From positions 1-64,000 of the forward strand of contig NZ_JADYUF010000009.1 in assembly GCF_021531655.1 (NCBI RefSeq): 64,000 nt of DNA. Direction: 5' to 3'. Within the stretch, counting starts at the first letter, position 1. The number at the start of each line of letters is the position of its first letter. This DNA comes from Leyella stercorea (GTDB taxonomy: Bacteria; Bacteroidota; Bacteroidia; Bacteroidales; Bacteroidaceae). Positions 1 to 64,000 of this stretch are shown here, one piece after another. A model generated the notes under the pieces. That model did no database searches. It saw only the letters and a list, made by a program, of their open reading frames with translations, and was not told the DNA's origin. A program made the position numbers and the translations under genes.

Positions 1-1123
1 CGGCACAACCATTGGAGCCACCAAGCGAAACGTATGTGTCTGCACTGCATGACATGTGGTCAACAAAAGCGAGAAAGTTATCAATGGCATTGTCTGTGAA
101 TTGAACTTCATTCGTGGCGAATAGTTTTGTCCAACTGGTAATACATTCTTGCTTGAAGTCTGTAATACCATGCCAAGGCATATCAGACAAGAACCTCTTT
201 GCTGCCGAATCTATACAGGGTTTAGAGTCCAATCCAATATTATGCTTTACAGCAGATGCCATAATGCCATAGTATATGGAAGCCGCTTCTTTCTCGTTGA
301 AGTTGACTCTATCTGTTTTTGCAAAGGATGATAAAGCTTCATGTCCCTCATGGATGAACTTGTCAAGCACTCCTATGTATCTATTTTGCCGAGCCATGCT
401 TTCACGTTTGGCTTCGGCTTCTTGCCGAGCCTTTTCTTTTGTTTCTTTCTCCTTACGTGCTTCCACTCGTCTCCATGCGTCTGTCATTTCTGGCTCCTGC
501 CAAATGGCATTCCAACGAGCCTTCAAATCATTGTACATTTCCATAAGTGTAGTATTATAACTTTTGGCACTGGCGAGTTCTTCCTTCGCATGGACAAGTT
601 GATTAGTCACTCGCTCCACAGCCTTCTCGTCAAGTTGAGAGATGCGTTGTTTGACTTTGTTGTTTTCTGTCTTTAGCGCATCATTCTCGGCACGAAGTGA
701 CTTGTTCTCCTCTATCTGCTTATTGAGATTCTGCATATAGTAAGTGTACGTCTTGTTGACAGACTTGCGTACACCTTCATTCTGCTTGTCACGTTCTGCA
801 TTGATGGCTGCAACAAGAGCTTTGATAGCTGCGTTAATGTTGTTTACACGCTCCTCACGCCATGCCTTTTGTCCGATAAGAGCAGGAATAGGGATGGCAA
901 GTTCTTTCTTTACGGCATTCATCGCTTCTTGAACAGGAGCCTTGATGTTGAGAAAAGGAATGGTCAGCTCCTTCTTGTCGATTATGGCAAGTACAGCATA
1001 CTTCTCCACTTTGTCAAGAGCGACTTTCGCCTGACGTTCAGCTTCAAGCACCACCTTGTTCTTATGCTTGCGTCCTCGTTTCTCTTCCTCTGAAAGTTCA
1101 TCATAGGAGAAGCCTCTTGCCAA
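1..1123 (-). pseudogene. C-terminal part of a putative mobilization (MobV/Pre-like) coiled-coil protein, cut by the window edge
   Basis: On the minus strand one frame stays open from about 1123 to the window edge (about 374 codons). The first two thirds are charged and heptad-rich, typical of a coiled coil. A globular tail follows with motifs such as YYGIMASAVKH and DMPWHGITDFK. No ATG in frame lies near the 5' end: the first in-frame Met is about 50 codons in, and the frame opens inside a terminator hairpin. That suggests the N-terminal catalytic domain has been lost. A long coiled coil after a relaxase domain is typical of Bacteroidales mobilization proteins, and the relic transfer genes nearby fit. 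The assignment is inference; no relaxase motif is present in what can be seen. A TTG or internal ATG start of a shorter intact protein is the alternative. Confidence 0.35.
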
Positions 1124-1126
1124 GCC

Positions 1127-1176
1127 ATAAAAAATCCCATTAAGTGCTATCACAATAATATGCACTTAATGGGATT
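1127..1176 (-). terminator. Perfect 15-bp hairpin terminator after the DUF6261 gene
   Basis: AATCCCATTAAGTGC at 1133-1147 is the exact reverse complement of 1162-1176, with a 14-nt loop. Read on the minus strand it is followed by a run of six T. It lies about 23 bp beyond the stop of the DUF6261 gene, as expected of an intrinsic terminator. The open frame of the truncated mobilization-like gene begins inside this structure. Confidence 0.75.
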
Positions 1177-1198
1177 GGAAAAATTTAACAAAGTTTGT

Positions 1199-2026
1199 TT
1201 AGCCTTCAATTTCAACACTCGGTGGAGTTGTGCCACCACTGGTAGTGCCACCTGTCGTACCTCCTGTTGAGCCTCCAGTAGAACCTCCACTTGTTGTTCC
1301 GCCAGTAGTACCACTTGTCTGAGAAGAGCCAGACTTCTGACCTATAACTTCGCGTTTGTAGTGAACAATCTCTGTATTCACATAGTCAATGAAGCTAAGA
1401 TACTTGCTGTCGCCCTCTATCAAAGCATAAGCATTCACAAACTTCACCAACTGGCGGTAAGCCTCATCGCTTGCCTTGCGTGATGCTTTTAATGCACCAA
1501 CAGCCTTTGCCATACGCTCGTCTGTGCGTGTTGATGTCAATGTGCGTACTTTTTCGTTGGCTGCTTTCAGAGCGGTAACGAATGCACCAAGTGAAAGTGT
1601 TTGAACCTCGCTTGAATACTTCTTTTCCAAGTCATCGATAAAGTTCATCAACAATCCCGTTTCCTTGTCAAGTTGCATCTTTGGGTCGATGGCATAGTCC
1701 TTGATGTGTTGCGTCAGAACCTTTGCTGCTTTTGCCATGTTCTCCACAGGCAGATTCTTGAAGCCATTAACAGCCTTCTTGTAACCGCTGTAAAGTCCGT
1801 CACGCTCAGCATCGGCAGTAGCAATGTCATCGGTCAACATACTTTTTTGCGAGATTTTCAAGTCCTCATCCTCTTGTTCCTTGGCGGTCTTTAGCGAGAC
1901 AATCTGTGCGCTGAGCTTACTCTTTACATTCGCATCGGCCTCAGCACGTGCCAACACGTTTGAAATGAACAGAAAATGTGCGCCGTTGTTTAGACGCTCC
2001 AAGCTAAGAGTTCCAATTTCGCTCAT
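1199..2026 (-). CDS. DUF6261 family protein with a Gly/Ser/Thr-rich tail
   Basis: The product is 275 aa with no signal peptide. It is helical throughout (residues 1-230), and the N-terminus (LERLNNGAHFLF) is typical of the Bacteroidales DUF6261 family, whose function is unknown. The last 45 residues are a low-complexity tail of repeated GGTT, GGST and TSGG blocks ending in PPSVEIEG, which should be an unstructured linker. The gene stands alone, with a strong hairpin terminator 23 bp after its stop and a 620-bp non-coding region upstream. DUF6261 genes commonly sit in accessory DNA, and this copy neighbours relics of conjugative elements. The family call is fairly sure; no role can be given. 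Confidence 0.75.
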   Translation of the reverse strand: MSEIGTLSLERLNNGAHFLFISNVLARAEADANVKSKLSAQIVSLKTAKEQEDEDLKISQKSMLTDDIATADAERDGLYSGYKKAVNGFKNLPVENMAKAAKVLTQHIKDYAIDPKMQLDKETGLLMNFIDDLEKKYSSEVQTLSLGAFVTALKAANEKVRTLTSTRTDERMAKAVGALKASRKASDEAYRQLVKFVNAYALIEGDSKYLSFIDYVNTEIVHYKREVIGQKSGSSQTSGTTGGTTSGGSTGGSTGGTTGGTTSGGTTPPSVEIEG

Positions 2027-2183
2027 AGTTTGATAAAAGTTTTAAGATGAATACTGTGGAAACTCCGTTTCTGTTGCGTTAAATAGATTGTTTATGCCAC
2101 CTCTACGTTGTTTCCGATAATAATTCTCATGGAATCAGCCGTGCACGTTGTTTCCTTACTCGCTCCTTTGGGTTTGGTCGCAA

Positions 2184-2235
2184 AAACAGCGTTTCTTGCA
2201 TCATACCGTATGGAGTAATGCAAGAAACGCTGTTT
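2184..2235. repeat. 17-bp perfect inverted repeat with an 18-nt loop
   Basis: AAACAGCGTTTCTTGCA at 2184-2200 is repeated exactly in inverse at 2219-2235. The loop itself contains ATAC-C-GTAT, so the arms could extrude further. No T-tract follows on either strand, so it is not an obvious terminator. It lies between a divergent pair of accessory genes and could be a protein-binding site or the scar of a small mobile element. Confidence 0.75.
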
Positions 2236-2580
2236 CTAACATTTTCCGCTTCGGTAAAATACAATCATCGTGCCACAATCCATTCTTTTGTTGTTTCTTA
2301 ATCGTAATGACATTGTTTCTTGTTTCACGCATAATAGAATTGACAGTTTGTCGGTTGTATCTTCCATAATTGAGACTATTTTATTATTAGGTTCAAAGAA
2401 TTGTCAGTCTCTAAACTTAGAGGTATATGATATTAATGATTGGGAATTTTTTGTATGATAAAGTAGCAAAGAATTAATAGCAAATTGTTTATTAAACTAT
2501 TGTGATACATAATAAAATTCCATACAAATTGCATAACGCATATAATAAAGGTTAAATATATAATGATAATAACGAAGTTG

Positions 2581-2612
2581 TTTGTTTTCTAATAGAATTT
2601 TATGTATTTTTG
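2581..2612 (+). promoter_or_regulatory. Bacteroidetes-type promoter of the GIY-YIG/HIRAN operon
   Basis: TTTG at 2581-2584 and TATTTTTG at 2605-2612 are spaced by 20 bp, matching the TTTG-N19/21-TAnnTTTG consensus of the primary sigma factor in Bacteroidetes. The start codon is 36 bp downstream of the -7 box. It implies that the three-gene operon is transcribed from its own promoter. Confidence 0.7.
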
Positions 2613-2648
2613 CACTGAATTTATAAACAACACAAAAAAATAAAGGCT

Positions 2649-4685
2649 ATGCAGAAAAAGTGGACTAAAGAAACCGTTTTTGAAGAAAGTAAGAAATATT
2701 CTTCAAGATCCGAGTTCAAGAAAAACAAATCAGGTGCATTTCGTATTGCGTATATGAACGGATGGTTGGACGAAATGATATGGTTAGTGCATCCGACTGC
2801 CAAACCTGTCAAATGGACAAAAGAGGCAGTTTTTGAAGAGTCAAAAAAACATTCTACGGTTACGGAATTTATGAATAATGCCGTAACAGCATACTCTGTT
2901 GCAAAAAATAATAAATGGTTAGCTGAAATGATTTGGTTAGCCCCAAGTAAGCGTAAGCCTTCTGGTTATTGGAAAATTAAAGAGAATGTAATAAAGGAGT
3001 CTAAAAAGTATAATTCGGTTACGGAATTTCAAAGAGCGAATAGTCGGGCTTTTGATTCTGCAAAAATCAATGGGTGGCTTGATGAAATGGATTGGTTGTC
3101 AAAAACAAACAGGAAACCTGCTGGTTATTGGAAAGATAAAAACAACGTATTTGAGGAGTCGCATAAATACAGTTATAGGGTAGATTTTTGTGAAGGATGC
3201 TATCTTGCCTATATCACAGCCAAGAGAAACGGATGGCTGGATGAAATGGATTGGTTATTGAAGGCGAACAGAAAAGAGAAAGGGTATTGGAACGTAAAGG
3301 CAAATGTATTTGCTGAAGCTCAAAAATACCAATATAAGAGTGATTTCCAACGTAAATCTCCGTCTGCATATGCATCGGCAAGACTACATAATTGGCTCTC
3401 TGAAATAAAATTTGACCCTAAAGGTTCAAAAGGAGACCCACGAGGCCCTATACATATAGTGTATGTATATATAGATGAGAAAAACAAATATGCTTATGTT
3501 GGCGCAACCAATGATATTAAGCGTAGAGATAATGAACATAGAAATCATACAAATGATGCCGTCTACAAATATTTCCAAGATAAAGGGGTACAAGTTCCGA
3601 AATATAAAATTTTATTAGAAGGGCTTACTCTTGTTGAGAGACAGAGAGAAGAACGGTTACAATCATTGTATTATCGTGATGTCTTGCATTACATGTTGAT
3701 TAACAATATTAATCTAACAGGTGAAAATGTGGGTTCCTTAGGAGCATTAATAAAGAAATGGACAAAGAAAGCAGTATTACGTGAAGCAGAAAAATATAAA
3801 ACACCAACAGAGTTCTTTACGAAATCTGCTGGTGCGTATGATGCTGCTTTAAAATTTAAAATGATGAACAAGGATACATTTCCTTGGTTTTATAGTAAGC
3901 GCATGCCACCACGCTGGTGGAATGTAAAAGAACATGTGTTTGAAGAATCCAAAAAATATAAGACATGGAATGAATTTTTTCAGAAATCACCAGCTGCTCA
4001 TTTTTCTGCAAGGAAACATAAGTGGGAAAATGAAATGACATGGTTGCTCCGTGACCGAGCTCCTCAAAGTTATTGGCAAAATGAAGAAAATGTGATAGAA
4101 GAGTCTAAAAAGTATTCTACCAAAACAGACTTTTTCAAAGGTTGCCATGCTGCTTATGATTATGCAGTCAAAAATAATCTATGGGAGAAAATGCCTTGGA
4201 TAAAAACTAAGGTGAAAGAGCATGGTTATTGGACAAAAGAGCGTGTATTCGAGGAAGGTGCCAAATACTCAACCAAAATGGAATTTAAAAGAAGTGCATC
4301 AACAGCTTATTCTTTAGCGACAAAAAACAATTGGATAGATGAAATGGAGTGGGCTGTTTCTGATGCCAAGCCACAGGGATTTTGGCAAAACAAACAGAAC
4401 GTGATAGATGAATCACATAAATATTCTTCACGAAGTGAATTCAGATGGGGCACTCCAAGTGCCTATAGGTCAGCTATAGATAATGGGTGGATAGATGAAA
4501 TGGATTGGCTGAAGCGTCCGCAAAATTATAATTTAAAGTGGACTCATGAAAATGTATTCATAGAATCCCATAAGTATGACTCTCGCAGTGCATTTAAAAA
4601 AGGCAGCCCATCAGCATACCGAGTAGCTAATACAAATGGATGGTTAATTGAAATGATATGGTTGAATAAAAAGAATGATAAATAA
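2649..4685 (+). CDS. GIY-YIG nuclease embedded in eleven ~50-residue DNA-binding-like repeats
   Basis: The product is 678 aa, predicted cytoplasmic. Residues 256-369 form a GIY-YIG nuclease domain: VYVY at 271-274, YVG at 283-285, the RR pair at 292-293, EH at 296-297, and a later acidic helix (VERQREE near 330). On both sides lie copies of one repeat: five at 1-255 and six at 370-678. Each is 50-53 residues and reads roughly W-x3-NVFEESKKY-x3-EF-x6-AY-x2-A-x3-GWLDEM-x-WL. Repeats 6 and 8 are the most diverged. Similar repeats occur beside phage and mobile GIY-YIG nucleases, where they are thought to bind DNA. The gene opens an operon: it overlaps the HIRAN gene by 11 bp. It is much more AT-rich than the chromosome to the right. 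It could be a selfish endonuclease or a defence effector; no intron or interrupted host gene is visible. Confidence 0.85.
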   Translation: MQKKWTKETVFEESKKYSSRSEFKKNKSGAFRIAYMNGWLDEMIWLVHPTAKPVKWTKEAVFEESKKHSTVTEFMNNAVTAYSVAKNNKWLAEMIWLAPSKRKPSGYWKIKENVIKESKKYNSVTEFQRANSRAFDSAKINGWLDEMDWLSKTNRKPAGYWKDKNNVFEESHKYSYRVDFCEGCYLAYITAKRNGWLDEMDWLLKANRKEKGYWNVKANVFAEAQKYQYKSDFQRKSPSAYASARLHNWLSEIKFDPKGSKGDPRGPIHIVYVYIDEKNKYAYVGATNDIKRRDNEHRNHTNDAVYKYFQDKGVQVPKYKILLEGLTLVERQREERLQSLYYRDVLHYMLINNINLTGENVGSLGALIKKWTKKAVLREAEKYKTPTEFFTKSAGAYDAALKFKMMNKDTFPWFYSKRMPPRWWNVKEHVFEESKKYKTWNEFFQKSPAAHFSARKHKWENEMTWLLRDRAPQSYWQNEENVIEESKKYSTKTDFFKGCHAAYDYAVKNNLWEKMPWIKTKVKEHGYWTKERVFEEGAKYSTKMEFKRSASTAYSLATKNNWIDEMEWAVSDAKPQGFWQNKQNVIDESHKYSSRSEFRWGTPSAYRSAIDNGWIDEMDWLKRPQNYNLKWTHENVFIESHKYDSRSAFKKGSPSAYRVANTNGWLIEMIWLNKKNDK

Positions 4686-5892
4686 GAACGATATGAATGA
4701 TATAAATTTTGATATAGCAAAGCATTGGCTTCCTGTTAGCGAAAAGCAGGGAAGTATAGAAAAAGACACTTTAAGAATAAAGGTGTCTGGTGTAAATTTT
4801 CACACAAAGCCAGAAGCTGACAGCTGGGGGGTCTTTACTGGTTGTATTAAACCTGAGCCAAGCAACCCATATGATTCTAATGCTATTGGTTTCTATAAAT
4901 CTGATGGACAACTTTTGGGCTATGTGCAAAAAGAGTTACAAGATTATGTAAACCAATTTACCAAAGGACGTGAATTGGACTGTATAATCTCTGTTGCTCC
5001 ATTCGTTCCTAAGGATAAAAAGGTATGTAACCAAGCTTATGCTACCATCCTTAAATTTTTTGAGGATGATATAGAGTATGCAACAGAAATGATAAATAGG
5101 GTTACGGAGGATGTTGGTCATGATACTTTAGTAGAAATGACTCATTTTGAGAATGTATTACCTTCACTTGATATTTCCCATACAAAAGTTGAAGACATTG
5201 AAGAAAAAGACGAGGTAAGTAATACAATCTTTAGATATGACGAATTCTATAAGTTTCCTCAAAGCGACAAAACAGGAAAGAAATCTTATGATACCCTTAC
5301 TGTAAGAATAGAAGATGCAGATTGGTATTTTTCCAGAAAAAAGTGGCAAGCAGGAGTGTTCAGTGGATATGTTGATGTTGTGCATTTGGAAAGTCTAAAC
5401 AAGTATGGCATTTTTCGAGAGGACAATACTCTTGTCGGTTGTCCTGATAGTTTTGACTTTGATGATGAGATTCATGAGTTTTCGGAAGGACACCGAATCT
5501 ATTGTATATTTCAACTTGTTCCACATATAGACAGAGATACTTCATGTATTGATATAGCAGGAAAGGCAGTTTTAATCAAGTTTTTTGAAAATGAGAAGAA
5601 CTATGCCCATAAGTTATTTGAAGATACAAGAACACGACTTGTCAAAAATGCAATAGCTGGGTATAAGAGATTTACTGATAAAAAGGAAGAATTAGAGCTT
5701 TGTGATATTAAGGTGATGTTAAGTTGGTCATTTGATACTCGCCGATACACATTTGGAGACAATGGTACGACTTATCTTGATGACAATGGAAAGCCTCAGA
5801 AACCCAAAAGTGGGTGTGCTACACCAATAGCAACACTTGTCTTGTGTCTGTCCCTATGCTGTTTATTGTACTTGGTGGCAGTTATTGGTTAA
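4675..5892 (+). CDS. Tandem HIRAN-like domain protein with a C-terminal membrane anchor
   Basis: The product is 405 aa. Residues 31-141 resemble a HIRAN domain, with the hallmark stretch PEPSNPYDSNAI followed by GQLLGY. HIRAN domains bind DNA ends or damaged DNA and usually sit on Rad5/HLTF-type helicases. Residues 206-316 are a second, decayed copy: the same order is visible (DTL...GVFSGY...VL-IKFFE), but the NPYD and NAI residues are gone. A single hydrophobic helix at about 383-403 ends the protein, so it is probably tail-anchored with the HIRAN domains in the cytoplasm. The start at 4675 overlaps the nuclease gene, implying translational coupling; an ATG at 4693 is an alternative. No helicase or nuclease motif is present in this protein. 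The first domain call is good, the second is inference from internal similarity. Confidence 0.7.
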   Translation: MINKNDMNDINFDIAKHWLPVSEKQGSIEKDTLRIKVSGVNFHTKPEADSWGVFTGCIKPEPSNPYDSNAIGFYKSDGQLLGYVQKELQDYVNQFTKGRELDCIISVAPFVPKDKKVCNQAYATILKFFEDDIEYATEMINRVTEDVGHDTLVEMTHFENVLPSLDISHTKVEDIEEKDEVSNTIFRYDEFYKFPQSDKTGKKSYDTLTVRIEDADWYFSRKKWQAGVFSGYVDVVHLESLNKYGIFREDNTLVGCPDSFDFDDEIHEFSEGHRIYCIFQLVPHIDRDTSCIDIAGKAVLIKFFENEKNYAHKLFEDTRTRLVKNAIAGYKRFTDKKEELELCDIKVMLSWSFDTRRYTFGDNGTTYLDDNGKPQKPKSGCATPIATLVLCLSLCCLLYLVAVIG

Positions 5893-5939
5893 TATGTATG
5901 AAGAGGTAAGTTTAGATTAAAAATTACGACCCGAAAAAT

Positions 5940-6641
5940 ATGGAAGAGAATAAAATAAACGAAATTGGCAAGATGAGTTTGCCAGCCAAAGTTTGTTGCA
6001 TAATAAAAGCTATTGGTAGCTATTGGTCTTTTGCAGCTCCATTTGTAAGTGCCTTATCCGATTTTCAAAATTACAAACAGAATCGATTGATAGAAGATGT
6101 TCTTAAAAAAGCATTTACAATGATAGAAGAACTTGATAATAGAGTTCGTAATGTGGAATATATGAATAGTCAAGAATTTATCTGTGATTTATTACGAACT
6201 GTAGATTATTCAAAAAATGAAATAGATGAAAATAAAAGAATTATGTACGCAAAATATTTAACAGCATGTTGCCACATTGGTAATGCAGAGAATAGATGCA
6301 AACGTATGTTCTTGGAAATAATGGAAAAAATTGATGGATTAGATTTCTATATTTTAAAGTCTTTAAGAATCACTTTTGATGGTAAAGATGCTATTGAAAG
6401 AATCTATAGTAAGTACAACGAAGAATATAGTAGCGATGTTACGAAGAAAGAGGTTATGAACCACTTCTACTATCTAACTTCACTTGGTTTAATTGAGATG
6501 TCTGACCAAGAAGAAGTTGAAGCATTTTTGCAAAAATATAAAGAAAAAATATCTAAAAGTACGTTTAGAAAGGCTCATTTATATCAAAGAACAACTTTGG
6601 GAGATGATTTATACCATTTTATAAATAAAATCAATCCATAA
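5940..6641 (+). CDS. Unknown protein of the nuclease operon, possible winged-helix C-terminus
   Basis: The product is 233 aa and I do not recognise its family. Residues 14-42 form a moderately hydrophobic, possibly membrane-associated stretch. Residues 45-160 are helical and charged. From about 165 the pattern KKEVMNHFYYLTSLGLIE followed by TTLGDDLYHFI resembles a winged helix-turn-helix of the kind that ends many toxin-antitoxin and defence proteins. It starts 47 bp after the HIRAN gene on the same strand with equally AT-rich DNA, so it is probably the third gene of that operon. Its stop is followed within 3 bp by a relic of a conjugation gene, so the operon's right edge coincides with a recombination junction. 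It may regulate or restrain the nuclease; this is only an inference from position. Confidence 0.55.
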   Translation: MEENKINEIGKMSLPAKVCCIIKAIGSYWSFAAPFVSALSDFQNYKQNRLIEDVLKKAFTMIEELDNRVRNVEYMNSQEFICDLLRTVDYSKNEIDENKRIMYAKYLTACCHIGNAENRCKRMFLEIMEKIDGLDFYILKSLRITFDGKDAIERIYSKYNEEYSSDVTKKEVMNHFYYLTSLGLIEMSDQEEVEAFLQKYKEKISKSTFRKAHLYQRTTLGDDLYHFINKINP

Positions 6642-6643
6642 AA

Positions 6644-6892
6644 TGGAACAGCACGGCGTTCCAGCCTAACGGTCGCTATCGGTTGGAAAACGAGAAGTTC
6701 CGTCTTTACTACACATTGGCGAGCACAGAGACCTTGACCTTGACCTTGGTAGTGGAGGAAAACTTCGGCAAGTTATACGAAATGATGTTCAGTTTCAATG
6801 ACACAGATGATGATGAAGTGGAGGAGTTTACGAGAAGTACCAACAACTCGGTAGTGTATGAGGTTGATTATATTGTTAGCTTAACTACAGCC
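6644..6892 (+). pseudogene. C-terminal remnant of conjugal transfer protein TraQ (DUF3872)
   Basis: The plus-strand frame from 6644 reads FQPNGRYRLENEKFRLYYT and then FGKLYEMMFSFNDTDDDE. This resembles the end of TraQ (DUF3872) from CTnDOT-like conjugative transposons as I recall that family. The beginning of the gene, including signal peptide and first strands, is missing: the frame is closed by a stop just upstream. The scrap runs head-on into the integrase remnant. The base composition is richer in G and C than the operon to its left, so a junction between DNA of different origin lies at about 6642. Confidence 0.5.
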
Positions 6893-7226
6893 ACTTGGAG
6901 TTCTTCTTGTCCGCCAGTTTCTTGAAGTAGGCGAGGAACTCTCCTTTCATCTTCTCCTTGTCGAAGAAATCGTAACGCTCGTTGACGATAGCCTCGAAGC
7001 GACGGCAGCGTATCGCCTCGGCTCTTGCCGTAAGGTTGAGGTTATACTTCTGTTCCATCTGGTTCTTCGGCTTGGCATAGATGTAGATGCCAAGCGACTC
7101 ATGGCGGATGACTTTCATCGTGCTCTCATCACGATAGCCTGGATAATAGTCAAGATAATAGGACAGCATGCGTCCGTCCTTGATTTTGCGTGTACGCAAT
7201 GATATGGTCTTGCAGATATTACTCAT
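6885..7226 (-). pseudogene. N-terminal fragment of a tyrosine integrase of a Bacteroidales mobile element
   Basis: 113 codons from an ATG read as the arm-type DNA-binding region of a Bacteroidales tyrosine recombinase: KTISLRTRKIKDGRMLSYYLDYYPGYR at the start and a FDKEKMKGEFLAYFKKLADKKNSKW stretch at the end, shown here in parts because the segment is contiguous. Intact integrases continue past NSKW for about 300 residues with the core-binding and catalytic domains. Here the frame stops two codons later, where it meets the TraQ remnant. The catalytic R-H-R-Y residues are therefore absent and it cannot recombine DNA. A deletion fusing two distant parts of an integrated conjugative element explains both scraps. 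Confidence 0.7.
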
Positions 7227-7258
7227 AGTTGTATTGATTTATTGATGAATATTCATGG

Positions 7259-7275
7259 TGAAGTGTCTCTTCACG
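7259..7275. repeat. Short hairpin between the integrase remnant and the HTH gene
   Basis: GTGAAG at 7259-7264 and CTTCAC at 7270-7275 form a 6-bp stem with a 5-nt loop in the 128-bp gap. There is no T-tract, so a terminator role is weakly supported. Confidence 0.35.
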
Positions 7276-7354
7276 GCTGCAAAATAACTGAATGATACTT
7301 CCGTGACTCCAATTATTTGCAGTCATTGATGGATAATGCTGAAATCATTTGAAA

Positions 7355-8305
7355 TCACAGTCCTTTAGCAGCTCTTTCTGCCATTGCACGCTCCACATCC
7401 GTCTTCAAAAGCAGGTTCTTTACACCCACTTTTACCTTACTGATATGGTGAACTCTCACTATATGGCAGATGTTGGCACTTGTCAGACCATACAACTGCT
7501 GCACTTGTTCGGTGGTATAATAGTTGTCATCGCTCATGAGGTCAGTCCTGCGCAGTTCTTCAAGATGTTCCTTGGAATAATAGGTGCGACCATACTCACG
7601 TTTGGTGGGTATCTTATGACGATATGCATATGCCCTGAGTGCCGACTTGCTCATACTGAAAGCATCCTCTACATCATCAGCAGTCACCCATTCCGTGATG
7701 CTGTTGATGTCAACGGCAGTACCGAAGAACTCATCAATATGCCGTTTGCTGTAATAGTTCTTGCCAGCGATACGGCACATCGGTATCTGGTTGCGCTTGG
7801 CGGAGGTGTAGAGCCAAGACTTCTTGACCTTATAAATGGACATCACTTCCTCACCAGAATAATAGTCAAGCACCTCATTCTCCTCTTTCCCTTTTGTCGG
7901 TTCCTGCTTTCGTATTTGCTTTTCTGCTTTTGCCTTTTTATTGGGTTTGCTCTTGCTGGCAGGAATCACACGCTTGTAGGGATTACCCTCAAACATCTTC
8001 TCTATATCAGCCTTTCTTACGAATGCCATTCTGCTGCTCAATCTTGATGCCTTCAACTTTCCGTTAGCCACAAGTTTGTAGATATACTGTCGGGTGCATC
8101 CCATCAGAATGGCAGCTTTGGAGAAGGTAAGATACTCCTGATGTTGCAGATCCATGATTGGCTCAATACCGTTAATCAATTCCTGCTGTCTTTTCTTCCT
8201 AAGACGTTTTGCCTCTGCCTGACATTCCTCGGAACAGTATTTCTGCATACCGCTTCTTGGCACGAATGTCTTGCCACAAAATTCACATTTTCTTGTCGGT
8301 CTCAT
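7355..8305 (-). CDS. Zinc-finger protein with four excisionase-like helix-turn-helix units
   Basis: The product is 316 aa. It begins with a small zinc-binding module, C7-x2-C10-x13-C24-x3-C28, followed by a basic stretch. Four MerR/excisionase-type units follow: about 58-108 (YLTFSKAAILMGC, then YIYKLVANGKL), 146-196, 205-252 and 258-310. Each has the same order: an acidic turn, a helix pair and a short wing with KNYYS- or RTYYS-type residues before the next helix. Such proteins are found next to integrases of Bacteroidales mobile elements and are taken to be excision or directionality factors. Here the adjacent integrase is truncated, so any excision role is probably lost, while DNA binding may persist. 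A canonical promoter lies 225 bp upstream, giving a leader of about 220 nt. The family call is good; the function is inferred. Confidence 0.7.
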   Translation of the reverse strand: MRPTRKCEFCGKTFVPRSGMQKYCSEECQAEAKRLRKKRQQELINGIEPIMDLQHQEYLTFSKAAILMGCTRQYIYKLVANGKLKASRLSSRMAFVRKADIEKMFEGNPYKRVIPASKSKPNKKAKAEKQIRKQEPTKGKEENEVLDYYSGEEVMSIYKVKKSWLYTSAKRNQIPMCRIAGKNYYSKRHIDEFFGTAVDINSITEWVTADDVEDAFSMSKSALRAYAYRHKIPTKREYGRTYYSKEHLEELRRTDLMSDDNYYTTEQVQQLYGLTSANICHIVRVHHISKVKVGVKNLLLKTDVERAMAERAAKGL

Positions 8306-8529
8306 ACTCTATGATATTGCTATGTTCTACATACTTTGAGTATTCCACCTATGGAGTAAACGGAAGTGAACCATTGACAACCTTTGTCAACCCAATCCAC
8401 GATATAACGCTTTTTGCCTATCAGCTTCAAATCTGTCCTTCATCGTAACCACTCGTAAACCCTTGTCAACTACGTTCACAATATGACAAAATAAAAGCTC
8501 CGCAAATTCTCCACGGTAGAAATACGCTG

Positions 8530-8561
8530 CAAAAATATGTGGAAAATCGGGAACTGCCAAA
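8530..8561 (-). promoter_or_regulatory. Promoter of the zinc-finger/HTH gene
   Basis: Read on the minus strand, TTTG (8558-8561) and TATTTTTG (8530-8537) are separated by 20 bp, a full match to the Bacteroidetes promoter. The start codon is about 225 nt downstream, so the transcript has a long leader that includes the 8374-8390 palindrome. Confidence 0.65.
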
Positions 8562-8609
8562 AAGCACTCAGAAAGTATTAAAAAACAAAGAGTGTTGAAA
8601 ATCAATACT

Positions 8610-8646
8610 TTATGGTTAGTTAGTCATAGTAAGTTATGGTTAGTTA
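8610..8646. repeat. 13-bp direct repeat upstream of the TonB receptor gene
   Basis: TTATGGTTAGTTA occurs at 8610-8622 and again at 8634-8646, a centre-to-centre distance of 24 bp. The pair lies about 95 bp upstream of the receptor start and could be an operator for a dimeric regulator or an integrase arm site. Confidence 0.5.
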
Positions 8647-8741
8647 TAAGGCTCTAAATACAACCAGAAAAACATTCGTCTATGAAACAAAACCATTATA
8701 ACCAATCATTTGAGAAGAATGATATAATATATACTGCAACC

Positions 8742-11633
8742 ATGAAAAAAGTACTACTAATAATACTATTATTCACATTTGCGATACAGTCCCAAAGTAT
8801 GTCCATCTATAAGGACACTATTATGGTGTCTACTATAGTGAAGGACGAATTTACAGGTGAGGTAATAGGAAATGCTACAATTCATATATACGACGAGCAA
8901 AACAATCTTATAGCACAAGGTACAACAAGAAGTCAACCTGGTTATACAAATAACCATATATCAAATTTCAGTATTTTAATACCTCGACGCAACAATACTG
9001 TTGTCTTTAAAATTACAGCAGACAACTATGAAGATTTTTCACACACATATCAGCTAAAGGTTGGTGCACGTGAAAAATTTATTACTATATCTCCCATTAT
9101 ACTAAAAAAGAAGCACAAGAAGATAAAAGAAGTAAAGCTCGACGAAGTTACTGTGACTACATCCAAAATCAAGATGGTGATGCATGGTGACACTATTGTA
9201 TATAATGCTGATGCGTTCCAATTGTCAAACGGCTCCATGCTCGACGAATTGATACGCCGTCTGCCTGGTGTCCAACTTAAAGGTAACCAGATAACTGTGA
9301 ACGGCAAGTTCGTCAGTTCGTTGCTTGTAAACGGTAGTGACTTCTTCAAGGGTGATCCAGCGATTGCTCTTCAAAATCTTCCGGCTTACACCGTCAATAA
9401 GCTAAAAGTGTATGAGCGTAAAGACGACATAGCCGAATTCGCCCAACAAAAGGACATAAAAGGTATGGCACCACTTGTAATGGATGTCAGTCTGAAACGT
9501 CAATATATGCAAGGAATGCTTGCGAATGCTGACTTAGGAATGGGTACTAAAGACAGATGGATGTCACGCCTTTTCGCATTGCGTTATACCAAATTGTCAC
9601 GCATTGGAATATTTGCCAATCTCAATAATATAAACGACGAACGTGCACCTGGCACTAACGGAGAATGGGGAACAGCACAATTGGAAAACGGAACTTCAAT
9701 ACAAAAGAAAGTAGGTGCCGACTATCTGTTCAACAACAAGGACCGCTCTTTTGAGTTTTCCGGAAATACAACATTTGCACACGAAAATACCAACCAACAG
9801 TCAATCGTATCGTCAGAACGATTCCTACAAGGCGGTAATACTTACGGACGCAGCCGTAGTTATGGCAAAGAAACAGAGAGTTGGATTATGAGCATGAATA
9901 CCATCAAAAAGAACTGGACCAGAACCAAAATAGAAATCTTACCGCAGTTTACATATTACAAGAATACGACTAACAATCTCGTACAAAGTGCCACTTTATC
10001 AGTTGCGCCCAACGAGAAATATCGTGGAGCTTCACTCGACTCGCTGTTTGCTTCACCAGCCAGCAAACACTTGAAGGAGGCATTGCTCAACCAATTGAGC
10101 GACCATCAACTCAACAGAATGCGGTATTATGACGGTAATCTCTCAGGCATGATTCAATGGAAAATGCCACAAAGTCCAGATGGTATCATTCTAAAGACAG
10201 AAAACCGCTACTTCAACAAGAAGAACGAGAACGCCTCCATCTACAATCTTAACTACAAAAACGGCATACAGGATTTCAGAAACAAGTATAACGACAAGTG
10301 GAACCTGAATCTCCGCACCATATGGGATGCTTGCTACTATTATAATGGCACTATTGACTACAAGTACAGATTCTCAGCTGGTCTGAAATACACACATATA
10401 TACGACAAGAACAACAACGACTTATTCCGACTCGACAAATATGCCGAGTATGGAGGGGCAAGCAATGTAGGTGTGGGCTATCTGCCATCAACCCGCGACT
10501 CCCTACAACGTACAATTGACGCTGACAACAGCTTCCGTTCGCATATAAACAAGGACCGCTACGAACTGACTGGAAGAACTCCCAGTATAAAACTTCCGAT
10601 TTTCGGTCTACATGCATTTTTATCACCCGGAGTGAACTATCGTAGCGAGCGTATCGACTATACGCGAGGTGCGTACAAAAAGAAAATGACACGCAACCTA
10701 TGGTCGTTAGAACCTACACTTTTCGTAGGTAAAGATAACTGTCATTTCAAATACAATGTGAAGAAAGTTCTACCTGAACTTACAGACATTCTCGACATCA
10801 CGACAACCGACAACCCTCTGAATATATGGAGTGGCAATCCGAATCTGAAAAATACAGACATCCACAGGATTGATTTTTTCAGAGGATTCTACAAGTATGA
10901 TGAAAACTATACAAGCCGTAGGGCGATAGAAATCAAAGCCTACTGGCAGTTGATGCGCAACGCAATCGGACAATATGTAACTTACGACCGCAATACGGGC
11001 GTGGTACATTCCACACCTATGAACATCAACGGCAACTGGGATATGGGAGCCTCATTCGATTTCAATGGCATTCTTGACAAGAAGAATCGTTTCACATTGT
11101 CGAACAGGACTGAAATAGGCTATATCAACAGCGTTGACTATGTAGCAATTGAGGGAGAGTCGGGAAAGAATCCGCGCTCATCAGTACGCACAGCCAAAGC
11201 CAACGAGACAGTATCGCTCGACTACAGTTTTGGCAAATACTCATTCGGTGCCAAGTTGCGTTGTGCCTACATCCACGCTGAGGGTAATCGTGAGGATTTC
11301 AAGACCATCAATACAGCTGATGTTGATTATGGTCTGAACGCTACACTTGAATTGCCGCTAAAGCTTAGACTGTTTACCGACATTACACTCTACAGTCGCT
11401 ACGGCTACTCAGACAAGTCGATGAATACGAACAATCTTGTATGGAATGCCCGACTGGAGCGCTCATTCGGCAAGTTTACTGTTATGGCTGACGGTTTCGA
11501 CCTGCTCGGAAAACTCTCAAACGTACGTAAGGTTATAAATGCACAGGGACGCACCGAGACATGGTATAACACGGTGCCACGCTACGCAATGCTACACATT
11601 ATGTATAAGTTGCACTTCAAACCAAAGCGCTAA
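8742..11633 (+). CDS. TonB-dependent receptor-like outer-membrane beta-barrel protein
   Basis: I choose the ATG at 8742 (963 aa), because it opens a signal peptide (MKKVLLIILLFTFAI) where the longer frame from 8682 does not. After cleavage comes a carboxypeptidase-regulatory-like beta domain (about 30-115), then a plug-type region around the EVTVTTSKIK stretch and RRLPGV motif, and then a long barrel ending in YKLHFKPKR. This organisation belongs to the outer membrane beta-barrel family (OMP_b-brl_3) rather than to SusC: there is no SusD partner. Substrate is unknown. The gene stands alone between the relic element and a convergent gene and has no recognisable TAnnTTTG box just upstream. Confidence 0.75.
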   Translation: MKKVLLIILLFTFAIQSQSMSIYKDTIMVSTIVKDEFTGEVIGNATIHIYDEQNNLIAQGTTRSQPGYTNNHISNFSILIPRRNNTVVFKITADNYEDFSHTYQLKVGAREKFITISPIILKKKHKKIKEVKLDEVTVTTSKIKMVMHGDTIVYNADAFQLSNGSMLDELIRRLPGVQLKGNQITVNGKFVSSLLVNGSDFFKGDPAIALQNLPAYTVNKLKVYERKDDIAEFAQQKDIKGMAPLVMDVSLKRQYMQGMLANADLGMGTKDRWMSRLFALRYTKLSRIGIFANLNNINDERAPGTNGEWGTAQLENGTSIQKKVGADYLFNNKDRSFEFSGNTTFAHENTNQQSIVSSERFLQGGNTYGRSRSYGKETESWIMSMNTIKKNWTRTKIEILPQFTYYKNTTNNLVQSATLSVAPNEKYRGASLDSLFASPASKHLKEALLNQLSDHQLNRMRYYDGNLSGMIQWKMPQSPDGIILKTENRYFNKKNENASIYNLNYKNGIQDFRNKYNDKWNLNLRTIWDACYYYNGTIDYKYRFSAGLKYTHIYDKNNNDLFRLDKYAEYGGASNVGVGYLPSTRDSLQRTIDADNSFRSHINKDRYELTGRTPSIKLPIFGLHAFLSPGVNYRSERIDYTRGAYKKKMTRNLWSLEPTLFVGKDNCHFKYNVKKVLPELTDILDITTTDNPLNIWSGNPNLKNTDIHRIDFFRGFYKYDENYTSRRAIEIKAYWQLMRNAIGQYVTYDRNTGVVHSTPMNINGNWDMGASFDFNGILDKKNRFTLSNRTEIGYINSVDYVAIEGESGKNPRSSVRTAKANETVSLDYSFGKYSFGAKLRCAYIHAEGNREDFKTINTADVDYGLNATLELPLKLRLFTDITLYSRYGYSDKSMNTNNLVWNARLERSFGKFTVMADGFDLLGKLSNVRKVINAQGRTETWYNTVPRYAMLHIMYKLHFKPKR

Positions 11634-11678
11634 AAAAAATTAGTTATCATAGAGAGGGTACATCAATACCCAATTATA

Positions 11679-11870
11679 CGGGCTGAAAGCCCAATAAGCA
11701 CATAGCCCAGGGCAACGCCCTGAGGTAAAAGCCAACAAAAACAATGTGCCCTGTAAGGGCAAAAGCGTTAATTATCAATGCTTTTGCCCTTAACAGGGCG
11801 TTTTGCTATTTTCAATCCGTAGACCCAAGGCGCTGCCTTGAGCTATGTGCTTATTGGGCTTTCAGCCCAC
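11679..11870 (-). repeat. ~190-bp multi-hairpin dispersed repeat, copy A
   Basis: Read on the minus strand it matches the element at 57965-58157. It is composed of successive hairpins: GGGCTGAAAGCCC at each end, a GCCCAAGGC/GCGCCTTGG-type stem, and a central stem in which GGGCAAAAGC pairs with GCTTTTGCCC. The whole unit is also roughly palindromic end to end. Its left arm supplies the last codons (SGLKAQ) and the stop of the gene at 11851-13308. Elements of this kind are typical of REP-like or transposase-mobilised palindromic repeats; no transposase gene is near. Confidence 0.8.
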
Positions 11871-13308
11871 TTTGTATAAGTTTTAACAAACCCTCATTTT
11901 TTATGGGCGACGTTATGAGTTCGGGCAGATTGTACGTCTTCATGAATGTCTCGTAGAACGAGGGCGACTTCTGTGGCAATACGAAAGGCTTGTCGAAGCG
12001 TCCGGTCGTTGTATTGAAATGGGCGAAATAAGGGCGTGCCCATCCTCCGTCCATACGCTTACTGCTGAACACCATCCATCTGCCAGTAGACGACCATGTG
12101 TGGAAACTGTCCACATCCTTGCTGTTTATCTCTTCTATACGGCGCACCTTGCCTGTCTTGGTGTCAAGAATGGCGAGGTCGGCTTCTTTGTGCCATATAG
12201 AGAAGTTGCCATAGTCGAACTCTACAAACACCACATATCTGCCATCGGGCGACACACGAGGCAGACTGACCGTATGCTTTGTGGTACTCGCCTCATACAC
12301 ACATTCCGGTTTGCCGAAAGCCCTTGCCTTGGCATCGAAGCTGACACGCCAAAGGTCGTAGCGCAGGCTGTCGAATGACGTGTTCTTGGTATAGGCATTG
12401 CCACGGCAGAAGTACAAAGTCTTGCCGTCGGGAGTCCAAGCGGGGAATGTCTCCATAGCGTTGTCGCCGCTAAGCTCGGGCGAGGTGATTATAACGTCGT
12501 TGGCAATGTCATAGACACCAAGATCGGCTGCAAGGTCGCTCACCTCAATAGGTTTCTGTCCGCTTGAATGGAAGAACTGCTGTATCTCGTTCATCGAGAA
12601 AGCTATGAACTGTCCGCTTGGATGCCATCCGGCATAGGTAGCACCCATTTTTACAGTAGGACACTTTGGAGCTACCTTCTTCACCTTGCCGTCGTGACTG
12701 ATAAGCGTGCCGCCATTCTTGCCACGCACATGCAGCATAAAGTCGCGTGTGGAGTTCTGTCGGAACGTGTGGCAATTGATACATTGCTTGCCGAAGTCAC
12801 GGTTTTCGAGTATTGGTGTCTCGTCGTAGTTGGTAAGATTACGCTGGTATATTCCCATCTCGTTCCACAACTCATAGCCTGGATACAAGAGTCGGTAGAC
12901 CAAGTACCGGTCGATGGTGTCGCCACTCACATAATTTGTTATAGGCTTGTATTCGGTCCATTTGCCGTCGCGCTTCACTCCAACGGCTATCTGTATCTTG
13001 CCATTCTTGTTGTCGGCAAGCATCTTGTGCCAAGAGTCTTCGGGAATAATCACTTCGTTATCGGTGGAAGCTTCACGATAGTATTCCTTTCCTCCGGCTG
13101 TCATCACCACCTGATAGGCATCGCCCTCCTGATTGATGCGGAAATTGGCAGGAGCAATATTAACGGGCAGAGTCACACCCGTATAATCAGGATATATCTG
13201 CACCTGTGCGTTGGCGTAGACATCAGCCTTCTGGTAGCCGCCCTCACATGAAGCAAGCAGCAAAAGAGCGGCGAAGGAGAATATTGTTGATTTAATATTG
13301 ATTTGCAT
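11851..13308 (-). CDS. Lipoprotein with a c-type haem motif and a TolB/PD40-like beta-propeller
   Basis: The product is 485 aa with a lipoprotein signal (LLLLAS-C21). Residues 25-130 look like a beta-sandwich. A single haem-attachment motif, C176-I-N-C179-H180, follows. Residues 200-470 carry PD40/TolB-type blades (AGWHPSGQFIAFS, PAWTPDGKTLYF, PRVSPDGRYVVFV). It should be anchored to a membrane on the periplasmic side and could carry a covalent haem. It is followed on the same strand, 190 bp upstream, by the DUF6057 gene; this pairing is common in Bacteroidales, but the joint function is unknown. The last six codons and the stop lie within a dispersed repeat, so the native C-terminus may have been replaced. 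Confidence 0.75.
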   Translation of the reverse strand: MQINIKSTIFSFAALLLLASCEGGYQKADVYANAQVQIYPDYTGVTLPVNIAPANFRINQEGDAYQVVMTAGGKEYYREASTDNEVIIPEDSWHKMLADNKNGKIQIAVGVKRDGKWTEYKPITNYVSGDTIDRYLVYRLLYPGYELWNEMGIYQRNLTNYDETPILENRDFGKQCINCHTFRQNSTRDFMLHVRGKNGGTLISHDGKVKKVAPKCPTVKMGATYAGWHPSGQFIAFSMNEIQQFFHSSGQKPIEVSDLAADLGVYDIANDVIITSPELSGDNAMETFPAWTPDGKTLYFCRGNAYTKNTSFDSLRYDLWRVSFDAKARAFGKPECVYEASTTKHTVSLPRVSPDGRYVVFVEFDYGNFSIWHKEADLAILDTKTGKVRRIEEINSKDVDSFHTWSSTGRWMVFSSKRMDGGWARPYFAHFNTTTGRFDKPFVLPQKSPSFYETFMKTYNLPELITSPIKNEGLLKLIQSGLKAQ

Positions 13309-13354
13309 CTGTATATTTTTGGTTTTCTATTCCTAATTTCTTTTCAGATATTAT

Positions 13355-13486
13355 CAGTACCGTTTTTAGTACCGCCTAACTGGTACTGGAGTTTCACCTA
13401 GCTGGTACTGGAGTTTCATATAGCTGGTACTGGAGTTTATATTGAATTGTACTGAGGTCTATATTGAATGACGTGCGACCATCAGT
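13355..13486. repeat. 22-bp tandem array with GGTACTGGAGTTT core
   Basis: Units of exactly 22 bp run from 13377 to 13464: three close copies containing CTGGTACTGGAGTTT and a fourth diverged one. Weaker flanking units extend to 13355 and 13486. It fills most of the 191-bp gap between the haem lipoprotein gene and the DUF6057 gene. The period of two helical turns matches the other arrays in this window, although the core is different. Because 22 is not a multiple of three, it is not a coding repeat. Confidence 0.75.
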
Positions 13487-13499
13487 CAATATACCAGAT

Positions 13500-14936
13500 T
13501 TATTCTTTCTTTAATCGGTTGCCATACGGGCTGACATAGTTGAGATAGAACCAGTAAGTATTACCGAATTCTGCCTGCAAAGCAGCTATATTTCCAGTTT
13601 GTGCAAGCTGAGCATACTGTTGGAAACGGTTCTGCGTATCGCTGCCCGGCTGCAATCCCTTTGTGTCGTTGCCTCCAAGCTGATAGACAAGCAGGGCCTC
13701 ATCGAATATGCGTGGCATCTGCTTGTAGAAGCTACTGGCAAGCGGAAGGTTCTCGACAAAGCGCGACAAGTTGTTGGAGAGCAGAAGGTCGCACATCAGA
13801 TACTCGTAAGCCATGCGGTTGTGTGGGTCTTGCGTGAGCACATATTGCAGATTAGGACCGATGTTGAGAATGTTCACGAAGTTTGCTTTCTCTGATTCCT
13901 TTATGCTGAAAGCACGCAACCCCTCTATCTGTCCGCTCTCCACACAGGCCTCCAATCTGTCTGCCTCGTCCTTATAGAACAGACTCTGGCGCAAACGTGC
14001 TATGTATTTACGGGCTATCGTCTTGCGACGGTTGATGATGTTGTAGCGTGCAAGGTTGATGAGTCGTGGAGCCGTCTCGCCCCACACCACCATAGCCTCA
14101 AACTCCCAGTGCTGTGCATCGTTGATGCAACCGAGCTGTTCAAGCAGATAGTGGCCATACTCGGTCTCGCGTGTGCGGCTCTGCCACGGAAAGTAAAGGG
14201 CATTGATGCCTACAACTGGCTGATAGTCGAACAGACGGTTGAGCAACTCGCCCTTGTTGTAGAGGGCTATGTTGTGGAAATAGAAAATAAGCGGATTGGG
14301 CTGTCTCTGATTGTCAAGATAGCGTTCGGTGTGATGCAGGGCTTCGTCCCAGTTGTGACGGTCTATGGCTTGCTGCGCCTTAATCATGCGAAACTCGCTC
14401 ATCGAGAAGGTGCGCAAGAAGCTATAGCCCGATGCTAAAGATATGACTACTAACGAAACGATTGAAACTGCCACATACTTCCAACCCTTAAGCTGAAATT
14501 GTCTGATTGTCTTGCCTTTTGCCAAGAAACATGCCGGCACTGAAAGTACGGCTAAGACTATAAAAGCCCACACCACAACCGACAGAGTATGCGACAAGCC
14601 TGCTGTCCACACCCAAATGGCAAGCGAGGGAATGAGCGAAAGGCGCAATATGTCCTCACGACGTGTGAGCGCAGTAAGTATGCGCCACGACATAAGATAG
14701 ACTGATGTGAGCAAGGCAGACATTACTGCCGCGCCAAGTAGCGGATAATAGAAAAACTGCACGACAAAAGCCGTGAGCCAGCCGGTGAGTGTCTGGCTAT
14801 GGTAATAGTCGGCTGTATATAGAAACAGCTGATGCTGCTCGTTGTAGTACAATACATGCGACAGCAAATCGGTGTATGACGCAAAGAATACGCCAAACAG
14901 CACAAGGGCTAACAGATAGTGAAGAGACTTTCTCAT
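13500..14936 (-). CDS. DUF6057 family membrane protein
   Basis: The product is 478 aa. The first 170 residues contain about five hydrophobic helices (starting LHYLLALVLFGVFFASY). The rest is soluble and helical with short TPR-like pairs (AQQAIDRHNWDEALHHTERYL region). Membership of the Bacteroidales DUF6057 family is recognisable from this layout and from its neighbour, the haem lipoprotein gene, which lies downstream on the same strand. Biochemical function is unknown. It starts about 40 bp after the terminator of the susCD operon, so it is probably a separate transcription unit. Confidence 0.7.
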   Translation of the reverse strand: MRKSLHYLLALVLFGVFFASYTDLLSHVLYYNEQHQLFLYTADYYHSQTLTGWLTAFVVQFFYYPLLGAAVMSALLTSVYLMSWRILTALTRREDILRLSLIPSLAIWVWTAGLSHTLSVVVWAFIVLAVLSVPACFLAKGKTIRQFQLKGWKYVAVSIVSLVVISLASGYSFLRTFSMSEFRMIKAQQAIDRHNWDEALHHTERYLDNQRQPNPLIFYFHNIALYNKGELLNRLFDYQPVVGINALYFPWQSRTRETEYGHYLLEQLGCINDAQHWEFEAMVVWGETAPRLINLARYNIINRRKTIARKYIARLRQSLFYKDEADRLEACVESGQIEGLRAFSIKESEKANFVNILNIGPNLQYVLTQDPHNRMAYEYLMCDLLLSNNLSRFVENLPLASSFYKQMPRIFDEALLVYQLGGNDTKGLQPGSDTQNRFQQYAQLAQTGNIAALQAEFGNTYWFYLNYVSPYGNRLKKE

Positions 14937-14973
14937 TTACTGAATTCGTAAGTTAGCTAAGGTTAATACAAAA

Positions 14974-15022
14974 AGGAGTGTGCCATAAAAGGACTAATAC
15001 TCATCCTTATTGACACACTCCT
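14974..15022 (-). terminator. Terminator of the susCD transcript
   Basis: AGGAGTGTG at 14974-14982 pairs with CACACTCCT at 15014-15022. Read on the minus strand the stem is followed by a run of T. It lies 26 bp after the SusD stop codon, so it should end the susCD mRNA before the DUF6057 gene. Confidence 0.6.
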
Positions 15023-15047
15023 ATTTATTATTTACGTTTTATGTTTC

Positions 15048-16718
15048 TTATTTCTTGCCATAACCCGGGTTCTGCTTGAGTTTCGGGTTGAGGTCCATCT
15101 CTGTCTGCGGAATCGGATAGATGTAGTTGTGGTCAGAATACTTGCTGCCCGGAAGCTCCACATGCTCTGTACCTACGTAAGGAGTGAAGTTCTCGCCATT
15201 GAGAGTCCAAACCATACTGTGATACTTGCGGTTGAGCACTTCCTTAGCGTCTCCCCAACGACGGAGGTTCCACTTACGGATGTCGCCCTCAAGAGCAAAC
15301 TCTACACGCCACTCGTTCTTGATACGCTTCAAGAGGTCGGCCTGTGTTCCGCAATATGTAGGCTTGCTGGCATCGGTCTTCTGCAACGCTGGCATACCCA
15401 CACGTGCACGTACCTTATTGACTGCATCGAATGCCTCCTGACAGAGCGGATTGAGATTGTTCATTGCCTCAGCGTATGTGAGCAGAACCTCAGCATAACG
15501 AATCAGCACATAGTCCTTACCCATATCCCATCCAGTTGAAGCGGGGTCGATAGCAGGGTCAAGCCACTTCTGCTGATAGTAGCCAGTCTCAGTAGCATCA
15601 GTATGACAACCTATACCTGTATTGCCGCTGCTTTCAAGAGGAGCCACCTTAATAGTTGTACCATACATAACCTCACCGTCGTGCAGAACGTTAACCTCAA
15701 GACGTGGGTCACGATTGGCAAACGGATTGGCTGGGTCGAAAATCTGAGAGAGCTGTCTTGCTGTCGGGTTGCCGTTATTATCACGTGCCACTACGCCAGC
15801 AGCACTTGACTCATATATCGGGCTACCGTCCTTATCCTCGAAAGCATCAACAAGATCCTGAGTCGGGTCCATACCGCCCCATCCGAGTGTCGGGAAACAT
15901 TCCCAACCAATAAGGTAGTTGCCATTCTCAGCAGCCTTGTATTGGATAACGAGTATGTTCTCGCAGCAACCGTCAGTCTCCTCCCAGAACAGGTTGGCAT
16001 ACTTGCCTGTGTTGTCCTTGTCCCAGAGGTCGTATACGCCAGCATCCATGATTGCCTTAGCCTCGTTGGCAGCAGTCTGGTTGTCGCCGTAATACATGGC
16101 AGCACGCATCTTGATGGCACGGGCAGCGCCCTTGGTGATACGGCCATAGTTGGCTGCATCCCACTCCTCAGGAAGAGAAGCGATAGCCTTATCAAGGTCT
16201 GCCATTGCCTTGGCGTAAACATCCTCGCGTGAAGACTGTTCTGTATTGTTCAGGTCAGACAGAGTCAGAGGCTTGTCAATATAAGGTACCGAGCCGAAAC
16301 TACGGATAAGGTCCCAATACAGATAGCCACGGAAGAAGTAAGCCTGACCTTCCAACTTCTGACGGGTAGCATCGTCCATTTCTACAGTAGGCAGCTTCTC
16401 AAGGGCAAGGTTTGCCTCACGGATGTATGTGTAGCTACTCTTCCAACCATAGTCAGAGGGGTCGTAAACGCCCTTCGACTCGTTGCCGGCAGCCCACTTG
16501 ATACCCATTGTTGCGTCGTCGGTATTGATTGCTTCGTCAGCCGACCAGCCAAGGCTGTTGTACATATCGCTGATGTACATCTCGGCATCGGTGCTTGATT
16601 TCCAGAAGCTGGCGTCAGAAAGTTCCTCCTTCGGAGCCTTGTCAAGAAAATCACTACAAGATGAGAGTGCAGCAACTCCAGCGAACGCTAATGCTATATT
16701 TAATATACTATTTTTCAT
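15048..16718 (-). CDS. SusD/RagB family glycan-binding lipoprotein
   Basis: The product is 556 aa, a usual size for the family. It has a lipoprotein signal with C21 after ALSS, and the typical opening CSDFLDKAPKEELSDASFW. The helical TPR-rich core (ANLALEKLP, AYFFRGYLYWDLIRSFGSVPY) and the C-terminal MDLNPKLKQNPGY signature follow. SusD proteins cap the SusC barrel on the cell surface and capture oligosaccharides. It lies 15 bp after susC and shares its transcript, and the downstream uronate genes and sulfatase suggest a sulfated or uronate-rich glycan as substrate. The residues that would define the sugar cannot be read from sequence. Confidence 0.95.
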   Translation of the reverse strand: MKNSILNIALAFAGVAALSSCSDFLDKAPKEELSDASFWKSSTDAEMYISDMYNSLGWSADEAINTDDATMGIKWAAGNESKGVYDPSDYGWKSSYTYIREANLALEKLPTVEMDDATRQKLEGQAYFFRGYLYWDLIRSFGSVPYIDKPLTLSDLNNTEQSSREDVYAKAMADLDKAIASLPEEWDAANYGRITKGAARAIKMRAAMYYGDNQTAANEAKAIMDAGVYDLWDKDNTGKYANLFWEETDGCCENILVIQYKAAENGNYLIGWECFPTLGWGGMDPTQDLVDAFEDKDGSPIYESSAAGVVARDNNGNPTARQLSQIFDPANPFANRDPRLEVNVLHDGEVMYGTTIKVAPLESSGNTGIGCHTDATETGYYQQKWLDPAIDPASTGWDMGKDYVLIRYAEVLLTYAEAMNNLNPLCQEAFDAVNKVRARVGMPALQKTDASKPTYCGTQADLLKRIKNEWRVEFALEGDIRKWNLRRWGDAKEVLNRKYHSMVWTLNGENFTPYVGTEHVELPGSKYSDHNYIYPIPQTEMDLNPKLKQNPGYGKK

Positions 16719-16733
16719 TTGTTCTGAGTTGTT

Positions 16734-19700
16734 TTAGAATGTAAGTTTAAGACCGCAAGAAATCTTTCTGACGTTGCTGTACGACCAGCCACGGCTGCTG
16801 CTCGACTCCGGGTCAAGACCCTTGTCAAGACCTGAGATAGTGAAGAGGTTCTCGCCTGCGAGGTACACCTGGGCAAACGACAGACCTATACGGCTGATAA
16901 GGTCAGAAGGCAGAGTGTAAGCCAATGTGAGGTTCTTCATACGAAGATATGAAGCATCCTGCAGCCAGAATGTAGACATCTGGTTGTTGGTCTGCGATCG
17001 AAGCGACAGACGTGGGAAGTTGCCGTTAGGATTCTCCTCGCTCCAACGGTCCCAGTGCTTGTTAAGACATGATGCACTATTGAAGAATGCGTAAGAAGCC
17101 TCACCGTTGTAATAGCGCTTAGCATCGAATGCACCCTGCAGAAGACCGCTCAGTTCGAAGTTCTTGTAACTTACGCTGAAGTTGAAACCACCAGTCCACT
17201 TAGGCATCTGGTTGCCGATAATCTTACGGTCGCCAGCAGCTGTAATCTTGCCGTCGCCATCAAAGTCCTTGTAGCGGATATCACCAACCTCCTCAATGCC
17301 AGTACGCAGCGGACCCTTCTTGAGTTCTTCTTCCGAACGGAACAATCCGTCGGCTACGTAGCCATAGTATGAGCTGATGGCATAGCCCTCAAGGTTCCAG
17401 ATATTGCTGTCTGATGTAGGACCTTCGGTACCAGCCATATCGATAATCTCATTCTTGTTGTAGCCCATATTGAGTGAGAGGTTGTAGCTCCAATCCTTAC
17501 CGATACGATTGTTATGGCCAAGAACAAGCTCAAAACCAGTGTTCTCTACGCTACCAACGTTCTGTGCAGGTGCCGACAAACCGATAACGCCCTGGAGCGG
17601 CAAGTAGAGAAGCATGTCGTTGGTCTTCTTCTTGTATACCGAAAGCTCCATTGTCAGCTTGTTGTTGAAGAAGCCGGCATCAATACCAAGCTCATAGTTG
17701 GTTACGGTAGCCCACTTAAGCTGGTCGTTGACAAGGCGGCTCTCGTAAGCTGTTGAATACAATGTGTTGCCGAACATGTATGAACCGTAAGCATAGGTAG
17801 GAACTGCAGGATAGAGGTCATTTGACTTCAACTCCTCGTTACCTGTCTTACCCCAACCCAGACGAAGCTTAAGGTTGCTCAACCAGTCAACATTCTTCAT
17901 GAAAGCCTCCTCAGAGATACGCCAACCTGCTGAGAATGCAGGGAATGTACCCCAACGTGAGTTCTTAGGGAAGCGTGAAGAAGCGTCGCGACGTACGTTA
18001 GCCTCAAAGAGATACTTGCCGGCATAGTTGTACTGCAGACGTCCGAAGTAAGAGAGACGTGTCATCTCTGTACCACCATTTGAGTTCTTCTGTGAAGAAG
18101 CGTCGAGAGTGTTGAGCGATTCGTCAAGGTTGTTGTTGCCACCACCCTTACGGTCGGCAGTCACATAACGGCTCTTGACGTCGTACGACTCCATACCTGC
18201 GAGTACGCCAAGGTTGTGGTCGCCAAACGACTTGTTGTAGTTAACGAGAATCTGACCTGTGAGGTAGTCGTAGTTGTAGTTTCTGACATAACCCTCACGC
18301 TGACCTGAGTTGTATGTGCCGTAGCCCCATGTCTTCTTGAATCCGAGCTGGTCCTGAGTCCAGTTGCGCCATGAGTAAACACCCTTGATGCTGAGGTCCT
18401 TGATAGGCTTGATTTCAGCCGAACCAATGAGGAATACCTCCTGGTTGATGGTCTTCTTCCAGCCTGTCTTGTCTCTGCCCTGAACTGCTACAGGGTTGTC
18501 TACACCTACAAACTTGAAGTTGCCGTCCTCATCATAAACGGGATCAGTAGGATGCGAACGTGCGATACCCTGAATCACCTGGGTATAACCAGCCCATGCA
18601 TCCTGCTGTGTGCCACGATAGCCCGAAGCATTGAGTCCGAGAGTGATGTATTTGTTGATTTGCGATGTAATGTTCATGCGGGCGTTGATACGGTTGTAGT
18701 CAATGTCCTTTGTCACACCTTCCTGGCTGAGATAGCCAAGATACATATTGTATGTAGTCTTGTCGTTACCGCCGCTGAGCGAGAGGTTGTGCTGATGCTC
18801 AAAACCGCTACCGGTAAGAGCCTCCTTATACCAATCGGTACTTGCAAGTTCGCCTGTGCGATACTTCTCTACAATCTCGTCAGAGAAAGGCTTCTTTGCG
18901 CCCGGGTGGTCGTTGAGGTAAGCCTCGTTGTAGAGGTAAGCATAGCCGTAAGCATCAACGAGGTCAAGCTTGGCAAGAAGTGACGACCATGAGAATGTGG
19001 CGTTGTAAGAAACTGTTGTCTTGCCGGTCTTACCCTTCTTGGTAGTGATAAGGATAACGCCGTTGGCAGCCTGCACACCATAGATGGCAGCCGAAGCGGC
19101 ATCCTTCAATACTGTTACCGACTCGATTTCGGCAGGGTTGATAACGTTCATCGAACCCGGCACACCATCCACGATAACGAGTGGCGATGCTGCATTAACT
19201 GAGTTCTTACCACGTACTGTGATAGAAGCGTTCTGGCTACCAGGAGCACCCGAAGTCTGCACAGCAGTAACACCAGCCATCTCACCAGCAAGAGCTGACG
19301 AAAGGCTTGATACCGGACGTGTGGCAAGCTTCTCGGCATTCATAGAAGCTACGGCACCAGTAAGGTTCTCCTTCTTCTGTACACCGTAACCTACTACCAC
19401 AAGTTCGTCGAGAGTCTGTGAGTCGTCCTTAAGAACTATGGCAACATTGGCCTTTGCCTTGACCACCTGCTTAAGATAGCCAATTGAACTAATCTCAAGC
19501 TCTGCACCGGCAGGTGCATCAAGTGTGAAATTACCGTCAATGTCGGTAACTGTTCCGCCAGTAGAGCCTTTCACCTTTACTGACGCACCGATTATCGGCT
19601 CGCCGTTAGCGTCCTTCACAGTACCCTTGACGGTTTGTTTCTGTTGATTGTTTGTTAGTAGAGCAACGTTTTCATGTACGTTTGTGATTTGAGAGGCAAA

Positions 19701-19774
19701 CAGCGGTTTCACCCCCCAGCCAGCAAAACGGACAACATGAGAATCCGTGCGTTGTTAAAATAGGAGTTTTGCAT
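16734..19774 (-). CDS. SusC/RagA TonB-linked outer-membrane transporter with an apparent frameshift in the signal peptide
   Basis: The main frame gives a full SusC protein: a carboxypeptidase-like domain (QTVKGTVKDANGEPIIGASV), the TonB-box region LDELVVVGYG, a plug with GEMAGV and VRGKNSVN, and a long barrel ending in CGLKLTF. It imports oligosaccharides captured by SusD. The frame can start only at a GTG (19712), which lacks a signal peptide. One frame over, ATG at 19774 (or 19780) encodes MQNSYFNNARILMLSVLLAG and ends at a TGA. The two frames meet at six G on the coding strand (19712-19717). Adding one G would join them into a normal secreted SusC. Either the gene is switched off by slippage or the base is a sequencing error. 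The gene is treated here as one transporter gene. Confidence 0.85.
19712..19717 (-). other. G6 homopolymer at the susC frame break
   Basis: Six C on the plus strand (six G in the coding strand) mark the point where the signal-peptide frame and the SusC frame separate by one base. Such runs are typical slippage sites. Confidence 0.7.
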
Positions 19775-19901
19775 AAACATGCTTTGTTTTTGGGTTCCTA
19801 ACAATTATTGTTTGTATAGGCAGACATAGGAACCTTTGTCAGCCTTCTGGTTAATTATTTCTAAAGTCGTTATATAATTGGGTTGTCTTAAGATTGTGCT
19901 G

Positions 19902-19909
19902 CAAAGATA
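19902..19909 (-). promoter_or_regulatory. Probable -7 box of susC
   Basis: TATCTTTG read on the minus strand matches TAnnTTTG. No good TTTG lies 19-21 bp upstream, as is often the case at regulated glycan loci that need an activator. The activator itself is not encoded in the window. Confidence 0.45.
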
Positions 19910-20138
19910 AACATAATTTACATAACTAAAGCTAATATTTTTAGTTTTTTTTTAGTTGGACTGTATTTTAACAAATTTCGGAGCAAAGATTTTCGTGAAC
20001 AGCAGTGAACCACATTATATATAATCGTACATTATAAGTATTTGGTCATATTTAATTTTATATATGAACGCATACTTATATTATATATTGAACTTTCGCA
20101 AGTTCAGTTATATATACTCCAAAATTCGGAGTATCCAA

Positions 20139-20248
20139 AAATGTAGTCCTTTTGCATTCCAAATGTAGTCCTTTTGCACTCCAAATGTAGTCCTTTTAGC
20201 ATGCAAATGGAGTCCTTTTGAGAGGCAAAAGGAGTCCTTTTGAAAAGC
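20139..20248. repeat. 22-bp tandem array I, five units
   Basis: Five consecutive 22-bp units: the first three begin AAATGTAGTCCTTTT, the fourth AAATGGAGTCCTTTT and the fifth AAAAGGAGTCCTTTT, each followed by a 7-base variable part. Thirteen bases later comes GCTCTCTCGCGAGGAAACAA, nearly identical to the sequence after array III. The array lies between the susC promoter and the end of yitT. Confidence 0.9.
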
Positions 20249-20309
20249 ATATTGATTATTGCTCTCTCGCGAGGAAACAAAAAGATGATGTTGTCTTTGT
20301 TGTTTTATG

Positions 20310-21245
20310 TTATTCCTTATTCTGCCGCACCTTCTCGCGAAGCTCCTTCAGATTGAGCTTTCGATGTGCCTTGACGTGGTCGAAGCCTCTACCGTACACA
20401 CCCACCACAGCCGACTGAGCCACAAATGCGTTGGGGTCAATCTCGTCGATAAGCTCGAAGATGAAGTTCGACTCGCTCTTTTTGGCTATACAGAATATCA
20501 CCTTTATGTCTTTCTTTGTATAGAAACCGTTGCCATTGAGCATCGAGCAACCGCGGTCGGCTATCTGATTGATGGCCTCGCCTATCTCCTGATACTTGTC
20601 GGAGATGATGAAGAACTGCACGCTTCGACGCAGAGAGTTTACCAAATGGTCGACTACAAACGAGATGACAAACAGCAATACGTAGCCGTAGAGCACCTTC
20701 TCCCAGTCGCGCAACACCACATACGACGAAGTGATGATGGTGAGGTCGCATAAGAGGATGATGTGTCCGAGCGACACGTCACGATACTTATTCACCATTG
20801 CGGCAATGACGTCAGAGCCACCGGTAGAACCGCCTGCCGACAATCCCAAGCCTACGCTGGTGCCTAAGAACACGGCACCTACCATACACGCCATAAATTT
20901 CTGGTCGGCAAGGAGGTGAAGGTCGGGCGGCATGATGCTCTGCAACACGGTAGAAGCGAGTGTGAAGACTACCACACCGTATATGGTCTTGGCGCAGAAA
21001 CGCCATCCCAGCACCTTCAGAGCCACTATGAGCAGCACTGCGTTGAGCGCAAAGAAGGTGTCCTGCACGGGTATGCCCGTTCCCCAGTACACTATCGATG
21101 CCACACCAATGATGCCACCCGTAGTGATTTCATGGGGCAGCAGGAACAGATTAAGACCTATAACGCCCAACATCATGGCGATGGTGATGATACCATAGTC
21201 GCGCAACTGGCGCATCAACTTACCTTTGTTTCTTCTTGAATGCAT
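20310..21245 (-). CDS. YitT family membrane protein
   Basis: The product is 311 aa. Five to six transmembrane helices occupy residues 15-200, including LPHEITTGGIIGVASI and the glycine-rich LSAGGSTGGSDVIAAM segment that is characteristic of YitT (DUF161). A cytoplasmic DUF2179 domain forms the C-terminus (SESNFIFELIDEIDPNAFV). Members are thought to be transporters of unknown substrate. The gene has its own promoter about 50 bp upstream and appears unrelated to the flanking uronate genes except by position. Confidence 0.9.
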   Translation of the reverse strand: MHSRRNKGKLMRQLRDYGIITIAMMLGVIGLNLFLLPHEITTGGIIGVASIVYWGTGIPVQDTFFALNAVLLIVALKVLGWRFCAKTIYGVVVFTLASTVLQSIMPPDLHLLADQKFMACMVGAVFLGTSVGLGLSAGGSTGGSDVIAAMVNKYRDVSLGHIILLCDLTIITSSYVVLRDWEKVLYGYVLLFVISFVVDHLVNSLRRSVQFFIISDKYQEIGEAINQIADRGCSMLNGNGFYTKKDIKVIFCIAKKSESNFIFELIDEIDPNAFVAQSAVVGVYGRGFDHVKAHRKLNLKELREKVRQNKE

Positions 21246-21295
21246 AAATTGTTGATTTGTTTAGATCAGTTTTTCTAACTAAAATAGTTTGTATG

Positions 21296-21327
21296 CAAAG
21301 TTAATAAGAATAACCAAAAACGACAAG
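21296..21327 (-). promoter_or_regulatory. Promoter of yitT
   Basis: On the minus strand CTTG (21324-21327) and TAACTTTG (21296-21303) are 20 bp apart, close to the Bacteroidetes consensus. The start codon is about 50 bp downstream. Confidence 0.55.
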
Positions 21328-21383
21328 TATTTCCGTGTTCAACGTATTGCAAAGATGCGTATATAGAAAGTCTTTATATACGA

Positions 21384-21416
21384 AAATAGCCCAGAGCATA
21401 TTGTTCTGGGCTATTT
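21384..21416 (-). terminator. Terminator of the uronate operon
   Basis: AAATAGCCCAGA at 21384-21395 pairs perfectly with TCTGGGCTATTT at 21405-21416, loop 9 nt. It lies 18 bp after the KduD stop and ends the operon that begins with the DUF4861 gene. Confidence 0.75.
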
Positions 21417-21434
21417 AGTATATAAAACTGACGA

Positions 21435-22229
21435 TTAAGGCTGCTTGCCGATGTAAGCCAAGATGCCACCGTCAACGTACAGAATATGACCGTTAACGAA
21501 GTTAGAGGCATCGCTTGCGAGGAAAACAACGGGACCCATCAAGTCCTCGGGAGTACCCCAACGTGCAGCAGGAGTCTTGGCTACGATGAAACTGTCGAAC
21601 GGATGACGTGAGCCGTCAGCCTGACGCTCGCGCAAAGGAGCAGTCTGAGGAGTAGCGATGTAGCCCGGACCGATACCGTTGCACTGGATGTTGTATTCAC
21701 CGAACTCTGAACAGATGTTGCGTGTGAGCATCTTCAAGCCGCCCTTTGCAGCTGCGTATGCCGAAACTGTCTCACGACCAAGCTCTGACATCATTGAGCA
21801 GATGTTGATAATCTTGCCGTGCCCCTTCTCCTTCATACCAGGAATGACTGCCTTAGACACGATGAACGGAGCGTTGAGGTCGATGTCGACAACCTGACGG
21901 AAGTCCTCTACAGACATCTCAGTCATAGGAATACGCTTGATGATACCAGCGTTGTTAACGAGAATATCAATAACACCGAGCTCCTTATTGATGTCGGCTA
22001 CCATTGCCTTTACCTGCTCTTCGTCGGTAACGTCGCAGATATATCCATGAGCCTCGATGCCCTTAGCCTTATAGTCGGCAAGAGCCTGATCCATGTGGTG
22101 CTGTGAACGGCAGTTGAACGCAATCTTTGCGCCTGCATTGTACAGAGCCTCAGCCATAGCAAAACCGATGCCGTAGGCTGCTCCAGTAACGAGGGCAACC
22201 TTGCCCTCAAGTGAAAACATTTTGTCCAT
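21435..22229 (-). CDS. kduD: 2-deoxy-D-gluconate 3-dehydrogenase / 2,5-diketo-3-deoxygluconate reductase (SDR)
   Basis: The product is 264 aa, a classical short-chain dehydrogenase: TGAAYGIG at 15-22 for the nucleotide, NNAG at 92-95, a serine around 145-148 and the Y158-x3-K162 catalytic pair. In pectin and glycosaminoglycan breakdown KduD reduces 2,5-diketo-3-deoxygluconate to 2-keto-3-deoxygluconate. The assignment rests on its position directly next to kduI (17 bp) within an operon that also encodes KDG kinase and KDPG aldolase. Sequence alone could also mean gluconate 5-dehydrogenase, the name often given to this family in Bacteroidales. It is the last gene of the operon, before a terminator. 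Confidence 0.85.
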   Translation of the reverse strand: MDKMFSLEGKVALVTGAAYGIGFAMAEALYNAGAKIAFNCRSQHHMDQALADYKAKGIEAHGYICDVTDEEQVKAMVADINKELGVIDILVNNAGIIKRIPMTEMSVEDFRQVVDIDLNAPFIVSKAVIPGMKEKGHGKIINICSMMSELGRETVSAYAAAKGGLKMLTRNICSEFGEYNIQCNGIGPGYIATPQTAPLRERQADGSRHPFDSFIVAKTPAARWGTPEDLMGPVVFLASDASNFVNGHILYVDGGILAYIGKQP

Positions 22230-22246
22230 TGTTGTTACTTTTAGTT

Positions 22247-23164
22247 TTATTTCAAGTCAGTTGTCTGGATTTTCTGCATATCGCCGTAGTCGAGGTTCTC
22301 GCCTGCCATACCCCAGATGAATGTATAGTTGCTTGTACCTGCTGCGCAGTGGATTGACCATTGCGGAGAGATGACAGCCTGCTCGTTGTTCAGCCACATC
22401 GGACGGGTCTCCTGCGGCTCACCCATAATGTGACAAATGCGCTGACCTTCGGGTACGTTGAAGTAGAGATAGGTCTCCATACGGCGCATGTGTGTGTGAG
22501 CCGGCATTGTGTTCCATACCGAACCGGTCTTCAGCTCAGTAACACCCATCTGCAACTGGCATGTGCGTACACCTGCAACACCGTTGATGATGAGCTGGTG
22601 GATAACACGGTCGTTGCTCTCGGCAAGCGAACCTGCCTTGATGTTCTTGGCTTCCTTCAGTGTGACGAGCTTTGTGGGGAATGAAGTGTGAGCTGTAGCA
22701 CTGTTCATATAGAACTTGGCAGGATTCTTGGGGTCCTTGCTTGAGAGTGTGATGTTGTTAGGGTTCTTCTCAGTAGAACGGCCCACGTAGATGCCCTCCT
22801 GGAAGTTGAGGTCGTACTTCTTGCCGTCAACTGTAACAACACCAGGTCCGCCGATGTTGATGATACCCATCTCACGGTTCTCGAGGAATGTCTTGGCGAG
22901 CAGCGGCTCGATTGGTTCGATCTTGATAGGAGCGTCAACAGGCTCGGCACCGCCTATGAGGAAGCGGTCGTACATAGTGTATGTCCAGTTAACTTCGTTG
23001 GGAGCGAAAACCTTCTCTACCAAGAACTCCTTGCGCAAACGGTCGGTTGTGTAGTGCTTGGCATCCTCTGGATGATTCGCCCAACGTACCTGATAGTTTA
23101 CGTTCTGTGCCATTGCCGACATTGACATGATGGCAACAGCTGCGGTGATGAATAATTTCTTCAT
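22247..23164 (-). CDS. kduI: 5-dehydro-4-deoxy-D-glucuronate isomerase with a predicted signal peptide
   Basis: The product is 305 aa. KduI isomerises 5-keto-4-deoxyuronate, formed from unsaturated uronates, to 2,5-diketo-3-deoxygluconate. The metal ligands known from the E. coli enzyme (H196, H198, E203, H245; 278 aa) appear here as H223, H225, E230 and H272. The constant offset of 27 equals the length difference, so the whole excess is at the N-terminus. That excess is a clean signal peptide: [19 protein letters not shown], cleavable before Q20. KduI is normally cytoplasmic. An export signal implies that the isomerisation takes place in the periplasm, upstream of the operon's permease. No other ATG gives a better start. 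Confidence 0.92.
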
Positions 23165-23188
23165 TTCTCTATTGTTTGTTTTTTAGAT

Positions 23189-24550
23189 TTACTTGCGTGT
23201 CACATCTTTAACGATGCGTGTGCGGTTGTACCACATCATACCCAATGTGATGACTACGAGGATAGCAGGACCTACGTACTTGACATGGCATGAAAGCTTG
23301 TAGATGATCCATCCGAATGATGAAGCGGCAAAGTCGAGTGCGCCACCCGAGAATCCTTCAGGAATATGTGCGGTTGCGTCGCCAGTGGCTGCGTACACCT
23401 GATTGGCTGCCATGGTGAAGTCGGGAGCCATATCCGTTACGAAGTACAGACCGATGATGAGCGTTACAAGACCGATGATGAGGGTCTTCACCACGTTGCC
23501 CTTAGTGAAAGGCAGAACCATCGGGAAGAGATAGAACATTCCGGCAAGCGATGCCAACGGAAGGAACTGGTTGCCCGGGAGGAACACTGCCAATGCAAGG
23601 ATAACGGGGATGAGGATAACCGAAGCTACAAGGGTGGTAGGATGACCGATAACGAGAGCGGGGCTCATACCGATGTAGACCTTCTTGCCGTTGAACTTCG
23701 ACTTAACCAGCTCCTGTGTCTTCTCCGAAATAGGCTTCAATCCCTCAATGAAGAGAGATGTTATACGTGGGATAAGCTCCATAACGGCACCCATTGTAAC
23801 GCCGAGGAAGAGCACCTTCTTGATGTCAAGCTGTGCTGCCCAACCGATGAGCATACCTACGATTACACCCAATACGAGCGGCTCGCCGAGCACGCCAAAC
23901 TTCTTCTTCATACCCTCAGCATCGATGTCGAGCTTAGAGAAGCCCGGAATATAGTCGAGCGCCTTGTTGAAGATGATGGCGAAAGGCATGAAGCTCTGGC
24001 AGAAAGGCTGCGGAATAGAGATGCCGTCGAGGTCGTAATGCTTCTGAAACTTCTCTGCTGTGAGGTCGGCACACACAAGTGTGTTGATGTAGCAGATGAT
24101 GGCTGCGAAGTAGCCCCACAAAAGGCTCTCGCCCATCACAAAGTATACTACAGCACCGATGAATGCAAAGTGCCAGTAGTTCCAAAGGTCGATATTGACA
24201 GTACGTGTGGTCTTGGTGATGAGCATGAGGAAGTTTACGCCAAGACAGATGGGGATGATAAGCGCCCCGACTGCTGTGTTGTAAGCCACAGCGGCAGCAG
24301 CAGGCCAACCCATGTCAAACACGTTGAGCTGCAAATGATATATCTCGGAGATGCCCTTGAGCGGATCGTTGAAGTTGGAGGTGAGCAATGCTGTAACAAC
24401 TCCCAAACCGATGAATCCTACACCGACATAAAGACCCGACTTGAAGGCCTTGCCGAACTTCATGCCGATGCCAAGACCGATGATGGTAAACAGTATAGGC
24501 ATCATCACCGGAGCACCAAGACTAATTATGTAACTGAAAACTTGATCCAT
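23189..24550 (-). CDS. Orphan PTS galactitol-type IIC permease (probable uronate-derivative transporter)
   Basis: The product is 453 aa with about 10-12 transmembrane helices and belongs to the GatC/SgcC family of PTS EIIC proteins (HLQLNVFDMGWPAAAAVAYNT, GHPTTLVASVILIP are typical). No IIA, IIB, HPr or enzyme I gene is in the window, and complete PTS systems are uncommon in Bacteroidales. It lies between kduI and eda, so the likely cargo is a keto-deoxyuronate such as 2,5-diketo-3-deoxygluconate or KDG. It may work as a facilitator without phosphorylation, since a dedicated KDG kinase is in the same operon. That role is inference from context. Confidence 0.85.
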   Translation of the reverse strand: MDQVFSYIISLGAPVMMPILFTIIGLGIGMKFGKAFKSGLYVGVGFIGLGVVTALLTSNFNDPLKGISEIYHLQLNVFDMGWPAAAAVAYNTAVGALIIPICLGVNFLMLITKTTRTVNIDLWNYWHFAFIGAVVYFVMGESLLWGYFAAIICYINTLVCADLTAEKFQKHYDLDGISIPQPFCQSFMPFAIIFNKALDYIPGFSKLDIDAEGMKKKFGVLGEPLVLGVIVGMLIGWAAQLDIKKVLFLGVTMGAVMELIPRITSLFIEGLKPISEKTQELVKSKFNGKKVYIGMSPALVIGHPTTLVASVILIPVILALAVFLPGNQFLPLASLAGMFYLFPMVLPFTKGNVVKTLIIGLVTLIIGLYFVTDMAPDFTMAANQVYAATGDATAHIPEGFSGGALDFAASSFGWIIYKLSCHVKYVGPAILVVITLGMMWYNRTRIVKDVTRK

Positions 24551-24585
24551 TTAATATTGTTATAAGGAAAGATTATAGTACTACT

Positions 24586-24630
24586 GCAATACCCCTACCC
24601 GACTGAATACGGTCGGGAAAGGGTATTTGC
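24586..24630 (-). promoter_or_regulatory. Intercistronic hairpin between eda and the permease gene
   Basis: GCAATACCC...CCCGAC pairs with GTCGGG...GGGTATTTGC around a GAATAC-containing loop, a long imperfect stem on the transcript. It lies just after the Eda stop. It could stabilise the upstream message or partly terminate it, lowering permease expression. Confidence 0.5.
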
Positions 24631-24638
24631 TATATATT

Positions 24639-25313
24639 CTACTTCGACTCGCGTGCCTTGGCTACATACTCCAACGACTCGCGGCACTTGTCGCTAACGG
24701 CCTGCCAGTCGCCTGCTGCGATAGTGGTCTTCGGGAACAGCTTAGAGCCCATACCTACGCAGTTGGCGCCAGCCTTAATCCATGAAGCGATGTTGTCAGC
24801 GTCGGGCGAAACACCACCGGTAACCATAATGAGCGACCAAGGCATCGGGGCCTTCAAGCCCTTAACGAAGTTAGGACCGAGTACGTCGCCCGGGAATACC
24901 TTGCAAAGGTCGCATCCTACTTCCTGAGCCATGCCAACCTCTGTCACCGAACCGCAACCCGGTGTGTAAGGGATGAGTCGGCGGTTGCACACCTTAGCTA
25001 CGTCGGGATTGAACAACGGGCCTACTACGAAGCAAGCACCAAGCTGAATGTAGAGCGAAGCAGTAGGAGCGTCAACTACCGAACCTACACCCATTGCCAT
25101 ATCAGGACATTCCTTGGCTGCAAACTTAACCACCTCGGCAAACACTTCGTGTGCGAAGTCGCCACGGTTGGTAAACTCGAATGCGCGCACGCCACCCTCG
25201 TAGCATGCCTTTACTATATTCTTTGCTATCTCTACGTCATTGCTGTAGAATACAGGTACCATACCGGTTCCGGTAATCTTAGCAAGTACCTGCTGTTTGT
25301 TGAATTTTGCCAT
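24639..25313 (-). CDS. eda: KDPG/KHG aldolase
   Basis: The product is 224 aa. It cleaves 2-keto-3-deoxy-6-phosphogluconate to pyruvate and glyceraldehyde 3-phosphate. The class I Schiff-base lysine is K138 in CDLCKVFPG and the general acid/base is E46 in RAFEFTNRG; the phosphate-binding MVTGGV stretch follows near 170. The length is normal. It is the fourth step of the uronate route encoded by this operon, taking the product of the neighbouring KdgK. The glyceraldehyde phosphate can enter glycolysis through TpiA and Fba, also encoded in this window. Activity on 4-hydroxy-2-oxoglutarate is possible, as in many family members. Confidence 0.93.
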
Positions 25314-25332
25314 AATAATGAATATAATTAGA

Positions 25333-25382
25333 AGCCCTACCCCCAGCCCCTCCCCCGTAGGGAGGGGAGTGGTATGTTGGGC
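25333..25382 (-). repeat. C/G-rich palindrome between kdgK and eda
   Basis: CCCCTCCC at 25347-25354 pairs with GGGAGGGG at 25360-25367 over a 5-nt loop. The outer bases AGCCC and GGGCT extend the structure. Similar CCCTCCC/GGGAGGG palindromes are scattered in Bacteroidota genomes. Here it lies within an operon and may act as an mRNA stabiliser or attenuator. Confidence 0.55.
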
Positions 25383-25414
25383 TACTTAAAGATTTTAAAG
25401 TTATTTTTAAAGTC

Positions 25415-26437
25415 CTATCGCAGTACTCTACCGTTAGCGTTTCCGGCAGCAAGAGCCTCTACCTCGTCAACTGAAACAAGGTTGAAGTCGCCATTGATAG
25501 TGTGCTTCAGAGCCGAAGCAGCTACTGCAAACTCGAGAGCTTCGCCCTGAGTCGGCTTGGTGAGCAAGCCGTGGATCAAGCCGCCTGAGAATGAGTCGCC
25601 ACCGCCTACGCGGTCGATGATAGGCATGATGTCGTAACGACGGCTCTCGTAGAACTCCTTGCCGTTGTAGATAAGAGCCTTCCATCCGTTGTGAGTAGCC
25701 GAGAAGCTCTCGCGCAATGTAGAAACAACGTACTTGAATCCGAACTCCTTCTGCATCTGCTCGAAAATCTTGTGGTAGCCGCTTGCGTCGGTCTGTCCAC
25801 CCTCTACGTCAGCATCGGGCTTGAATCCGAGGCAGAGCTGTGCGTCCTCCTCGTTGCCGATGCAAACGTCAACATACTGCATCAACGGGCGCATAACCGA
25901 GATTGCCTTCTCAGAAGTCCAGAGTTTCTTGCGGAAATTGAGGTCAACGCTCACTGTAACACCGTGGCGTTTGGCTGCTTCACAAGCCAAACGAGTGAGC
26001 TCAGCCGCCTTGTCGCTGATGGCAGGGGTGATGCCGCTCCAGTGGAACCACTGTGCGCCCTCCATGATAGCATCGAAGTCGAAATCCTCAGGATTAGCCT
26101 CGGCGATAGAAGAGTGTGCACGGTCGTAGATAACCTTAGACGGACGCATTGAAGCACCGGTCTCTGCATAGTACAAACCGACACGATCGCCACCGCGGGC
26201 GATGAAACGTGTGTCTACACCATAGCGGCGCAATGCGTTGACAGCAATCTGTCCGATGTCGTGCTTAGGAAGTTTGCTCACGAAGTAAGCTTCGTGTCCA
26301 TAGTTGGCCACACTTACAGCCACGTTAGCCTCACCACCACCAGGGATGATACGGAACATTTCTGACTGGATGAAACGGTCGTTGCCATTGGGCGAAAGGC
26401 GGAGCATGATCTCGCCAAGAGTAATAATTTTTGCCAT
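25415..26437 (-). CDS. kdgK: 2-keto-3-deoxygluconate kinase (PfkB family)
   Basis: The product is 340 aa. The PfkB fold is shown by GGGEANVAVSVANYG near residue 34 and by the C-terminal signature DRVGGGDSFSGGLIHG with its catalytic aspartate. It phosphorylates KDG at O6 to give KDPG, the substrate of the aldolase encoded next. It lies between the DUF4861 gene and eda on the same strand. The middle segment (SGITPAISDKAAEL) is typical of KDG kinases rather than fructokinases, and the operon context supports this specificity. Confidence 0.9.
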   Translation of the reverse strand: MAKIITLGEIMLRLSPNGNDRFIQSEMFRIIPGGGEANVAVSVANYGHEAYFVSKLPKHDIGQIAVNALRRYGVDTRFIARGGDRVGLYYAETGASMRPSKVIYDRAHSSIAEANPEDFDFDAIMEGAQWFHWSGITPAISDKAAELTRLACEAAKRHGVTVSVDLNFRKKLWTSEKAISVMRPLMQYVDVCIGNEEDAQLCLGFKPDADVEGGQTDASGYHKIFEQMQKEFGFKYVVSTLRESFSATHNGWKALIYNGKEFYESRRYDIMPIIDRVGGGDSFSGGLIHGLLTKPTQGEALEFAVAASALKHTINGDFNLVSVDEVEALAAGNANGRVLR

Positions 26438-26512
26438 TTTAATATGCGTTAATTTCTTTAGTTAATGAGTATACGAGTTTTTAAGACCTGCTGATATAAG
26501 AATTATGTAGTC

Positions 26513-27742
26513 TTACTTAACAGTTACGGCTGTCTGTAGCGGCTGCTTCAGATTGTTGATGAAGTCCTCAATCTGCATGTACCACACACGCTGGTTGGGA
26601 GTTCCGCTCTTGCACCATGATGCTCCGAAGTAGTAGGTGAAGCGTTCGTTGTTCTTTACGCCACGCTTTACGCCCACTGCGTTGCCTACGATGCCTGCCT
26701 TCTTGTGCCACGGGTCGCGCACGAGTTGAGTTGCATCGGCACCGTTGGGGAAGAGTGCTGCCACATAAATCTCAAACTGATGGCGCTCTGCCGAGTCGGT
26801 GGGGTCGGTGTAGGCTACATAGTTTGGGGCGAGTTTGAGGTCGGATGCCTTCTCGGTGTGTACCACTACGCCGCCGCAAACGTCCATAGGCTTCTTCAGT
26901 CCGTCGTACCATACGGTCATCTTGTTGAAGAACGACCACTTGTCGAGGCTTATTATGCGATGTTCGGTCACGTTCTGACCGTCTATCTTTTCTGTATTGT
27001 ACACGAGTTCGAGTGTGAATCGCAGCGGACCGTTGTCCAGCACGCGATATTCCTTGAAGCAATATGGCATGACGATGCTGTCGCCGAGCATGATGGCGGG
27101 CGTTCCGCATCCCAGACTGGGGCCTACGTTGTAGCAGTCGAGTCCGGTGCCGTGGTCGAGATGTAGCGAAACGGTCTGGTCGAGCGAGTCGGCTTCCTGC
27201 TTGTGGCCGTCCTTGCGCATCTGTGCCGAGATACGATGGCCGTTGTACACTACCGCATAGCGTTTCTCCACATCAGGATATGGAGTGCTCTTGAGCCACA
27301 CGTCCATGCCGAAAGCCTTCTCTCCGGTGCGCTGCAGGGCGGGTCCGTAAGCTCGATAAGAGCAACGGTCGTTCTCCCATACAAAGTCGTCAACTCGCCA
27401 TGGATACAGTTTTCCCTCGGCAAAGCTCTGTGTAGGGTCTGGTGTGCCCGGTTTGACATAGAACTTGGCTGTACCTCCGGGTATGACAGTAGTCTCAACA
27501 AGCAGTTTGTTGTCGTGTGTGATCTGGCAAGCCTCGGGCAATCCGTAGCGATTCAACACTCTCACGGGACTGCCTTGTGCCACTCCGAGAACTTTCCATA
27601 CTTCATTGGCATCAAATTCAGCCACTTCAAGCCGTTGCTCTTGTCCGCTGTTTTTCACGGTGAGCACCACGTCGGCCATACTGTCTACGCCCTGCACCAT
27701 TGCAAGGAGCAGCATGAACGCATACTTTATTTTCCGTATCAT
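26513..27742 (-). CDS. DUF4861 family secreted protein, first gene of the uronate operon
   Basis: The product is 409 aa with an N-terminal signal peptide (AFMLLLAMVQGVDSMA), so it acts in the periplasm or outside. The body is beta-rich with many conserved aromatic and histidine residues (GKLYPWRVDDFVWENDRCSYRAYGPA, HLDHGTGLDCYNVGPSLGCG), as in DUF4861. The family occurs beside uronate-handling genes in Bacteroidota. Its reaction is not something I can state with confidence. As the lead gene of an operon that converts unsaturated uronates, it may act on the uronate end of oligosaccharides or on the free keto-acid. Export of both this protein and KduI points to a periplasmic step in the pathway. 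Confidence 0.8.
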   Translation of the reverse strand: MIRKIKYAFMLLLAMVQGVDSMADVVLTVKNSGQEQRLEVAEFDANEVWKVLGVAQGSPVRVLNRYGLPEACQITHDNKLLVETTVIPGGTAKFYVKPGTPDPTQSFAEGKLYPWRVDDFVWENDRCSYRAYGPALQRTGEKAFGMDVWLKSTPYPDVEKRYAVVYNGHRISAQMRKDGHKQEADSLDQTVSLHLDHGTGLDCYNVGPSLGCGTPAIMLGDSIVMPYCFKEYRVLDNGPLRFTLELVYNTEKIDGQNVTEHRIISLDKWSFFNKMTVWYDGLKKPMDVCGGVVVHTEKASDLKLAPNYVAYTDPTDSAERHQFEIYVAALFPNGADATQLVRDPWHKKAGIVGNAVGVKRGVKNNERFTYYFGASWCKSGTPNQRVWYMQIEDFINNLKQPLQTAVTVK

Positions 27743-28424
27743 TTCCTATATATTAATATGTAATAGATATCGCTTAAACGTGAAGCACTTTTTATTTAAA
27801 CATCTGAAGTCAGCTTGATAGCGTCTTCAAATATACAAATAATTATTCTATTAAAGAATATCGTGTTTTGGTTTTCTGTTAGATTTAATAACAGTTATAC
27901 ATTCATTGTCTATAATAGTACGTCTCAGTTTACAAAATTACTGCAATCGAATTATTTTTTGGTATAAAAAAGTACAAACGACATACAGATTTCGTACATG
28001 TGTATAAAAAAAAAGAGATTACCCTATATCACATGGAGTAATCCCCAAAAAGGAGTTTTCTAACATCAACTTTTAACTTAGGGTTGTAATACACATTTAT
28101 CATATACCCTAAATATAAACTAATTATAAATAAACCATTTAATACAAAAAATCCCTATTTCTCTTTTTTAGTTTTTGTTATTGTATTATGTTATCCTTGC
28201 CGGCCGCTTACGGCGACCGGCACCTCCCAACAACTTGGGAAGGAAAAGGAATCCATTAATTAAAGTCGACATTTTTAACTTTTAGCATCTAATCAATAAT
28301 TTGATATAAATCTACTTGTGTGTGCTTTATGATTTCGATGCAAAGTTACTTGTAAAACACCGATCGGACGGTACATTTTTGTCCGAAAGGTGTCCTTACT
28401 TGTTCATTATGTCTTATTTAACAA
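27743..28424. other. Intergenic region upstream of the uronate operon
   Basis: These 680 bases separate the 5' end of the DUF4861 gene and the 3' end of the sulfatase gene, both on the minus strand. No coding sequence is supported. A TATATTTG-type box read on the minus strand lies at 27828-27835 with no good -33 partner. Around 28200-28250 there are two GC-rich stems in otherwise AT-rich DNA: TGCCGG...CCGGCA, and CCTCCCAA pairing with TTGGGAAGG. Their placement after the sulfatase stop, about 180 bp away, makes a terminator or dispersed palindrome equally possible. Confidence 0.45.
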
Positions 28425-29981
28425 TCATTTAACGGCTACTTTAGCCAGAATGCCTTCGGTTGCCCATGGGTCTTCAATTTCGTACAAAATTTGACCCATA
28501 CGCTTGGTCAGCTGCTTGATTATCTTGCGGCTTTCGGGCTTGTCGGCTATGTTGTTGAGCTGATAAGGGTCGTTCTGGTCGTCGAAGAGCAGAATTTCCT
28601 TGCGCTTGTAGTCGCGTGTGATGTATATTGCCATCGTGTAGCGATGTGTCTTGAGTCCGCGTGCCGAGGGGAAATAGTTGAGCACGAGTCCGTCCTTGTC
28701 CTTGTCACCGTCGAGATTCTGTATGTACAGAGCTGCGTCGGGGCGCTTGACACTCTTCGATGCGGGGTCGAGGAAGAGGCTTGAGTAGTCTACGCCTTGT
28801 GTGACTGAGGGTATCTGGTCGTGCAGACCTACGAGTCCGAGCATTGTGGGCATGATGTCGGGCGACGAGAGGAGCAGATCGTCGGTGTGCGGAGTGATGT
28901 GTCCCTTATACCTTACTATAAAGGGCACGTTCATCGACTCTGAGTACGGCGAGTTCTTCGGGTCGTCGGTGTTCTGCGAACACATTGTCTCGCCGTGGTC
29001 GGACGTGAACACTACGATTGTATTGTCGTCGAGTCCTGCCTCGCGCAGAGCGTCGAGTATCATTCCGAAGGCGCGGTCAACGCCCGTAACCGATGCGAAA
29101 TAGTAGCGTACTGACTCCGCCTTAGCCATTTCGCGTCCTGCATTCTTGCGCACAAGGAGCTGGTCGAGCGGCTGCTTGGCATACAGATTATAGTCTTCCT
29201 CCATACAGTCGGTGAGCGAACGGTAGGGGCTGTGGGGCGGATTCATGCCCACCATGAGGAAGAAAGGCTTGTTGGAGTCGCGCTCGCCGTTGCGGTTGAG
29301 TATGTAGCTTACGGCGTGCTTGGCCTCGTATATGGGCGACCACTCGTGCGGCTCGTGTCGGTTTCCGTTATTGTCCCAGTAGTGCGGGTTCTTGTGCTCG
29401 TCGAATGTGCCGTACGACAGCCAGTAGTTGAATCCGTGGCGCTGCTGCGGTTCGGTATAGGCATCCCACACGGGGCGCTGTGTCTCTACGTATTCGCCGG
29501 GGTTCTGTGGCGAGTTCTTGGTGGGGAACTGCACGTGCAGCTTGCCTATGTAGCCGCAGTCGTATCCGGCACGGCTCATCACGTCGCTCCAGCTTACGGG
29601 GTCGGTGAGCCATGAAGATATGGGACGGCTCGAATTGCAGTTGAGTGGCACACCGCTCTTGTTGGGATACATTCCGGTAAGGAGCGATCCGCGGTGCGGA
29701 CTGCTCAACGGACAGTTGCTCTGAGCCGATGTGAGCACTACCGATTCGCGTGCAAAGCGGTTGATATTGGGTGTATGTACGGGGTCGTTCTGCGAGTTGA
29801 TGCATCCCTCAAAGCCAGGCTGTCCCCAGAACTCCATTGCATAGTTGCGCATCTGGTCGGGGAATACATATACGACGTTGGGCCGCTGTTGGGCGGCAGC
29901 AGTTGTTGCAAATACCGAAAGCAACGGTGTTGCAACGTTCTTTAGCAATCGTGTCTTGCTAAAAAAGTTTGAGTTAGACAT
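28425..29981 (-). CDS. Secreted serine-type sulfatase (S1 family)
   Basis: The product is 518 aa with an N-terminal export signal ending ATTAAAQQ near residue 30. The alkaline-phosphatase-like sulfatase fold shows in NVVYVFPDQ (metal), YIGKLH, PPHSPY and FTSDHGE. The maturation motif is S93-S-P-H-R97, so the formylglycine would be made from serine rather than cysteine. In Bacteroidales, radical SAM anSME enzymes are known to do this; none is in the window. The fourth motif residue is H where S is usual. It probably removes sulfate from a uronate-containing glycan, fitting the flanking uronate pathway. The exact linkage cannot be read. Confidence 0.9.
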   Translation of the reverse strand: MSNSNFFSKTRLLKNVATPLLSVFATTAAAQQRPNVVYVFPDQMRNYAMEFWGQPGFEGCINSQNDPVHTPNINRFARESVVLTSAQSNCPLSSPHRGSLLTGMYPNKSGVPLNCNSSRPISSWLTDPVSWSDVMSRAGYDCGYIGKLHVQFPTKNSPQNPGEYVETQRPVWDAYTEPQQRHGFNYWLSYGTFDEHKNPHYWDNNGNRHEPHEWSPIYEAKHAVSYILNRNGERDSNKPFFLMVGMNPPHSPYRSLTDCMEEDYNLYAKQPLDQLLVRKNAGREMAKAESVRYYFASVTGVDRAFGMILDALREAGLDDNTIVVFTSDHGETMCSQNTDDPKNSPYSESMNVPFIVRYKGHITPHTDDLLLSSPDIMPTMLGLVGLHDQIPSVTQGVDYSSLFLDPASKSVKRPDAALYIQNLDGDKDKDGLVLNYFPSARGLKTHRYTMAIYITRDYKRKEILLFDDQNDPYQLNNIADKPESRKIIKQLTKRMGQILYEIEDPWATEGILAKVAVK

Positions 29982-30155
29982 ATATTATTGTTTTTAGGTT
30001 TTATAATCGTGATATAAAGATTCTGTGTCAAAACTGTATCATTATGTGGCAAAGTTATGAAATCAGAACGAAATAAACGTATTTTTTCATACAGATTATT
30101 TCTCAATTAGTGCCGTTTTGCGGGGTTTTTATGCATTTTTTGCGGTTGTGCTAAA

Positions 30156-30265
30156 AAATGTAGTCCTTTTGGGTTGCAAAAGGGCCCCTTTTGGACTGCA
30201 AAAGGACTCCTTTTGGTGAGTAAAAGGACTCCTTTTGAAGGGCAAAACGAGTCCTTTTGCGGGCT
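30156..30265. repeat. 22-bp tandem array II, five units
   Basis: Five 22-bp units begin AAATGTAGTCCTTTT, AAAAGGGCCCCTTTT, AAAAGGACTCCTTTT (twice) and AAAACGAGTCCTTTT. Each core except the first and last is close to a perfect palindrome. The array lies between two divergent genes, which excludes a simple terminator role. Confidence 0.9.
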
Positions 30266-30331
30266 ACGTGTGGCGCAGACAAGAATAAAGCATATTAAAG
30301 TGGTACGCGCGTTGTTAAAAAAACTTGATTG

Positions 30332-30363
30332 TTTGCACGTTGCGTCATAAAGTAGTAATTTTG
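30332..30363 (+). promoter_or_regulatory. Promoter of the small lipoprotein gene, near-leaderless
   Basis: TTTG (30332-30335) and TAATTTTG (30356-30363) are 20 bp apart. The ATG follows only 8 bases after the -7 box, so the transcript should have practically no leader. Confidence 0.65.
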
Positions 30364-30371
30364 CCGACGCA

Positions 30372-30776
30372 ATGAAGTACATATTATTAACGACCATCAC
30401 GCTGCTGCTCTTCACGGCATGCGCTAAGACCGACGACGAGAAGGCGCAAGCACTGCTCGCCCAGATTGACTCACTCTACGCCAAAGGCAAGTACAAGGAG
30501 ACCCTCGACTCGATTACCGTGCTGCGCGAACGCTATCCTATGGCGATAGAATCGCGACGCAAGGCTCTTGCCGTATGGCAGAAGGCATCGCTCGCAATGG
30601 CGCAGAACGACGTGGTAAGCACCGACCTGCGCCTGCAGGAAGTGACCCGACAGCTCAACGAAGCTACCGACCGCCTGACACGCAACATGCTCGCCGTAAA
30701 GCGCGACTCGCTGCAGGCACGCTACGAAGCAATGTGCGGCGTGGTGAGGATGATACACCTGAGGCAGAAACAATAG
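30372..30776 (+). CDS. Small coiled-coil lipoprotein of unknown function
   Basis: The product is 134 aa. It has a short lipoprotein signal (LLTTITLLLFTAC17) and then one long helical, charged region with heptad character (LAQIDSLYAKGKYKETLDSI resembles a TPR-like hairpin). It should sit at a membrane facing the periplasm. The start is fixed by the promoter, whose -7 box ends 8 bases before the ATG. It is followed on the same strand by the DUF1599 gene, which has its own probable promoter. No functional residue can be named. Confidence 0.75.
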   Translation: MKYILLTTITLLLFTACAKTDDEKAQALLAQIDSLYAKGKYKETLDSITVLRERYPMAIESRRKALAVWQKASLAMAQNDVVSTDLRLQEVTRQLNEATDRLTRNMLAVKRDSLQARYEAMCGVVRMIHLRQKQ

Positions 30777-30787
30777 CAGGCGATAAA

Positions 30788-30819
30788 CTTGTTTATTTGA
30801 CAGGTTTTTTGTATTTTTG
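30788..30819 (+). promoter_or_regulatory. Probable promoter of the DUF1599 gene
   Basis: CTTG (30788-30791) and TATTTTTG (30812-30819) are 20 bp apart. The chosen start codon at 30839 is 19 bases downstream, which supports that start over the longer frame beginning within the lipoprotein gene. Confidence 0.6.
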
Positions 30820-30838
30820 TGCCGACTTACAAACAGAC

Positions 30839-31378
30839 ATGACAAAGACAGAAGAACAATTCAGAAGCGTGATGCAGGAGTGCCGGACATTGTTCGGCAA
30901 GAAACTGCACGACTATGGGGCATCGTGGCGCATATTGCGCCCGTCGTCGCTCACCGACCAGCTCTTCATCAAGGCCAAACGCATACGCTCTATCGAAATC
31001 ACCGGCACTACGCTCGTAGGCGAAGGCATACGCCCGGAGTTTATCGCTTTGATAAACTATGGCATTATCGGACTCATACAGCTCAAGAACGGATTCACCG
31101 ACACAGTGGACACTACGCCCGACGAGGCCATGGCCATGTACGACGAGCACGCCCAGGAATGCCTGGAACTGATGCTGCGCAAGAACCACGACTATGCCGA
31201 GGCATGGCGCGACATGCGCGTGAGCAGCTACACCGACTTCATCCTGACCAAGATACAACGAGTAAAGGAAATAGAAAACATCAACGGCAACACACTCGTA
31301 TCGGAAGGTATCGACTCCAACTATATGGACATCATCAACTATGCATGCTTCGGAGCCATAAAGACCATAGACGACTGA
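30839..31378 (+). CDS. DUF1599 (Nmad1-type) domain protein, tandem repeat
   Basis: The product is 179 aa and cytoplasmic. Two copies of one helical module are visible: residues 10-80 (CRTLFGKKLHDYGASWRILR, then KAKRIRSIE) and 100-175 (CLELMLRKNHDYAEAWRDMR, then KIQRVKEIE). The conserved K-x-HDY-x-WR and K-x-RI/RV-x-IE residues belong to DUF1599, a family linked by others to nucleotide metabolism or modification. In Bacteroidales this gene commonly lies just before the BT_3928-like gene and tpiA, as here. The frame is open further upstream, but the promoter and composition favour 30839. Confidence 0.8.
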   Translation: MTKTEEQFRSVMQECRTLFGKKLHDYGASWRILRPSSLTDQLFIKAKRIRSIEITGTTLVGEGIRPEFIALINYGIIGLIQLKNGFTDTVDTTPDEAMAMYDEHAQECLELMLRKNHDYAEAWRDMRVSSYTDFILTKIQRVKEIENINGNTLVSEGIDSNYMDIINYACFGAIKTIDD

Positions 31379-31430
31379 TGGCGCGCCACTTGCACACAAG
31401 CGCACGCATTAACCAATCTGCAACAACGAA

Positions 31431-32747
31431 ATGGCTAAATTCAGAATATTCATTGTAAACCTGTGTCGCATGGCACTCGCCCTGACATTCATCCTCTCGG
31501 GATATGTCAAGGCCATCGACCCGCTCGGCACACAATACAAACTGAACGACTATGCCGCAGCCATGCACCTGTCTGAGTACATACCCGACTGGCTTACGCT
31601 CACCGGAGCGATAGCGCTGGCAATGACGGAGTTTGCTCTCGGCATATTCATGCTGTTCGCCATACGGCGACACCTGGTGTCCAGACTCATGACGGCAATG
31701 ATGGTGATGATGACACTCATCACGGTGTGGATATTCATCGCCAACCCCGTGAAGGACTGCGGATGCTTCGGCGACGCCATAAAGCTCACCAACGGCGAGA
31801 CTCTGCTGAAGAACATCGTGCTTCTGGCTGCCGCCATCGTCACGGCAATGCGCCCTCTGGACATGGCACGGCTCATATCCAAGTCAAACCAGTGGATTGT
31901 CACCAACTACACACTGGTGTACATCGTATGCACAAGCCTGTACTGCCTGTACGCCCTGCCCACCTTCGACTTCCGCCCGTATCACATCGGTGCCGACATA
32001 AAGAAGGGCATGGAGATACCCGAAGGGGCTGAACAGCCGGAGTTTGAGACCACGTTCATACTGAAGAAGAACGGACAGACACGCGAGTTCACACTCGACA
32101 ACTATCCCGACTCAACATGGGAGTTTGTCGACTCGAAGACCGTTCAGACACGCCAGGGATACGAGCCGCCAATACACGACTTCAGCCTGACGGACACCGA
32201 GACCGGCGACGACATCACCGACAACGTGCTCAGCCACAAGGGATACACATTCCTGCTCATATCACGCTCGCTGGCATACGCCGACGACAGCAACTTCGGC
32301 GACATCGACCAGATATACGAGTACGCATCGGAGCATAACATACCCTTCTACTGCGTCACGGCTTCTACCGACAGCGACATCAACCGCTGGCGCGACCTGA
32401 CCGGAGCCGAATACCCGTTCTGCACAGCCGACGAGACAACACTCAAGACCATAATACGAAGCAACCCCGGACTGCTGCTCCTTAAGGACGCAACCATCAT
32501 AGGCAAGTGGAGCCACAACCAGCTGCCCGACCCCGACGAGCTCACGGCAAGCCCCGACAAGCTGCCCATCGGACAACAGCCCGACGACGGAGTGACCGGC
32601 AAACTCATCAAGGTGCTGCTCACATTCCTGCTGCCTCTGACGCTGCTGACCATCGCCGACCGCCTGTGGGCATGGTCGAAATGGGTGCGCAACAAAGAAA
32701 AGAAAGAATCGGACAAAATATTTCAAATCTTTAAAAACAAAAAGAAA
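31431..32747 (+). CDS. DoxX/MauE-like membrane protein (BT_3928 family) with a thioredoxin-like domain, in frame with tpiA
   Basis: These 439 codons encode four to five N-terminal helices of DoxX/MauE type with the conserved DCGCFGD (about residues 107-113), a periplasmic thioredoxin-like region (about 230-370, including [10 protein letters not shown] and [17 protein letters not shown]) and a last helix near 395-415. BT_3928-like proteins precede tpiA in Bacteroidales. No stop codon separates this gene from tpiA: the frame runs through a lysine-rich linker ([16 protein letters not shown]) into the TpiA methionine at 32748. The linker looks like an old intergenic sequence, AT-rich with an A-rich stretch before the ATG. 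Whether one fused 692-aa protein or two proteins are made cannot be told from the sequence. Confidence 0.8.
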
Positions 32748-33509
32748 ATGAGAAAGAAAATTGTAGCAGGTAACTGGAAGATGAACCTTAACCTGCAGGA
32801 TGGCGTAGCTCTCGCCAAAGAGATCAACGAAGCTCTCGCAGCTGACAAACCAAACTGCGAAGTTATAATCTGCACTCCGTTCATTCACCTCGCTTCTGTA
32901 GCTCAGGTGCTCGACCAGAACGTAGTAGCTCTCGGTGCCGAGAACTGCGCTGACAAGGTTAAGGGCGCTTACACTGGCGAAGTTTCAGCCGAAATGGTTA
33001 AGAGTACTGGTGCTCAGTACGTAATCCTCGGCCACTCAGAGCGTCGTCAGTACTACGGCGAGACTGCTGAGATTCTGAAGGAGAAGGTAGACCTCGCACT
33101 TGCTAACGGCCTGAAGATTCTCTTCTGCTGCGGCGAGACTCTTGAGGAGCGTCAGGCAGAGAAGCAGAACGAGGTAGTAAAGGCAGAACTCGAAGGCTCG
33201 GTATTCCACCTCGACGCAGAGGCTTGGAAGAACATCGTTATCGCTTACGAGCCGATCTGGGCTATCGGTACAGGCATGACTGCTACTTCTGACCAGGCTG
33301 AGGAGATGCTTGCTTACATCCGCTCAATCGTTGCCGAGAAGTACGGCCAGGAGGCTGCCGAGAACACTTCTATCCTCTACGGTGGAAGCTGCAAGGCCAG
33401 CAACGCTCCCGAGCTCTTCTCTAAGCCTAACATCGACGGTGGCCTCATCGGTGGCGCTTCATTGAAGTGCGCTGACTTCAAGGGCATCATCGACGCTTGG
33501 AAGAAGTAA
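32748..33509 (+). CDS. tpiA: Triosephosphate isomerase, in frame with the upstream membrane protein
   Basis: The TpiA part is 253 aa, the standard length. It interconverts dihydroxyacetone phosphate and glyceraldehyde 3-phosphate. Catalytic residues are present: K11 in GNWKMN, the histidine of GHSERR and the glutamate of [11 protein letters not shown]; the phosphate-binding end GGASLK is intact. Codon use is strongly biased (gct, gta, ctc), unlike the gcc-rich upstream part, as in highly expressed genes. This and the A-rich sequence before its ATG favour independent internal initiation even though the frames are continuous. If only the fusion were made, the enzyme would be tethered to the inner membrane on the cytoplasmic side. 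Confidence 0.95.
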
Positions 33510-33540
33510 TCAGGACTCAACAAGACTAATTCAAAACAGT

Positions 33541-33567
33541 GGAGCTGCCGCAATTGCCGGCGGCTCC
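33541..33567 (+). terminator. Hairpin after tpiA
   Basis: GGAGCTGCCG (33541-33550) pairs with CGGCGGCTCC (33558-33567) with one wobble. It lies about 30 bp after the TpiA stop; the following bases are AT-rich but not a pure T run. Confidence 0.5.
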
Positions 33568-33583
33568 ACATTATAATATATAT

Positions 33584-34273
33584 ATGAAACGCTTTCTATT
33601 CATACTGAACTTGCTATTATGCATAGGTGCTGCCGCCCAGGCACAAACCTACACACAACACCTGCAACAGAAAAAGCAGGGCAAGGCCAATGTCACCCTG
33701 ACACAGAGCCGCGAAATAGAAACGCTTGTCAACGGTGCCAACGTGAGCGCACGCAAACCTGCCGACGACAACCAGACACCAAATAACGCACACAAAACCG
33801 ACAACGCCCCAATCAAAAAGCAGAACAACCAGGAGCAGGCGCACCAAAAGCACTCTGCCAACCAACATAAAGGCGACAGCACCAACAACGCCCATCGCGA
33901 ACAGCACGCTACCAACGAGCATCACGCCGACAACCACAAGACCGACAACAACGACAACGAAATGGAAATCCCTACTGTCGATATGCGCAAGAAGGTGATG
34001 CGTAGAGCCTACAAAGTGAACGGATATCGCGTGCAGGTGTTTGCCGGAGGCAACTCGCGCAACGACAAAATCAAAGCACAAAATGCTGGCAACGCCGTAA
34101 AAATGGCATTTCCAAGCCAGCCTATATACGTACACTTCTACTCGCCACGATGGATTTGCCGTATGGGCAACTACCGCACCTACGCAGAGGCCAACGCCAT
34201 TCTGCAACAGGTAAAGAAAATGGGATACAAGCAGGCTTGCATCGTAAGCGGAAAGATTACTGTGGCGTATTAG
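33584..34273 (+). CDS. SPOR-domain secreted protein with an Asn/His/Asp-rich linker
   Basis: The start at 33584 gives 229 aa with a clear signal peptide (FLFILNLLLCIGAAAQA). Residues 55-130 are a low-complexity stretch rich in N, H, D, Q and K, likely an extended periplasmic linker. The C-terminal 75 residues are a SPOR domain (YRVQVFAGGNSRNDKIKAQ, MGNYRTYAEANAIL), which binds denuded peptidoglycan at division sites. It may therefore take part in septation or cell-wall remodelling. Its stop codon coincides with the edge of an AT-rich repeat that fills the gap to folE. Confidence 0.85.
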   Translation: MKRFLFILNLLLCIGAAAQAQTYTQHLQQKKQGKANVTLTQSREIETLVNGANVSARKPADDNQTPNNAHKTDNAPIKKQNNQEQAHQKHSANQHKGDSTNNAHREQHATNEHHADNHKTDNNDNEMEIPTVDMRKKVMRRAYKVNGYRVQVFAGGNSRNDKIKAQNAGNAVKMAFPSQPIYVHFYSPRWICRMGNYRTYAEANAILQQVKKMGYKQACIVSGKITVAY

Positions 34274-34499
34274 GAATTAGGAGTTTTGAATGTTGAGTTT
34301 TGAATTATTCTCGGCTTCGCCTGCGATTATGAATTAATCAATGTTGAATTGAGAATCCAAAACCCAAAATTGCCAAAGGCAACAATTCAAAACTCAAAAC
34401 TCAAAATTGCCAAAGGCAACAATTCAAAATTCAAAATTCAAAATCGCAGGCGAAGCCGAGAACAATTCAAAATTCAAAACTCAAAATTCAAAACTCAAA
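34271..34499. repeat. AT-rich repeat family (CAAAATCGCAGGCGAAGCCG core), locus A
   Basis: The gap between the SPOR gene and folE consists of repeats. The outer copies are inverted to each other: TCTCGGCTTCGCCTGCGATT near 34309-34328 and AATCGCAGGCGAAGCCGAGA near 34442-34461 could form a long stem. Between them are two units with TTGCCAAAGGCAACAATTC. The family edge TAGGAATTAGGA begins exactly at the SPOR stop codon, and the other edge ends at the folE ATG, so the folE leader is made of repeat. The same family occurs at 60881-61056. Confidence 0.8.
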
Positions 34500-35090
34500 A
34501 TGATAACTCCCGAATATCGCGAGGGTCTCGACGACCTCGCATCACACTACAAAGAAGTACTGACATTGCTCGGCGAAGACCCCGAACGTGAGGGACTGCA
34601 GAAGACCCCGATGCGTGTAGCAAAGGCTATGCAGGTGCTCACACGCGGATACTCGCAAGATCCGCACAAGGTATTGACCGACGCCCTCTTCAAGGAAGAC
34701 TACAACCAGATGGTACTCGTCAAGGACATCGACGTGTTCTCGCTGTGCGAACACCACATGCTGCCCTTCTACGGCAAGGCACACGTGGCGTATATCCCCA
34801 ACGGCTACATCACCGGACTGAGCAAGATAGCACGCGTAGTAGACATATTCTCACATCGTCTGCAGGTGCAGGAACGCCTCACACAGCAGATACGCGAGTG
34901 CATCGAGGACACACTCCATCCCCTCGGAGTGATGGTAGTGATTGAGGCTAAGCACATGTGCATGCAGATGCGTGGCGTGGAGAAGCAAAGCTCCATAACC
35001 ATGACAAGCGACTTCTCGGGTGCTTTCGAACAGGCGAAGACTCGCCAGGAACTGATGAACCTCATCAACTCCAATTCGCACAAGTTCTGA
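34500..35090 (+). CDS. folE: GTP cyclohydrolase I
   Basis: The start at 34500 gives 196 aa; the open frame extends further upstream only through repeat sequence. It forms dihydroneopterin triphosphate from GTP, the first step of folate and pterin synthesis. Zinc ligands are the cysteine and histidine of CEHHMLPF and the cysteine of HMCMQMRG, with the substrate-binding [10 protein letters not shown] stretch between. The N-terminal helices ([12 protein letters not shown]) are typical. No other folate gene lies nearby. The leader is built from a dispersed AT-rich repeat that abuts the ATG, so its expression may differ between strains with and without the repeat. Confidence 0.95.
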
Positions 35091-35226
35091 CAAGAACAAA
35101 AAAATATTGAAAAAAAGCAGACTATCCATGCAATGTTTGCCTGATGCCTGCATTATATATAATGTATAGGCCGTAAAGCTATAACATTGCAACGAATATA
35201 AAAACAATAAAAACAGAACAAACAAA

Positions 35227-35913
35227 ATGAAGAATCTTAGAAACTTTATCATGGCGTTCGTCGGCTTCATTGCCGTTGCCATGTGCGTAACATCATGTCT
35301 CAGCAACGAGGACGACTCTCTCGACTACGCTACACAGAAGCAATATCAGCAAGTTATGGAAGGTCCGCAGACCGGCAAGATCCGCTTCTATCGCCAGCAG
35401 GGCACAAGAGCCTACGTAGGTCAGCAGACTCTCGTCAAGTACGACTCTATTCCTGCCAACTGGTATATAGGATCAGACTCTACTATAACAATCAACAACT
35501 TCCCGGTATATATGCTCGACAGCGCCATTATTGTCAACAAGGAAGCTACAGGCGACGATGCCGTGAAGTATCGCTCGCTCAATCAGGCTATCCGCGCTAT
35601 GAAGGACAACCCTTCACAGGGCTTTACAAAAGCAAAGGCTATTTACGCTATCCCTTCAACAGGATGGGTAAGCGAGAGCGTATTACAGTTTATGCTTCAG
35701 CCGTTGACAATCGAGCGTACTATAAACTTTAACGGAGGCGACCACAAGGTTTACTTTGTATTCAACAGCTACAACGTAGGCGCATTCTCAAGAAGCACCC
35801 GTGAGGCTCAGGCATCGTACACACTGTCTGCTATCTGCATCGACCAGCTCAGCCCGCAGAATGCTGTGCCGTCAACATACTTCAATAGCGTAGGCATCCT
35901 GTTGGCAAAATAA
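35227..35913 (+). CDS. Lipoprotein of unknown function (Bacteroidales DUF, perhaps DUF4840/4827-like)
   Basis: The product is 228 aa with a lipoprotein signal (FIAVAMCVTSC24, then LSNEDDS). The acidic residues right after the cysteine resemble the surface-export signal of Bacteroidota lipoproteins. The body is beta-rich (GKIRFYRQQGTRAYVGQQTLV, VYFVFNSYNVGAFSRST). I recognise it only as one of the small Bacteroidales lipoprotein families; the DUF number is uncertain. It stands between folE and xthA on the same strand without tight spacing, and nothing in the context hints at a task. Confidence 0.7.
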   Translation: MKNLRNFIMAFVGFIAVAMCVTSCLSNEDDSLDYATQKQYQQVMEGPQTGKIRFYRQQGTRAYVGQQTLVKYDSIPANWYIGSDSTITINNFPVYMLDSAIIVNKEATGDDAVKYRSLNQAIRAMKDNPSQGFTKAKAIYAIPSTGWVSESVLQFMLQPLTIERTINFNGGDHKVYFVFNSYNVGAFSRSTREAQASYTLSAICIDQLSPQNAVPSTYFNSVGILLAK

Positions 35914-35964
35914 GGCGCAACACGTGTGCTACAGCTACAACAATAAATAAGCAAATACACATAA

Positions 35965-36714
35965 ATGAAATTCATTTCATGGAACGTAAACGGTCTGCGT
36001 GCGTGCGTGCAGAAAGGGTTTGAAGAATCTTTCCGCACGCTCGACGCGGACTTTTTCTGTCTGCAAGAGACCAAGATGCAGGCAGGTCAGCTCGACCTGC
36101 AGTTTGAAGGCTACAACTCCTATTGGAACTATGCCGACAAGAAGGGATATTCGGGCACTGCCATATACACACGCCACACACCCCTAAGCGTGAGCTACGG
36201 CATCGGAATAGACGAGCACGACCACGAGGGACGCGTCATAACACTCGAGATGGAGGAATTCTATCTCGTCACATGCTATACACCCAACTCGCAGGACGGG
36301 CTGCGCCGACTCGACTATCGCATGAAGTGGGAGGACGACTTCCTCAACTACATCAAGCAGCTGGATGCCAAGAAACCCGTCATCCTTTGCGGCGACCTGA
36401 ACGTGGCACACGAAGAAATCGACCTCAAGAATCCCAAGACCAACCGCAAGAATGCCGGATTCACCGACGAAGAACGACAGAAGATGACACAATTCCTCAA
36501 CAACGGATTTGTCGATTCGTTCCGTACGCTCCATCCCGACGACCCTACCTACTCGTGGTGGTCGTACCGATTCCGTGCACGCGAGAAGAACGCCGGGTGG
36601 CGCATCGACTACTTCATCGTGTCCGAACGTATGCAAGCCAGCATCGCATCAGCATCAATACATACAGAAATATACGGCAGCGACCACTGCCCAGTAGAGC
36701 TCGTCATTGAATGA
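35965..36714 (+). CDS. xthA: Exodeoxyribonuclease III / AP endonuclease
   Basis: The product is 249 aa. It is an endonuclease/exonuclease/phosphatase-fold enzyme that cuts DNA at abasic sites and trims 3' ends in base-excision repair. Motifs in order: [20 protein letters not shown] (metal-binding glutamate), [15 protein letters not shown], and the C-terminal WRIDYFIVS and GSDHCPV. The length is usual for the ExoA/XthA branch. Its stop codon lies in the loop-proximal part of the intrinsic terminator, so coding sequence and terminator overlap. Confidence 0.95.
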
Positions 36715-36726
36715 CGGGCTTTTTTT
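36698..36726 (+). terminator. Terminator overlapping the xthA stop codon
   Basis: AGCTCGTCA (36698-36706) pairs with TGACGGGCT (36712-36720) over a 5-nt loop, followed by seven T. The TGA stop of xthA is at 36712-36714, inside the 3' arm. Confidence 0.8.
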
Positions 36727-36764
36727 ATAATGTAATAAGCATAACCTAAAGAAACATTAAAATA

Positions 36765-36796
36765 TTTGTCATTTCCGCAAAAAGTAACTATCTTTG
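36765..36796 (+). promoter_or_regulatory. Promoter of the psd-pssA operon
   Basis: TTTG (36765-36768) and TATCTTTG (36789-36796) are 20 bp apart, a full consensus match. The leader to the psd start is about 115 nt. Confidence 0.7.
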
Positions 36797-36916
36797 CACA
36801 GATAAACTGTGTCCGTGCATACAACTGTTTTCTTGACATTTCTATCGGGACATACAACAATGTGTGAAAACAAAATTAAAACAACAACCAAATACAGCCT
36901 AACCCCATAACTTACA

Positions 36917-37609
36917 ATGATTAAAAGAATAAAGAAACTCAAGAAAATACGTTTACACCGTGAAGGAACCGACACTCTCGTATACGGATTCATATTCATT
37001 GCAGCTATCGCTCTGCTGTTGTGGCGCTTCTGCGACAACAAAGCTCCGTTCTGGTGCTTCACAGTAATATTCGCTGTAGTATATGGTATTGTCATCAACT
37101 TCTTCCGATGCCCTATCAGATTCTTCCCAAGCGAAGACACCGAGAAGATAGTAGTGGCTCCGGCCGACGGACGCATCGTAGTGATTGAAGAGGTAGACGA
37201 AGACACATACTTCCACGAGCGCCGCATTATGGTGAGCATTTTTATGAGTCTGTTCAATGTACACGCCAACTGGTTCCCCGTAGACGGACGCGTCAAGCTC
37301 GTAGCTCACCACAACGGCAACTTCCACAAGGCTTGGTTGCCCAAGGCAAGCGAAGAGAACGAGCACGCCGACGTAGTCATAACAACTCCCGATGGTGTCG
37401 ACATCCTGTGCCGACAGATAGCCGGTGCCGTGGCACGACGCATCGTGACATACGCCAAGGAGGGTGAGGATTGCTACATCGACGAGCACCTCGGATTTAT
37501 AAAGTTCGGTTCGCGCGTTGACGTTTATCTGCCACTCGGCACCGAGATATGCGTCAAGATGGGACAAGCCACTACCGGCGACCAGACTGTTATAGCAAAG
37601 CTCAAATAG
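36917..37609 (+). CDS. psd: Phosphatidylserine decarboxylase, short (PSD-A type)
   Basis: The product is 230 aa, the short form of the family. It decarboxylates phosphatidylserine to phosphatidylethanolamine at the inner membrane. Two hydrophobic segments lie at about 20-60. The soluble part contains [14 protein letters not shown], the [11 protein letters not shown] stretch with its histidine, and the C-terminal [11 protein letters not shown], whose Gly-Ser is the self-cleavage site that creates the pyruvoyl group. The next gene, pssA, makes its substrate, so the two form a phospholipid operon. Confidence 0.93.
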
Positions 37610-37648
37610 AGTTGGGCTAACAAAAGCAATACGGAACAACAATGACAG

Positions 37649-37671
37649 AATCGCGGCATTGCCGCGATTTT
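37649..37671 (+). terminator. Small hairpin between psd and pssA
   Basis: AATCGCGGC (37649-37657) and GCCGCGATT (37661-37669) form a 9-bp stem with a 3-nt loop, followed by a short T-rich stretch. It may reduce but not stop transcription into pssA 27 bp later. Confidence 0.55.
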
Positions 37672-37697
37672 GATTTTATAAATTCAAAATTCGAATA

Positions 37698-38423
37698 ATG
37701 GCAAACTTTATTACAAGTAAGATACCAAACACCCTGACATGCGGCAACCTCGTATCGGGCTGCATAGCTACCTACTTCGCCTTGTGCGGCGAAGCACAAC
37801 TGGCGCTCATGTGGATTGTAGCAGGAGCCGTATTCGACTTCTTCGACGGAATGAGCGCCCGTCTGCTCGGAGTAAGCTCGCCCATAGGCAAGGAACTCGA
37901 CTCGCTGGCCGATGACGTGACCTTCGGGGTGGCACCAGCAGCAATGGTGTTCACCCAACTCTCGGTAATGGAATATCCATCGTTTATGGAACCGATAGCA
38001 CCATACGTACCGTTCTTCGCATTCGTAATGGCTGCATTCTCGGCTCTGCGATTGGCTAAGTTCAATCTCGACACACGACAGACCACATCGTTCATCGGAC
38101 TCCCTACACCTGCCAACGCCTTGTTCTGGGCATCGTTGCTGGTATCACAACCCGACATCATCGAGAGTTCTTCAATGATGGTGTTGCCTATGCTCGCAAT
38201 GATATGCATAAGCAGCTGGCTATTGATAGCTGAAATTCCGATGTTCGCCCTAAAGTTCAAGAACTGGGGATGGGCAGGCAACGAGCTTAGATATTCATTC
38301 ATCGTGTTCTCGGCTGCCATGATTGTATTGCTGGGCATAATGCAAAGCTTCTGGGTTATCATAACAGCCTACTTCCTCATATCGGTTGTAGCTGACGCTA
38401 TGAATACCAAAGCCAAGCAATAA
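37698..38423 (+). CDS. pssA: CDP-diacylglycerol-serine O-phosphatidyltransferase
   Basis: The product is 241 aa with about six to eight transmembrane helices. The CDP-alcohol phosphatidyltransferase signature D-G-x2-A-R-x8-G-x3-D-x3-D is complete: DGMSARLLGVSSPIGKELD followed by SLADD. It joins serine to CDP-diacylglycerol to give phosphatidylserine, the substrate of the Psd encoded just upstream. The opening SKIPNTLTCGNLVSGC is typical of the Bacillus-type class II enzyme. A DUF4834 gene follows 60 bp downstream and may share the transcript. Confidence 0.93.
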   Translation: MANFITSKIPNTLTCGNLVSGCIATYFALCGEAQLALMWIVAGAVFDFFDGMSARLLGVSSPIGKELDSLADDVTFGVAPAAMVFTQLSVMEYPSFMEPIAPYVPFFAFVMAAFSALRLAKFNLDTRQTTSFIGLPTPANALFWASLLVSQPDIIESSSMMVLPMLAMICISSWLLIAEIPMFALKFKNWGWAGNELRYSFIVFSAAMIVLLGIMQSFWVIITAYFLISVVADAMNTKAKQ

Positions 38424-38484
38424 GTGGCAGGAAAAGCTCAAGAGAGGCACAAATATATTTATTAACTTCAAACAGACAAAGAAA

Positions 38485-38751
38485 ATGGTATTTGTAGGAC
38501 TCTTTCTGAAATCAATATTTCTCATCTTGCTGCTGAGCGCCTTCTTCTTCATCGGCATCATATTATATTTATATGTACGCGTGAAGAAAATGACCAAGAC
38601 GTTCAATTCCAAGTCTACAAGACGCTCCACCAACAAGTCACAACCGACAAACGAACACGTATACGACGAACGCCCTGAAAGCCAAGCCAAACGAAAGATA
38701 TTTGCAAAAGACGAAGGCGAATACGTGGATTTTGAAGAAGAAAACAACTGA
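38485..38751 (+). CDS. DUF4834 family small membrane protein
   Basis: The product is 88 aa. One hydrophobic helix near the N-terminus (IFLILLLSAFFFIGIILYLY) is followed by a basic and then an acidic cytoplasmic tail. The family is a Bacteroidales-specific one of unknown role, commonly found after pssA. It ends one base before the ATG of the M20 peptidase gene, so the two are probably translationally coupled. Confidence 0.75.
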   Translation: MVFVGLFLKSIFLILLLSAFFFIGIILYLYVRVKKMTKTFNSKSTRRSTNKSQPTNEHVYDERPESQAKRKIFAKDEGEYVDFEEENN

Positions 38752-38752
38752 T

Positions 38753-39808
38753 ATGGACAAGTATACAGACGAAGCCATAGCGTTGCTGCAACGACTTATA
38801 GCTACTCCGTCGACAAGTCGCGACGAAAAAAATGCAGCCGACATCATGCAAGGGTACATCGAAAGCCTTGGCATGAAGACGTGGCGCGAGGCTAACAATG
38901 TGTGGACTGTATCGCCATGGTTTGACGAAAACAAGCCCACCCTACTGCTCAACGCACATATCGACACCGTAAAACCCGTCAGTTCGTGGACTCGAAAACC
39001 ATTTGAACCTACCATTGAGGACGGAACACTGTACGGACTGGGCAGCAACGACTGCGGTGGCGGACTCGTATCGCTTTTGCAGACAATGCGCATCCTGTGC
39101 CGACAGGAGCAAAAATACAACATCGTTTATCTCGCTTCGGCGGAAGAGGAAGTGTCGGGCAAGGACGGAATAAGCCGGGCAATACCGCTGTTGCCACACA
39201 TCGACGTTGCTATAGTGGGCGAACCTACTGGCATGCAACCTGCTGTTGCCGAAAAAGGACTGATGGTGCTCGACCTGACAGCACACGGCAAGAGCGGACA
39301 TGCGGCACGTGGCGAAGGTATCAACGCCCTGTATGCAGCACTCGACGACCTCGTATGGATACGCGACTACCGCTTTGAGCGCGTCAGTCCGTTACTCGGA
39401 CCTACCATAATGAACGCCACAGTCATCAATGCAGGCACCCAACACAATGTAGTTCCTGACGAATGTCATATCATAGTAGACGTGCGCACCAACGAACTCT
39501 ACACCAATGAGGAGGTGTGCGAATTCGTTGCAAAGAATATTCACAGCGACTGCAAGGCACGTTCATACCGACTACACTCGTCACATATACCCACCAACCA
39601 TCCAATAGTACAACGACTTACGGATATGGGCAAAACTCCATTCGGGTCGCCGACGCTTAGCGACCAGGCTCTGATGCCATGGCAGTCGCTCAAACTTGGA
39701 CCTGGAGACTCGGCGCGATCACACTCTGCCGACGAATTCATTCGCATCGAAGAGATAAACGACGCAATAGACACATACGTTGACTTGCTCGACAAACAAG
39801 TAATTTGA
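38753..39808 (+). CDS. M20 family metallo-hydrolase, acetylornithine deacetylase-like
   Basis: The start at 38753 gives 351 aa; the frame is open for 17 more codons upstream but these lie in the DUF4834 gene. Zinc-binding motifs of the M20 family are present: NAHIDTVKP, GSNDCGGG and EEEVSGKDG, and the C-terminal histidine in SARSHSADEF. The dimerisation insert (MVLDLTAHGKSGHAARGEG) is intact. Bacteroidales use a related enzyme on N-acetyl- or N-succinyl-ornithine in arginine synthesis, which is the likeliest role. A dipeptidase or succinyl-diaminopimelate desuccinylase role cannot be excluded. No arginine gene is adjacent. Confidence 0.75.
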   Translation: MDKYTDEAIALLQRLIATPSTSRDEKNAADIMQGYIESLGMKTWREANNVWTVSPWFDENKPTLLLNAHIDTVKPVSSWTRKPFEPTIEDGTLYGLGSNDCGGGLVSLLQTMRILCRQEQKYNIVYLASAEEEVSGKDGISRAIPLLPHIDVAIVGEPTGMQPAVAEKGLMVLDLTAHGKSGHAARGEGINALYAALDDLVWIRDYRFERVSPLLGPTIMNATVINAGTQHNVVPDECHIIVDVRTNELYTNEEVCEFVAKNIHSDCKARSYRLHSSHIPTNHPIVQRLTDMGKTPFGSPTLSDQALMPWQSLKLGPGDSARSHSADEFIRIEEINDAIDTYVDLLDKQVI

Positions 39809-39839
39809 AAACAACAAACATAAAACCCTGCAATCTATT

Positions 39840-41030
39840 ATGCTTAACAATTTCAAGATAGACAACGAAACCAAAAGCGGACAATGCAAGAAAGGCATAC
39901 TCAACTATTTCGTTGCTAATGGCAACTCTACCATACAGGAGCTGGCCAAGGAAGTGAATCTTAGTGTTCCTACTGTCACTAAGGCATTGGGCGAACTGCT
40001 CAACATGGGATATATCAACGAGTATGGAAAGCAGGAGACCGGCGAAGGACGCCATCCGACACTCTACGGCCTCAATCCCGACTCAGGCTATTTTGTCGGT
40101 GTAGAGATTAAGGAAGGCTTTGTCAACCTTGGAATGATAAACTTCCGGGGCGACCTCGTTAATATCGAGAACGACAAACCATGCCGCATCGACAACACAA
40201 TGGAGTCGGTCAAGGAGCTGTGCGAACTCGTCAAGCAGTTTATCGACAAGTCGGACGTGAACAAAGACAAAGTTCTTAACGTGCTCTTCAGCATTGCAGG
40301 ACGCGTAAACGCAAAGAGCGGATACAGCCACACGATATACAACTTCACCGAAGAACCCCTCACTACACTCTTCTCCGACCTGCTCAACTATCCTGCAAGC
40401 ATCGAAAACGATACAAGAGCATACGCTTATGGCGAATATATGGCAGGCAATGTCAACGGCGAACGAGACATTCTGTTCGTAAATGCAAGCTGGGGACTTG
40501 GCCTCGGAATAATCGTCAACGGCGAACTCTATACCGGACGCTCTGGATTTGCAGGCGAAATAGGCCATATGCATATGTACAACAACGAGATACTCTGCCA
40601 CTGTGGCAAGAAGGGATGTCTCGAAACCGAGGCTTCGGGACGCGCTCTCTACCGCATAATGCACGAACGCATAAATGCCGGCGAATCATCGTCGCTGACA
40701 CAAAGCGTCGGCAACGACTTCACACTCGAGGACATCATCGATGCCGTAAACGCCGAAGACCCACTTAGCATTGACGTAGTGGAGCACATCGGTCATACTA
40801 TTGGCGAGACTGTTGCCAACCTTATCAATGTGTTCAACCCCGAACTGGTAGTCATAGGCGGACTGCTGGCACGCACGGGCGACTTCCTCCTGCAGGCTGT
40901 CAACGTGTCGGTGCGCAAGTATACACTCAACCTTGTCAACAAGGACACACGCCTGTGCCTGTCAAAACTCAACGCACGCGGAGGCATTATAGGAGCCTGT
41001 CTGCTGGCACGCAAGATGGTGCTGGGATAA
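39840..41030 (+). CDS. ROK family transcriptional regulator/sugar kinase
   Basis: The product is 396 aa. An N-terminal winged helix-turn-helix (about 10-75, with NSTIQELAKEVNLSVPTVTKAL) precedes a ROK domain. The ROK zinc motif is CHCGKKGCLETEASG, and the ATP-binding DTRAYAYGEYMAG and GLGIIVNGELYTGRSGFAGE stretches are present. With an attached HTH it is expected to be a NagC/Mlc-type repressor that senses a sugar or sugar phosphate; the kept kinase-type residues leave room for activity. The target genes cannot be inferred: neighbours are a peptidase and dnaE. Confidence 0.88.
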   Translation: MLNNFKIDNETKSGQCKKGILNYFVANGNSTIQELAKEVNLSVPTVTKALGELLNMGYINEYGKQETGEGRHPTLYGLNPDSGYFVGVEIKEGFVNLGMINFRGDLVNIENDKPCRIDNTMESVKELCELVKQFIDKSDVNKDKVLNVLFSIAGRVNAKSGYSHTIYNFTEEPLTTLFSDLLNYPASIENDTRAYAYGEYMAGNVNGERDILFVNASWGLGLGIIVNGELYTGRSGFAGEIGHMHMYNNEILCHCGKKGCLETEASGRALYRIMHERINAGESSSLTQSVGNDFTLEDIIDAVNAEDPLSIDVVEHIGHTIGETVANLINVFNPELVVIGGLLARTGDFLLQAVNVSVRKYTLNLVNKDTRLCLSKLNARGGIIGACLLARKMVLG

Positions 41031-41073
41031 GAACAGACCCGAATAAAGCCGCCGCCGATAATATCAAAATAAC

Positions 41074-44000
41074 ATGGAAGATTTCATTCACCTACACGTA
41101 CATACCTATTACTCCATACTCGACGGACAATCGCCCGTGCAGAAACTTGTGGATAAAGCGGTAGCCAACGGCATGCGCGGCATGGCCATAACCGACCACG
41201 GCAACATGTTCGGCGTGAAGGAATTGTATAACTACTGCAACAAGATAAACGGCAAACTGAAGGACGAGGGCAAAGAACCCTTCAAGCCCATATTCGGATG
41301 CGAGATGTATGTGGCTCACCGACGCAAATGCGACCGCGAAAAGGACCGCGGCGACATGGGCGGCTACCACCTTATAGTGCTCGCAAAGAACTATAACGGC
41401 TACAAAAACCTCATCAAGCTGGTGTCACGTGCATGGGTGGATGGTTATTATATGCGTCCTCGTACCGACCGCGAGGACTTGGAGCGATATCACGAAGACC
41501 TTATTGTATGCTCGGCATGTATTGCCGGCGAAGTGCCCGCCAAGATTCTGAATGGCGACATGCAAGGAGCGCGCGAAGCAATTGAATGGTATAAGCGCGT
41601 GTTTGGCGACGACTATTATCTGGAACTTCAACGTCACGAGGTGAAGGACCCGCATCAGCGTGCCAACCGCGAAACATTCCAGTTGCAACAGCGTGCCAAC
41701 AAGGAATTGATAGAGCTGTCGAAGGAGTATGGCATAAAGCTTGTCTGCACCAACGACTGCCACTTTGTCGACCAGGACAATGCCGAAGCCCACGACCACC
41801 TGCTGTGTCTGGCCACTGGCAAAGACCTTGATGACCCCAACCGTATGCTCTACTCCAAGCAGGAGTGGTTCAAGACGCGCGAAGAGATGAACGAAATCTT
41901 CGCCGATGTGCCCGAAGCACTTTCTAATACACTTGAGATATTGGACAAGGTGGAGCCATACTCCATCGACCATGCGCCCATTATGCCTTTCTTCCCCATT
42001 CCTGCCGAATTCGGTAGTGAGGAAGAAACACGCAAGCGCATTACACCCGAAGAGCTGTTCCGCGAGTTTACAACCGACGAGAACGGCAACGACATCATGT
42101 CAGACGAAGAAGCCGAGAAGAAAATCAAGAAACTCGGCGGACTGGACAAGCTCTATCGTATCAAGTTTGAAGCCGACTATCTGGCCAAACTCGCATACGA
42201 TGGTGCCAAGAAGTTGTATGGCGACCCGCTACCCGACGAAGTTTACGAGCGTGTGAAGTTCGAATTGCACATCATGAAGACCATGGGCTTCCCCGGTTAC
42301 TTCCTTATTGTGCAGGATTTCATCAACTCTGCACGTGACAAACTTGGCGTAATGGTAGGCCCCGGACGTGGTTCGGCAGCCGGATCGGTTGTAGCCTATT
42401 GCTTGGGCATCACCAAGATTGACCCAATCAAGTACGACCTGCTTTTCGAACGATTCCTTAACCCCGACCGTATTTCTCTCCCTGATATCGATACCGACTT
42501 CGATGACGACGGACGCGGCAAAGTGCTCGAATGGGTTGAGGACAAATACGGACACGACAAGGTTGCGCACATCATCACCTACGGCACTATGGCCACGAAA
42601 AACTCTATCAAGGACGTGGCACGTGTGGAGAAATTGCCGCTCGATATAAGCAACCGTCTGTGCAAAGCCATCCCCGACAAGTTGCCCGACGGACTGAAGA
42701 TGAACCTGCCCAACGCCATCAAGAGCGTACCTGAGCTGCGCGAAGCCGAAGCAAGTGCCAATCCCCAGATGGCAAACACCATAAAATATGCCAAGATGCT
42801 TGAGGGAACGGTGCGCGGAACGGGCATTCACGCCTGCGGAACCATTATCTGCCGCGACGCAATTTCGGATTGGGTGCCCGTGTCAACAGCCGAAGACAAA
42901 TCCGACCCAGGCCACAAGCTTCTTGCAACACAATACGACGGACACGTCATTGAGGAGACGGGACTTATCAAGATGGACTTCCTCGGACTCTCCACCCTGT
43001 CTATAATGAAAGAGACAGTGGAGAACATCCGACTGACACACGGATTCACCGTCGACCTGGACACGATTCCTATCGACGACGAACTAACATACAAACTCTA
43101 TCAGGAGGGCCGCACCATCGGTACGTTCCAGTTTGAGTCGGCAGGTATGCAGAAGTATCTGCGCGAGCTGAAGCCCACGGTTTTCGAGGACCTCATTGCC
43201 ATGAACGCCCTCTATCGTCCCGGTCCTATGGACTACATCCCGTCGTTCATTGCCCGTAAGAACGGTAAGGAAGAGATAAAGTACGACATCCCGTGCATGG
43301 AGAAGTACCTCAAGGACACCTACGGCATTACCGTCTATCAGGAGCAGGTGATGCTCCTCTCGCGCCAGCTTGCCAACTTCACCCGAGGCGAATCGGATGC
43401 CCTGCGTAAGGCAATGGGTAAGAAGAAGAAAGCTATCGTTGACGCAATGAAGCCTAAGTTTATCGAAGGCGGACAGAAGAACGGCCACGACCCGAAAGTG
43501 CTTGAGAAGATCTGGGCCGACTGGGAGAAGTTCGCATCATACGCATTCAACAAGTCGCACGCCACATGCTACTCATGGGTGGCATATCAGACAGCTTATC
43601 TGAAGGCACACTACCCTGCCGAATTTATGGCAGGCAACATGAGCCGATGCATCAACGACATCACGAAGATAACGAAGCTCATGTCCGAATGTCAGGCAAT
43701 GGGCATACCGTGTCTCGGTCCTGACGTCAACGAGAGCCAGCGAAAGTTCTCTGCCAACAAGAAAGGCGAGGTACGATTCGGACTGTCTGCAATCAAGGGA
43801 ATGGGCGATGCAGCTGCGGTGAACATCATAGCCGAGCGCGAGAAGAACGGACCATATAAAGATATATTCGACTTTATACAGCGTGTCAACCTCTCGGCGG
43901 TCAACCGCAAGGCCCTTGAATCGCTTGCTCTGAGCGGCGGATTCGACTCGTTCGGCATCAAGCGAGAGCAATACTTCGCCCAAAACGTCAAGGGCGACAC

Positions 44001-44814
44001 CTTTATAGAGACAATTCTGCGCTACGGTCAGGTGTATCAGACCGAGCAATCGTCGATGCAGAACTCGCTGTTTGGCGACATGGGTGGCATAGAGATAACC
44101 ACTCCGCCAGTGCCAAATTGCGAACCTTGGAGCACAATGGAGCTGCTCAAGAAGGAGCGCGAGCTCGTCGGCATATACCTGTCGGCACATCCGCTCGATG
44201 ACTATGCCGTAGTGCTCAACCATATGTGCAACCTCAAGTGCCCGCAAGTGGGCCGCGAGATGGACAAGAAAGACCTTGCCCGATACGAAGAACTCACGTT
44301 CGGAGGCATCGTTACAGCCGTGTCATCGCGCTGGACCAAGACCAACAAGCCCTTCGGAATAGTGACAATCGAAGACTTTGAGGGCGCAGGCGAAATAGCA
44401 TTGTTCGGTGAAGAGTGGACAAAATGGCAGAGTATGCTGCAAGAGGAATATCCAGTGTACATCACGGCAAAGTGCCAGCAGCGTTTCCGCAACAATCCAG
44501 ACGCCTACGATCTGGTGATAAAGAAGATAGAATTCCTTAGCGACGTGAAGGACAAGTCGATAGACAAGCTCACCATCTACATAGACTCCACACTGTTCAA
44601 GGACTCCAGCATCACCGACCTGCAGACCATGCTGCAAAGCAACAAAGGCCAGGTGCCGCTCTACTTCAACATACACGACACCGAGCACAACACCAACATC
44701 GAGATGTACAGCAGCAAAGTGACAGTCGACGTCAACAAGCGGCTGCTCAACTTCCTCGACGATATGGACAAGCAGTCGGGCGAACTTCACAGCGTGCGCT
44801 ACGCCATCAATTAG
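41074..44814 (+). CDS. dnaE: DNA polymerase III alpha subunit
   Basis: The product is 1246 aa, of normal size for the Bacteroidota enzyme. It is the catalytic subunit of the replicative polymerase. In order: PHP domain (HLHVHTYYSILDG, TDHGNMFG), the palm with the three catalytic aspartates in PDIDTDFDDDGR near residue 475, the fingers (GPMDYIPSFIARKNG), a helix-hairpin-helix region, and an OB-fold near 1080 (TFGGIVTAVSSR). The trxA gene follows 75 bp later on the same strand, as in other Bacteroidales. No disruption is seen. Confidence 0.97.
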   Translation: MEDFIHLHVHTYYSILDGQSPVQKLVDKAVANGMRGMAITDHGNMFGVKELYNYCNKINGKLKDEGKEPFKPIFGCEMYVAHRRKCDREKDRGDMGGYHLIVLAKNYNGYKNLIKLVSRAWVDGYYMRPRTDREDLERYHEDLIVCSACIAGEVPAKILNGDMQGAREAIEWYKRVFGDDYYLELQRHEVKDPHQRANRETFQLQQRANKELIELSKEYGIKLVCTNDCHFVDQDNAEAHDHLLCLATGKDLDDPNRMLYSKQEWFKTREEMNEIFADVPEALSNTLEILDKVEPYSIDHAPIMPFFPIPAEFGSEEETRKRITPEELFREFTTDENGNDIMSDEEAEKKIKKLGGLDKLYRIKFEADYLAKLAYDGAKKLYGDPLPDEVYERVKFELHIMKTMGFPGYFLIVQDFINSARDKLGVMVGPGRGSAAGSVVAYCLGITKIDPIKYDLLFERFLNPDRISLPDIDTDFDDDGRGKVLEWVEDKYGHDKVAHIITYGTMATKNSIKDVARVEKLPLDISNRLCKAIPDKLPDGLKMNLPNAIKSVPELREAEASANPQMANTIKYAKMLEGTVRGTGIHACGTIICRDAISDWVPVSTAEDKSDPGHKLLATQYDGHVIEETGLIKMDFLGLSTLSIMKETVENIRLTHGFTVDLDTIPIDDELTYKLYQEGRTIGTFQFESAGMQKYLRELKPTVFEDLIAMNALYRPGPMDYIPSFIARKNGKEEIKYDIPCMEKYLKDTYGITVYQEQVMLLSRQLANFTRGESDALRKAMGKKKKAIVDAMKPKFIEGGQKNGHDPKVLEKIWADWEKFASYAFNKSHATCYSWVAYQTAYLKAHYPAEFMAGNMSRCINDITKITKLMSECQAMGIPCLGPDVNESQRKFSANKKGEVRFGLSAIKGMGDAAAVNIIAEREKNGPYKDIFDFIQRVNLSAVNRKALESLALSGGFDSFGIKREQYFAQNVKGDTFIETILRYGQVYQTEQSSMQNSLFGDMGGIEITTPPVPNCEPWSTMELLKKERELVGIYLSAHPLDDYAVVLNHMCNLKCPQVGREMDKKDLARYEELTFGGIVTAVSSRWTKTNKPFGIVTIEDFEGAGEIALFGEEWTKWQSMLQEEYPVYITAKCQQRFRNNPDAYDLVIKKIEFLSDVKDKSIDKLTIYIDSTLFKDSSITDLQTMLQSNKGQVPLYFNIHDTEHNTNIEMYSSKVTVDVNKRLLNFLDDMDKQSGELHSVRYAIN

Positions 44815-44889
44815 TCAGGACACAAGCAAGAATGGCACAGACTTTGATATTAATTATTCATTAACGACAATATTAAAAAACAAAAGACA

Positions 44890-45204
44890 ATGGAAGTAAA
44901 GATTACAACCGAAAACATTGAGCAGTACAAGAGCGGCGAACTGCCGTTGGTAGTTGACCTTTGGGCTACATGGTGCGGTCCTTGCCGTATGATTGCCCCT
45001 ATCGTTTCAAAGCTCGCCGAGGAATACGACGGCAAGATAGTAGTAGGCAAGTGCGACGTAGAGGAGAACGACGACGTAGCAGCCGAGTACCGCGTACGCA
45101 ACATCCCTACACTGCTGTTCTTCAAGGGCGGCGAACTCGTAGGCAAGCACGTAGGTGCCATCACCGAGGGCGACCTTAAGGCAAAGTTCGACGAGCTTCT
45201 GTAA
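44890..45204 (+). CDS. trxA: Thioredoxin
   Basis: The product is 104 aa, a single thioredoxin domain without a signal peptide. The active site is WATWCGPCRMIAP, and the cis-proline loop is RNIPTLLFFKGG. It reduces disulfides in cytoplasmic proteins and serves as an electron donor for reductases. It follows dnaE and ends 28 bp before a strong terminator, making it the last gene of this transcription unit. Confidence 0.96.
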   Translation: MEVKITTENIEQYKSGELPLVVDLWATWCGPCRMIAPIVSKLAEEYDGKIVVGKCDVEENDDVAAEYRVRNIPTLLFFKGGELVGKHVGAITEGDLKAKFDELL

Positions 45205-45232
45205 GCCACTCCGAACTATATGACACTCCCTA

Positions 45233-45305
45233 AGAGGGTGTGCTACAACTGGAATGACCGGACTAAACGTTCCGGCAAATCCAGTAGTAGCACACCCTCT
45301 TTTTT
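45233..45305 (+). terminator. Long terminator of the dnaE-trxA unit
   Basis: AGAGGGTGTGCTAC (45233-45246) pairs perfectly with GTAGCACACCCTCT (45287-45300), followed by a T run. Inside, ACTGGA pairs with TCCAGT and CCGG with CCGG, so the whole 68-nt segment folds on itself. Confidence 0.85.
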
Positions 45306-45334
45306 GTATATTGCCATCCAGCAAAAACGTCGTA

Positions 45335-45409
45335 TCAAGGCATGATACGATCATTTCAAGGCACGATACGGTCATATCAAGGCTTGATACGACCGTTTCA
45401 AGGCACACG
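45335..45409. repeat. 21-bp tandem array with TCAAGGCNYGATACG core
   Basis: Three full 21-bp units (45335-45355, 45356-45376, 45377-45397) and a partial fourth share TCAAGGC, then GATACG. Each unit contains the imperfect palindrome formed by CGTATCA and TGATACG. It lies just after the trxA terminator. The period is a multiple of three and open frames cross it, but base composition and context do not support coding. Confidence 0.75.
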
Positions 45410-45727
45410 ACAAAACCTTATATCACTATCCAGACATTAGTATCACGGTTGAAAAGGGACATGGTAACGTATTGCATACGTGCTTGGCATCTATCAAGAA
45501 CACACGAAAAAGCCATGAGTGATATAGTGTAACCCTTTCTTTTCAAGTGCAATAATAAAATACAAGAAATAACGTTCTTCATAAAGAAAGGTTTTGTGCG
45601 ATAATAGTTCAAGGACTAAAAACTCTACCTTTGCATACTACAATAAATAACAACACGTTTAAGGTCGCAATTTGCGACCAGTCTAAAACGGATGTCATAA
45701 AATGTGGAAACAAAATAACGAGACAAT

Positions 45728-46003
45728 ATGTTTGAGATAATAGGAGAAATAATCGTCAGATTCTTGCAAGGAATAGGCGCAATGGTGTTTAGGATTTTAT
45801 GGTGGTTGTTCATAGAGGCCTTAGGCTCTGTATTCCGTTTCTTTTGGCTGAGGCTTTTTCTGCGCCGTCAAGTTTCTTTCGGTCAAGTATACTTTGAAAT
45901 GGGACGAAAGCAAGAATCATTTGTAAAAAACTATGGCTGGGGATTACTGATTATAACGATTGTTTTGGTAGCTATTGGACTTTGTCAAAAATATAAATTG
46001 TAG
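45728..46003 (+). CDS. Small two-helix membrane protein of unknown function
   Basis: The product is 91 aa. A long aromatic-rich hydrophobic region (about 10-47, including AMVFRILWWLFIEALGSVF) and a second helix at 70-86 (WGLLIITIVLVAIGL) flank a polar loop. No family is recognised. A TACCTTTG box lies about 95 bp upstream but no -33 element is evident. The real-gene call rests on the coherent hydropathy and on the ATG; confidence is moderate. Confidence 0.55.
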   Translation: MFEIIGEIIVRFLQGIGAMVFRILWWLFIEALGSVFRFFWLRLFLRRQVSFGQVYFEMGRKQESFVKNYGWGLLIITIVLVAIGLCQKYKL

Positions 46004-46063
46004 AAATCATAAAGAAACGAAGGAAAGGCGATGACGACTCTTGCTTGATTACATTCGGAGGGC

Positions 46064-46173
46064 AAAAGGACTCCTTTTACAATGCAAAAGGATTACATTT
46101 GGAGGGCAAAAGGACTCCTTTTACAATGCAAAAGGACTACATTTGGAGGGCAAAAGGACTACATTTGAAAAGG
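46064..46173. repeat. 22-bp tandem array III, five units plus a degenerate one
   Basis: Five 22-bp units beginning AAAAGGACTCCTTTT or AAAAGGACTACATTT alternate their 7-base linkers (ACAATGC and GGAGGGC). A degenerate sixth unit precedes at about 46046. The array is in the opposite orientation to array I. Sixteen bases later CCTCGCGAGG (46189-46198) and CCTCGCGAGA (46211-46220) repeat the palindrome that also follows array I, each beside GCTA and the first followed by AAACAA. It lies between two convergent genes. Confidence 0.9.
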
Positions 46174-46224
46174 AGAAAGATTTTGCTACCTCGCGAGGAA
46201 ACAATCGCTACCTCGCGAGAGAGC

Positions 46225-46256
46225 AAAAAAAAGCCCGAAACCAAACGGTTTCGGGC
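46225..46256 (-). terminator. Terminator of fba
   Basis: GCCCGAAACC (46233-46242) pairs with GGTTTCGGGC (46247-46256), loop 4 nt. On the minus strand the stem is followed by eight T. It lies 20 bp after the aldolase stop. Confidence 0.85.
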
Positions 46257-46275
46257 GCAAACTATATAGTTTGTA

Positions 46276-47286
46276 TTAGTCGAGCTGAGCGAGCTTGTTG
46301 TCAGAACCGAGCACGTCAATGATCTTGTGCTTGTACATCTGCTCCATGAGGTCGCGAGCAGGACCGCAGTACTTACGTGGGTCGAACTCACCTGGTTTGT
46401 CGTGGAATACCTTGCGAACAGCAGCGGTGAATGCGAGACGTGAGTCAGAGTCGATGTTGATCTTGCAAACTGCAGAAGCAGAAGCCTTGCGGAGCTGCTC
46501 CTCAGGAATACCAACAGCGTCAGGCAACTTGCCACCGTATTCGTTGATCATATCAACATACTCCTGAGGTACAGAAGAAGAACCGTGGAGAACGATTGGG
46601 AATCCAGGGAGCTTCTGCATGATCTCGTCGAGAACATCGAATGCCAATGGAGGAGGAACGAGCTTGCCAGTCTTCGGGTCGCGTGTGCACTGCTCCGGAG
46701 TGAACTTGTAAGCACCGTGTGAAGTACCGATAGAGATAGCCAATGAGTCAACACCAGTGCGGCTTGTGAAGTCGATAACCTCCTCAGGCTTTGTATAGTG
46801 GCATACGTCTGAAGAAACCTCATCCTCTACACCAGCCAATACACCGAGCTCACCCTCTACAGTTACGTCGAACTGATGAGCGTAGTCTACAACCTTCTTT
46901 GTAAGAGCGATGTTCTCCTCGTAAGGAAGAGCAGAACCGTCGATCATTACTGAAGAGAAGCCAAGGTCTACACAACTCTTGCAAAGCTCGAAGCTGTCAC
47001 CGTGGTCAAGGTGAAGAACAATCTCAGGATGCTTGCAGCCAAGCTCCTTAGCGTACTCTACAGCACCCTCAGCCATGTAGCGGAGAAGAGTCTCGTTAGC
47101 ATAGTTGCGTGCACCCTTAGATACCTGGAGGATAACCGGCGACTTCAGCTCTGAAGAAGCCTTGATGATAGCCTGAAGCTGCTCGAGGTTGTTGAAGTTG
47201 AATGCAGGGATTGCATAACCACCCTTGATGGCTCTTGCGAACATATCACGTGTGTTCACCAAGCCCAATTCTTTGTAGTTTACCAT
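46276..47286 (-). CDS. fba: Class II fructose-1,6-bisphosphate aldolase
   Basis: The product is 336 aa. It reversibly condenses the two triose phosphates to fructose 1,6-bisphosphate and is zinc-dependent. Zinc-binding residues lie in HLDHGDSFE, in the VEGELG stretch and in the SIGTSHGAYKF and LHGSSSVP segments. Codon bias is strong, as for an abundant glycolytic enzyme. It has a good promoter about 50 bp upstream and its own terminator, so it is monocistronic. It takes up the glyceraldehyde phosphate produced by Eda after TpiA action. Confidence 0.95.
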   Translation of the reverse strand: MVNYKELGLVNTRDMFARAIKGGYAIPAFNFNNLEQLQAIIKASSELKSPVILQVSKGARNYANETLLRYMAEGAVEYAKELGCKHPEIVLHLDHGDSFELCKSCVDLGFSSVMIDGSALPYEENIALTKKVVDYAHQFDVTVEGELGVLAGVEDEVSSDVCHYTKPEEVIDFTSRTGVDSLAISIGTSHGAYKFTPEQCTRDPKTGKLVPPPLAFDVLDEIMQKLPGFPIVLHGSSSVPQEYVDMINEYGGKLPDAVGIPEEQLRKASASAVCKINIDSDSRLAFTAAVRKVFHDKPGEFDPRKYCGPARDLMEQMYKHKIIDVLGSDNKLAQLD

Positions 47287-47332
47287 AATTGTTTATTTGT
47301 TTTAAAAAAAACGTGTAATCTTTTTACATCTG

Positions 47333-47363
47333 CAAAGTTAACATTTTAATTTGTCACGACAAA
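47333..47363 (-). promoter_or_regulatory. Promoter of fba
   Basis: On the minus strand TTTG (47360-47363) and TAACTTTG (47333-47340) are 19 bp apart, matching the Bacteroidetes consensus. The leader is about 40 nt. Confidence 0.7.
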
Positions 47364-47537
47364 GCATCGAAACGTTTTTTTATGTTTCCTTTACCTTACT
47401 GTTTCATTACATTCTGATTTTGTAATATTTACTTTACAAAAATATTAATATGCTAACCGTCCGTACGGCATACGCCTGGCTTTGTAAAGCCGGACAACAC
47501 AATATTAACAAGCAATGTGCGTTATGATTATATAATA

Positions 47538-48512
47538 ATGTATATGGCAATAAGTATGGATATCGTATGCTCTACCGACTGCTGCTACGTCATGCAGACC
47601 GGAATAATGCTAACCTCGCTGTTCGAGAACAACCGCGAGGCAGACATACGTGTGCATGTGCTGCACAACGGCATCGACAGCAACAGCATCATGCTGATTG
47701 AACGCATAGCATACGATTACGGACAGAAGATAAAGTTCTATCTTGTTGACGAGAGTCTTTTCAGCGCCTTTCCGATAGGCCGTGAAGGGCAGAACACTCA
47801 TGTCGGAACGTCGTATGCTACATACTATCGGCTATTACTAAGCGAGCTGTTGCCTGACGATATCAACCGTGTATTGTATCTCGACGGCGACATAATCGTC
47901 ACGGACAGCCTCAACGAACTGTGGGCTACCGACATGCACGACAAGGCTATAGCCGCCGTGCCCGACAGCTATAACAACAAGATTGAGCATTACAACCGGC
48001 TGCATTATCCGCAGCCGTTGGGCTACTTCAACGCCGGAGTGCTTCTCATCAACCTGGATTATTGGCGTGCCAACAATGTGGCTGATGCCTTCTGCCAATA
48101 CGCTTCAGCACGCCCCGACTCTCTATATTGCCACGATCAGGACATTCTGAACTACGTTTTCCGTGAGTCAAAGATTACTCTTCCGTTGAGATACAATATG
48201 CTCAACGAGTATTGGTTTGACATACGCCACTCAGTTGTGTCATGGGAGTTTGACAATCAGATGCTTTACGGTCAGCAGCATCCCGCCATCATACACTACA
48301 CGGGGCTGCCCAAGCCATGGTTCAGCAACTGCCGCCATCCGATGAAGCGTGAATTCGAACGCTATCGTGCCATGAGCCCGTGGCGCGACGTAAAGGAAAG
48401 GAAATGGCGGACGCTGAAATACTGTCTTGAACAAATGGCTGTACATACTGTTGTGGCACTCGGAATGCGCCCGCAAGAATACATTGACGAAAACAAATAC
48501 ATAAGACTATGA
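47538..48512 (+). CDS. Glycosyltransferase family 8 protein
   Basis: From the ATG at 47538 the product is 324 aa. GT8 features are clear: the opening MDIVCSTDCCYVMQTGIMLTS, the metal-binding DxD in YLDGDIIV, GYFNAGVLLINL, HDQDILN and the C-terminal IIHYTGLPKPW. Family members transfer glucose, galactose or related sugars to lipopolysaccharide and surface glycans. It opens a cluster of five genes and overlaps the next by 4 bp. A start at 47556 (MDIV) is also possible; the GTG at 47517 is less likely. Confidence 0.85.
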   Translation: MYMAISMDIVCSTDCCYVMQTGIMLTSLFENNREADIRVHVLHNGIDSNSIMLIERIAYDYGQKIKFYLVDESLFSAFPIGREGQNTHVGTSYATYYRLLLSELLPDDINRVLYLDGDIIVTDSLNELWATDMHDKAIAAVPDSYNNKIEHYNRLHYPQPLGYFNAGVLLINLDYWRANNVADAFCQYASARPDSLYCHDQDILNYVFRESKITLPLRYNMLNEYWFDIRHSVVSWEFDNQMLYGQQHPAIIHYTGLPKPWFSNCRHPMKREFERYRAMSPWRDVKERKWRTLKYCLEQMAVHTVVALGMRPQEYIDENKYIRL

Positions 48513-49618
48513 AGATACTGTTGGTTGGCGAGTCGAGCATGTTGCACAACACGCTCAAGAAAGGACTCACAGAACGTGGCCATAAAGTCACGCTGATGTC
48601 CGACGGCAACGACTGGCACGACTCACCGCGCGATATTGACCTGCGCCGCAATATGCGTTGGGGCAAGCTGAGCGGTCTGCGAGTGCTGTGGAACATATTC
48701 TCCAATCTTCCGAAAGTGTGCGGCAACGACATTGTACAGCTTCATAACTACACTTTCGTGCCATTGATGGGCGGATGGAACCGGATAATGTTCTGGTTCT
48801 TGAAACTCACCAACAGACGCATAGTAAAGGGCTGTTTCGCCGACGACCCGTTTCTGTTCGAGCGACAAGCGGCAGGAGTTCCAGCCTATTCCGATACCTA
48901 TTGGAACAATAAGCCACAGAATATGGAAGCCAACCGACAACGCATATTCGAGCACACACGTCCGCAATTCATACGTTGCTGGCACGATGTGGCATACAAT
49001 TCGGACGCTCTTGTGGCTTGCCTGTACGAGTATTGGCTCTGTTACAATACACCACGGTTTGCCAAACGGCTGCATTACATTCCGCTACCGATGGAGATTC
49101 CACATGAGTCAAGCGCAAGAATCAAGGGAATGGGGCGCACTATAAAAGTGCTTGTAGGCATACAGCCCAAGCGCGACTACCTGAAAGGTGCCAAGCGCAT
49201 AGCCTCTTTCGTAGAGTCTGTAGCCCTACGCCACCCAGGCAAAATAGAGATTAAGTATGTCGAGGGCGTGCCTTATGATGAATATATGCACATGCTCGAC
49301 GAGGCAGACGTGCTTGTCGACCAGCTATACAGCTACACTCCCTCAATGAACTCGCTCGCAGCAATGGCTCGCGGCACAGTTGTCATAGGTGGAGGCGAAG
49401 AAGCTTACTACAACTTTATAGGCGAATCCCAACTGCGCCCGATAATAAATGTACGCCCCGACATTAGCGACAGCGAGAACGAAGCAGCCATTGAGTGTGC
49501 CTTCTTCACCAAAGGAAAGCTTCAACAAATGTCGCGCCAAAGCATTGAATTCGTTCAGAAATATCACGACTACCGCCGTGTGGCAGAGCAGTACGAAAGA
49601 CTGTACCGCTCGTTATAA
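48509..49618 (+). CDS. Glycosyltransferase, GT4/GT1-like (GT-B fold)
   Basis: The product is 369 aa. The N-terminal half begins MKILLVGESSMLHNTLKKGL with a Rossmann start. The C-terminal half has the donor-site helix region EYMHMLDEADVLVDQLYSYTPSMNSLAAMA, with a glycine-rich turn (GTVVIGGGEE) and the terminal QYERLYRSL, as in GT-B enzymes. It uses a nucleotide sugar for surface glycan assembly. The ATG overlaps the GT8 stop (ATGA), so translation is coupled. Confidence 0.75.
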   Translation: MKILLVGESSMLHNTLKKGLTERGHKVTLMSDGNDWHDSPRDIDLRRNMRWGKLSGLRVLWNIFSNLPKVCGNDIVQLHNYTFVPLMGGWNRIMFWFLKLTNRRIVKGCFADDPFLFERQAAGVPAYSDTYWNNKPQNMEANRQRIFEHTRPQFIRCWHDVAYNSDALVACLYEYWLCYNTPRFAKRLHYIPLPMEIPHESSARIKGMGRTIKVLVGIQPKRDYLKGAKRIASFVESVALRHPGKIEIKYVEGVPYDEYMHMLDEADVLVDQLYSYTPSMNSLAAMARGTVVIGGGEEAYYNFIGESQLRPIINVRPDISDSENEAAIECAFFTKGKLQQMSRQSIEFVQKYHDYRRVAEQYERLYRSL

Positions 49619-49637
49619 CATCTACTGTCATTTACGT

Positions 49638-50876
49638 ATGAAAGACAAAGTGCTGAATATAATAAAGAGTATTAAGTTCTTCAATTGCTGGTCTCTTTTT
49701 TATGCCGTAATATTGTTTATTGCAGCAATATATAATTATGTGTACAATTTTCAGTATTACAGCTTTGCTGATGTCTTCATCAACTATCAAGGTGGTTTTG
49801 TACGCCGTGGTTTAATGGGCGAAATGCTGTATCGGCTACACGGATTGGGTTTCGATCCGCTGCATACAGCATTGTTGTTGTGCCTTGTCGCCTATTTGAC
49901 AATAGTAATATTTATGGTGAATGGATTCAAACGCAGGGGCTATTCATTAGGATTGTTATGTGTGTCGTTCTTGATTGGCGGAGTTGGAATATTCGGATTA
50001 AGCTTTTTCCGTCGTGATTTCATCGAACTGTGTATTCTGCTTATAATTGTAAAGTCGTGGACAAAAATGAATTTTCGGCTATGGTTGGTGCTTGCCAATA
50101 CTCTTACAGTCATCGCTATATTGCTGCATGAACCTTATGCATTCTACGGTCTGCCGATAGTTGCGCTATTGACATTCTTGAAAACTAACAAAATAACCAG
50201 GTCATTGCTTTGTTGGCTCCCTTCGTTTGCAGCCTTCCTGCTATGTCTGAAATATTCGGGCAATACCGAAGTGTATGCAGCCATAATGCAAAGCATAAAA
50301 CCTTATGCCGACTATCACAACGTCATAGAGTTTTTCACCTTTGACAGTTTGAGCGTAATGCGCATGCATCTGCATTACAACTTCTTTGCAATACTCAACC
50401 ATTTGCCTACGATTATCGGCAGCATCGGCAGTATATTGGTTACGCTTTATTATGGAGCCAACGCTACATCGCAATATGCACGTTCATACGTTTCACCACA
50501 AGAACGTACCAACTATTTTGCACTACTGTCATTCTTGATGCTATGTCAAATACCAATGTTTACGGTTCTTTCGACTGATTTCACTCGTACTTGCATATAT
50601 GCTTCCATATCTGCATATATAGTTTTCTTTAGTCTGGATGCCGAATCGTGTACGAGGCTGCTGCCGAGGTGGTATCGTAATTTGGCAGAAAGCTTGTTGA
50701 CAACAATGAACCGCATAGTTCCACCAACCCGTTTAAAGATATTCGCCATAGCCCTTTTTATCGGAACAGTTCAGCACAATGGTCAAGGCACACTTGGACT
50801 ATTCCGAGATTCTGAATTCGGCAATACGTATATGGTGTTGTATAAGATGGCGCATTTGTTTATTGCAGGCTGCTAA
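49638..50876 (+). CDS. Multi-pass membrane protein, possible glycan polymerase
   Basis: From the ATG at 49638 the product is 412 aa with about ten hydrophobic helices. A conserved-looking early loop has NYQGGFVRRGLMGEML. Later loops include SFFRRDFIELC and HEPYAFYG. The arginines and the HEP motif in loops, together with the location inside a glycosyltransferase cluster, suggest a Wzy-like polymerase or a lipid-linked sugar transferase. The family is not firmly recognised. It follows the GT-B gene by 19 bp and ends 4 bp before the stop of the convergent GT32 gene. Confidence 0.55.
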   Translation: MKDKVLNIIKSIKFFNCWSLFYAVILFIAAIYNYVYNFQYYSFADVFINYQGGFVRRGLMGEMLYRLHGLGFDPLHTALLLCLVAYLTIVIFMVNGFKRRGYSLGLLCVSFLIGGVGIFGLSFFRRDFIELCILLIIVKSWTKMNFRLWLVLANTLTVIAILLHEPYAFYGLPIVALLTFLKTNKITRSLLCWLPSFAAFLLCLKYSGNTEVYAAIMQSIKPYADYHNVIEFFTFDSLSVMRMHLHYNFFAILNHLPTIIGSIGSILVTLYYGANATSQYARSYVSPQERTNYFALLSFLMLCQIPMFTVLSTDFTRTCIYASISAYIVFFSLDAESCTRLLPRWYRNLAESLLTTMNRIVPPTRLKIFAIALFIGTVQHNGQGTLGLFRDSEFGNTYMVLYKMAHLFIAGC

Positions 50877-50880
50877 TGAG

Positions 50881-51645
50881 TCACTTGCCAAAGCAATCCT
50901 TAAGCATTTTCAATGGACTTTGGTTCTTAAGTCCCAGCGAATTGTATACAGTTCGTTTCATCCTACTATACCATGGAAGCCATGTTCCTGCAAAATGGTG
51001 TATAGAATATGTGTCGTCTGTGACGCATGTCGTAGCGTCATCATACGAACGCGGACTGAAAAAGTTGTCTGTAAGTATTGGTAAGACATAACTGTCGTTA
51101 CGCTCAGCGTACTGTCTTTCTGTATTCTTAGCATCGGCTATCGAACTGCAATCAACCAATTTATAGCCTTTATGTCGTAATATGTCCTCTACAATATTTG
51201 GCAATGGCTTTACCGAGCAAGTCCCATCGTGAAGTATAAATTCACGATTCTGATAATAGTCAAGACACTCCTTTACCCACTTGCTTCCTTTCTCAGCCCC
51301 AAATGTAGCCACTTCCAGTCCGTCGCACCCCTTCTGCCAACACAGCATTGTTTTGAGACCGAGCAAAGAATCAAACGGACGCAAGACCTCAACATCCATA
51401 TCAAGATAAATGCCGCCATAATTATACAGGGCATAAAGACGTATGTAATCAGCAGCAAATGCATACTTACGGCTGTCGAACGCCTGCGAAACCCATACCG
51501 AACGGCCCTTGGCAAAACGGCCAAAGTTCCACAGCATGAACTCGTAATCAGGAAGTTGTTTCTTCCATGAGTCCATACACTTCTTTAGTTTGGCAGGTAT
51601 GGGGTCATTGCTCAGCCAGCAATAATGTATTATCTTAGGTATCAT
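50881..51645 (-). CDS. Glycosyltransferase family 32 (capsular polysaccharide type)
   Basis: The product is 254 aa. It opens MIPKIIHYCWLSNDPIPAKL and has YAFAADYIRLYALYNYGGIYLDMDVEVLRPFD, here in abbreviated form: the DxD is in YLDMDVE. The later HHFAGTW is also typical of the DXD sugar-binding GT32 family. It transfers a hexose to a surface glycan. It is the only gene of the cluster on the minus strand, with both neighbours pointing toward or away from it. Confidence 0.85.
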   Translation of the reverse strand: MIPKIIHYCWLSNDPIPAKLKKCMDSWKKQLPDYEFMLWNFGRFAKGRSVWVSQAFDSRKYAFAADYIRLYALYNYGGIYLDMDVEVLRPFDSLLGLKTMLCWQKGCDGLEVATFGAEKGSKWVKECLDYYQNREFILHDGTCSVKPLPNIVEDILRHKGYKLVDCSSIADAKNTERQYAERNDSYVLPILTDNFFSPRSYDDATTCVTDDTYSIHHFAGTWLPWYSRMKRTVYNSLGLKNQSPLKMLKDCFGK

Positions 51646-51717
51646 ATAATTATTTTCTTTACATTTGCAATATATCTTCCATTTATGGCGTTATTTAATA
51701 TATGTACAACCAATAAA

Positions 51718-52623
51718 ATGAAGATGATAGACAAGCTCACAATTCTTATCCCGGTATACAACGACGATGCTTCATCACTGGTGCAAGCACTTGTCGCAGA
51801 AGCCCGGAATGTCAAAGGTCTTGATTATGAAATCATTGTCTTTGACGATGGTAGCACCGATGCTCGTTGCATTGATGCCAATCATAGGCTTGCCTTACTG
51901 CCTGGTTGTAATTATGTTTCAGCTCCGCATCACCCTTGCCGTGCATCCATGCGCAATGCAATGCTACGTCAAGGCAGATACGAGTGGTGTCTTATGATTG
52001 ACGCTCGATTGCGCCCTGCCAACTCTGATTTCATCAGTCGATATGTCCATGCTGGCGCAGATGGCTGCGGTGCGGTATGCGGTGGCGTTGTAGTGGATGG
52101 TGGCGACAATACCAAGAAACTTTACCGTGAAAACCTGCGCTTTCGTTATGAGAAACACGCAGAAAGCCTTCACTCTGTAGCAATTCGCCAACAGCACCCC
52201 TATCAGTCGTTCCGCACAACTAATATCCTGCTCCGTCGCTCCGTATTGCAGCACACGCCTTACGACGAACGCATCATCGGCTATGGCTATGAAGACGTTA
52301 TGCTTGGCAGAGACCTTGAGCACGCCGGCATCAAAGTATTGCACATTGACAATCCAGTAGCCTATACTTCGTTTGAAGACAATGACCGCTATTTGGCAAA
52401 ACTTGACGAGGCATTGCACACACTTCATTGCCTTAACAGTGAATTATACGGCTATTCGCCTCTACTCAGAACGATAGAAAGCCTCAAGAGGCTACATCTG
52501 CTTAGTCTGGTCAAATGGTTTCATCTTATTTTCGGGAATTTTGAACATCGAATCCTAACCGGAAGATATCCCAAATTGTTTCTACTCCAACTATATAAGT
52601 TAGGAGCATACGCTACATTATAA
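51718..52623 (+). CDS. Glycosyltransferase family 2 protein
   Basis: I choose the ATG at 51718 (301 aa), because the longer frame would add an unrelated hydrophobic leader that overlaps the divergent GT32 start. The GT2 fold is seen in LTILIPVYNDDASSL, IIVFDDGSTD and the metal-site region CLMIDARLRPA. Later, GYGYEDVMLGRDLEHAG is typical of galactosyltransferase-like GT2 enzymes. It adds a sugar to the glycan made by this cluster and is transcribed divergently from the GT32 gene. Confidence 0.85.
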   Translation: MKMIDKLTILIPVYNDDASSLVQALVAEARNVKGLDYEIIVFDDGSTDARCIDANHRLALLPGCNYVSAPHHPCRASMRNAMLRQGRYEWCLMIDARLRPANSDFISRYVHAGADGCGAVCGGVVVDGGDNTKKLYRENLRFRYEKHAESLHSVAIRQQHPYQSFRTTNILLRRSVLQHTPYDERIIGYGYEDVMLGRDLEHAGIKVLHIDNPVAYTSFEDNDRYLAKLDEALHTLHCLNSELYGYSPLLRTIESLKRLHLLSLVKWFHLIFGNFEHRILTGRYPKLFLLQLYKLGAYATL

Positions 52624-52689
52624 ACAATAATCATGATTTTAACGTAGCAGAATTGCATCTGTCAGCACACGATTATCGGTTCACAACAA

Positions 52690-54768
52690 TCAGTTCACAA
52701 CAGCAATTCTACAAACAACACCTTTATCGCCAGTTTCAGTAGCTGCTTGAACCATATATACTCCACTTGCCACACGCTTCCCCTTAAGGTCGCGACCATC
52801 CCATTGGTACGAACCGCCAGTACTTCGTCCCTGATTTACAAGTGCACCATTGCTTGTCACAATCTTCACATCGGCATTGAAACTCAATCCTACAATGGTA
52901 ATTTTGCCCGTATATTCAGGTGTCACGGGATTTGGGTAGGCATATACATTGTCCTTTGTCATTTCCTCAGATGGCTGTGTTGCGTCACTTGCATACGAGC
53001 ACAACCCTCTTTCTGTAGCAAAATATACCATGTTTGAATTATCATCCACACATATATCATACACTGTATTTGACAGTAAAGGTGAATTTTCTGTCGTGAA
53101 ATGCTGAATGAGTGTATTGCAATCATTACTTATCAGAAACACGCCATTATTTGTTCCCATCCATTTACGGTTTGCCCCATCCACAGATATACACCTCGTT
53201 TTGACGTCAGAAAGTAGATAGTCGGCAAGGTTTGTACCATCATTGCGTGGCACCTTATGCTGAACGAATAAGTCATTTCCTGCAAGTGCATCTGCAGATG
53301 AAATATAAAAAGGACCATTGATTGAAGCAATCCACACATTACCCTCCATATCCTCAGCCAATGAATACACCCCTATCGGTGTGATTACGGCATCGTCTTC
53401 ATTCGTAAAGTCAGGACCAAAACTAACGAGTTTATCATTGACACAATCGTATGCATACAAGCGGTTTTCCATATAATAATTATTGGCAAACCACATAATG
53501 TTTTTATTGTAGCGGCTCTGCAGCAAACTCACAAGATTGTATTTTGCAGGAGTGCTCATTTCCAGATGTGGATAATTCACCCAATTACCACTCCCATGTT
53601 CTATCTTCCATATCGGATTGTCTACCATACTGTTCAAAACCCATAAATCACCATTGTCGGTGTATTTAAGGGTTGAAACTATAGTATAGTTATCCGAATT
53701 CACCCCTGATTCCAGAACACTGTTCTGACGTCCGTAATGCTTTATGAATTTCCCGTCCTGGAATTCGTATACACCACCTTTAGCTCCCACCATCACATGT
53801 CCTTCCTTCTTCGGATCGAAGTCCATACAAAGCAAATCGATGTAGTCATGACCTATCATTTGAGATGTGGGCTGCTCAAACTCGCTCCAATTCTGACCAT
53901 TCCATACATGAACTTCACCCGGATAGCCTGCATTGTTCTCTTGTGCCCAGAATCCCCCTACACTATACAGCTTCCCCCCGTGCATATACAGACGATAGAA
54001 ATGGTTGGAGGCGGGACCTTCGGGCAGCACTCCCTCGGTCTTGTATGTACGTGTGCCGTCTGTGGCGAGGGTGTAGCAAGCCAGTCGTCCGGCATCGTTG
54101 CGTGTCCACCAGAGTCCGGTGGAGGCATCGCGCACGTTAAGACGGTCATCTGTGAGAGCTGCATATCCGCCCACACGCTGCCATCGGTTCTTGTCGAGGA
54201 GGTTGTCGGTGAGCAGTCCGCGCCACGTTCCTTGCGTCTTCGACACTGCATACAGATAGCCGTCCTTGACGTACGAGTGGTCAACGGCGAAGCCCAACTG
54301 GTATGTATCGGCAATGACACCCTTCTTGGCGTCGAGCTTCATCACCCCCACCCCAATCGACATGTAGGCAAATTGACGGTCGATATAGATATGGCTGACG
54401 GTTTTGTCATTCACGGTTTCGGACAGATAGAGTCCTGGCACGTTGGTTATGTCGCCCGATGCAGACACAAGGTCGATGTTGCCGTCGCCGTATGCCACCA
54501 CAAGACGCTTTGCCTGCTGCGACCATGCTATATGGCTTATGTCAATTCCGGCAAGTCCGGTGGTCTTGTTGAATACGGTAGTCTCGGCAGTTGTGTTGTT
54601 GTATGCGAACAGACTGCCCGAAGCGAGTGCGAAGCACACGTCGCCGGCAGGCGAAATCTCAGTCAGGTTGGCGTAGCTGGGATACACCTGCCATGTGCCA
54701 ACAGCCAAGCCGAAGGCATAAAACACGGTAGATATATATATAAATAATGTAAGAATGTATTTGCGCAT
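52690..54768 (-). CDS. porZ: PorZ-like type IX secretion protein with beta-propellers and a type A C-terminal domain
   Basis: The product is 692 aa with a signal peptide (YILTLFIYISTVFYAFG). Residues 25-600 form two-component-regulator-type propeller blades (DISHIAWSQQAKRLVVAYGDG, NVWIASINGPFYI, NRKWMGTNNGVFLIS). The last 85 residues are a type IX secretion C-terminal domain: YAYPNPVTPEYTG, NGALVNQG, YQWDGRDLKGKRVASGVYMV. This architecture is that of PorZ, a cell-surface component that helps attach type IX cargo to A-type lipopolysaccharide. It neighbours a glycosyltransferase cluster, consistent with a lipopolysaccharide link. The gene symbol is by architecture; identity to P. gingivalis PorZ was not measured. 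Confidence 0.75.
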   Translation of the reverse strand: MRKYILTLFIYISTVFYAFGLAVGTWQVYPSYANLTEISPAGDVCFALASGSLFAYNNTTAETTVFNKTTGLAGIDISHIAWSQQAKRLVVAYGDGNIDLVSASGDITNVPGLYLSETVNDKTVSHIYIDRQFAYMSIGVGVMKLDAKKGVIADTYQLGFAVDHSYVKDGYLYAVSKTQGTWRGLLTDNLLDKNRWQRVGGYAALTDDRLNVRDASTGLWWTRNDAGRLACYTLATDGTRTYKTEGVLPEGPASNHFYRLYMHGGKLYSVGGFWAQENNAGYPGEVHVWNGQNWSEFEQPTSQMIGHDYIDLLCMDFDPKKEGHVMVGAKGGVYEFQDGKFIKHYGRQNSVLESGVNSDNYTIVSTLKYTDNGDLWVLNSMVDNPIWKIEHGSGNWVNYPHLEMSTPAKYNLVSLLQSRYNKNIMWFANNYYMENRLYAYDCVNDKLVSFGPDFTNEDDAVITPIGVYSLAEDMEGNVWIASINGPFYISSADALAGNDLFVQHKVPRNDGTNLADYLLSDVKTRCISVDGANRKWMGTNNGVFLISNDCNTLIQHFTTENSPLLSNTVYDICVDDNSNMVYFATERGLCSYASDATQPSEEMTKDNVYAYPNPVTPEYTGKITIVGLSFNADVKIVTSNGALVNQGRSTGGSYQWDGRDLKGKRVASGVYMVQAATETGDKGVVCRIAVVN

Positions 54769-54906
54769 TGTCGGTTGTTTTATATATACTATTAACTCTT
54801 AAAAGGCTTATTTATTGCCTTAAAGGACTACCTTTATATCTATTGTTTCGGAAAAAATTCCTAACTTTGCATCATAAATGACTAAAAACACAATAAATAA
54901 ACCATA

Positions 54907-57189
54907 ATGAACAAGAAACATCTATTTTCTATGCTTATTGCGCTGGCGTTGTGCGTCACCACAATGGGCCGCCATTACGAACCTGTAGACTATGTGAGCA
55001 CGCTTGTCGGAACACAGTCGTCGTACGCTATTTCTACAGGCAACACCTATCCTGCCGTTTGTATGCCATGGGGCATGAACTTCTGGACTCCGCAGACGGG
55101 AAAGATGGGCGACGGATGGACCTACACCTATACTGCCGACAAGCTGCGCGGATTCAAGCAGACTCATCAGCCCAGTCCATGGATTAACGACTACGGACAG
55201 TTTACTATCATGCCCGAGACGGGCGAAGCCCCAATATTCGACGAGGAGAAGCGTGCTTCGTGGTTCTCGCACAAGGCCGAGGTGGCTACTCCTTATTATT
55301 ATCGTGCCTATCTTGCCGACTACGATGTGGTGACCGAGCTTGCACCGACAGAGCGCGCTGCCATCATGCGCATCACCTTCCCCGAGAGCAAGAGCTATGT
55401 TGTAGTTGACGCTTTCGACAAGGGTTCGTATGTCAAGATCATGCCGAAGGAGCGCATGATTGTGGGATATACGACAAAGAATTCGGGTGGCGTACCACAG
55501 AACTTCAAGAACTATTTTGTCATGAAGTTTGACAAGGACTTCACCTACACCGCCGCCGTTGCCGACGGACGTATCAATACGGCTGACATTAAGGCTGAAT
55601 GCAACCATGCCGGCGGCATCGTGGGCTTCAAGACCAGCCGTGGCGAGCAGGTGAACGTGCGCATTGCGTCGTCGTTCATCTCTGAGGAGCAGGCTCTTGA
55701 GAACCTAAAAGAGCTTGGCTCTGACTCGTTCGACGAAGTAAAGGCACGCGGACGCAAGACATGGAACGACATTCTGGGTCGTATCGAGGTGAAGTCGGAC
55801 GACATCGACCATCTGCGCACGTTCTATTCGTGCCTGTATCGTTCGGTGCTCTTCCCTCGCTCGTTCTACGAGAAGAACGCCAAGGGCGAAATCGTACACT
55901 ACAGTCCGTACAACGGCGAGGTGTTGTCGGGATATATGTTCACCGATACTGGTTTCTGGGACACCTTCCGCTGCCTCTTCCCTCTGCTCAACGTGATGTA
56001 TCCGTCGATGAACGAGAAGATGCAGGCTGGTCTGGTCAATGCCTATAAGGAGAGCGGATTTCTGCCTGAATGGGCTTCACCTGGCCATCGTGGCTGCATG
56101 GTTGGCAACAATTCGGCTTCGATAGTGGCTGATGCCTATCTGTGCGGACTCAAGAACTACGACGCCGAGACTCTGTGGCAGGCTGTAGTACATGGCGCCA
56201 GTGCCGTACATCCTACCGTAAGCTCTACCGGCCGACTTGGTTATGAGTATTACAACAAGTTGGGTTATGTGCCGTACGACGTGAAGATAAACGAGAACGT
56301 GGCGCGTACGCTTGAATATGCCTACGACGACTGGTGCATATACGAGTTCGGCAAGGCGCTGGGCAAGTCAAAGAAGGAGCTGGAACCGTTCCGCAAGCGC
56401 GCCTTCAACTATCGCAACGTGTTCGACAGCGAGAGCAAACTGATGCGCGGCAGACTCAAGAACGGCAAGTTCCAGAGTCCTTTCTCGCCGCTTAAGTGGG
56501 GCGATGCCTTCACCGAGGGCAACGCATGGCACTATACATGGTCGGTATTTCACGACCCCGCGGGCCTCATCCAACTGATGGGTGGCAAGCAGACATTCAA
56601 CAACATGCTCGACTCGGTGTTCAATGTTCCGCCACTCTTCGACGACTCTTACTACGGCAGCGTTATCCACGAGATACGCGAGATGCAGATTATGAACATG
56701 GGCAACTACGCCCACGGCAACCAGCCCGTCCAGCACATGATTTATCTGTATGGCTATTCGGGCGAGCCGTGGAAGACGCAGTACTGGATTCGCCAGACAA
56801 TGCAGCGCATGTACAACGCCAATCCTGACGGCTATTGCGGCGACGAGGACAACGGTCAGACTTCGGCATGGTACGTCTTCTCGGCTATGGGCTTCTATCC
56901 TGTATGTCCCGGAGCTGGCGAATATGTGCTCGGAGCACCTTATTTCGACGAGATGACGCTGCATCTGGAGAACGGTCGCACCGTGAGCATCAAGGCTAAT
57001 GGCAACACCGACGACAACTGCTACGTCAATTCGCTGACGCTCAACGGCAAGCCTTACTCCAAGAACTACATCAAGCGCTCCGACCTGATGCAGGGTGCGC
57101 AGTTCGTCTACAACATGTCGGCGAAGCCAAACTATAGTCGCGGCACTGCCGAAAGCGACGCTCCGTACTCGTTCTCAAAAACCAAGTAA
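54907..57189 (+). CDS. GH92 family alpha-mannosidase
   Basis: The product is 760 aa with a signal peptide (HLFSMLIALALCVTTMG). GH92 enzymes are calcium-dependent exo-acting alpha-mannosidases that remove mannose from N-glycans or yeast mannan. Family motifs: YVSTLVGTQSSYAISTGNTYPA, DTGFWDTFR, WASPGHRGCMVGNN, TEGNAWHYTW and GDEDNGQTSAWYVFSAMG, with the catalytic acid/base glutamate and calcium ligands among them. A TAACTTTG box lies 38 bp before the start with no good -33. It stands alone rather than in a glycan locus; the linkage it cuts is not evident. Confidence 0.93.
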   Translation: MNKKHLFSMLIALALCVTTMGRHYEPVDYVSTLVGTQSSYAISTGNTYPAVCMPWGMNFWTPQTGKMGDGWTYTYTADKLRGFKQTHQPSPWINDYGQFTIMPETGEAPIFDEEKRASWFSHKAEVATPYYYRAYLADYDVVTELAPTERAAIMRITFPESKSYVVVDAFDKGSYVKIMPKERMIVGYTTKNSGGVPQNFKNYFVMKFDKDFTYTAAVADGRINTADIKAECNHAGGIVGFKTSRGEQVNVRIASSFISEEQALENLKELGSDSFDEVKARGRKTWNDILGRIEVKSDDIDHLRTFYSCLYRSVLFPRSFYEKNAKGEIVHYSPYNGEVLSGYMFTDTGFWDTFRCLFPLLNVMYPSMNEKMQAGLVNAYKESGFLPEWASPGHRGCMVGNNSASIVADAYLCGLKNYDAETLWQAVVHGASAVHPTVSSTGRLGYEYYNKLGYVPYDVKINENVARTLEYAYDDWCIYEFGKALGKSKKELEPFRKRAFNYRNVFDSESKLMRGRLKNGKFQSPFSPLKWGDAFTEGNAWHYTWSVFHDPAGLIQLMGGKQTFNNMLDSVFNVPPLFDDSYYGSVIHEIREMQIMNMGNYAHGNQPVQHMIYLYGYSGEPWKTQYWIRQTMQRMYNANPDGYCGDEDNGQTSAWYVFSAMGFYPVCPGAGEYVLGAPYFDEMTLHLENGRTVSIKANGNTDDNCYVNSLTLNGKPYSKNYIKRSDLMQGAQFVYNMSAKPNYSRGTAESDAPYSFSKTK

Positions 57190-57237
57190 ATGCCGAAATC
57201 CGAATGTTGAATCCCCGAGATTCAACCCTCATAATTC

Positions 57238-57347
57238 AAAAGGAGTCCTTTTGCATTCCAAATGTAGCCCTTTTGCTCTTCAAAAGGAGTCCTTTTGCAC
57301 TCCAAATGTAGTCCTTTTGAAGAGCAAAAGGACTACATTTTTTTGCC
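57238..57347. repeat. 22-bp tandem array IV, five units
   Basis: Five 22-bp units alternate AAAAGGAGTCCTTTT and AAATGTAGTCCTTTT cores, the last being the inverse form AAAAGGACTACATTT. Linkers GCTCTTC and GAAGAGC are complementary, so 57260-57340 can fold into a stem of about 29 bp with one mismatch. It lies just after the mannosidase stop, between convergent genes. Confidence 0.9.
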
Positions 57348-57383
57348 GTACAAATCCATTGGTAAAGCATAGGCACAAAAAAA

Positions 57384-57426
57384 AAGTGCGTTCAACTCGT
57401 ATATGCAACTACGATTGAACGCACTT
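57384..57426 (-). terminator. Terminator of rpmE2
   Basis: AAGTGCGTTCAA (57384-57395) pairs perfectly with TTGAACGCACTT (57415-57426). On the minus strand it is followed by nine T. Confidence 0.8.
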
Positions 57427-57493
57427 TATTTGTTTTATCTGAAAATAGAACGAGTCTATTTCGAAAGGTCTATATGTAAAATCTCGCTTTTCC

Positions 57494-57745
57494 TTACTTG
57501 CGAACCTTAGCGTAACGGCTCATGAACTTGTCTACGCGACCGGCTGTATCGACGAGCTTGCTCTTACCGGTATAGAACGGGTGAGATGTGCTTGAGATTT
57601 CGACTTTTACCACCGGGTAAGTTTCGCCTTCAAATTCTACTGTCTCTGTAGTCTTGCATGTAGACTTTGTAAGGAACATATCGCCGTTGGACATATCCTT
57701 AAATACGACGGGGCGATAGTTTTCTGGATGAATTCCCTTCTTCAT
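57494..57745 (-). CDS. rpmE2: 50S ribosomal protein L31 type B
   Basis: The product is 83 aa. It opens [19 protein letters not shown] and has [24 protein letters not shown], the L31 signature (shown here to 20 residues or fewer in effect by its key part HPFYTGK). It lacks the CxxC zinc-binding cysteines of the type A protein, so it belongs to the zinc-independent class. Its promoter and terminator make it a single-gene unit. Confidence 0.95.
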
Positions 57746-57805
57746 TTTGATTTTATTGTTATATTGTTAATAAAAAATTTCGCTTGTTATAAGCTTTAGC
57801 GGCTG

Positions 57806-57837
57806 CAAAGGTACGAGTTTTTTTGCTCACCGCCAAA
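57806..57837 (-). promoter_or_regulatory. Promoter of rpmE2
   Basis: On the minus strand TTTG (57834-57837) and TACCTTTG (57806-57813) are 20 bp apart. The leader is about 55 nt. Confidence 0.7.
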
Positions 57838-57948
57838 TTTTATCGGTATTTCTTTAAGATTGATTGACTGCAAATACCTACTAAGTATAAGTCAGTTATC
57901 TGAATTTTGGCGAAACAATCAGCCAAACGAAAAAAGACAGAGGATATG

Positions 57949-58185
57949 TCAAAAGTCAAACAAAGCGGGCTGAAAGCCCAAAAAGCACATAGCCCAAGGC
58001 AGCGCCTTGGGTGTACGGATTGAAAATATCAAAACGCCCTGCAAGGGCAAAAGCATTGATAATTAACGCTTTTGCCCTTGCAGGGCGCATTGCTATTTGT
58101 GATACTTTTACCCAAGGTGTTGCCATGGGCTATAGGCTTCTGCCCCTTCGGGGCGTACTGCTTTGACTTTTGACACCCTCTGTTT
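57949..58185 (+). repeat. ~200-bp multi-hairpin dispersed repeat, copy B
   Basis: The core at 57965-58157 matches the reverse complement of 11679-11870. The central stem is a perfect 20-bp inverted repeat, CGCCCTGCAAGGGCAAAAGC and its complement, around a 13-nt loop. The copy is bounded by GTCAAAAGTCAAA on the left and TTTGACTTTTGAC on the right, a 13-bp terminal inverted repeat that copy A does not show. Confidence 0.8.
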
Positions 58186-58212
58186 TATATAAAGTCTTCT
58201 CTTGTTATGGCT

Positions 58213-60714
58213 TTAGAAGCTGTACGTGATATTCAGCATGCCGCTTGTTCCGAGTGCGTAAAACTTGCGCGGATTCTTTGCAAAGTTGTACAGCGAGGCG
58301 TTGTTGCCGTCGGTAGAGGGCTGACTTGCGTCGTAGTTGCTCTCGTAGCCGCCGGTGCAGATGGTGCGGTTGTTGGTGAGGTTGGTTATGCTGAGGTTGA
58401 TGTCGAGCAGTCCGCCCATCACACGTGCGGTGCGTCCTATTGAGCAGTTGAGCATAAATCCGCCCTTACCCTTTGCCTGTTCAAGGCTCTCACCGTCAGC
58501 TATCTGCTGCAGACGGTTGTACGTAGAGTAGTCGAGATAGATGCGGTCGTAGTAGTTGCAGTCTACTCCTACGGTCCATCCGCGCTGATGATAGTTGACG
58601 CCGAGGCTTGCGGCTGTGAGCGGAGTGCCCGATTCGTGCATGTCCTTGCTAAGGAGCACATCGTCGTTGTATGTGCCTTGGCATGCAAACATGTAGCGCG
58701 AGAGGGCATTATTGGTAGTCTTAGCCTCGCTTATGGTGCCCAGGAGCTTAATGTCGAGAGTCTTGCAGATGTCAAACTTCAGTCCTGCCTCGAGTCCGTA
58801 ATACTTCTTCTTGAGTCCGGTTATTGAGTTGTACACCAGTTCGTTGGTGTTGTCCATGTAGAAACTCTGCCAGTCGGAAGCGTCCTTGACGTACGAGTAG
58901 TAGCCGTTAAGGTTCGCATGCAGCCACGTGCCGTTGTATATATAGCCCACCTCGGTGCTGAGCACCTGCTGCTTCTTGATGTTGGCAGCGAGGTCGTTGT
59001 TCACCTCGGGCGCTGCAAATACGGTAGAGGCGAGAGGTGCGCGCTGCTCATATCCCATGCCGAATGTGAGCGTATGGCCGCAACCCATATCAAGCGACGA
59101 TCCGAACTTCAGTCCGCCGTCAAGGAAATCCTTTGTACGGCTCTTGCCGAAGGAGTTGTCGGCAGCCATACCGTTGCGCATCTTGCCGTCGCGCTGCATC
59201 GACTGATAGCCCATACGTGCCGAAATGCTGTAGTTGAGCATTCCGAACTGCTCTTCATACGACGCCCATGCCTGTGCCTTATTAATCAGAATGTTGTAGT
59301 CGTAGCCCATTCTGTCGCCCTTATACAATGCGGCGTTGCGGTTATTGAGGTCGTATTGCACCTTGTCGGATGTCGAAGGATAGTGCATTGCGGCGTATGT
59401 GTTGACGTTGTGGAGCTGCGCTCCGCCCAGCAGACTGTTAATGGTCTGATAGTGCATGCCCTTGTTTGTGGCAAAGTTGAATCCGGCGCGCAGGCTGCTC
59501 TTTGCCGTCAGGCGCTTGTCAAGTGTCGTTGCGAGCGAGATGTTGAGGTTGTCGTTGTGGCGGGATTCAAGCCAATACATTGCATCGGTGCCTTGTGCTG
59601 CCACCTGACTGTTAAACCAGTACATGCGTTCCCAGTCGAGTTGTCGGTTTGACTTGTCGGCTGCCCACTGCGAGCAGGCCTTCTCCCATCGTGCTTTAGC
59701 GTCGGCTGTGTTGGCAGGGTCGGCTGTGTTCCATACATTATATATAGAGCTTGGCATCTTAATCCACGAGTCGGCGTATGGATTTTCGCCGTTAAAGTTG
59801 AGTCGGGTACATCTGTACCACGCATATTGTCCCTGCAATGATGTGCTCAGACGGGTCTTTTCGTTGATTTTCCAGTCCCATGTGAGCAATGCTGTAGGCG
59901 CAAAGTCGCGCACAACACGCGAACTACGCTTCTTGTCGTTGTAGTATCCCCAATACGGATTGTACTGATGGTCGTCCGAGAGTTGGAAAGCCTCATCTGT
60001 AGATGCGCCATATTGAGCACGCTTAGAGGGGCTGCCCCATGTGGCGAAAGCCAATGAGTGAGTGTCGCCCCACATCTTCTGCACGCTGAGATAGTACGAT
60101 AGCGACTTCAGCGGTGTGCCGTCTACATATCCCTGCTTAGCCCATCGGTAGGACAATGTACCTGCAAATGCCCATCCGTTGGCGCTCAGTCCCGAGGCAT
60201 ACGAGTAGGCTCCGCCCATAGTATAGTTGCGGTTGGCTCCGGTCCATTCTATATGGTGGCCGCGTTTCATGTCGGCAGCACGGAAGTTGTAGTTGTTCGA
60301 TCCGCCCAAAGCCGTCATTCCATAGCCGAACGATTCGAAAGGCAGCGACGAGTCGAAGTACAGTCCTTGAAGTCCTATGCCGCCTATGGTAGGATAGCGG
60401 AATTGTCCAGTCTCAACGTTATTCATCAGTACGCCGTTGATGTACACCTCGTTGTACATAGGATTATATGCACGGAATCGCAGATGGGTAGGTGCGAAGC
60501 GATAGCTCACCTCCGATGCGAACACGTTACGGTTGGAATTGACCATCGTAACGCCTTGTGGCATGTCGGCATTCTGTCCGAGTTGCTGCTCGGCAAAGGT
60601 ATAGGCTGCCTCCACATCAAGTTTGCCGTGCTGACCAATCGAGTCGGTATAGGTCTGTGCCCAAGCAGGAGCGCAGCACATAGCCAACAGTGCTATATTT
60701 AGTTTCTTTTGCAT
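58213..60714 (-). CDS. TonB-dependent receptor
   Basis: I choose the ATG at 60714 (833 aa), which starts a signal peptide (KLNIALLAMCCAPAWAQ); the frame extends 19 codons upstream without one. The plug region has YNEVYINGVLMNNVETG and YGMTALGGSNNYNFR. The remainder is a 22-strand-type barrel rich in aromatic residues and ends LGTSGMLNITYSF with a terminal phenylalanine. There is no carboxypeptidase-like N-terminal domain, and no SusD, so a siderophore, cofactor or peptide is as likely a substrate as a glycan. It is monocistronic and no Fur-type site was recognised. Confidence 0.8.
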   Translation of the reverse strand: MQKKLNIALLAMCCAPAWAQTYTDSIGQHGKLDVEAAYTFAEQQLGQNADMPQGVTMVNSNRNVFASEVSYRFAPTHLRFRAYNPMYNEVYINGVLMNNVETGQFRYPTIGGIGLQGLYFDSSLPFESFGYGMTALGGSNNYNFRAADMKRGHHIEWTGANRNYTMGGAYSYASGLSANGWAFAGTLSYRWAKQGYVDGTPLKSLSYYLSVQKMWGDTHSLAFATWGSPSKRAQYGASTDEAFQLSDDHQYNPYWGYYNDKKRSSRVVRDFAPTALLTWDWKINEKTRLSTSLQGQYAWYRCTRLNFNGENPYADSWIKMPSSIYNVWNTADPANTADAKARWEKACSQWAADKSNRQLDWERMYWFNSQVAAQGTDAMYWLESRHNDNLNISLATTLDKRLTAKSSLRAGFNFATNKGMHYQTINSLLGGAQLHNVNTYAAMHYPSTSDKVQYDLNNRNAALYKGDRMGYDYNILINKAQAWASYEEQFGMLNYSISARMGYQSMQRDGKMRNGMAADNSFGKSRTKDFLDGGLKFGSSLDMGCGHTLTFGMGYEQRAPLASTVFAAPEVNNDLAANIKKQQVLSTEVGYIYNGTWLHANLNGYYSYVKDASDWQSFYMDNTNELVYNSITGLKKKYYGLEAGLKFDICKTLDIKLLGTISEAKTTNNALSRYMFACQGTYNDDVLLSKDMHESGTPLTAASLGVNYHQRGWTVGVDCNYYDRIYLDYSTYNRLQQIADGESLEQAKGKGGFMLNCSIGRTARVMGGLLDINLSITNLTNNRTICTGGYESNYDASQPSTDGNNASLYNFAKNPRKFYALGTSGMLNITYSF

Positions 60715-61057
60715 GTTTGTTTTATTCAGTTTGTTTTTATTGTCCTTACAAAGTAAGGCATTATATTCCAATTGCGAAAATAATTCGGTCGATATTTACC
60801 TTCCGTTCGACTTATCCCCTTTGTTTTCCGTCATTTAGAACAATTAGCGGAGCTGCCCCATTCAAAATTCAAAATCCAAAATCGCAGGCACAGCAGCCCA
60901 ATTCAAAATTGAACAATTCAAAATCGCAGGCACAGTCGAGAATAATTCAAAATTGAATAATTCATAATAGCAGGCGTAACCGAGAACAATTCAAAATTGA
61001 ACAATTCAAAATCGCAGGCAAAGCCGAGAACAATTCAAAATTCCTAATTCCTAATTC
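60715..61057. other. Intergenic region between the TonB receptor and AI-2E permease genes
   Basis: No gene is supported. The first ~145 bp hold the upstream region of the receptor gene, with no consensus promoter seen. The rest is the 44-bp repeat array and the short TTCCTAA repeats that reach the stop codon of the permease gene. Confidence 0.55.
60881..61056. repeat. AT-rich repeat family, locus B: four ~44-bp units and a 7-bp microsatellite
   Basis: Units at 60881-60922 (42 bp), 60923-60966, 60967-61010 (44 bp each) and 61011 onward begin ATCGCAGGC or ATAGCAGGC, continue with CCGAGAA-like sequence and end in AATTCAAAATTGAACAATTC. They are followed by three TTCCTAA copies. On the minus strand the array begins TAGGAATTAGGA at the stop codon of the AI-2E permease gene, the same edge as at locus A. 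44 bp is twice the 22-bp period seen elsewhere. Confidence 0.8.
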
Positions 61058-62134
61058 CTAATTCTCTTCGTGTTCCTTCGTGACGTATCTCTGCCAGTAG
61101 GCAATGATGAGTGTGGTCAAGGGGAGGGCGATGATGAGACCGATGAAGCCCAGCAGCGCGCCCCACACAGACAGCGAGAGCAGCAGAATGGCAGGGTTCA
61201 GCCCCATAGCCTTGCCCATAATCTTTGGCGTTACTATCATGTCGGTGATTATCTGCACCACACAGAAGAGTCCGACAGCCAATCCGAACACCACCCAGAA
61301 GTTCTGTCCGGTGTCAGCCGCTTTAAGCATGGCAAGGAAAGCGGTAGGAATTATGGCGAAGGTGTGCAGATAAGGCACCAGATCCATTACTCCGATGAGT
61401 ATGCCCAGACCTATTGCCATAGGGAAGTCCATTATGCTGAAGCCTATGCAGAACATCACGCCCATGCAAAGCGCAACCAGACACTGGCCTCGGATGTAGT
61501 TGTTGAGTTCGCGCTCGACGTCGCCCGCCAGTTCATGCCAGAAAGGACGGTTCTTCTTGGGGAATATCTTTATCCAATTGGAGGTGAGATATTCGTAGTC
61601 GAGCAGAATGAAGAACATATATAATAAGGTGATGCACGATGCCACAATGCTCAGCACTATGTTGGCAGTCTGACCTATCACGGCAAACACCTTTGGCATG
61701 CTGGTGCGTATGGCATCCTTGAAATCGTTGCTCTTGAAGAATCGTTCCACCTGTTCCTGGTTCTCTTCAATCCAGTTTTTCACAAGCGTCGTAAGGTCAT
61801 TGGTGTGTGTTGTCTGGTGGAGCCAGTGCATCAGAAACTCGTAAAGCTTCTGAAACTGCCCTATCATGGGCGGAATGATGAAGTAAATCATCAGTCCCAC
61901 CACGCCCAGCACTACAGCCATGGCTATGAGTATAGCCAGTGCGCGCACCTTGACATGCATGCGATATTGTATGAACTTCACCATCGGATACATCAGATAG
62001 GCGAAAAGCCACGCTATGAAGAACGGCAGCAGCACGCTGCTCAGATAGTTGGTCACGGCAAACACAGCCACTGTGATGAGCGCAATGGCTGTCCAACGAA
62101 TGAATTTATCAAAAGTGATTTTCTGTTCCAACAT
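61058..62134 (-). CDS. AI-2E family (PerM/YhhT) membrane protein
   Basis: The start at 62134 (MLEQKITFDK) gives 358 aa. Seven to eight transmembrane helices are visible, with the conserved central segment (RGQCLVALCMGVMFCIGF, GLGILIGVMDLVPYLHTF) and the C-terminal GFIGLIIALPLTT. Family members have been linked to export of autoinducer-2 or to sodium/proton antiport; which applies here is unknown. A promoter 27 bp upstream supports the short start over the frame from 62191. Its last codons and stop touch the 44-bp repeat array. Confidence 0.85.
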   Translation of the reverse strand: MLEQKITFDKFIRWTAIALITVAVFAVTNYLSSVLLPFFIAWLFAYLMYPMVKFIQYRMHVKVRALAILIAMAVVLGVVGLMIYFIIPPMIGQFQKLYEFLMHWLHQTTHTNDLTTLVKNWIEENQEQVERFFKSNDFKDAIRTSMPKVFAVIGQTANIVLSIVASCITLLYMFFILLDYEYLTSNWIKIFPKKNRPFWHELAGDVERELNNYIRGQCLVALCMGVMFCIGFSIMDFPMAIGLGILIGVMDLVPYLHTFAIIPTAFLAMLKAADTGQNFWVVFGLAVGLFCVVQIITDMIVTPKIMGKAMGLNPAILLLSLSVWGALLGFIGLIIALPLTTLIIAYWQRYVTKEHEEN

Positions 62135-62160
62135 ATATAATATTACGATTTCAATGGGTA

Positions 62161-62192
62161 CAAAATTACGAATACGTTTTAAAAATTGCAAA
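62161..62192 (-). promoter_or_regulatory. Promoter of the AI-2E family gene
   Basis: On the minus strand TTTG (62189-62192) and TAATTTTG (62161-62168) are 20 bp apart. The ATG at 62134 is 26 bases downstream of the -7 box. Confidence 0.65.
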
Positions 62193-62207
62193 GAAAGGGC
62201 TCCTTTT

Positions 62208-62239
62208 TTTGCCGTTCTTGATTAATATAGCTATATTTG
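62208..62239 (+). promoter_or_regulatory. Promoter of rsmI, near-leaderless
   Basis: TTTG (62208-62211) and TATATTTG (62232-62239) are 20 bp apart. The rsmI ATG starts 8 bases after the box, so the mRNA would begin at or just before the start codon. The same spacing occurs at the lipoprotein gene at 30372. Confidence 0.65.
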
Positions 62240-62247
62240 TCGCCAAT

Positions 62248-63057
62248 ATGGGGATATTGTATATAGTACCCACACCAGTGGGAAACATGGAGGACATGAC
62301 AATGCGTGCCATCCGTATATTGAGAGAGGCCGATCTTGTGCTTGCCGAAGACACTCGCACATCGGGCATTCTGCTCAAGCATTTCGACATACAGAACCGT
62401 CTGATGTCGCACCATAAGTTTAACGAGCACGGCACAAGCGCCGCCATCGTCGAACGGTTGAAGGCTGGCGAGACGATAGCTCTAATCAGCGACGCCGGCA
62501 CTCCAGGCATCAGCGACCCGGGATTCTTTCTCGCACGCGAGGCTGCCAAGGCTGGAATAACGGTGCAATGTCTGCCGGGTGCTACGGCATTTGTGCCAGC
62601 CATTGTCAGTTCCGGACTGCCTTGCGACCGCTTCTGCTTTGAAGGTTTCCTGCCACAGAAGAAGGGACGCCAGACGCTTCTCGACGCTTTGCGCACCGAG
62701 ACGCGCACTATGATATTCTACGAGTCGCCCTACCGGCTGGTGAAGACATTGGAGCAGTTTGCCGAAGTATTCGGCGACGAACGCCAGGCCAGCGTCTGCC
62801 GCGAGATATCCAAGTTGCACGAGGAGAGTGTACGCGGTTCGCTCAAGGAGATAATAGCCCACTTCCACCAGACAGAGCCGCGTGGCGAGATAGTGATAGT
62901 GGTGGCTGGATGCGGCGAAGGCGAAATGTCGGCACTCAAGGCATTGAAGGCTCAGGCCAAGGAGAAGAAGCCGCGACTGAGCAACAAGGAGCGTTACGCC
63001 ATGCGCGAAGCCGCCCCCGAAGAATTCAAGAAGAAGAAATTCCGAGAAGAAGAATAA
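62248..63057 (+). CDS. rsmI: 16S rRNA (cytidine(1402)-2'-O)-methyltransferase
   Basis: The start at 62248 gives 269 aa and the canonical opening LYIVPTPVGNMEDMT. RsmI methylates the 2'-OH of C1402 in 16S rRNA using S-adenosylmethionine. Family motifs follow: EDTRTSGILLKHF, ISDAGTPGISDPGF, CLPGATAFVPAIVSSGL and EGFLPQKKGRR-type (here KKGRQ). The tetrapyrrole-methylase fold is complete. The C-terminal tail is basic (KKPRLSNKERY, EFKKKKFREEE). The frame from 62209 would begin before the promoter's -7 box and can be excluded. A lipoprotein gene follows 41 bp downstream. Confidence 0.95.
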   Translation: MGILYIVPTPVGNMEDMTMRAIRILREADLVLAEDTRTSGILLKHFDIQNRLMSHHKFNEHGTSAAIVERLKAGETIALISDAGTPGISDPGFFLAREAAKAGITVQCLPGATAFVPAIVSSGLPCDRFCFEGFLPQKKGRQTLLDALRTETRTMIFYESPYRLVKTLEQFAEVFGDERQASVCREISKLHEESVRGSLKEIIAHFHQTEPRGEIVIVVAGCGEGEMSALKALKAQAKEKKPRLSNKERYAMREAAPEEFKKKKFREEE

Positions 63058-63098
63058 CAATCGATAACATACTGAATAATAACCAAACCCTGACAAAT

Positions 63099-63953
63099 AT
63101 GAAAAAGTTTAAGTTTTTATTATTTGCATTGGCAGTAGTTGCCTTCGCATCGTGTGGCAACAGTGACAAAAAACAATCGGTAGAGGGCACTGTACAGAGC
63201 GACTCACTGCAACGCGTGATAACTCAGAAGGACAATGAAATCAACGATATGATGGAAACCTTCAACCAAATACAGGAAGGTTTGCGCGAGATTGACGAAG
63301 CCCAGAACCGTGTGAGCATCGTGAAGAACGGCGAAGGAGCCGACAAGCGCCGTCAGATTGTAGAGAACATACAGTTCATCTCCAATACAATGAAGCAGAA
63401 CCGTGCCCTCATCGAGAAGCTGCGACAGCAGATGCGCGAGTCGAGCGTTAAGGGCGACCAGCTACGCAAGACCATTGAGGACCTCGTAAAGCAGATTGAC
63501 GAGAAGGACAACCAGCTCAAGCAGCTGCGTGCCGAACTCGATGCCAAGGACATACACATTGCCGAACTCGACCAGACTGTCAACACTCTCAACGACAACG
63601 TGTCGAGCCTCAAGACAGAATCGTCGCAGAAGAGCGAGACTATCAACGCTCAGGACAAGCAACTCAACACCGCATGGTTTGTATTCGGAACCAAGAAGGA
63701 GCTGAAGGAACAGCACATACTCGAAGGATCAAAGGTGCTTGAGTCGAACTTCAACAAGCACTACTTCACCAAGATCGACATCCGTGTCGACAAGGAGATA
63801 AAGCTCTACTCTAAGTCGGCACGCATTCTCACCATGCACCCGTCAAGTTCGTACACCCTGCAGCAGGATGCCAACAAGCAGTATGTGCTGCGCATCAACA
63901 ACCCGCAGATATTCTGGTCGACCAGCAAGTATCTCGTGATACTCGTGAAGTAA
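63099..63953 (+). CDS. Coiled-coil lipoprotein of unknown function
   Basis: The start at 63099 gives 284 aa with a lipoprotein signal (LLFALAVVAFASC19). Residues 30-185 form a long coiled coil with regular heptads (QRVITQKDNEINDMMETFNQ, KQLRAELDAKDIHIAELDQ). The last 95 residues are a compact beta-rich domain (KVLESNFNKHYFTKIDIRVDKEI, RILTMHPSSSYTL). It should be tethered to a membrane and reach into the periplasm. It follows rsmI by 41 bp and may be co-transcribed. The family is a Bacteroidales one without a known role. Confidence 0.8.
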   Translation: MKKFKFLLFALAVVAFASCGNSDKKQSVEGTVQSDSLQRVITQKDNEINDMMETFNQIQEGLREIDEAQNRVSIVKNGEGADKRRQIVENIQFISNTMKQNRALIEKLRQQMRESSVKGDQLRKTIEDLVKQIDEKDNQLKQLRAELDAKDIHIAELDQTVNTLNDNVSSLKTESSQKSETINAQDKQLNTAWFVFGTKKELKEQHILEGSKVLESNFNKHYFTKIDIRVDKEIKLYSKSARILTMHPSSSYTLQQDANKQYVLRINNPQIFWSTSKYLVILVK

Positions 63954-64000
63954 AAAGACAAACATGCGGGCAGAAAGCCATTGACAAACAATACGGGCAA

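Follow-up and report, generated by a model that had tools for sequence, protein, structure and literature searches.

Free-standing GIY-YIG homing endonucleases are a class of phage enzymes. The GIY-YIG nuclease SNIPE is reported to be restrained at the inner membrane and to become toxic when its membrane segment is lost (Nature 2026, PMC13190303). In some systems, HIRAN domains adjoin a toxin or a DEDD nuclease and have been proposed to sense phage DNA ends (HipN/HipL, PMC8262856; diDNase-HIRAN-HipA clusters, PMC11706625), and Abi-alpha is an experimentally established abortive-infection protein, which acts on phage (PMC6356687), premature lysis of infected cells being a defining trait. We analysed a window of 64,000 nucleotides from Leyella stercorea (NZ_JADYUF010000009.1, positions 1 to 64,000; "the window" denotes this whole stretch), in which a preliminary description had singled out a three-gene operon of undescribed composition. 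Within the literature searched, most subscription literature lying outside it, we found no paper describing a GIY-YIG array combined with tandem HIRAN domains and an Abi-alpha-like protein, and the composition still appears undescribed. If its predicted function is right, the operon would cleave invading DNA at the cell membrane in a manner so far undescribed.

The features of the locus are collected in Table 1. The list of open reading frames (ORFs) agrees with the three intact genes described on one strand, the second ORF being drawn mechanically from 4675 to 5892 (405 aa). Genes 1 and 2 probably lack the 11-bp overlap first reported: 20 of 23 aligned gene-2 rows begin at the methionine corresponding to position 4693 (MNDI here), and therefore the two genes are likely separated by a 7-bp gap, with 47 bp between genes 2 and 3. 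The promoter noted 5' of the operon matches exactly the pattern TTTG-N17..24-TAnnTTTG, which we take to be the Bacteroides consensus; scanned over the window, the pattern gave 10 matches against 2.00 expected, a number reached in 0 of 100 shuffles. The contrast in base composition described earlier was also found, with a GC content of 0.33–0.37 at 2–7 kb versus 0.41–0.55 from 9 kb onward. Both neighbouring element genes are indeed broken, since traQ is reduced to the very end of its profile and the integrase to a 113-aa N-terminal piece, compared with a 1,122-bp counterpart gene on the Bacteroides xylanisolvens plasmid NZ_CP045613. The element region shares 95.3% identity, over 20% of the query, with this conjugative plasmid. 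The description of a broken mobilization gene was not confirmed for the left-hand frame of 388 aa (2–1165, minus strand), which runs off the window edge and has no Pfam match over the cut-off. Scanning the window with Rfam and for tRNAs returned nothing, and therefore no tRNA gene marks an insertion site within it. Pfam and NCBIfam scans of the flanks identified no known defence gene adjoining the operon. They also revealed no methyltransferase among the three genes and the scanned flanking genes, on which ground a restriction-modification system was rejected. The operon is likely borne on a decayed mobile element and likely has a defence role.

Table 1. Features of the operon and its surroundings (positions in the window).
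Feature	Position	Strand	Evidence or remark
Inverted repeat, perfect, 18-nt, upstream of operon	2184..2235	.	sequence
Promoter match, Bacteroides-type	2581..2612	+	exact pattern match, 36 bp 5' of gene 1
Gene 1, modular GIY-YIG nuclease, 678 aa	2649..4685	+	Pfam PF01541; phrog_20046 5e-72
N-terminal array, 5 three-helix modules, residues 1-255	2649..3413	+	repeat split, AlphaFold model
GIY-YIG nuclease domain, about residues 265-365	3441..3743	+	Pfam, invariant residues
C-terminal array, 6 three-helix modules, residues 371-671	3759..4661	+	repeat split, AlphaFold model
Gene 2 from likely start, tandem HIRAN and C-terminal membrane tail, 399 aa	4693..5892	+	mechanical ORF begins at 4675
First HIRAN, NPYD-NAI motif	4762..5070	+	Pfam PF08797; HLTF HIRAN profile match
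Second HIRAN, degenerate, without NPYD motif	5281..5604	+	hhalign of gene-2 halves
KSGC and hydrophobic C-terminal tail (predicted tail anchor)	5806..5889	+	hydropathy 2.74
Gene 3, Abi-alpha-like helical protein, winged-helix-like C-terminal half, 233 aa	5940..6641	+	both likenesses weak
traQ remnant (conjugation gene), C-terminal 40 residues	6683..6802	+	PF12988 2.2e-9, profile positions 93-132 of 133
Truncated integrase, arm DNA-binding domain only	6885..7226	-	PF17293
Multi-HTH / excisionase-type element gene	7355..8305	-	PF12728 x4, TIGR01764; 95.3% identical stretch on a Bacteroides plasmid

Gene 1 is predicted to encode the modular-array GIY-YIG nuclease previously proposed. Its PF01541 match exceeds the Pfam cut-off (24.4 versus 22.6 bits), and Y272, Y274, Y283, G285, R293, H297, and E335 are invariant in 61 sequences. 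GIY-YIG enzymes use the catalytic residues Y, Y, R, H, and E, a set present among these invariant positions. The AlphaFold model (mean pLDDT 81.9) comprises 11 predicted three-helix modules, five before and six after the nuclease domain, the borders of some C-terminal modules having been set by eye. The nuclease domain resembles that of UvrC (TM 0.58 by target, Foldseek E 5); apart from UvrC, the fold search with the whole model returned chance matches to long helical proteins, and the PDB sequence search gave nothing meaningful. Matches to CARF and DUF6301, the latter below its cut-off, both lie over the repeats and were dismissed as spurious. Residues 17 and 21 of the modules vary from one module to another, yet each module conserves its own across 41 orthologues (within-slot entropy about 1.0 versus 2.6–2.9 overall, from 9 of the 11 modules), whereas other variable positions drift more. 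Slot-wise conservation of this kind would be expected from a fixed DNA target, which it thus suggests. Searches yielded 466 relatives of gene 1, the best 120 of which were listed, and the family occurs in 24 of 398 genomes of the genus.

The assignment of gene 2 as a tandem HIRAN protein largely holds. The first domain is canonical: it gives the one Pfam match of the protein (PF08797, 27.9 bits against a cut-off of 24.7), and its profile matches HLTF HIRAN structures (E 1e-4) with the NPYD-NAI motif aligned. The second, recognised when the two halves of gene 2 are aligned profile to profile (hhalign P 1.5e-12, probability 97.7%), is degenerate, has lost the NPYD motif, and is invisible to Pfam. 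The PADLOC candidate model PDC-M03B matches the HIRAN stretch with 20.4 bits. The membrane tail proposed earlier is likewise predicted here from hydropathy, the sole basis on which we called tail anchors, and a hydrophobic C-terminal peak recurs in 37 of 43 listed gene-2 proteins. Pfam detected no Hip kinase in the operon, and a HipA-type toxin-antitoxin system (HipIN) was discarded accordingly. No orthologue of gene 2 was found in the 398 genomes searched within the genus, where 6 weak matches were confined to HIRAN, and a pattern scan of GTDB contigs found none either; for both gene 2 and gene 3, the IMG/VR scan gave no confirmed match and tblastn against phages and plasmids found none.

Gene 3 itself has no Pfam match over the cut-off, including Abi_alpha (PF14337), and a PDB sequence search returned nothing meaningful. 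Of 54 relatives, 3 carry a precomputed Abi_alpha domain; these three score 28.3, 26.9, and 29.1 bits against PF14337 (cut-off 29). The more remote L046, L047, and L048 have no Abi_alpha match. By hhalign, gene 3 matches the Abi_alpha profile collinearly with P 8.5e-4 (0.0026 with distant relatives) versus 0.06–0.6 for six controls, at a probability of only 24%. On this borderline likeness, gene 3 may be a remote Abi-alpha relative, which fits better than the winged-helix regulator suggested at first; what is left of that suggestion is a weak fold hint in the C-terminal half (all Foldseek E above 0.2). Viral models found by fold search are mostly HTH/MarR-like where named, all with E above 0.06. 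Restriction genes (HpaII, EcoRI-type, GmrSD/HNH-type) adjoin gene-3 relatives in three of four loci, which would agree with the defence flavour suspected in the preliminary description. One relative lies next to a T5orf172 gene, presumably coding for a GIY-YIG-like nuclease, and one lies two genes from a HIRAN gene.

The trio has been seen once in DNA, because no gene-2 orthologue occurs in the 398 genomes or the GTDB contigs and none of 31 loci with gene-1 relatives contains gene 3 or gene 2 proper; no other genome or locus searched holds all three genes. A widely conserved trio is thus not supported, although the database protein P0101, joining genes 1 and 2, represents a second public contig with these two genes adjacent. 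An indirect proxy, matching the source contigs of the three protein lists by length, gave one match each for genes 1 and 2 and genes 1 and 3 and none for genes 2 and 3, no better than offsets, and was abandoned. P0102 and P0055, in which pieces of gene 2 or gene 3 are joined to unrelated domains, resemble products of misassembly, as does P0095, whose sequence changes part-way; all three were left out of account.

A broader pattern emerged from the neighbours of related nucleases. Recurrent partners are found in 13 of the 31 bacterial loci, and because of these the nuclease homologues cannot be described as always sitting alone like phage homing endonucleases, a possibility raised at the outset; the remaining 18 loci have none of these partners. 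Directly upstream of the nuclease lies a DEDDh exonuclease in six loci, matched by the PADLOC model PDC-S48, and a HIRAN protein in two. HIRAN being rare (23 occurrences in 100 genomes), these two loci count in favour of a module; that 21 of the 23 HIRAN places have no gene-1-type nuclease within two or three ORFs counts against one. The upstream partner ends in a GC tail like that of gene 2 at 4 of the 31 loci. Hydropathy-based tail anchors occur in 5 of 34 ORFs adjoining the nuclease versus 4 of 298 other ORFs (Fisher 8e-4), and the GC-form tail in 4 of 34 versus 0 of 298. Stripped of their tails, the GC-tailed partners fall into two body types, L089/L095 and L092/L094; BLAST shows no likeness between the two, nor between either of them and gene 2. 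Many nuclease relatives among the 31 loci are distant by sequence: of 10 weaker ones scanned, two pass the GIY-YIG cut-off, seven fall below it, and one has no match; L040 also lies below the cut-off.

The recurrence of partners and tails near related nucleases, the invariant core, the repeats, the HIRAN domain, and the GC tail support a defence module, as does the lack of HIRAN and gene 3 at all 17 viral loci with gene-1 relatives. We tentatively favour, with a probability of roughly 45%, a module directed against phages or plasmids: a tail-anchored protein that reads DNA ends would keep a sequence-reading nuclease at the membrane, accompanied by an Abi-like third protein. The eleven three-helix modules would read the DNA sequence, while the first HIRAN domain, by analogy with that of human HLTF, could grip DNA ends that become exposed as DNA enters or is processed. 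The tail of gene 2 may keep the complex at the membrane and off the chromosome, as the transmembrane segment does in SNIPE, and the predicted nuclease would cut incoming phage or plasmid DNA. If cutting fails, gene 3 might abort the infection, or else it may regulate the operon. Several observations weigh against this reading: the single sighting of the trio, the 18 nuclease loci with no recurrent partner, the 21 HIRAN places with no such nuclease close by, the distance of many nuclease relatives, the lack of a known defence gene in the flanks scanned with Pfam and NCBIfam, and the borderline Abi-alpha likeness of gene 3.

Gene 1 could instead be a homing-type or selfish nuclease, whose array reads one conserved site and whose cleavage propagates the gene that encodes it; genes 2 and 3 would then be passengers or helpers. 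Relatives of gene 1 do occur in phages, in 27 of 50,697 records (phages of Vibrio, Rhizobium, Burkholderia, and Prevotella) and at 17 IMG/VR loci, some likely duplicates, and 0 of 12 adjacent viral ORFs are tail-anchored. The 18 bacterial loci lacking a recurrent partner and the slot-wise module conservation, fitting a fixed target, point the same way. We nevertheless regard homing as unlikely, given the tightly packed partners at the other 13 loci, several of the DNA-end-processing type, and the two further, intact genes in the operon here. The suggested fixed target would equally suit an exclusion module of the conjugative element itself, directed against a specific rival plasmid or conjugative element, phages being irrelevant. 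The traQ and integrase remnants adjoining the cassette and the match to the Bacteroides plasmid agree with such competition; it is distinctly unlikely in our judgement, as the element has decayed while the cassette is intact, gene-3 relatives lie in restriction clusters, and Abi-alpha acts on phage (PMC6356687).

That the three genes are independent accessory genes caught in one hotspot would account for the lack of any other searched locus with all three and for a co-occurrence proxy no better than chance. One promoter match, the 7- and 47-bp gaps, P0101, the two further loci with HIRAN upstream of a gene-1-family nuclease, and the shared GC tail make this improbable. A DNA repair or recombination module, serving the element by end processing during transfer, is highly improbable: repair-type domains do occur among the partners (HIRAN, DEDDh exonuclease, and BRCT), but the patchy spread (gene 1 in 24 and gene-2 orthologues in none of 398 genomes), the Abi-alpha-like third gene, and the membrane tail fit it poorly.

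A bolder form of the defence-module reading, which we hold to be unlikely, is a TALE-like, hard-wired membrane nuclease. Its 11 DNA-reading modules around the GIY-YIG core would specify a single invading sequence. Posted at the membrane by an interchangeable tail-anchored partner, be it HIRAN, DEDDh exonuclease, or a third, unnamed body, the nuclease would cut that DNA on entry, with gene 3 as an exchangeable abortive back-up; Bacteroidales would then possess a family of swappable-partner systems. If the defence module is real, it would represent protein-only, sequence-specific defence with a reading array of repeated modules and the membrane as self-protection, and thereby a second route to the job of SNIPE. 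It might also yield a novel code for reading DNA that engineers could use, and bacterial HIRAN domains would acquire a concrete role open to testing.

Several known systems share traits with the operon. Phage homing endonucleases combine GIY-YIG with DNA-binding repeats, as gene 1 is predicted to do, and relatives of gene 1 occur in phages, but gene 1 stands in an operon with two further genes. The PADLOC models PDC-M03 and PDC-S48 match the HIRAN and DEDDh parts, the PDC-M03B match being restricted to the HIRAN stretch at about 20 bits. Abi-alpha (DUF4393, PF14337) resembles three gene-3 relatives collinearly at 26.9–29.1 bits (cut-off 29); it is reported as a single prophage gene, whereas gene 3 is itself unmatched and third in a nuclease operon (PMC6356687). 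HipN/HipL and the diDNase-HIRAN-HipA clusters also place HIRAN beside a toxin or nuclease (PMC8262856, PMC11706625), whereas here the nuclease is of the GIY-YIG type, a HipA kinase is absent, and the HIRAN protein is tandem and membrane-tailed. CMoRE/PD-T4-3 also couples a GIY-YIG defence nuclease to a distinct recognition part, but is a single protein reading modified cytosine, with neither array, HIRAN, nor tail (PMC12923530). Membership in SNIPE was rejected, as the operon has no DUF4041 and the highest hydropathy of gene 1 is 0.76. The likeness to SNIPE lies in a GIY-YIG nuclease, here predicted to be held at the membrane, whose DNA-binding part is separate; SNIPE is a single protein containing DUF4041, whereas here the nuclease and the membrane tail reside in two proteins, with a repeat array and HIRAN (PMC13190303).

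The plus strand of the window carries three intact genes, as the preliminary description had it. They encode a modular GIY-YIG nuclease (gene 1), a tandem HIRAN protein (gene 2) and a weakly Abi-alpha-like helical protein (gene 3). An exact match to a Bacteroides-type promoter pattern (2581-2612) ends 36 bp 5' of gene 1; the pattern, which follows the Bacteroides consensus, has 10 matches within the 64 kb vs. 2.00 expected. The GC content is 0.33-0.37 between 2 and 7 kb. The 11-bp overlap described for genes 1 and 2 follows from the mechanical start of gene 2 and probably gives way to a short gap, as an internal methionine, here 7 bp past the gene 1 stop, is the start in 20 of 23 aligned rows. 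The left-hand frame, possibly a broken mobilization gene, has no Pfam match over cut-off and continues beyond the window. Decay of the other two element genes was described correctly: to the right of the operon, TraQ is reduced to its last 40 residues, and the integrase is a 113-aa stump of a gene measuring 1,122 bp in a conjugative Bacteroides xylanisolvens plasmid that is 95.3% identical to the window at 6890-8662. About 350 bp ahead of the operon promoter, an inverted repeat (2184-2235) has perfectly matching 18-nt arms around a 16-nt loop. On its left margin, the AT-rich island holds an intact DUF6261 gene (1199-2026, minus strand) whose tail is rich in Gly, Ser and Thr.

As for gene 1, Pfam places the GIY-YIG domain at residues 269-312, and the residues expected from the roles of the GIY-YIG active site are invariant in a 61-sequence alignment. 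The W-EM-W signature, together with the AlphaFold model, divides the protein into five three-helix modules, the nuclease and six further three-helix modules; phrog_20046 matches five stretches of repeats (5e-72). The modules are well modelled and their mutual arrangement is not, because the mean pLDDT is 81.9 but the pTM 0.25. When nine of the 11 modules are compared across 41 orthologues, positions 17 and 21 vary between modules and are largely kept within each, while positions 9, 12, 15, 38 and 41 drift more. From this conservation we infer a possible base-reading code for a single conserved target, with the caveat that common ancestry by itself also reduces entropy within modules. The nine named relatives belong to Prevotella, Segatella and other Bacteroidales, which suggests a probable Prevotella-type host; the nearest genome compared has 28% of the window's words in common with it.

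The first HIRAN domain of gene 2 aligns, its NPYD-NAI stretch included, with the HIRAN structures of human HLTF (E 1e-4); DNA-end binding is reported for HIRAN domains (PMC8262856). The two halves of gene 2 are homologous, the second lacking the NPYD-NAI motif, and the final 28 residues form a KSGC-plus-hydrophobic tail, a predicted tail anchor (GC tail). A C-terminal hydrophobic peak occurs in 37 of the 43 family members listed. Only 45 relatives of gene 2 were found among 3,056 candidates, and the most divergent of those at full length are about 60% identical to it. No orthologue was found in 398 genomes of the genus, which gave six weak HIRAN-only matches, or by a pattern scan of GTDB contigs. 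HIRAN places numbered 23 in 100 genomes; at 21 of them (20 in one check, some near contig ends, plus L045), the nearest two or three ORFs included no homologue of gene 1, gene 3 or DEDDh, the exceptions being L040 and L041. At L042 (5171-7709), a GC-tailed single-HIRAN protein is encoded between a gene with weak likeness to LexA/S24 repressors and an integrase-family gene.

Gene-1 relatives at E 1e-10 or better occur in 24 of the 398 genomes. We compared 31 distinct bacterial loci, comprising the genus loci and nine from GTDB (three being the same contigs), with L104 and L107 excluded for lack of a passing ORF. Several are distant: two of ten weaker gene-1-like ORFs exceed the GIY-YIG cut-off, seven fall below it and one has no match. 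The alternative that the nuclease homologues are always lone phage endonucleases disagrees with at least one recurrent partner at 13 of the 31 loci; the other 18 have none of these partners, and neither gene 2 proper nor gene 3 is present at any of the 31. Six loci have a DEDDh exonuclease gene close upstream of the nuclease (directly at L084, L087, L092, L094 and L103; with a BRCT gene between at L088), two have a HIRAN gene there (60 bp away at L100; separated by an 88-aa ORF at L040) and four have a GC-tailed protein directly upstream. Unnamed small family 1 (226-236 aa) directly follows the nuclease at four loci; it had no Pfam match (L103) and no PADLOC or NCBIfam match (L088), and by impression only may be PD-(D/E)XK-like. 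Small family 2 (252-262 aa) overlaps the nuclease gene end at three loci, without a Pfam match for the two members scanned and with a weak PADLOC CARF match (17.9 bits) at L087. Downstream of the HIRAN protein in L041 comes a DEDDh exonuclease that has a BRCT match below cut-off, whereas the closely similar HIRAN protein of L040 is followed by a modular GIY-YIG nuclease. The contrast suggests exchangeable parts, with one effector perhaps replaced by the other. The 17 viral gene-1 loci contain no HIRAN, gene-3 or small-family homologue; DEDDh occurs at two (L014, L015), several kb from the nuclease.

Partner genes and gene-3 neighbourhoods at the compared loci
Feature	Location	Context
Small family 1	L088:265-945; L093:8584-9294; L095:8895-9590; L103:2509-3201	Downstream of modular GIY-YIG nucleases
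Small family 2	L028:5061-5819; L030:2809-3597; L087:9681-10442	
Closely similar HIRAN proteins, differing effectors	L041:9087-11453; L040:9456-11087	
GC-tailed partner body	L089:6708-7751; L095:6138-6845	Directly upstream of modular GIY-YIG nucleases
Gene-3 relative	L046	C5 methylase, HpaII, Vsr, HIRAN, Fic
Gene-3 relative	L047	EcoRI-type methylase, GmrSD-HNH, T5orf172
Gene-3 relative	L048	Homologue of L047 GmrSD protein, cut by contig end
Gene-3 relative	L049	Integrase-family gene

The four GC-tailed upstream partners (L089, L092, L094, L095) end in KSGCLSIIVFGILLTSLIAFL and close variants, gene 2 in KSGCATPIATLVLCLSLCCLLYLVAVIG; the stand-alone HIRAN protein of L042 ends in GSGCSTLILAIIILGAILQVLCK. 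Among ORFs of 100 aa or more, predicted tail-anchored proteins account for five of 34 next to the nuclease vs. four of 298 elsewhere (Fisher 8e-4), and the GC form for four vs. none; of the 12 adjacent ORFs at the 17 viral loci, none is tail-anchored. With the tails removed, the DUF723-DEDDh proteins of L092 and L094 are 79% identical, and those of L089 and L095, without a Pfam match over cut-off, about 55%. BLAST found no likeness between these two tail-less pairs, or of either pair to gene 2; one tail plan is therefore carried by three different bodies beside the same nuclease family.

Gene 3 itself has no Pfam match over the cut-off, and three of its 54 relatives carry a precomputed Abi_alpha domain (28.3, 26.9 and 29.1 bits vs. 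a cut-off of 29). The family aligns collinearly with three over-cut-off Abi_alpha matches from 198 genomes of the order (P 8.5e-4; 0.0026 with distant relatives; hhalign probability only 24%), compared with P 0.06 to 0.6 for six control profiles. Among distant relatives, that of L049 has an Abi_alpha match (19.8 bits) and those of L046, L047 and L048 have none. The proposed winged-helix regulator finds weak support in the predicted fold: the C-terminal half of the AlphaFold model (pLDDT 74.6) resembles such regulators, but all E-values are non-significant. The fold search returned 3h35 at rank 21 (E 0.95), a structure reported to resemble Abi-alpha (PMC6356687). Relatives occur in four of 399 genomes of the family, 393 genomes of the order gave two weak matches, and restriction genes adjoin them at three of four loci (L046, L047, L048). 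At L046 (8215-14490), the relative, Vsr, the HIRAN protein and a Fic protein stand in a row in an HpaII-type restriction cluster.

The trio is found in one DNA sequence only, and the literature searched contained no description of this gene combination or of the tethered-partner theme. Each part of the operon belongs to a known family or near one. In SNIPE, a membrane segment is reported to prevent self-toxicity of its GIY-YIG nuclease (PMC13190303), and a separate tethering subunit would, by analogy, do the same here. We regard this as a candidate anti-phage or anti-plasmid operon whose action would resemble that of SNIPE, a mechanism to which we give a probability of about 0.45; the operon is not a SNIPE.
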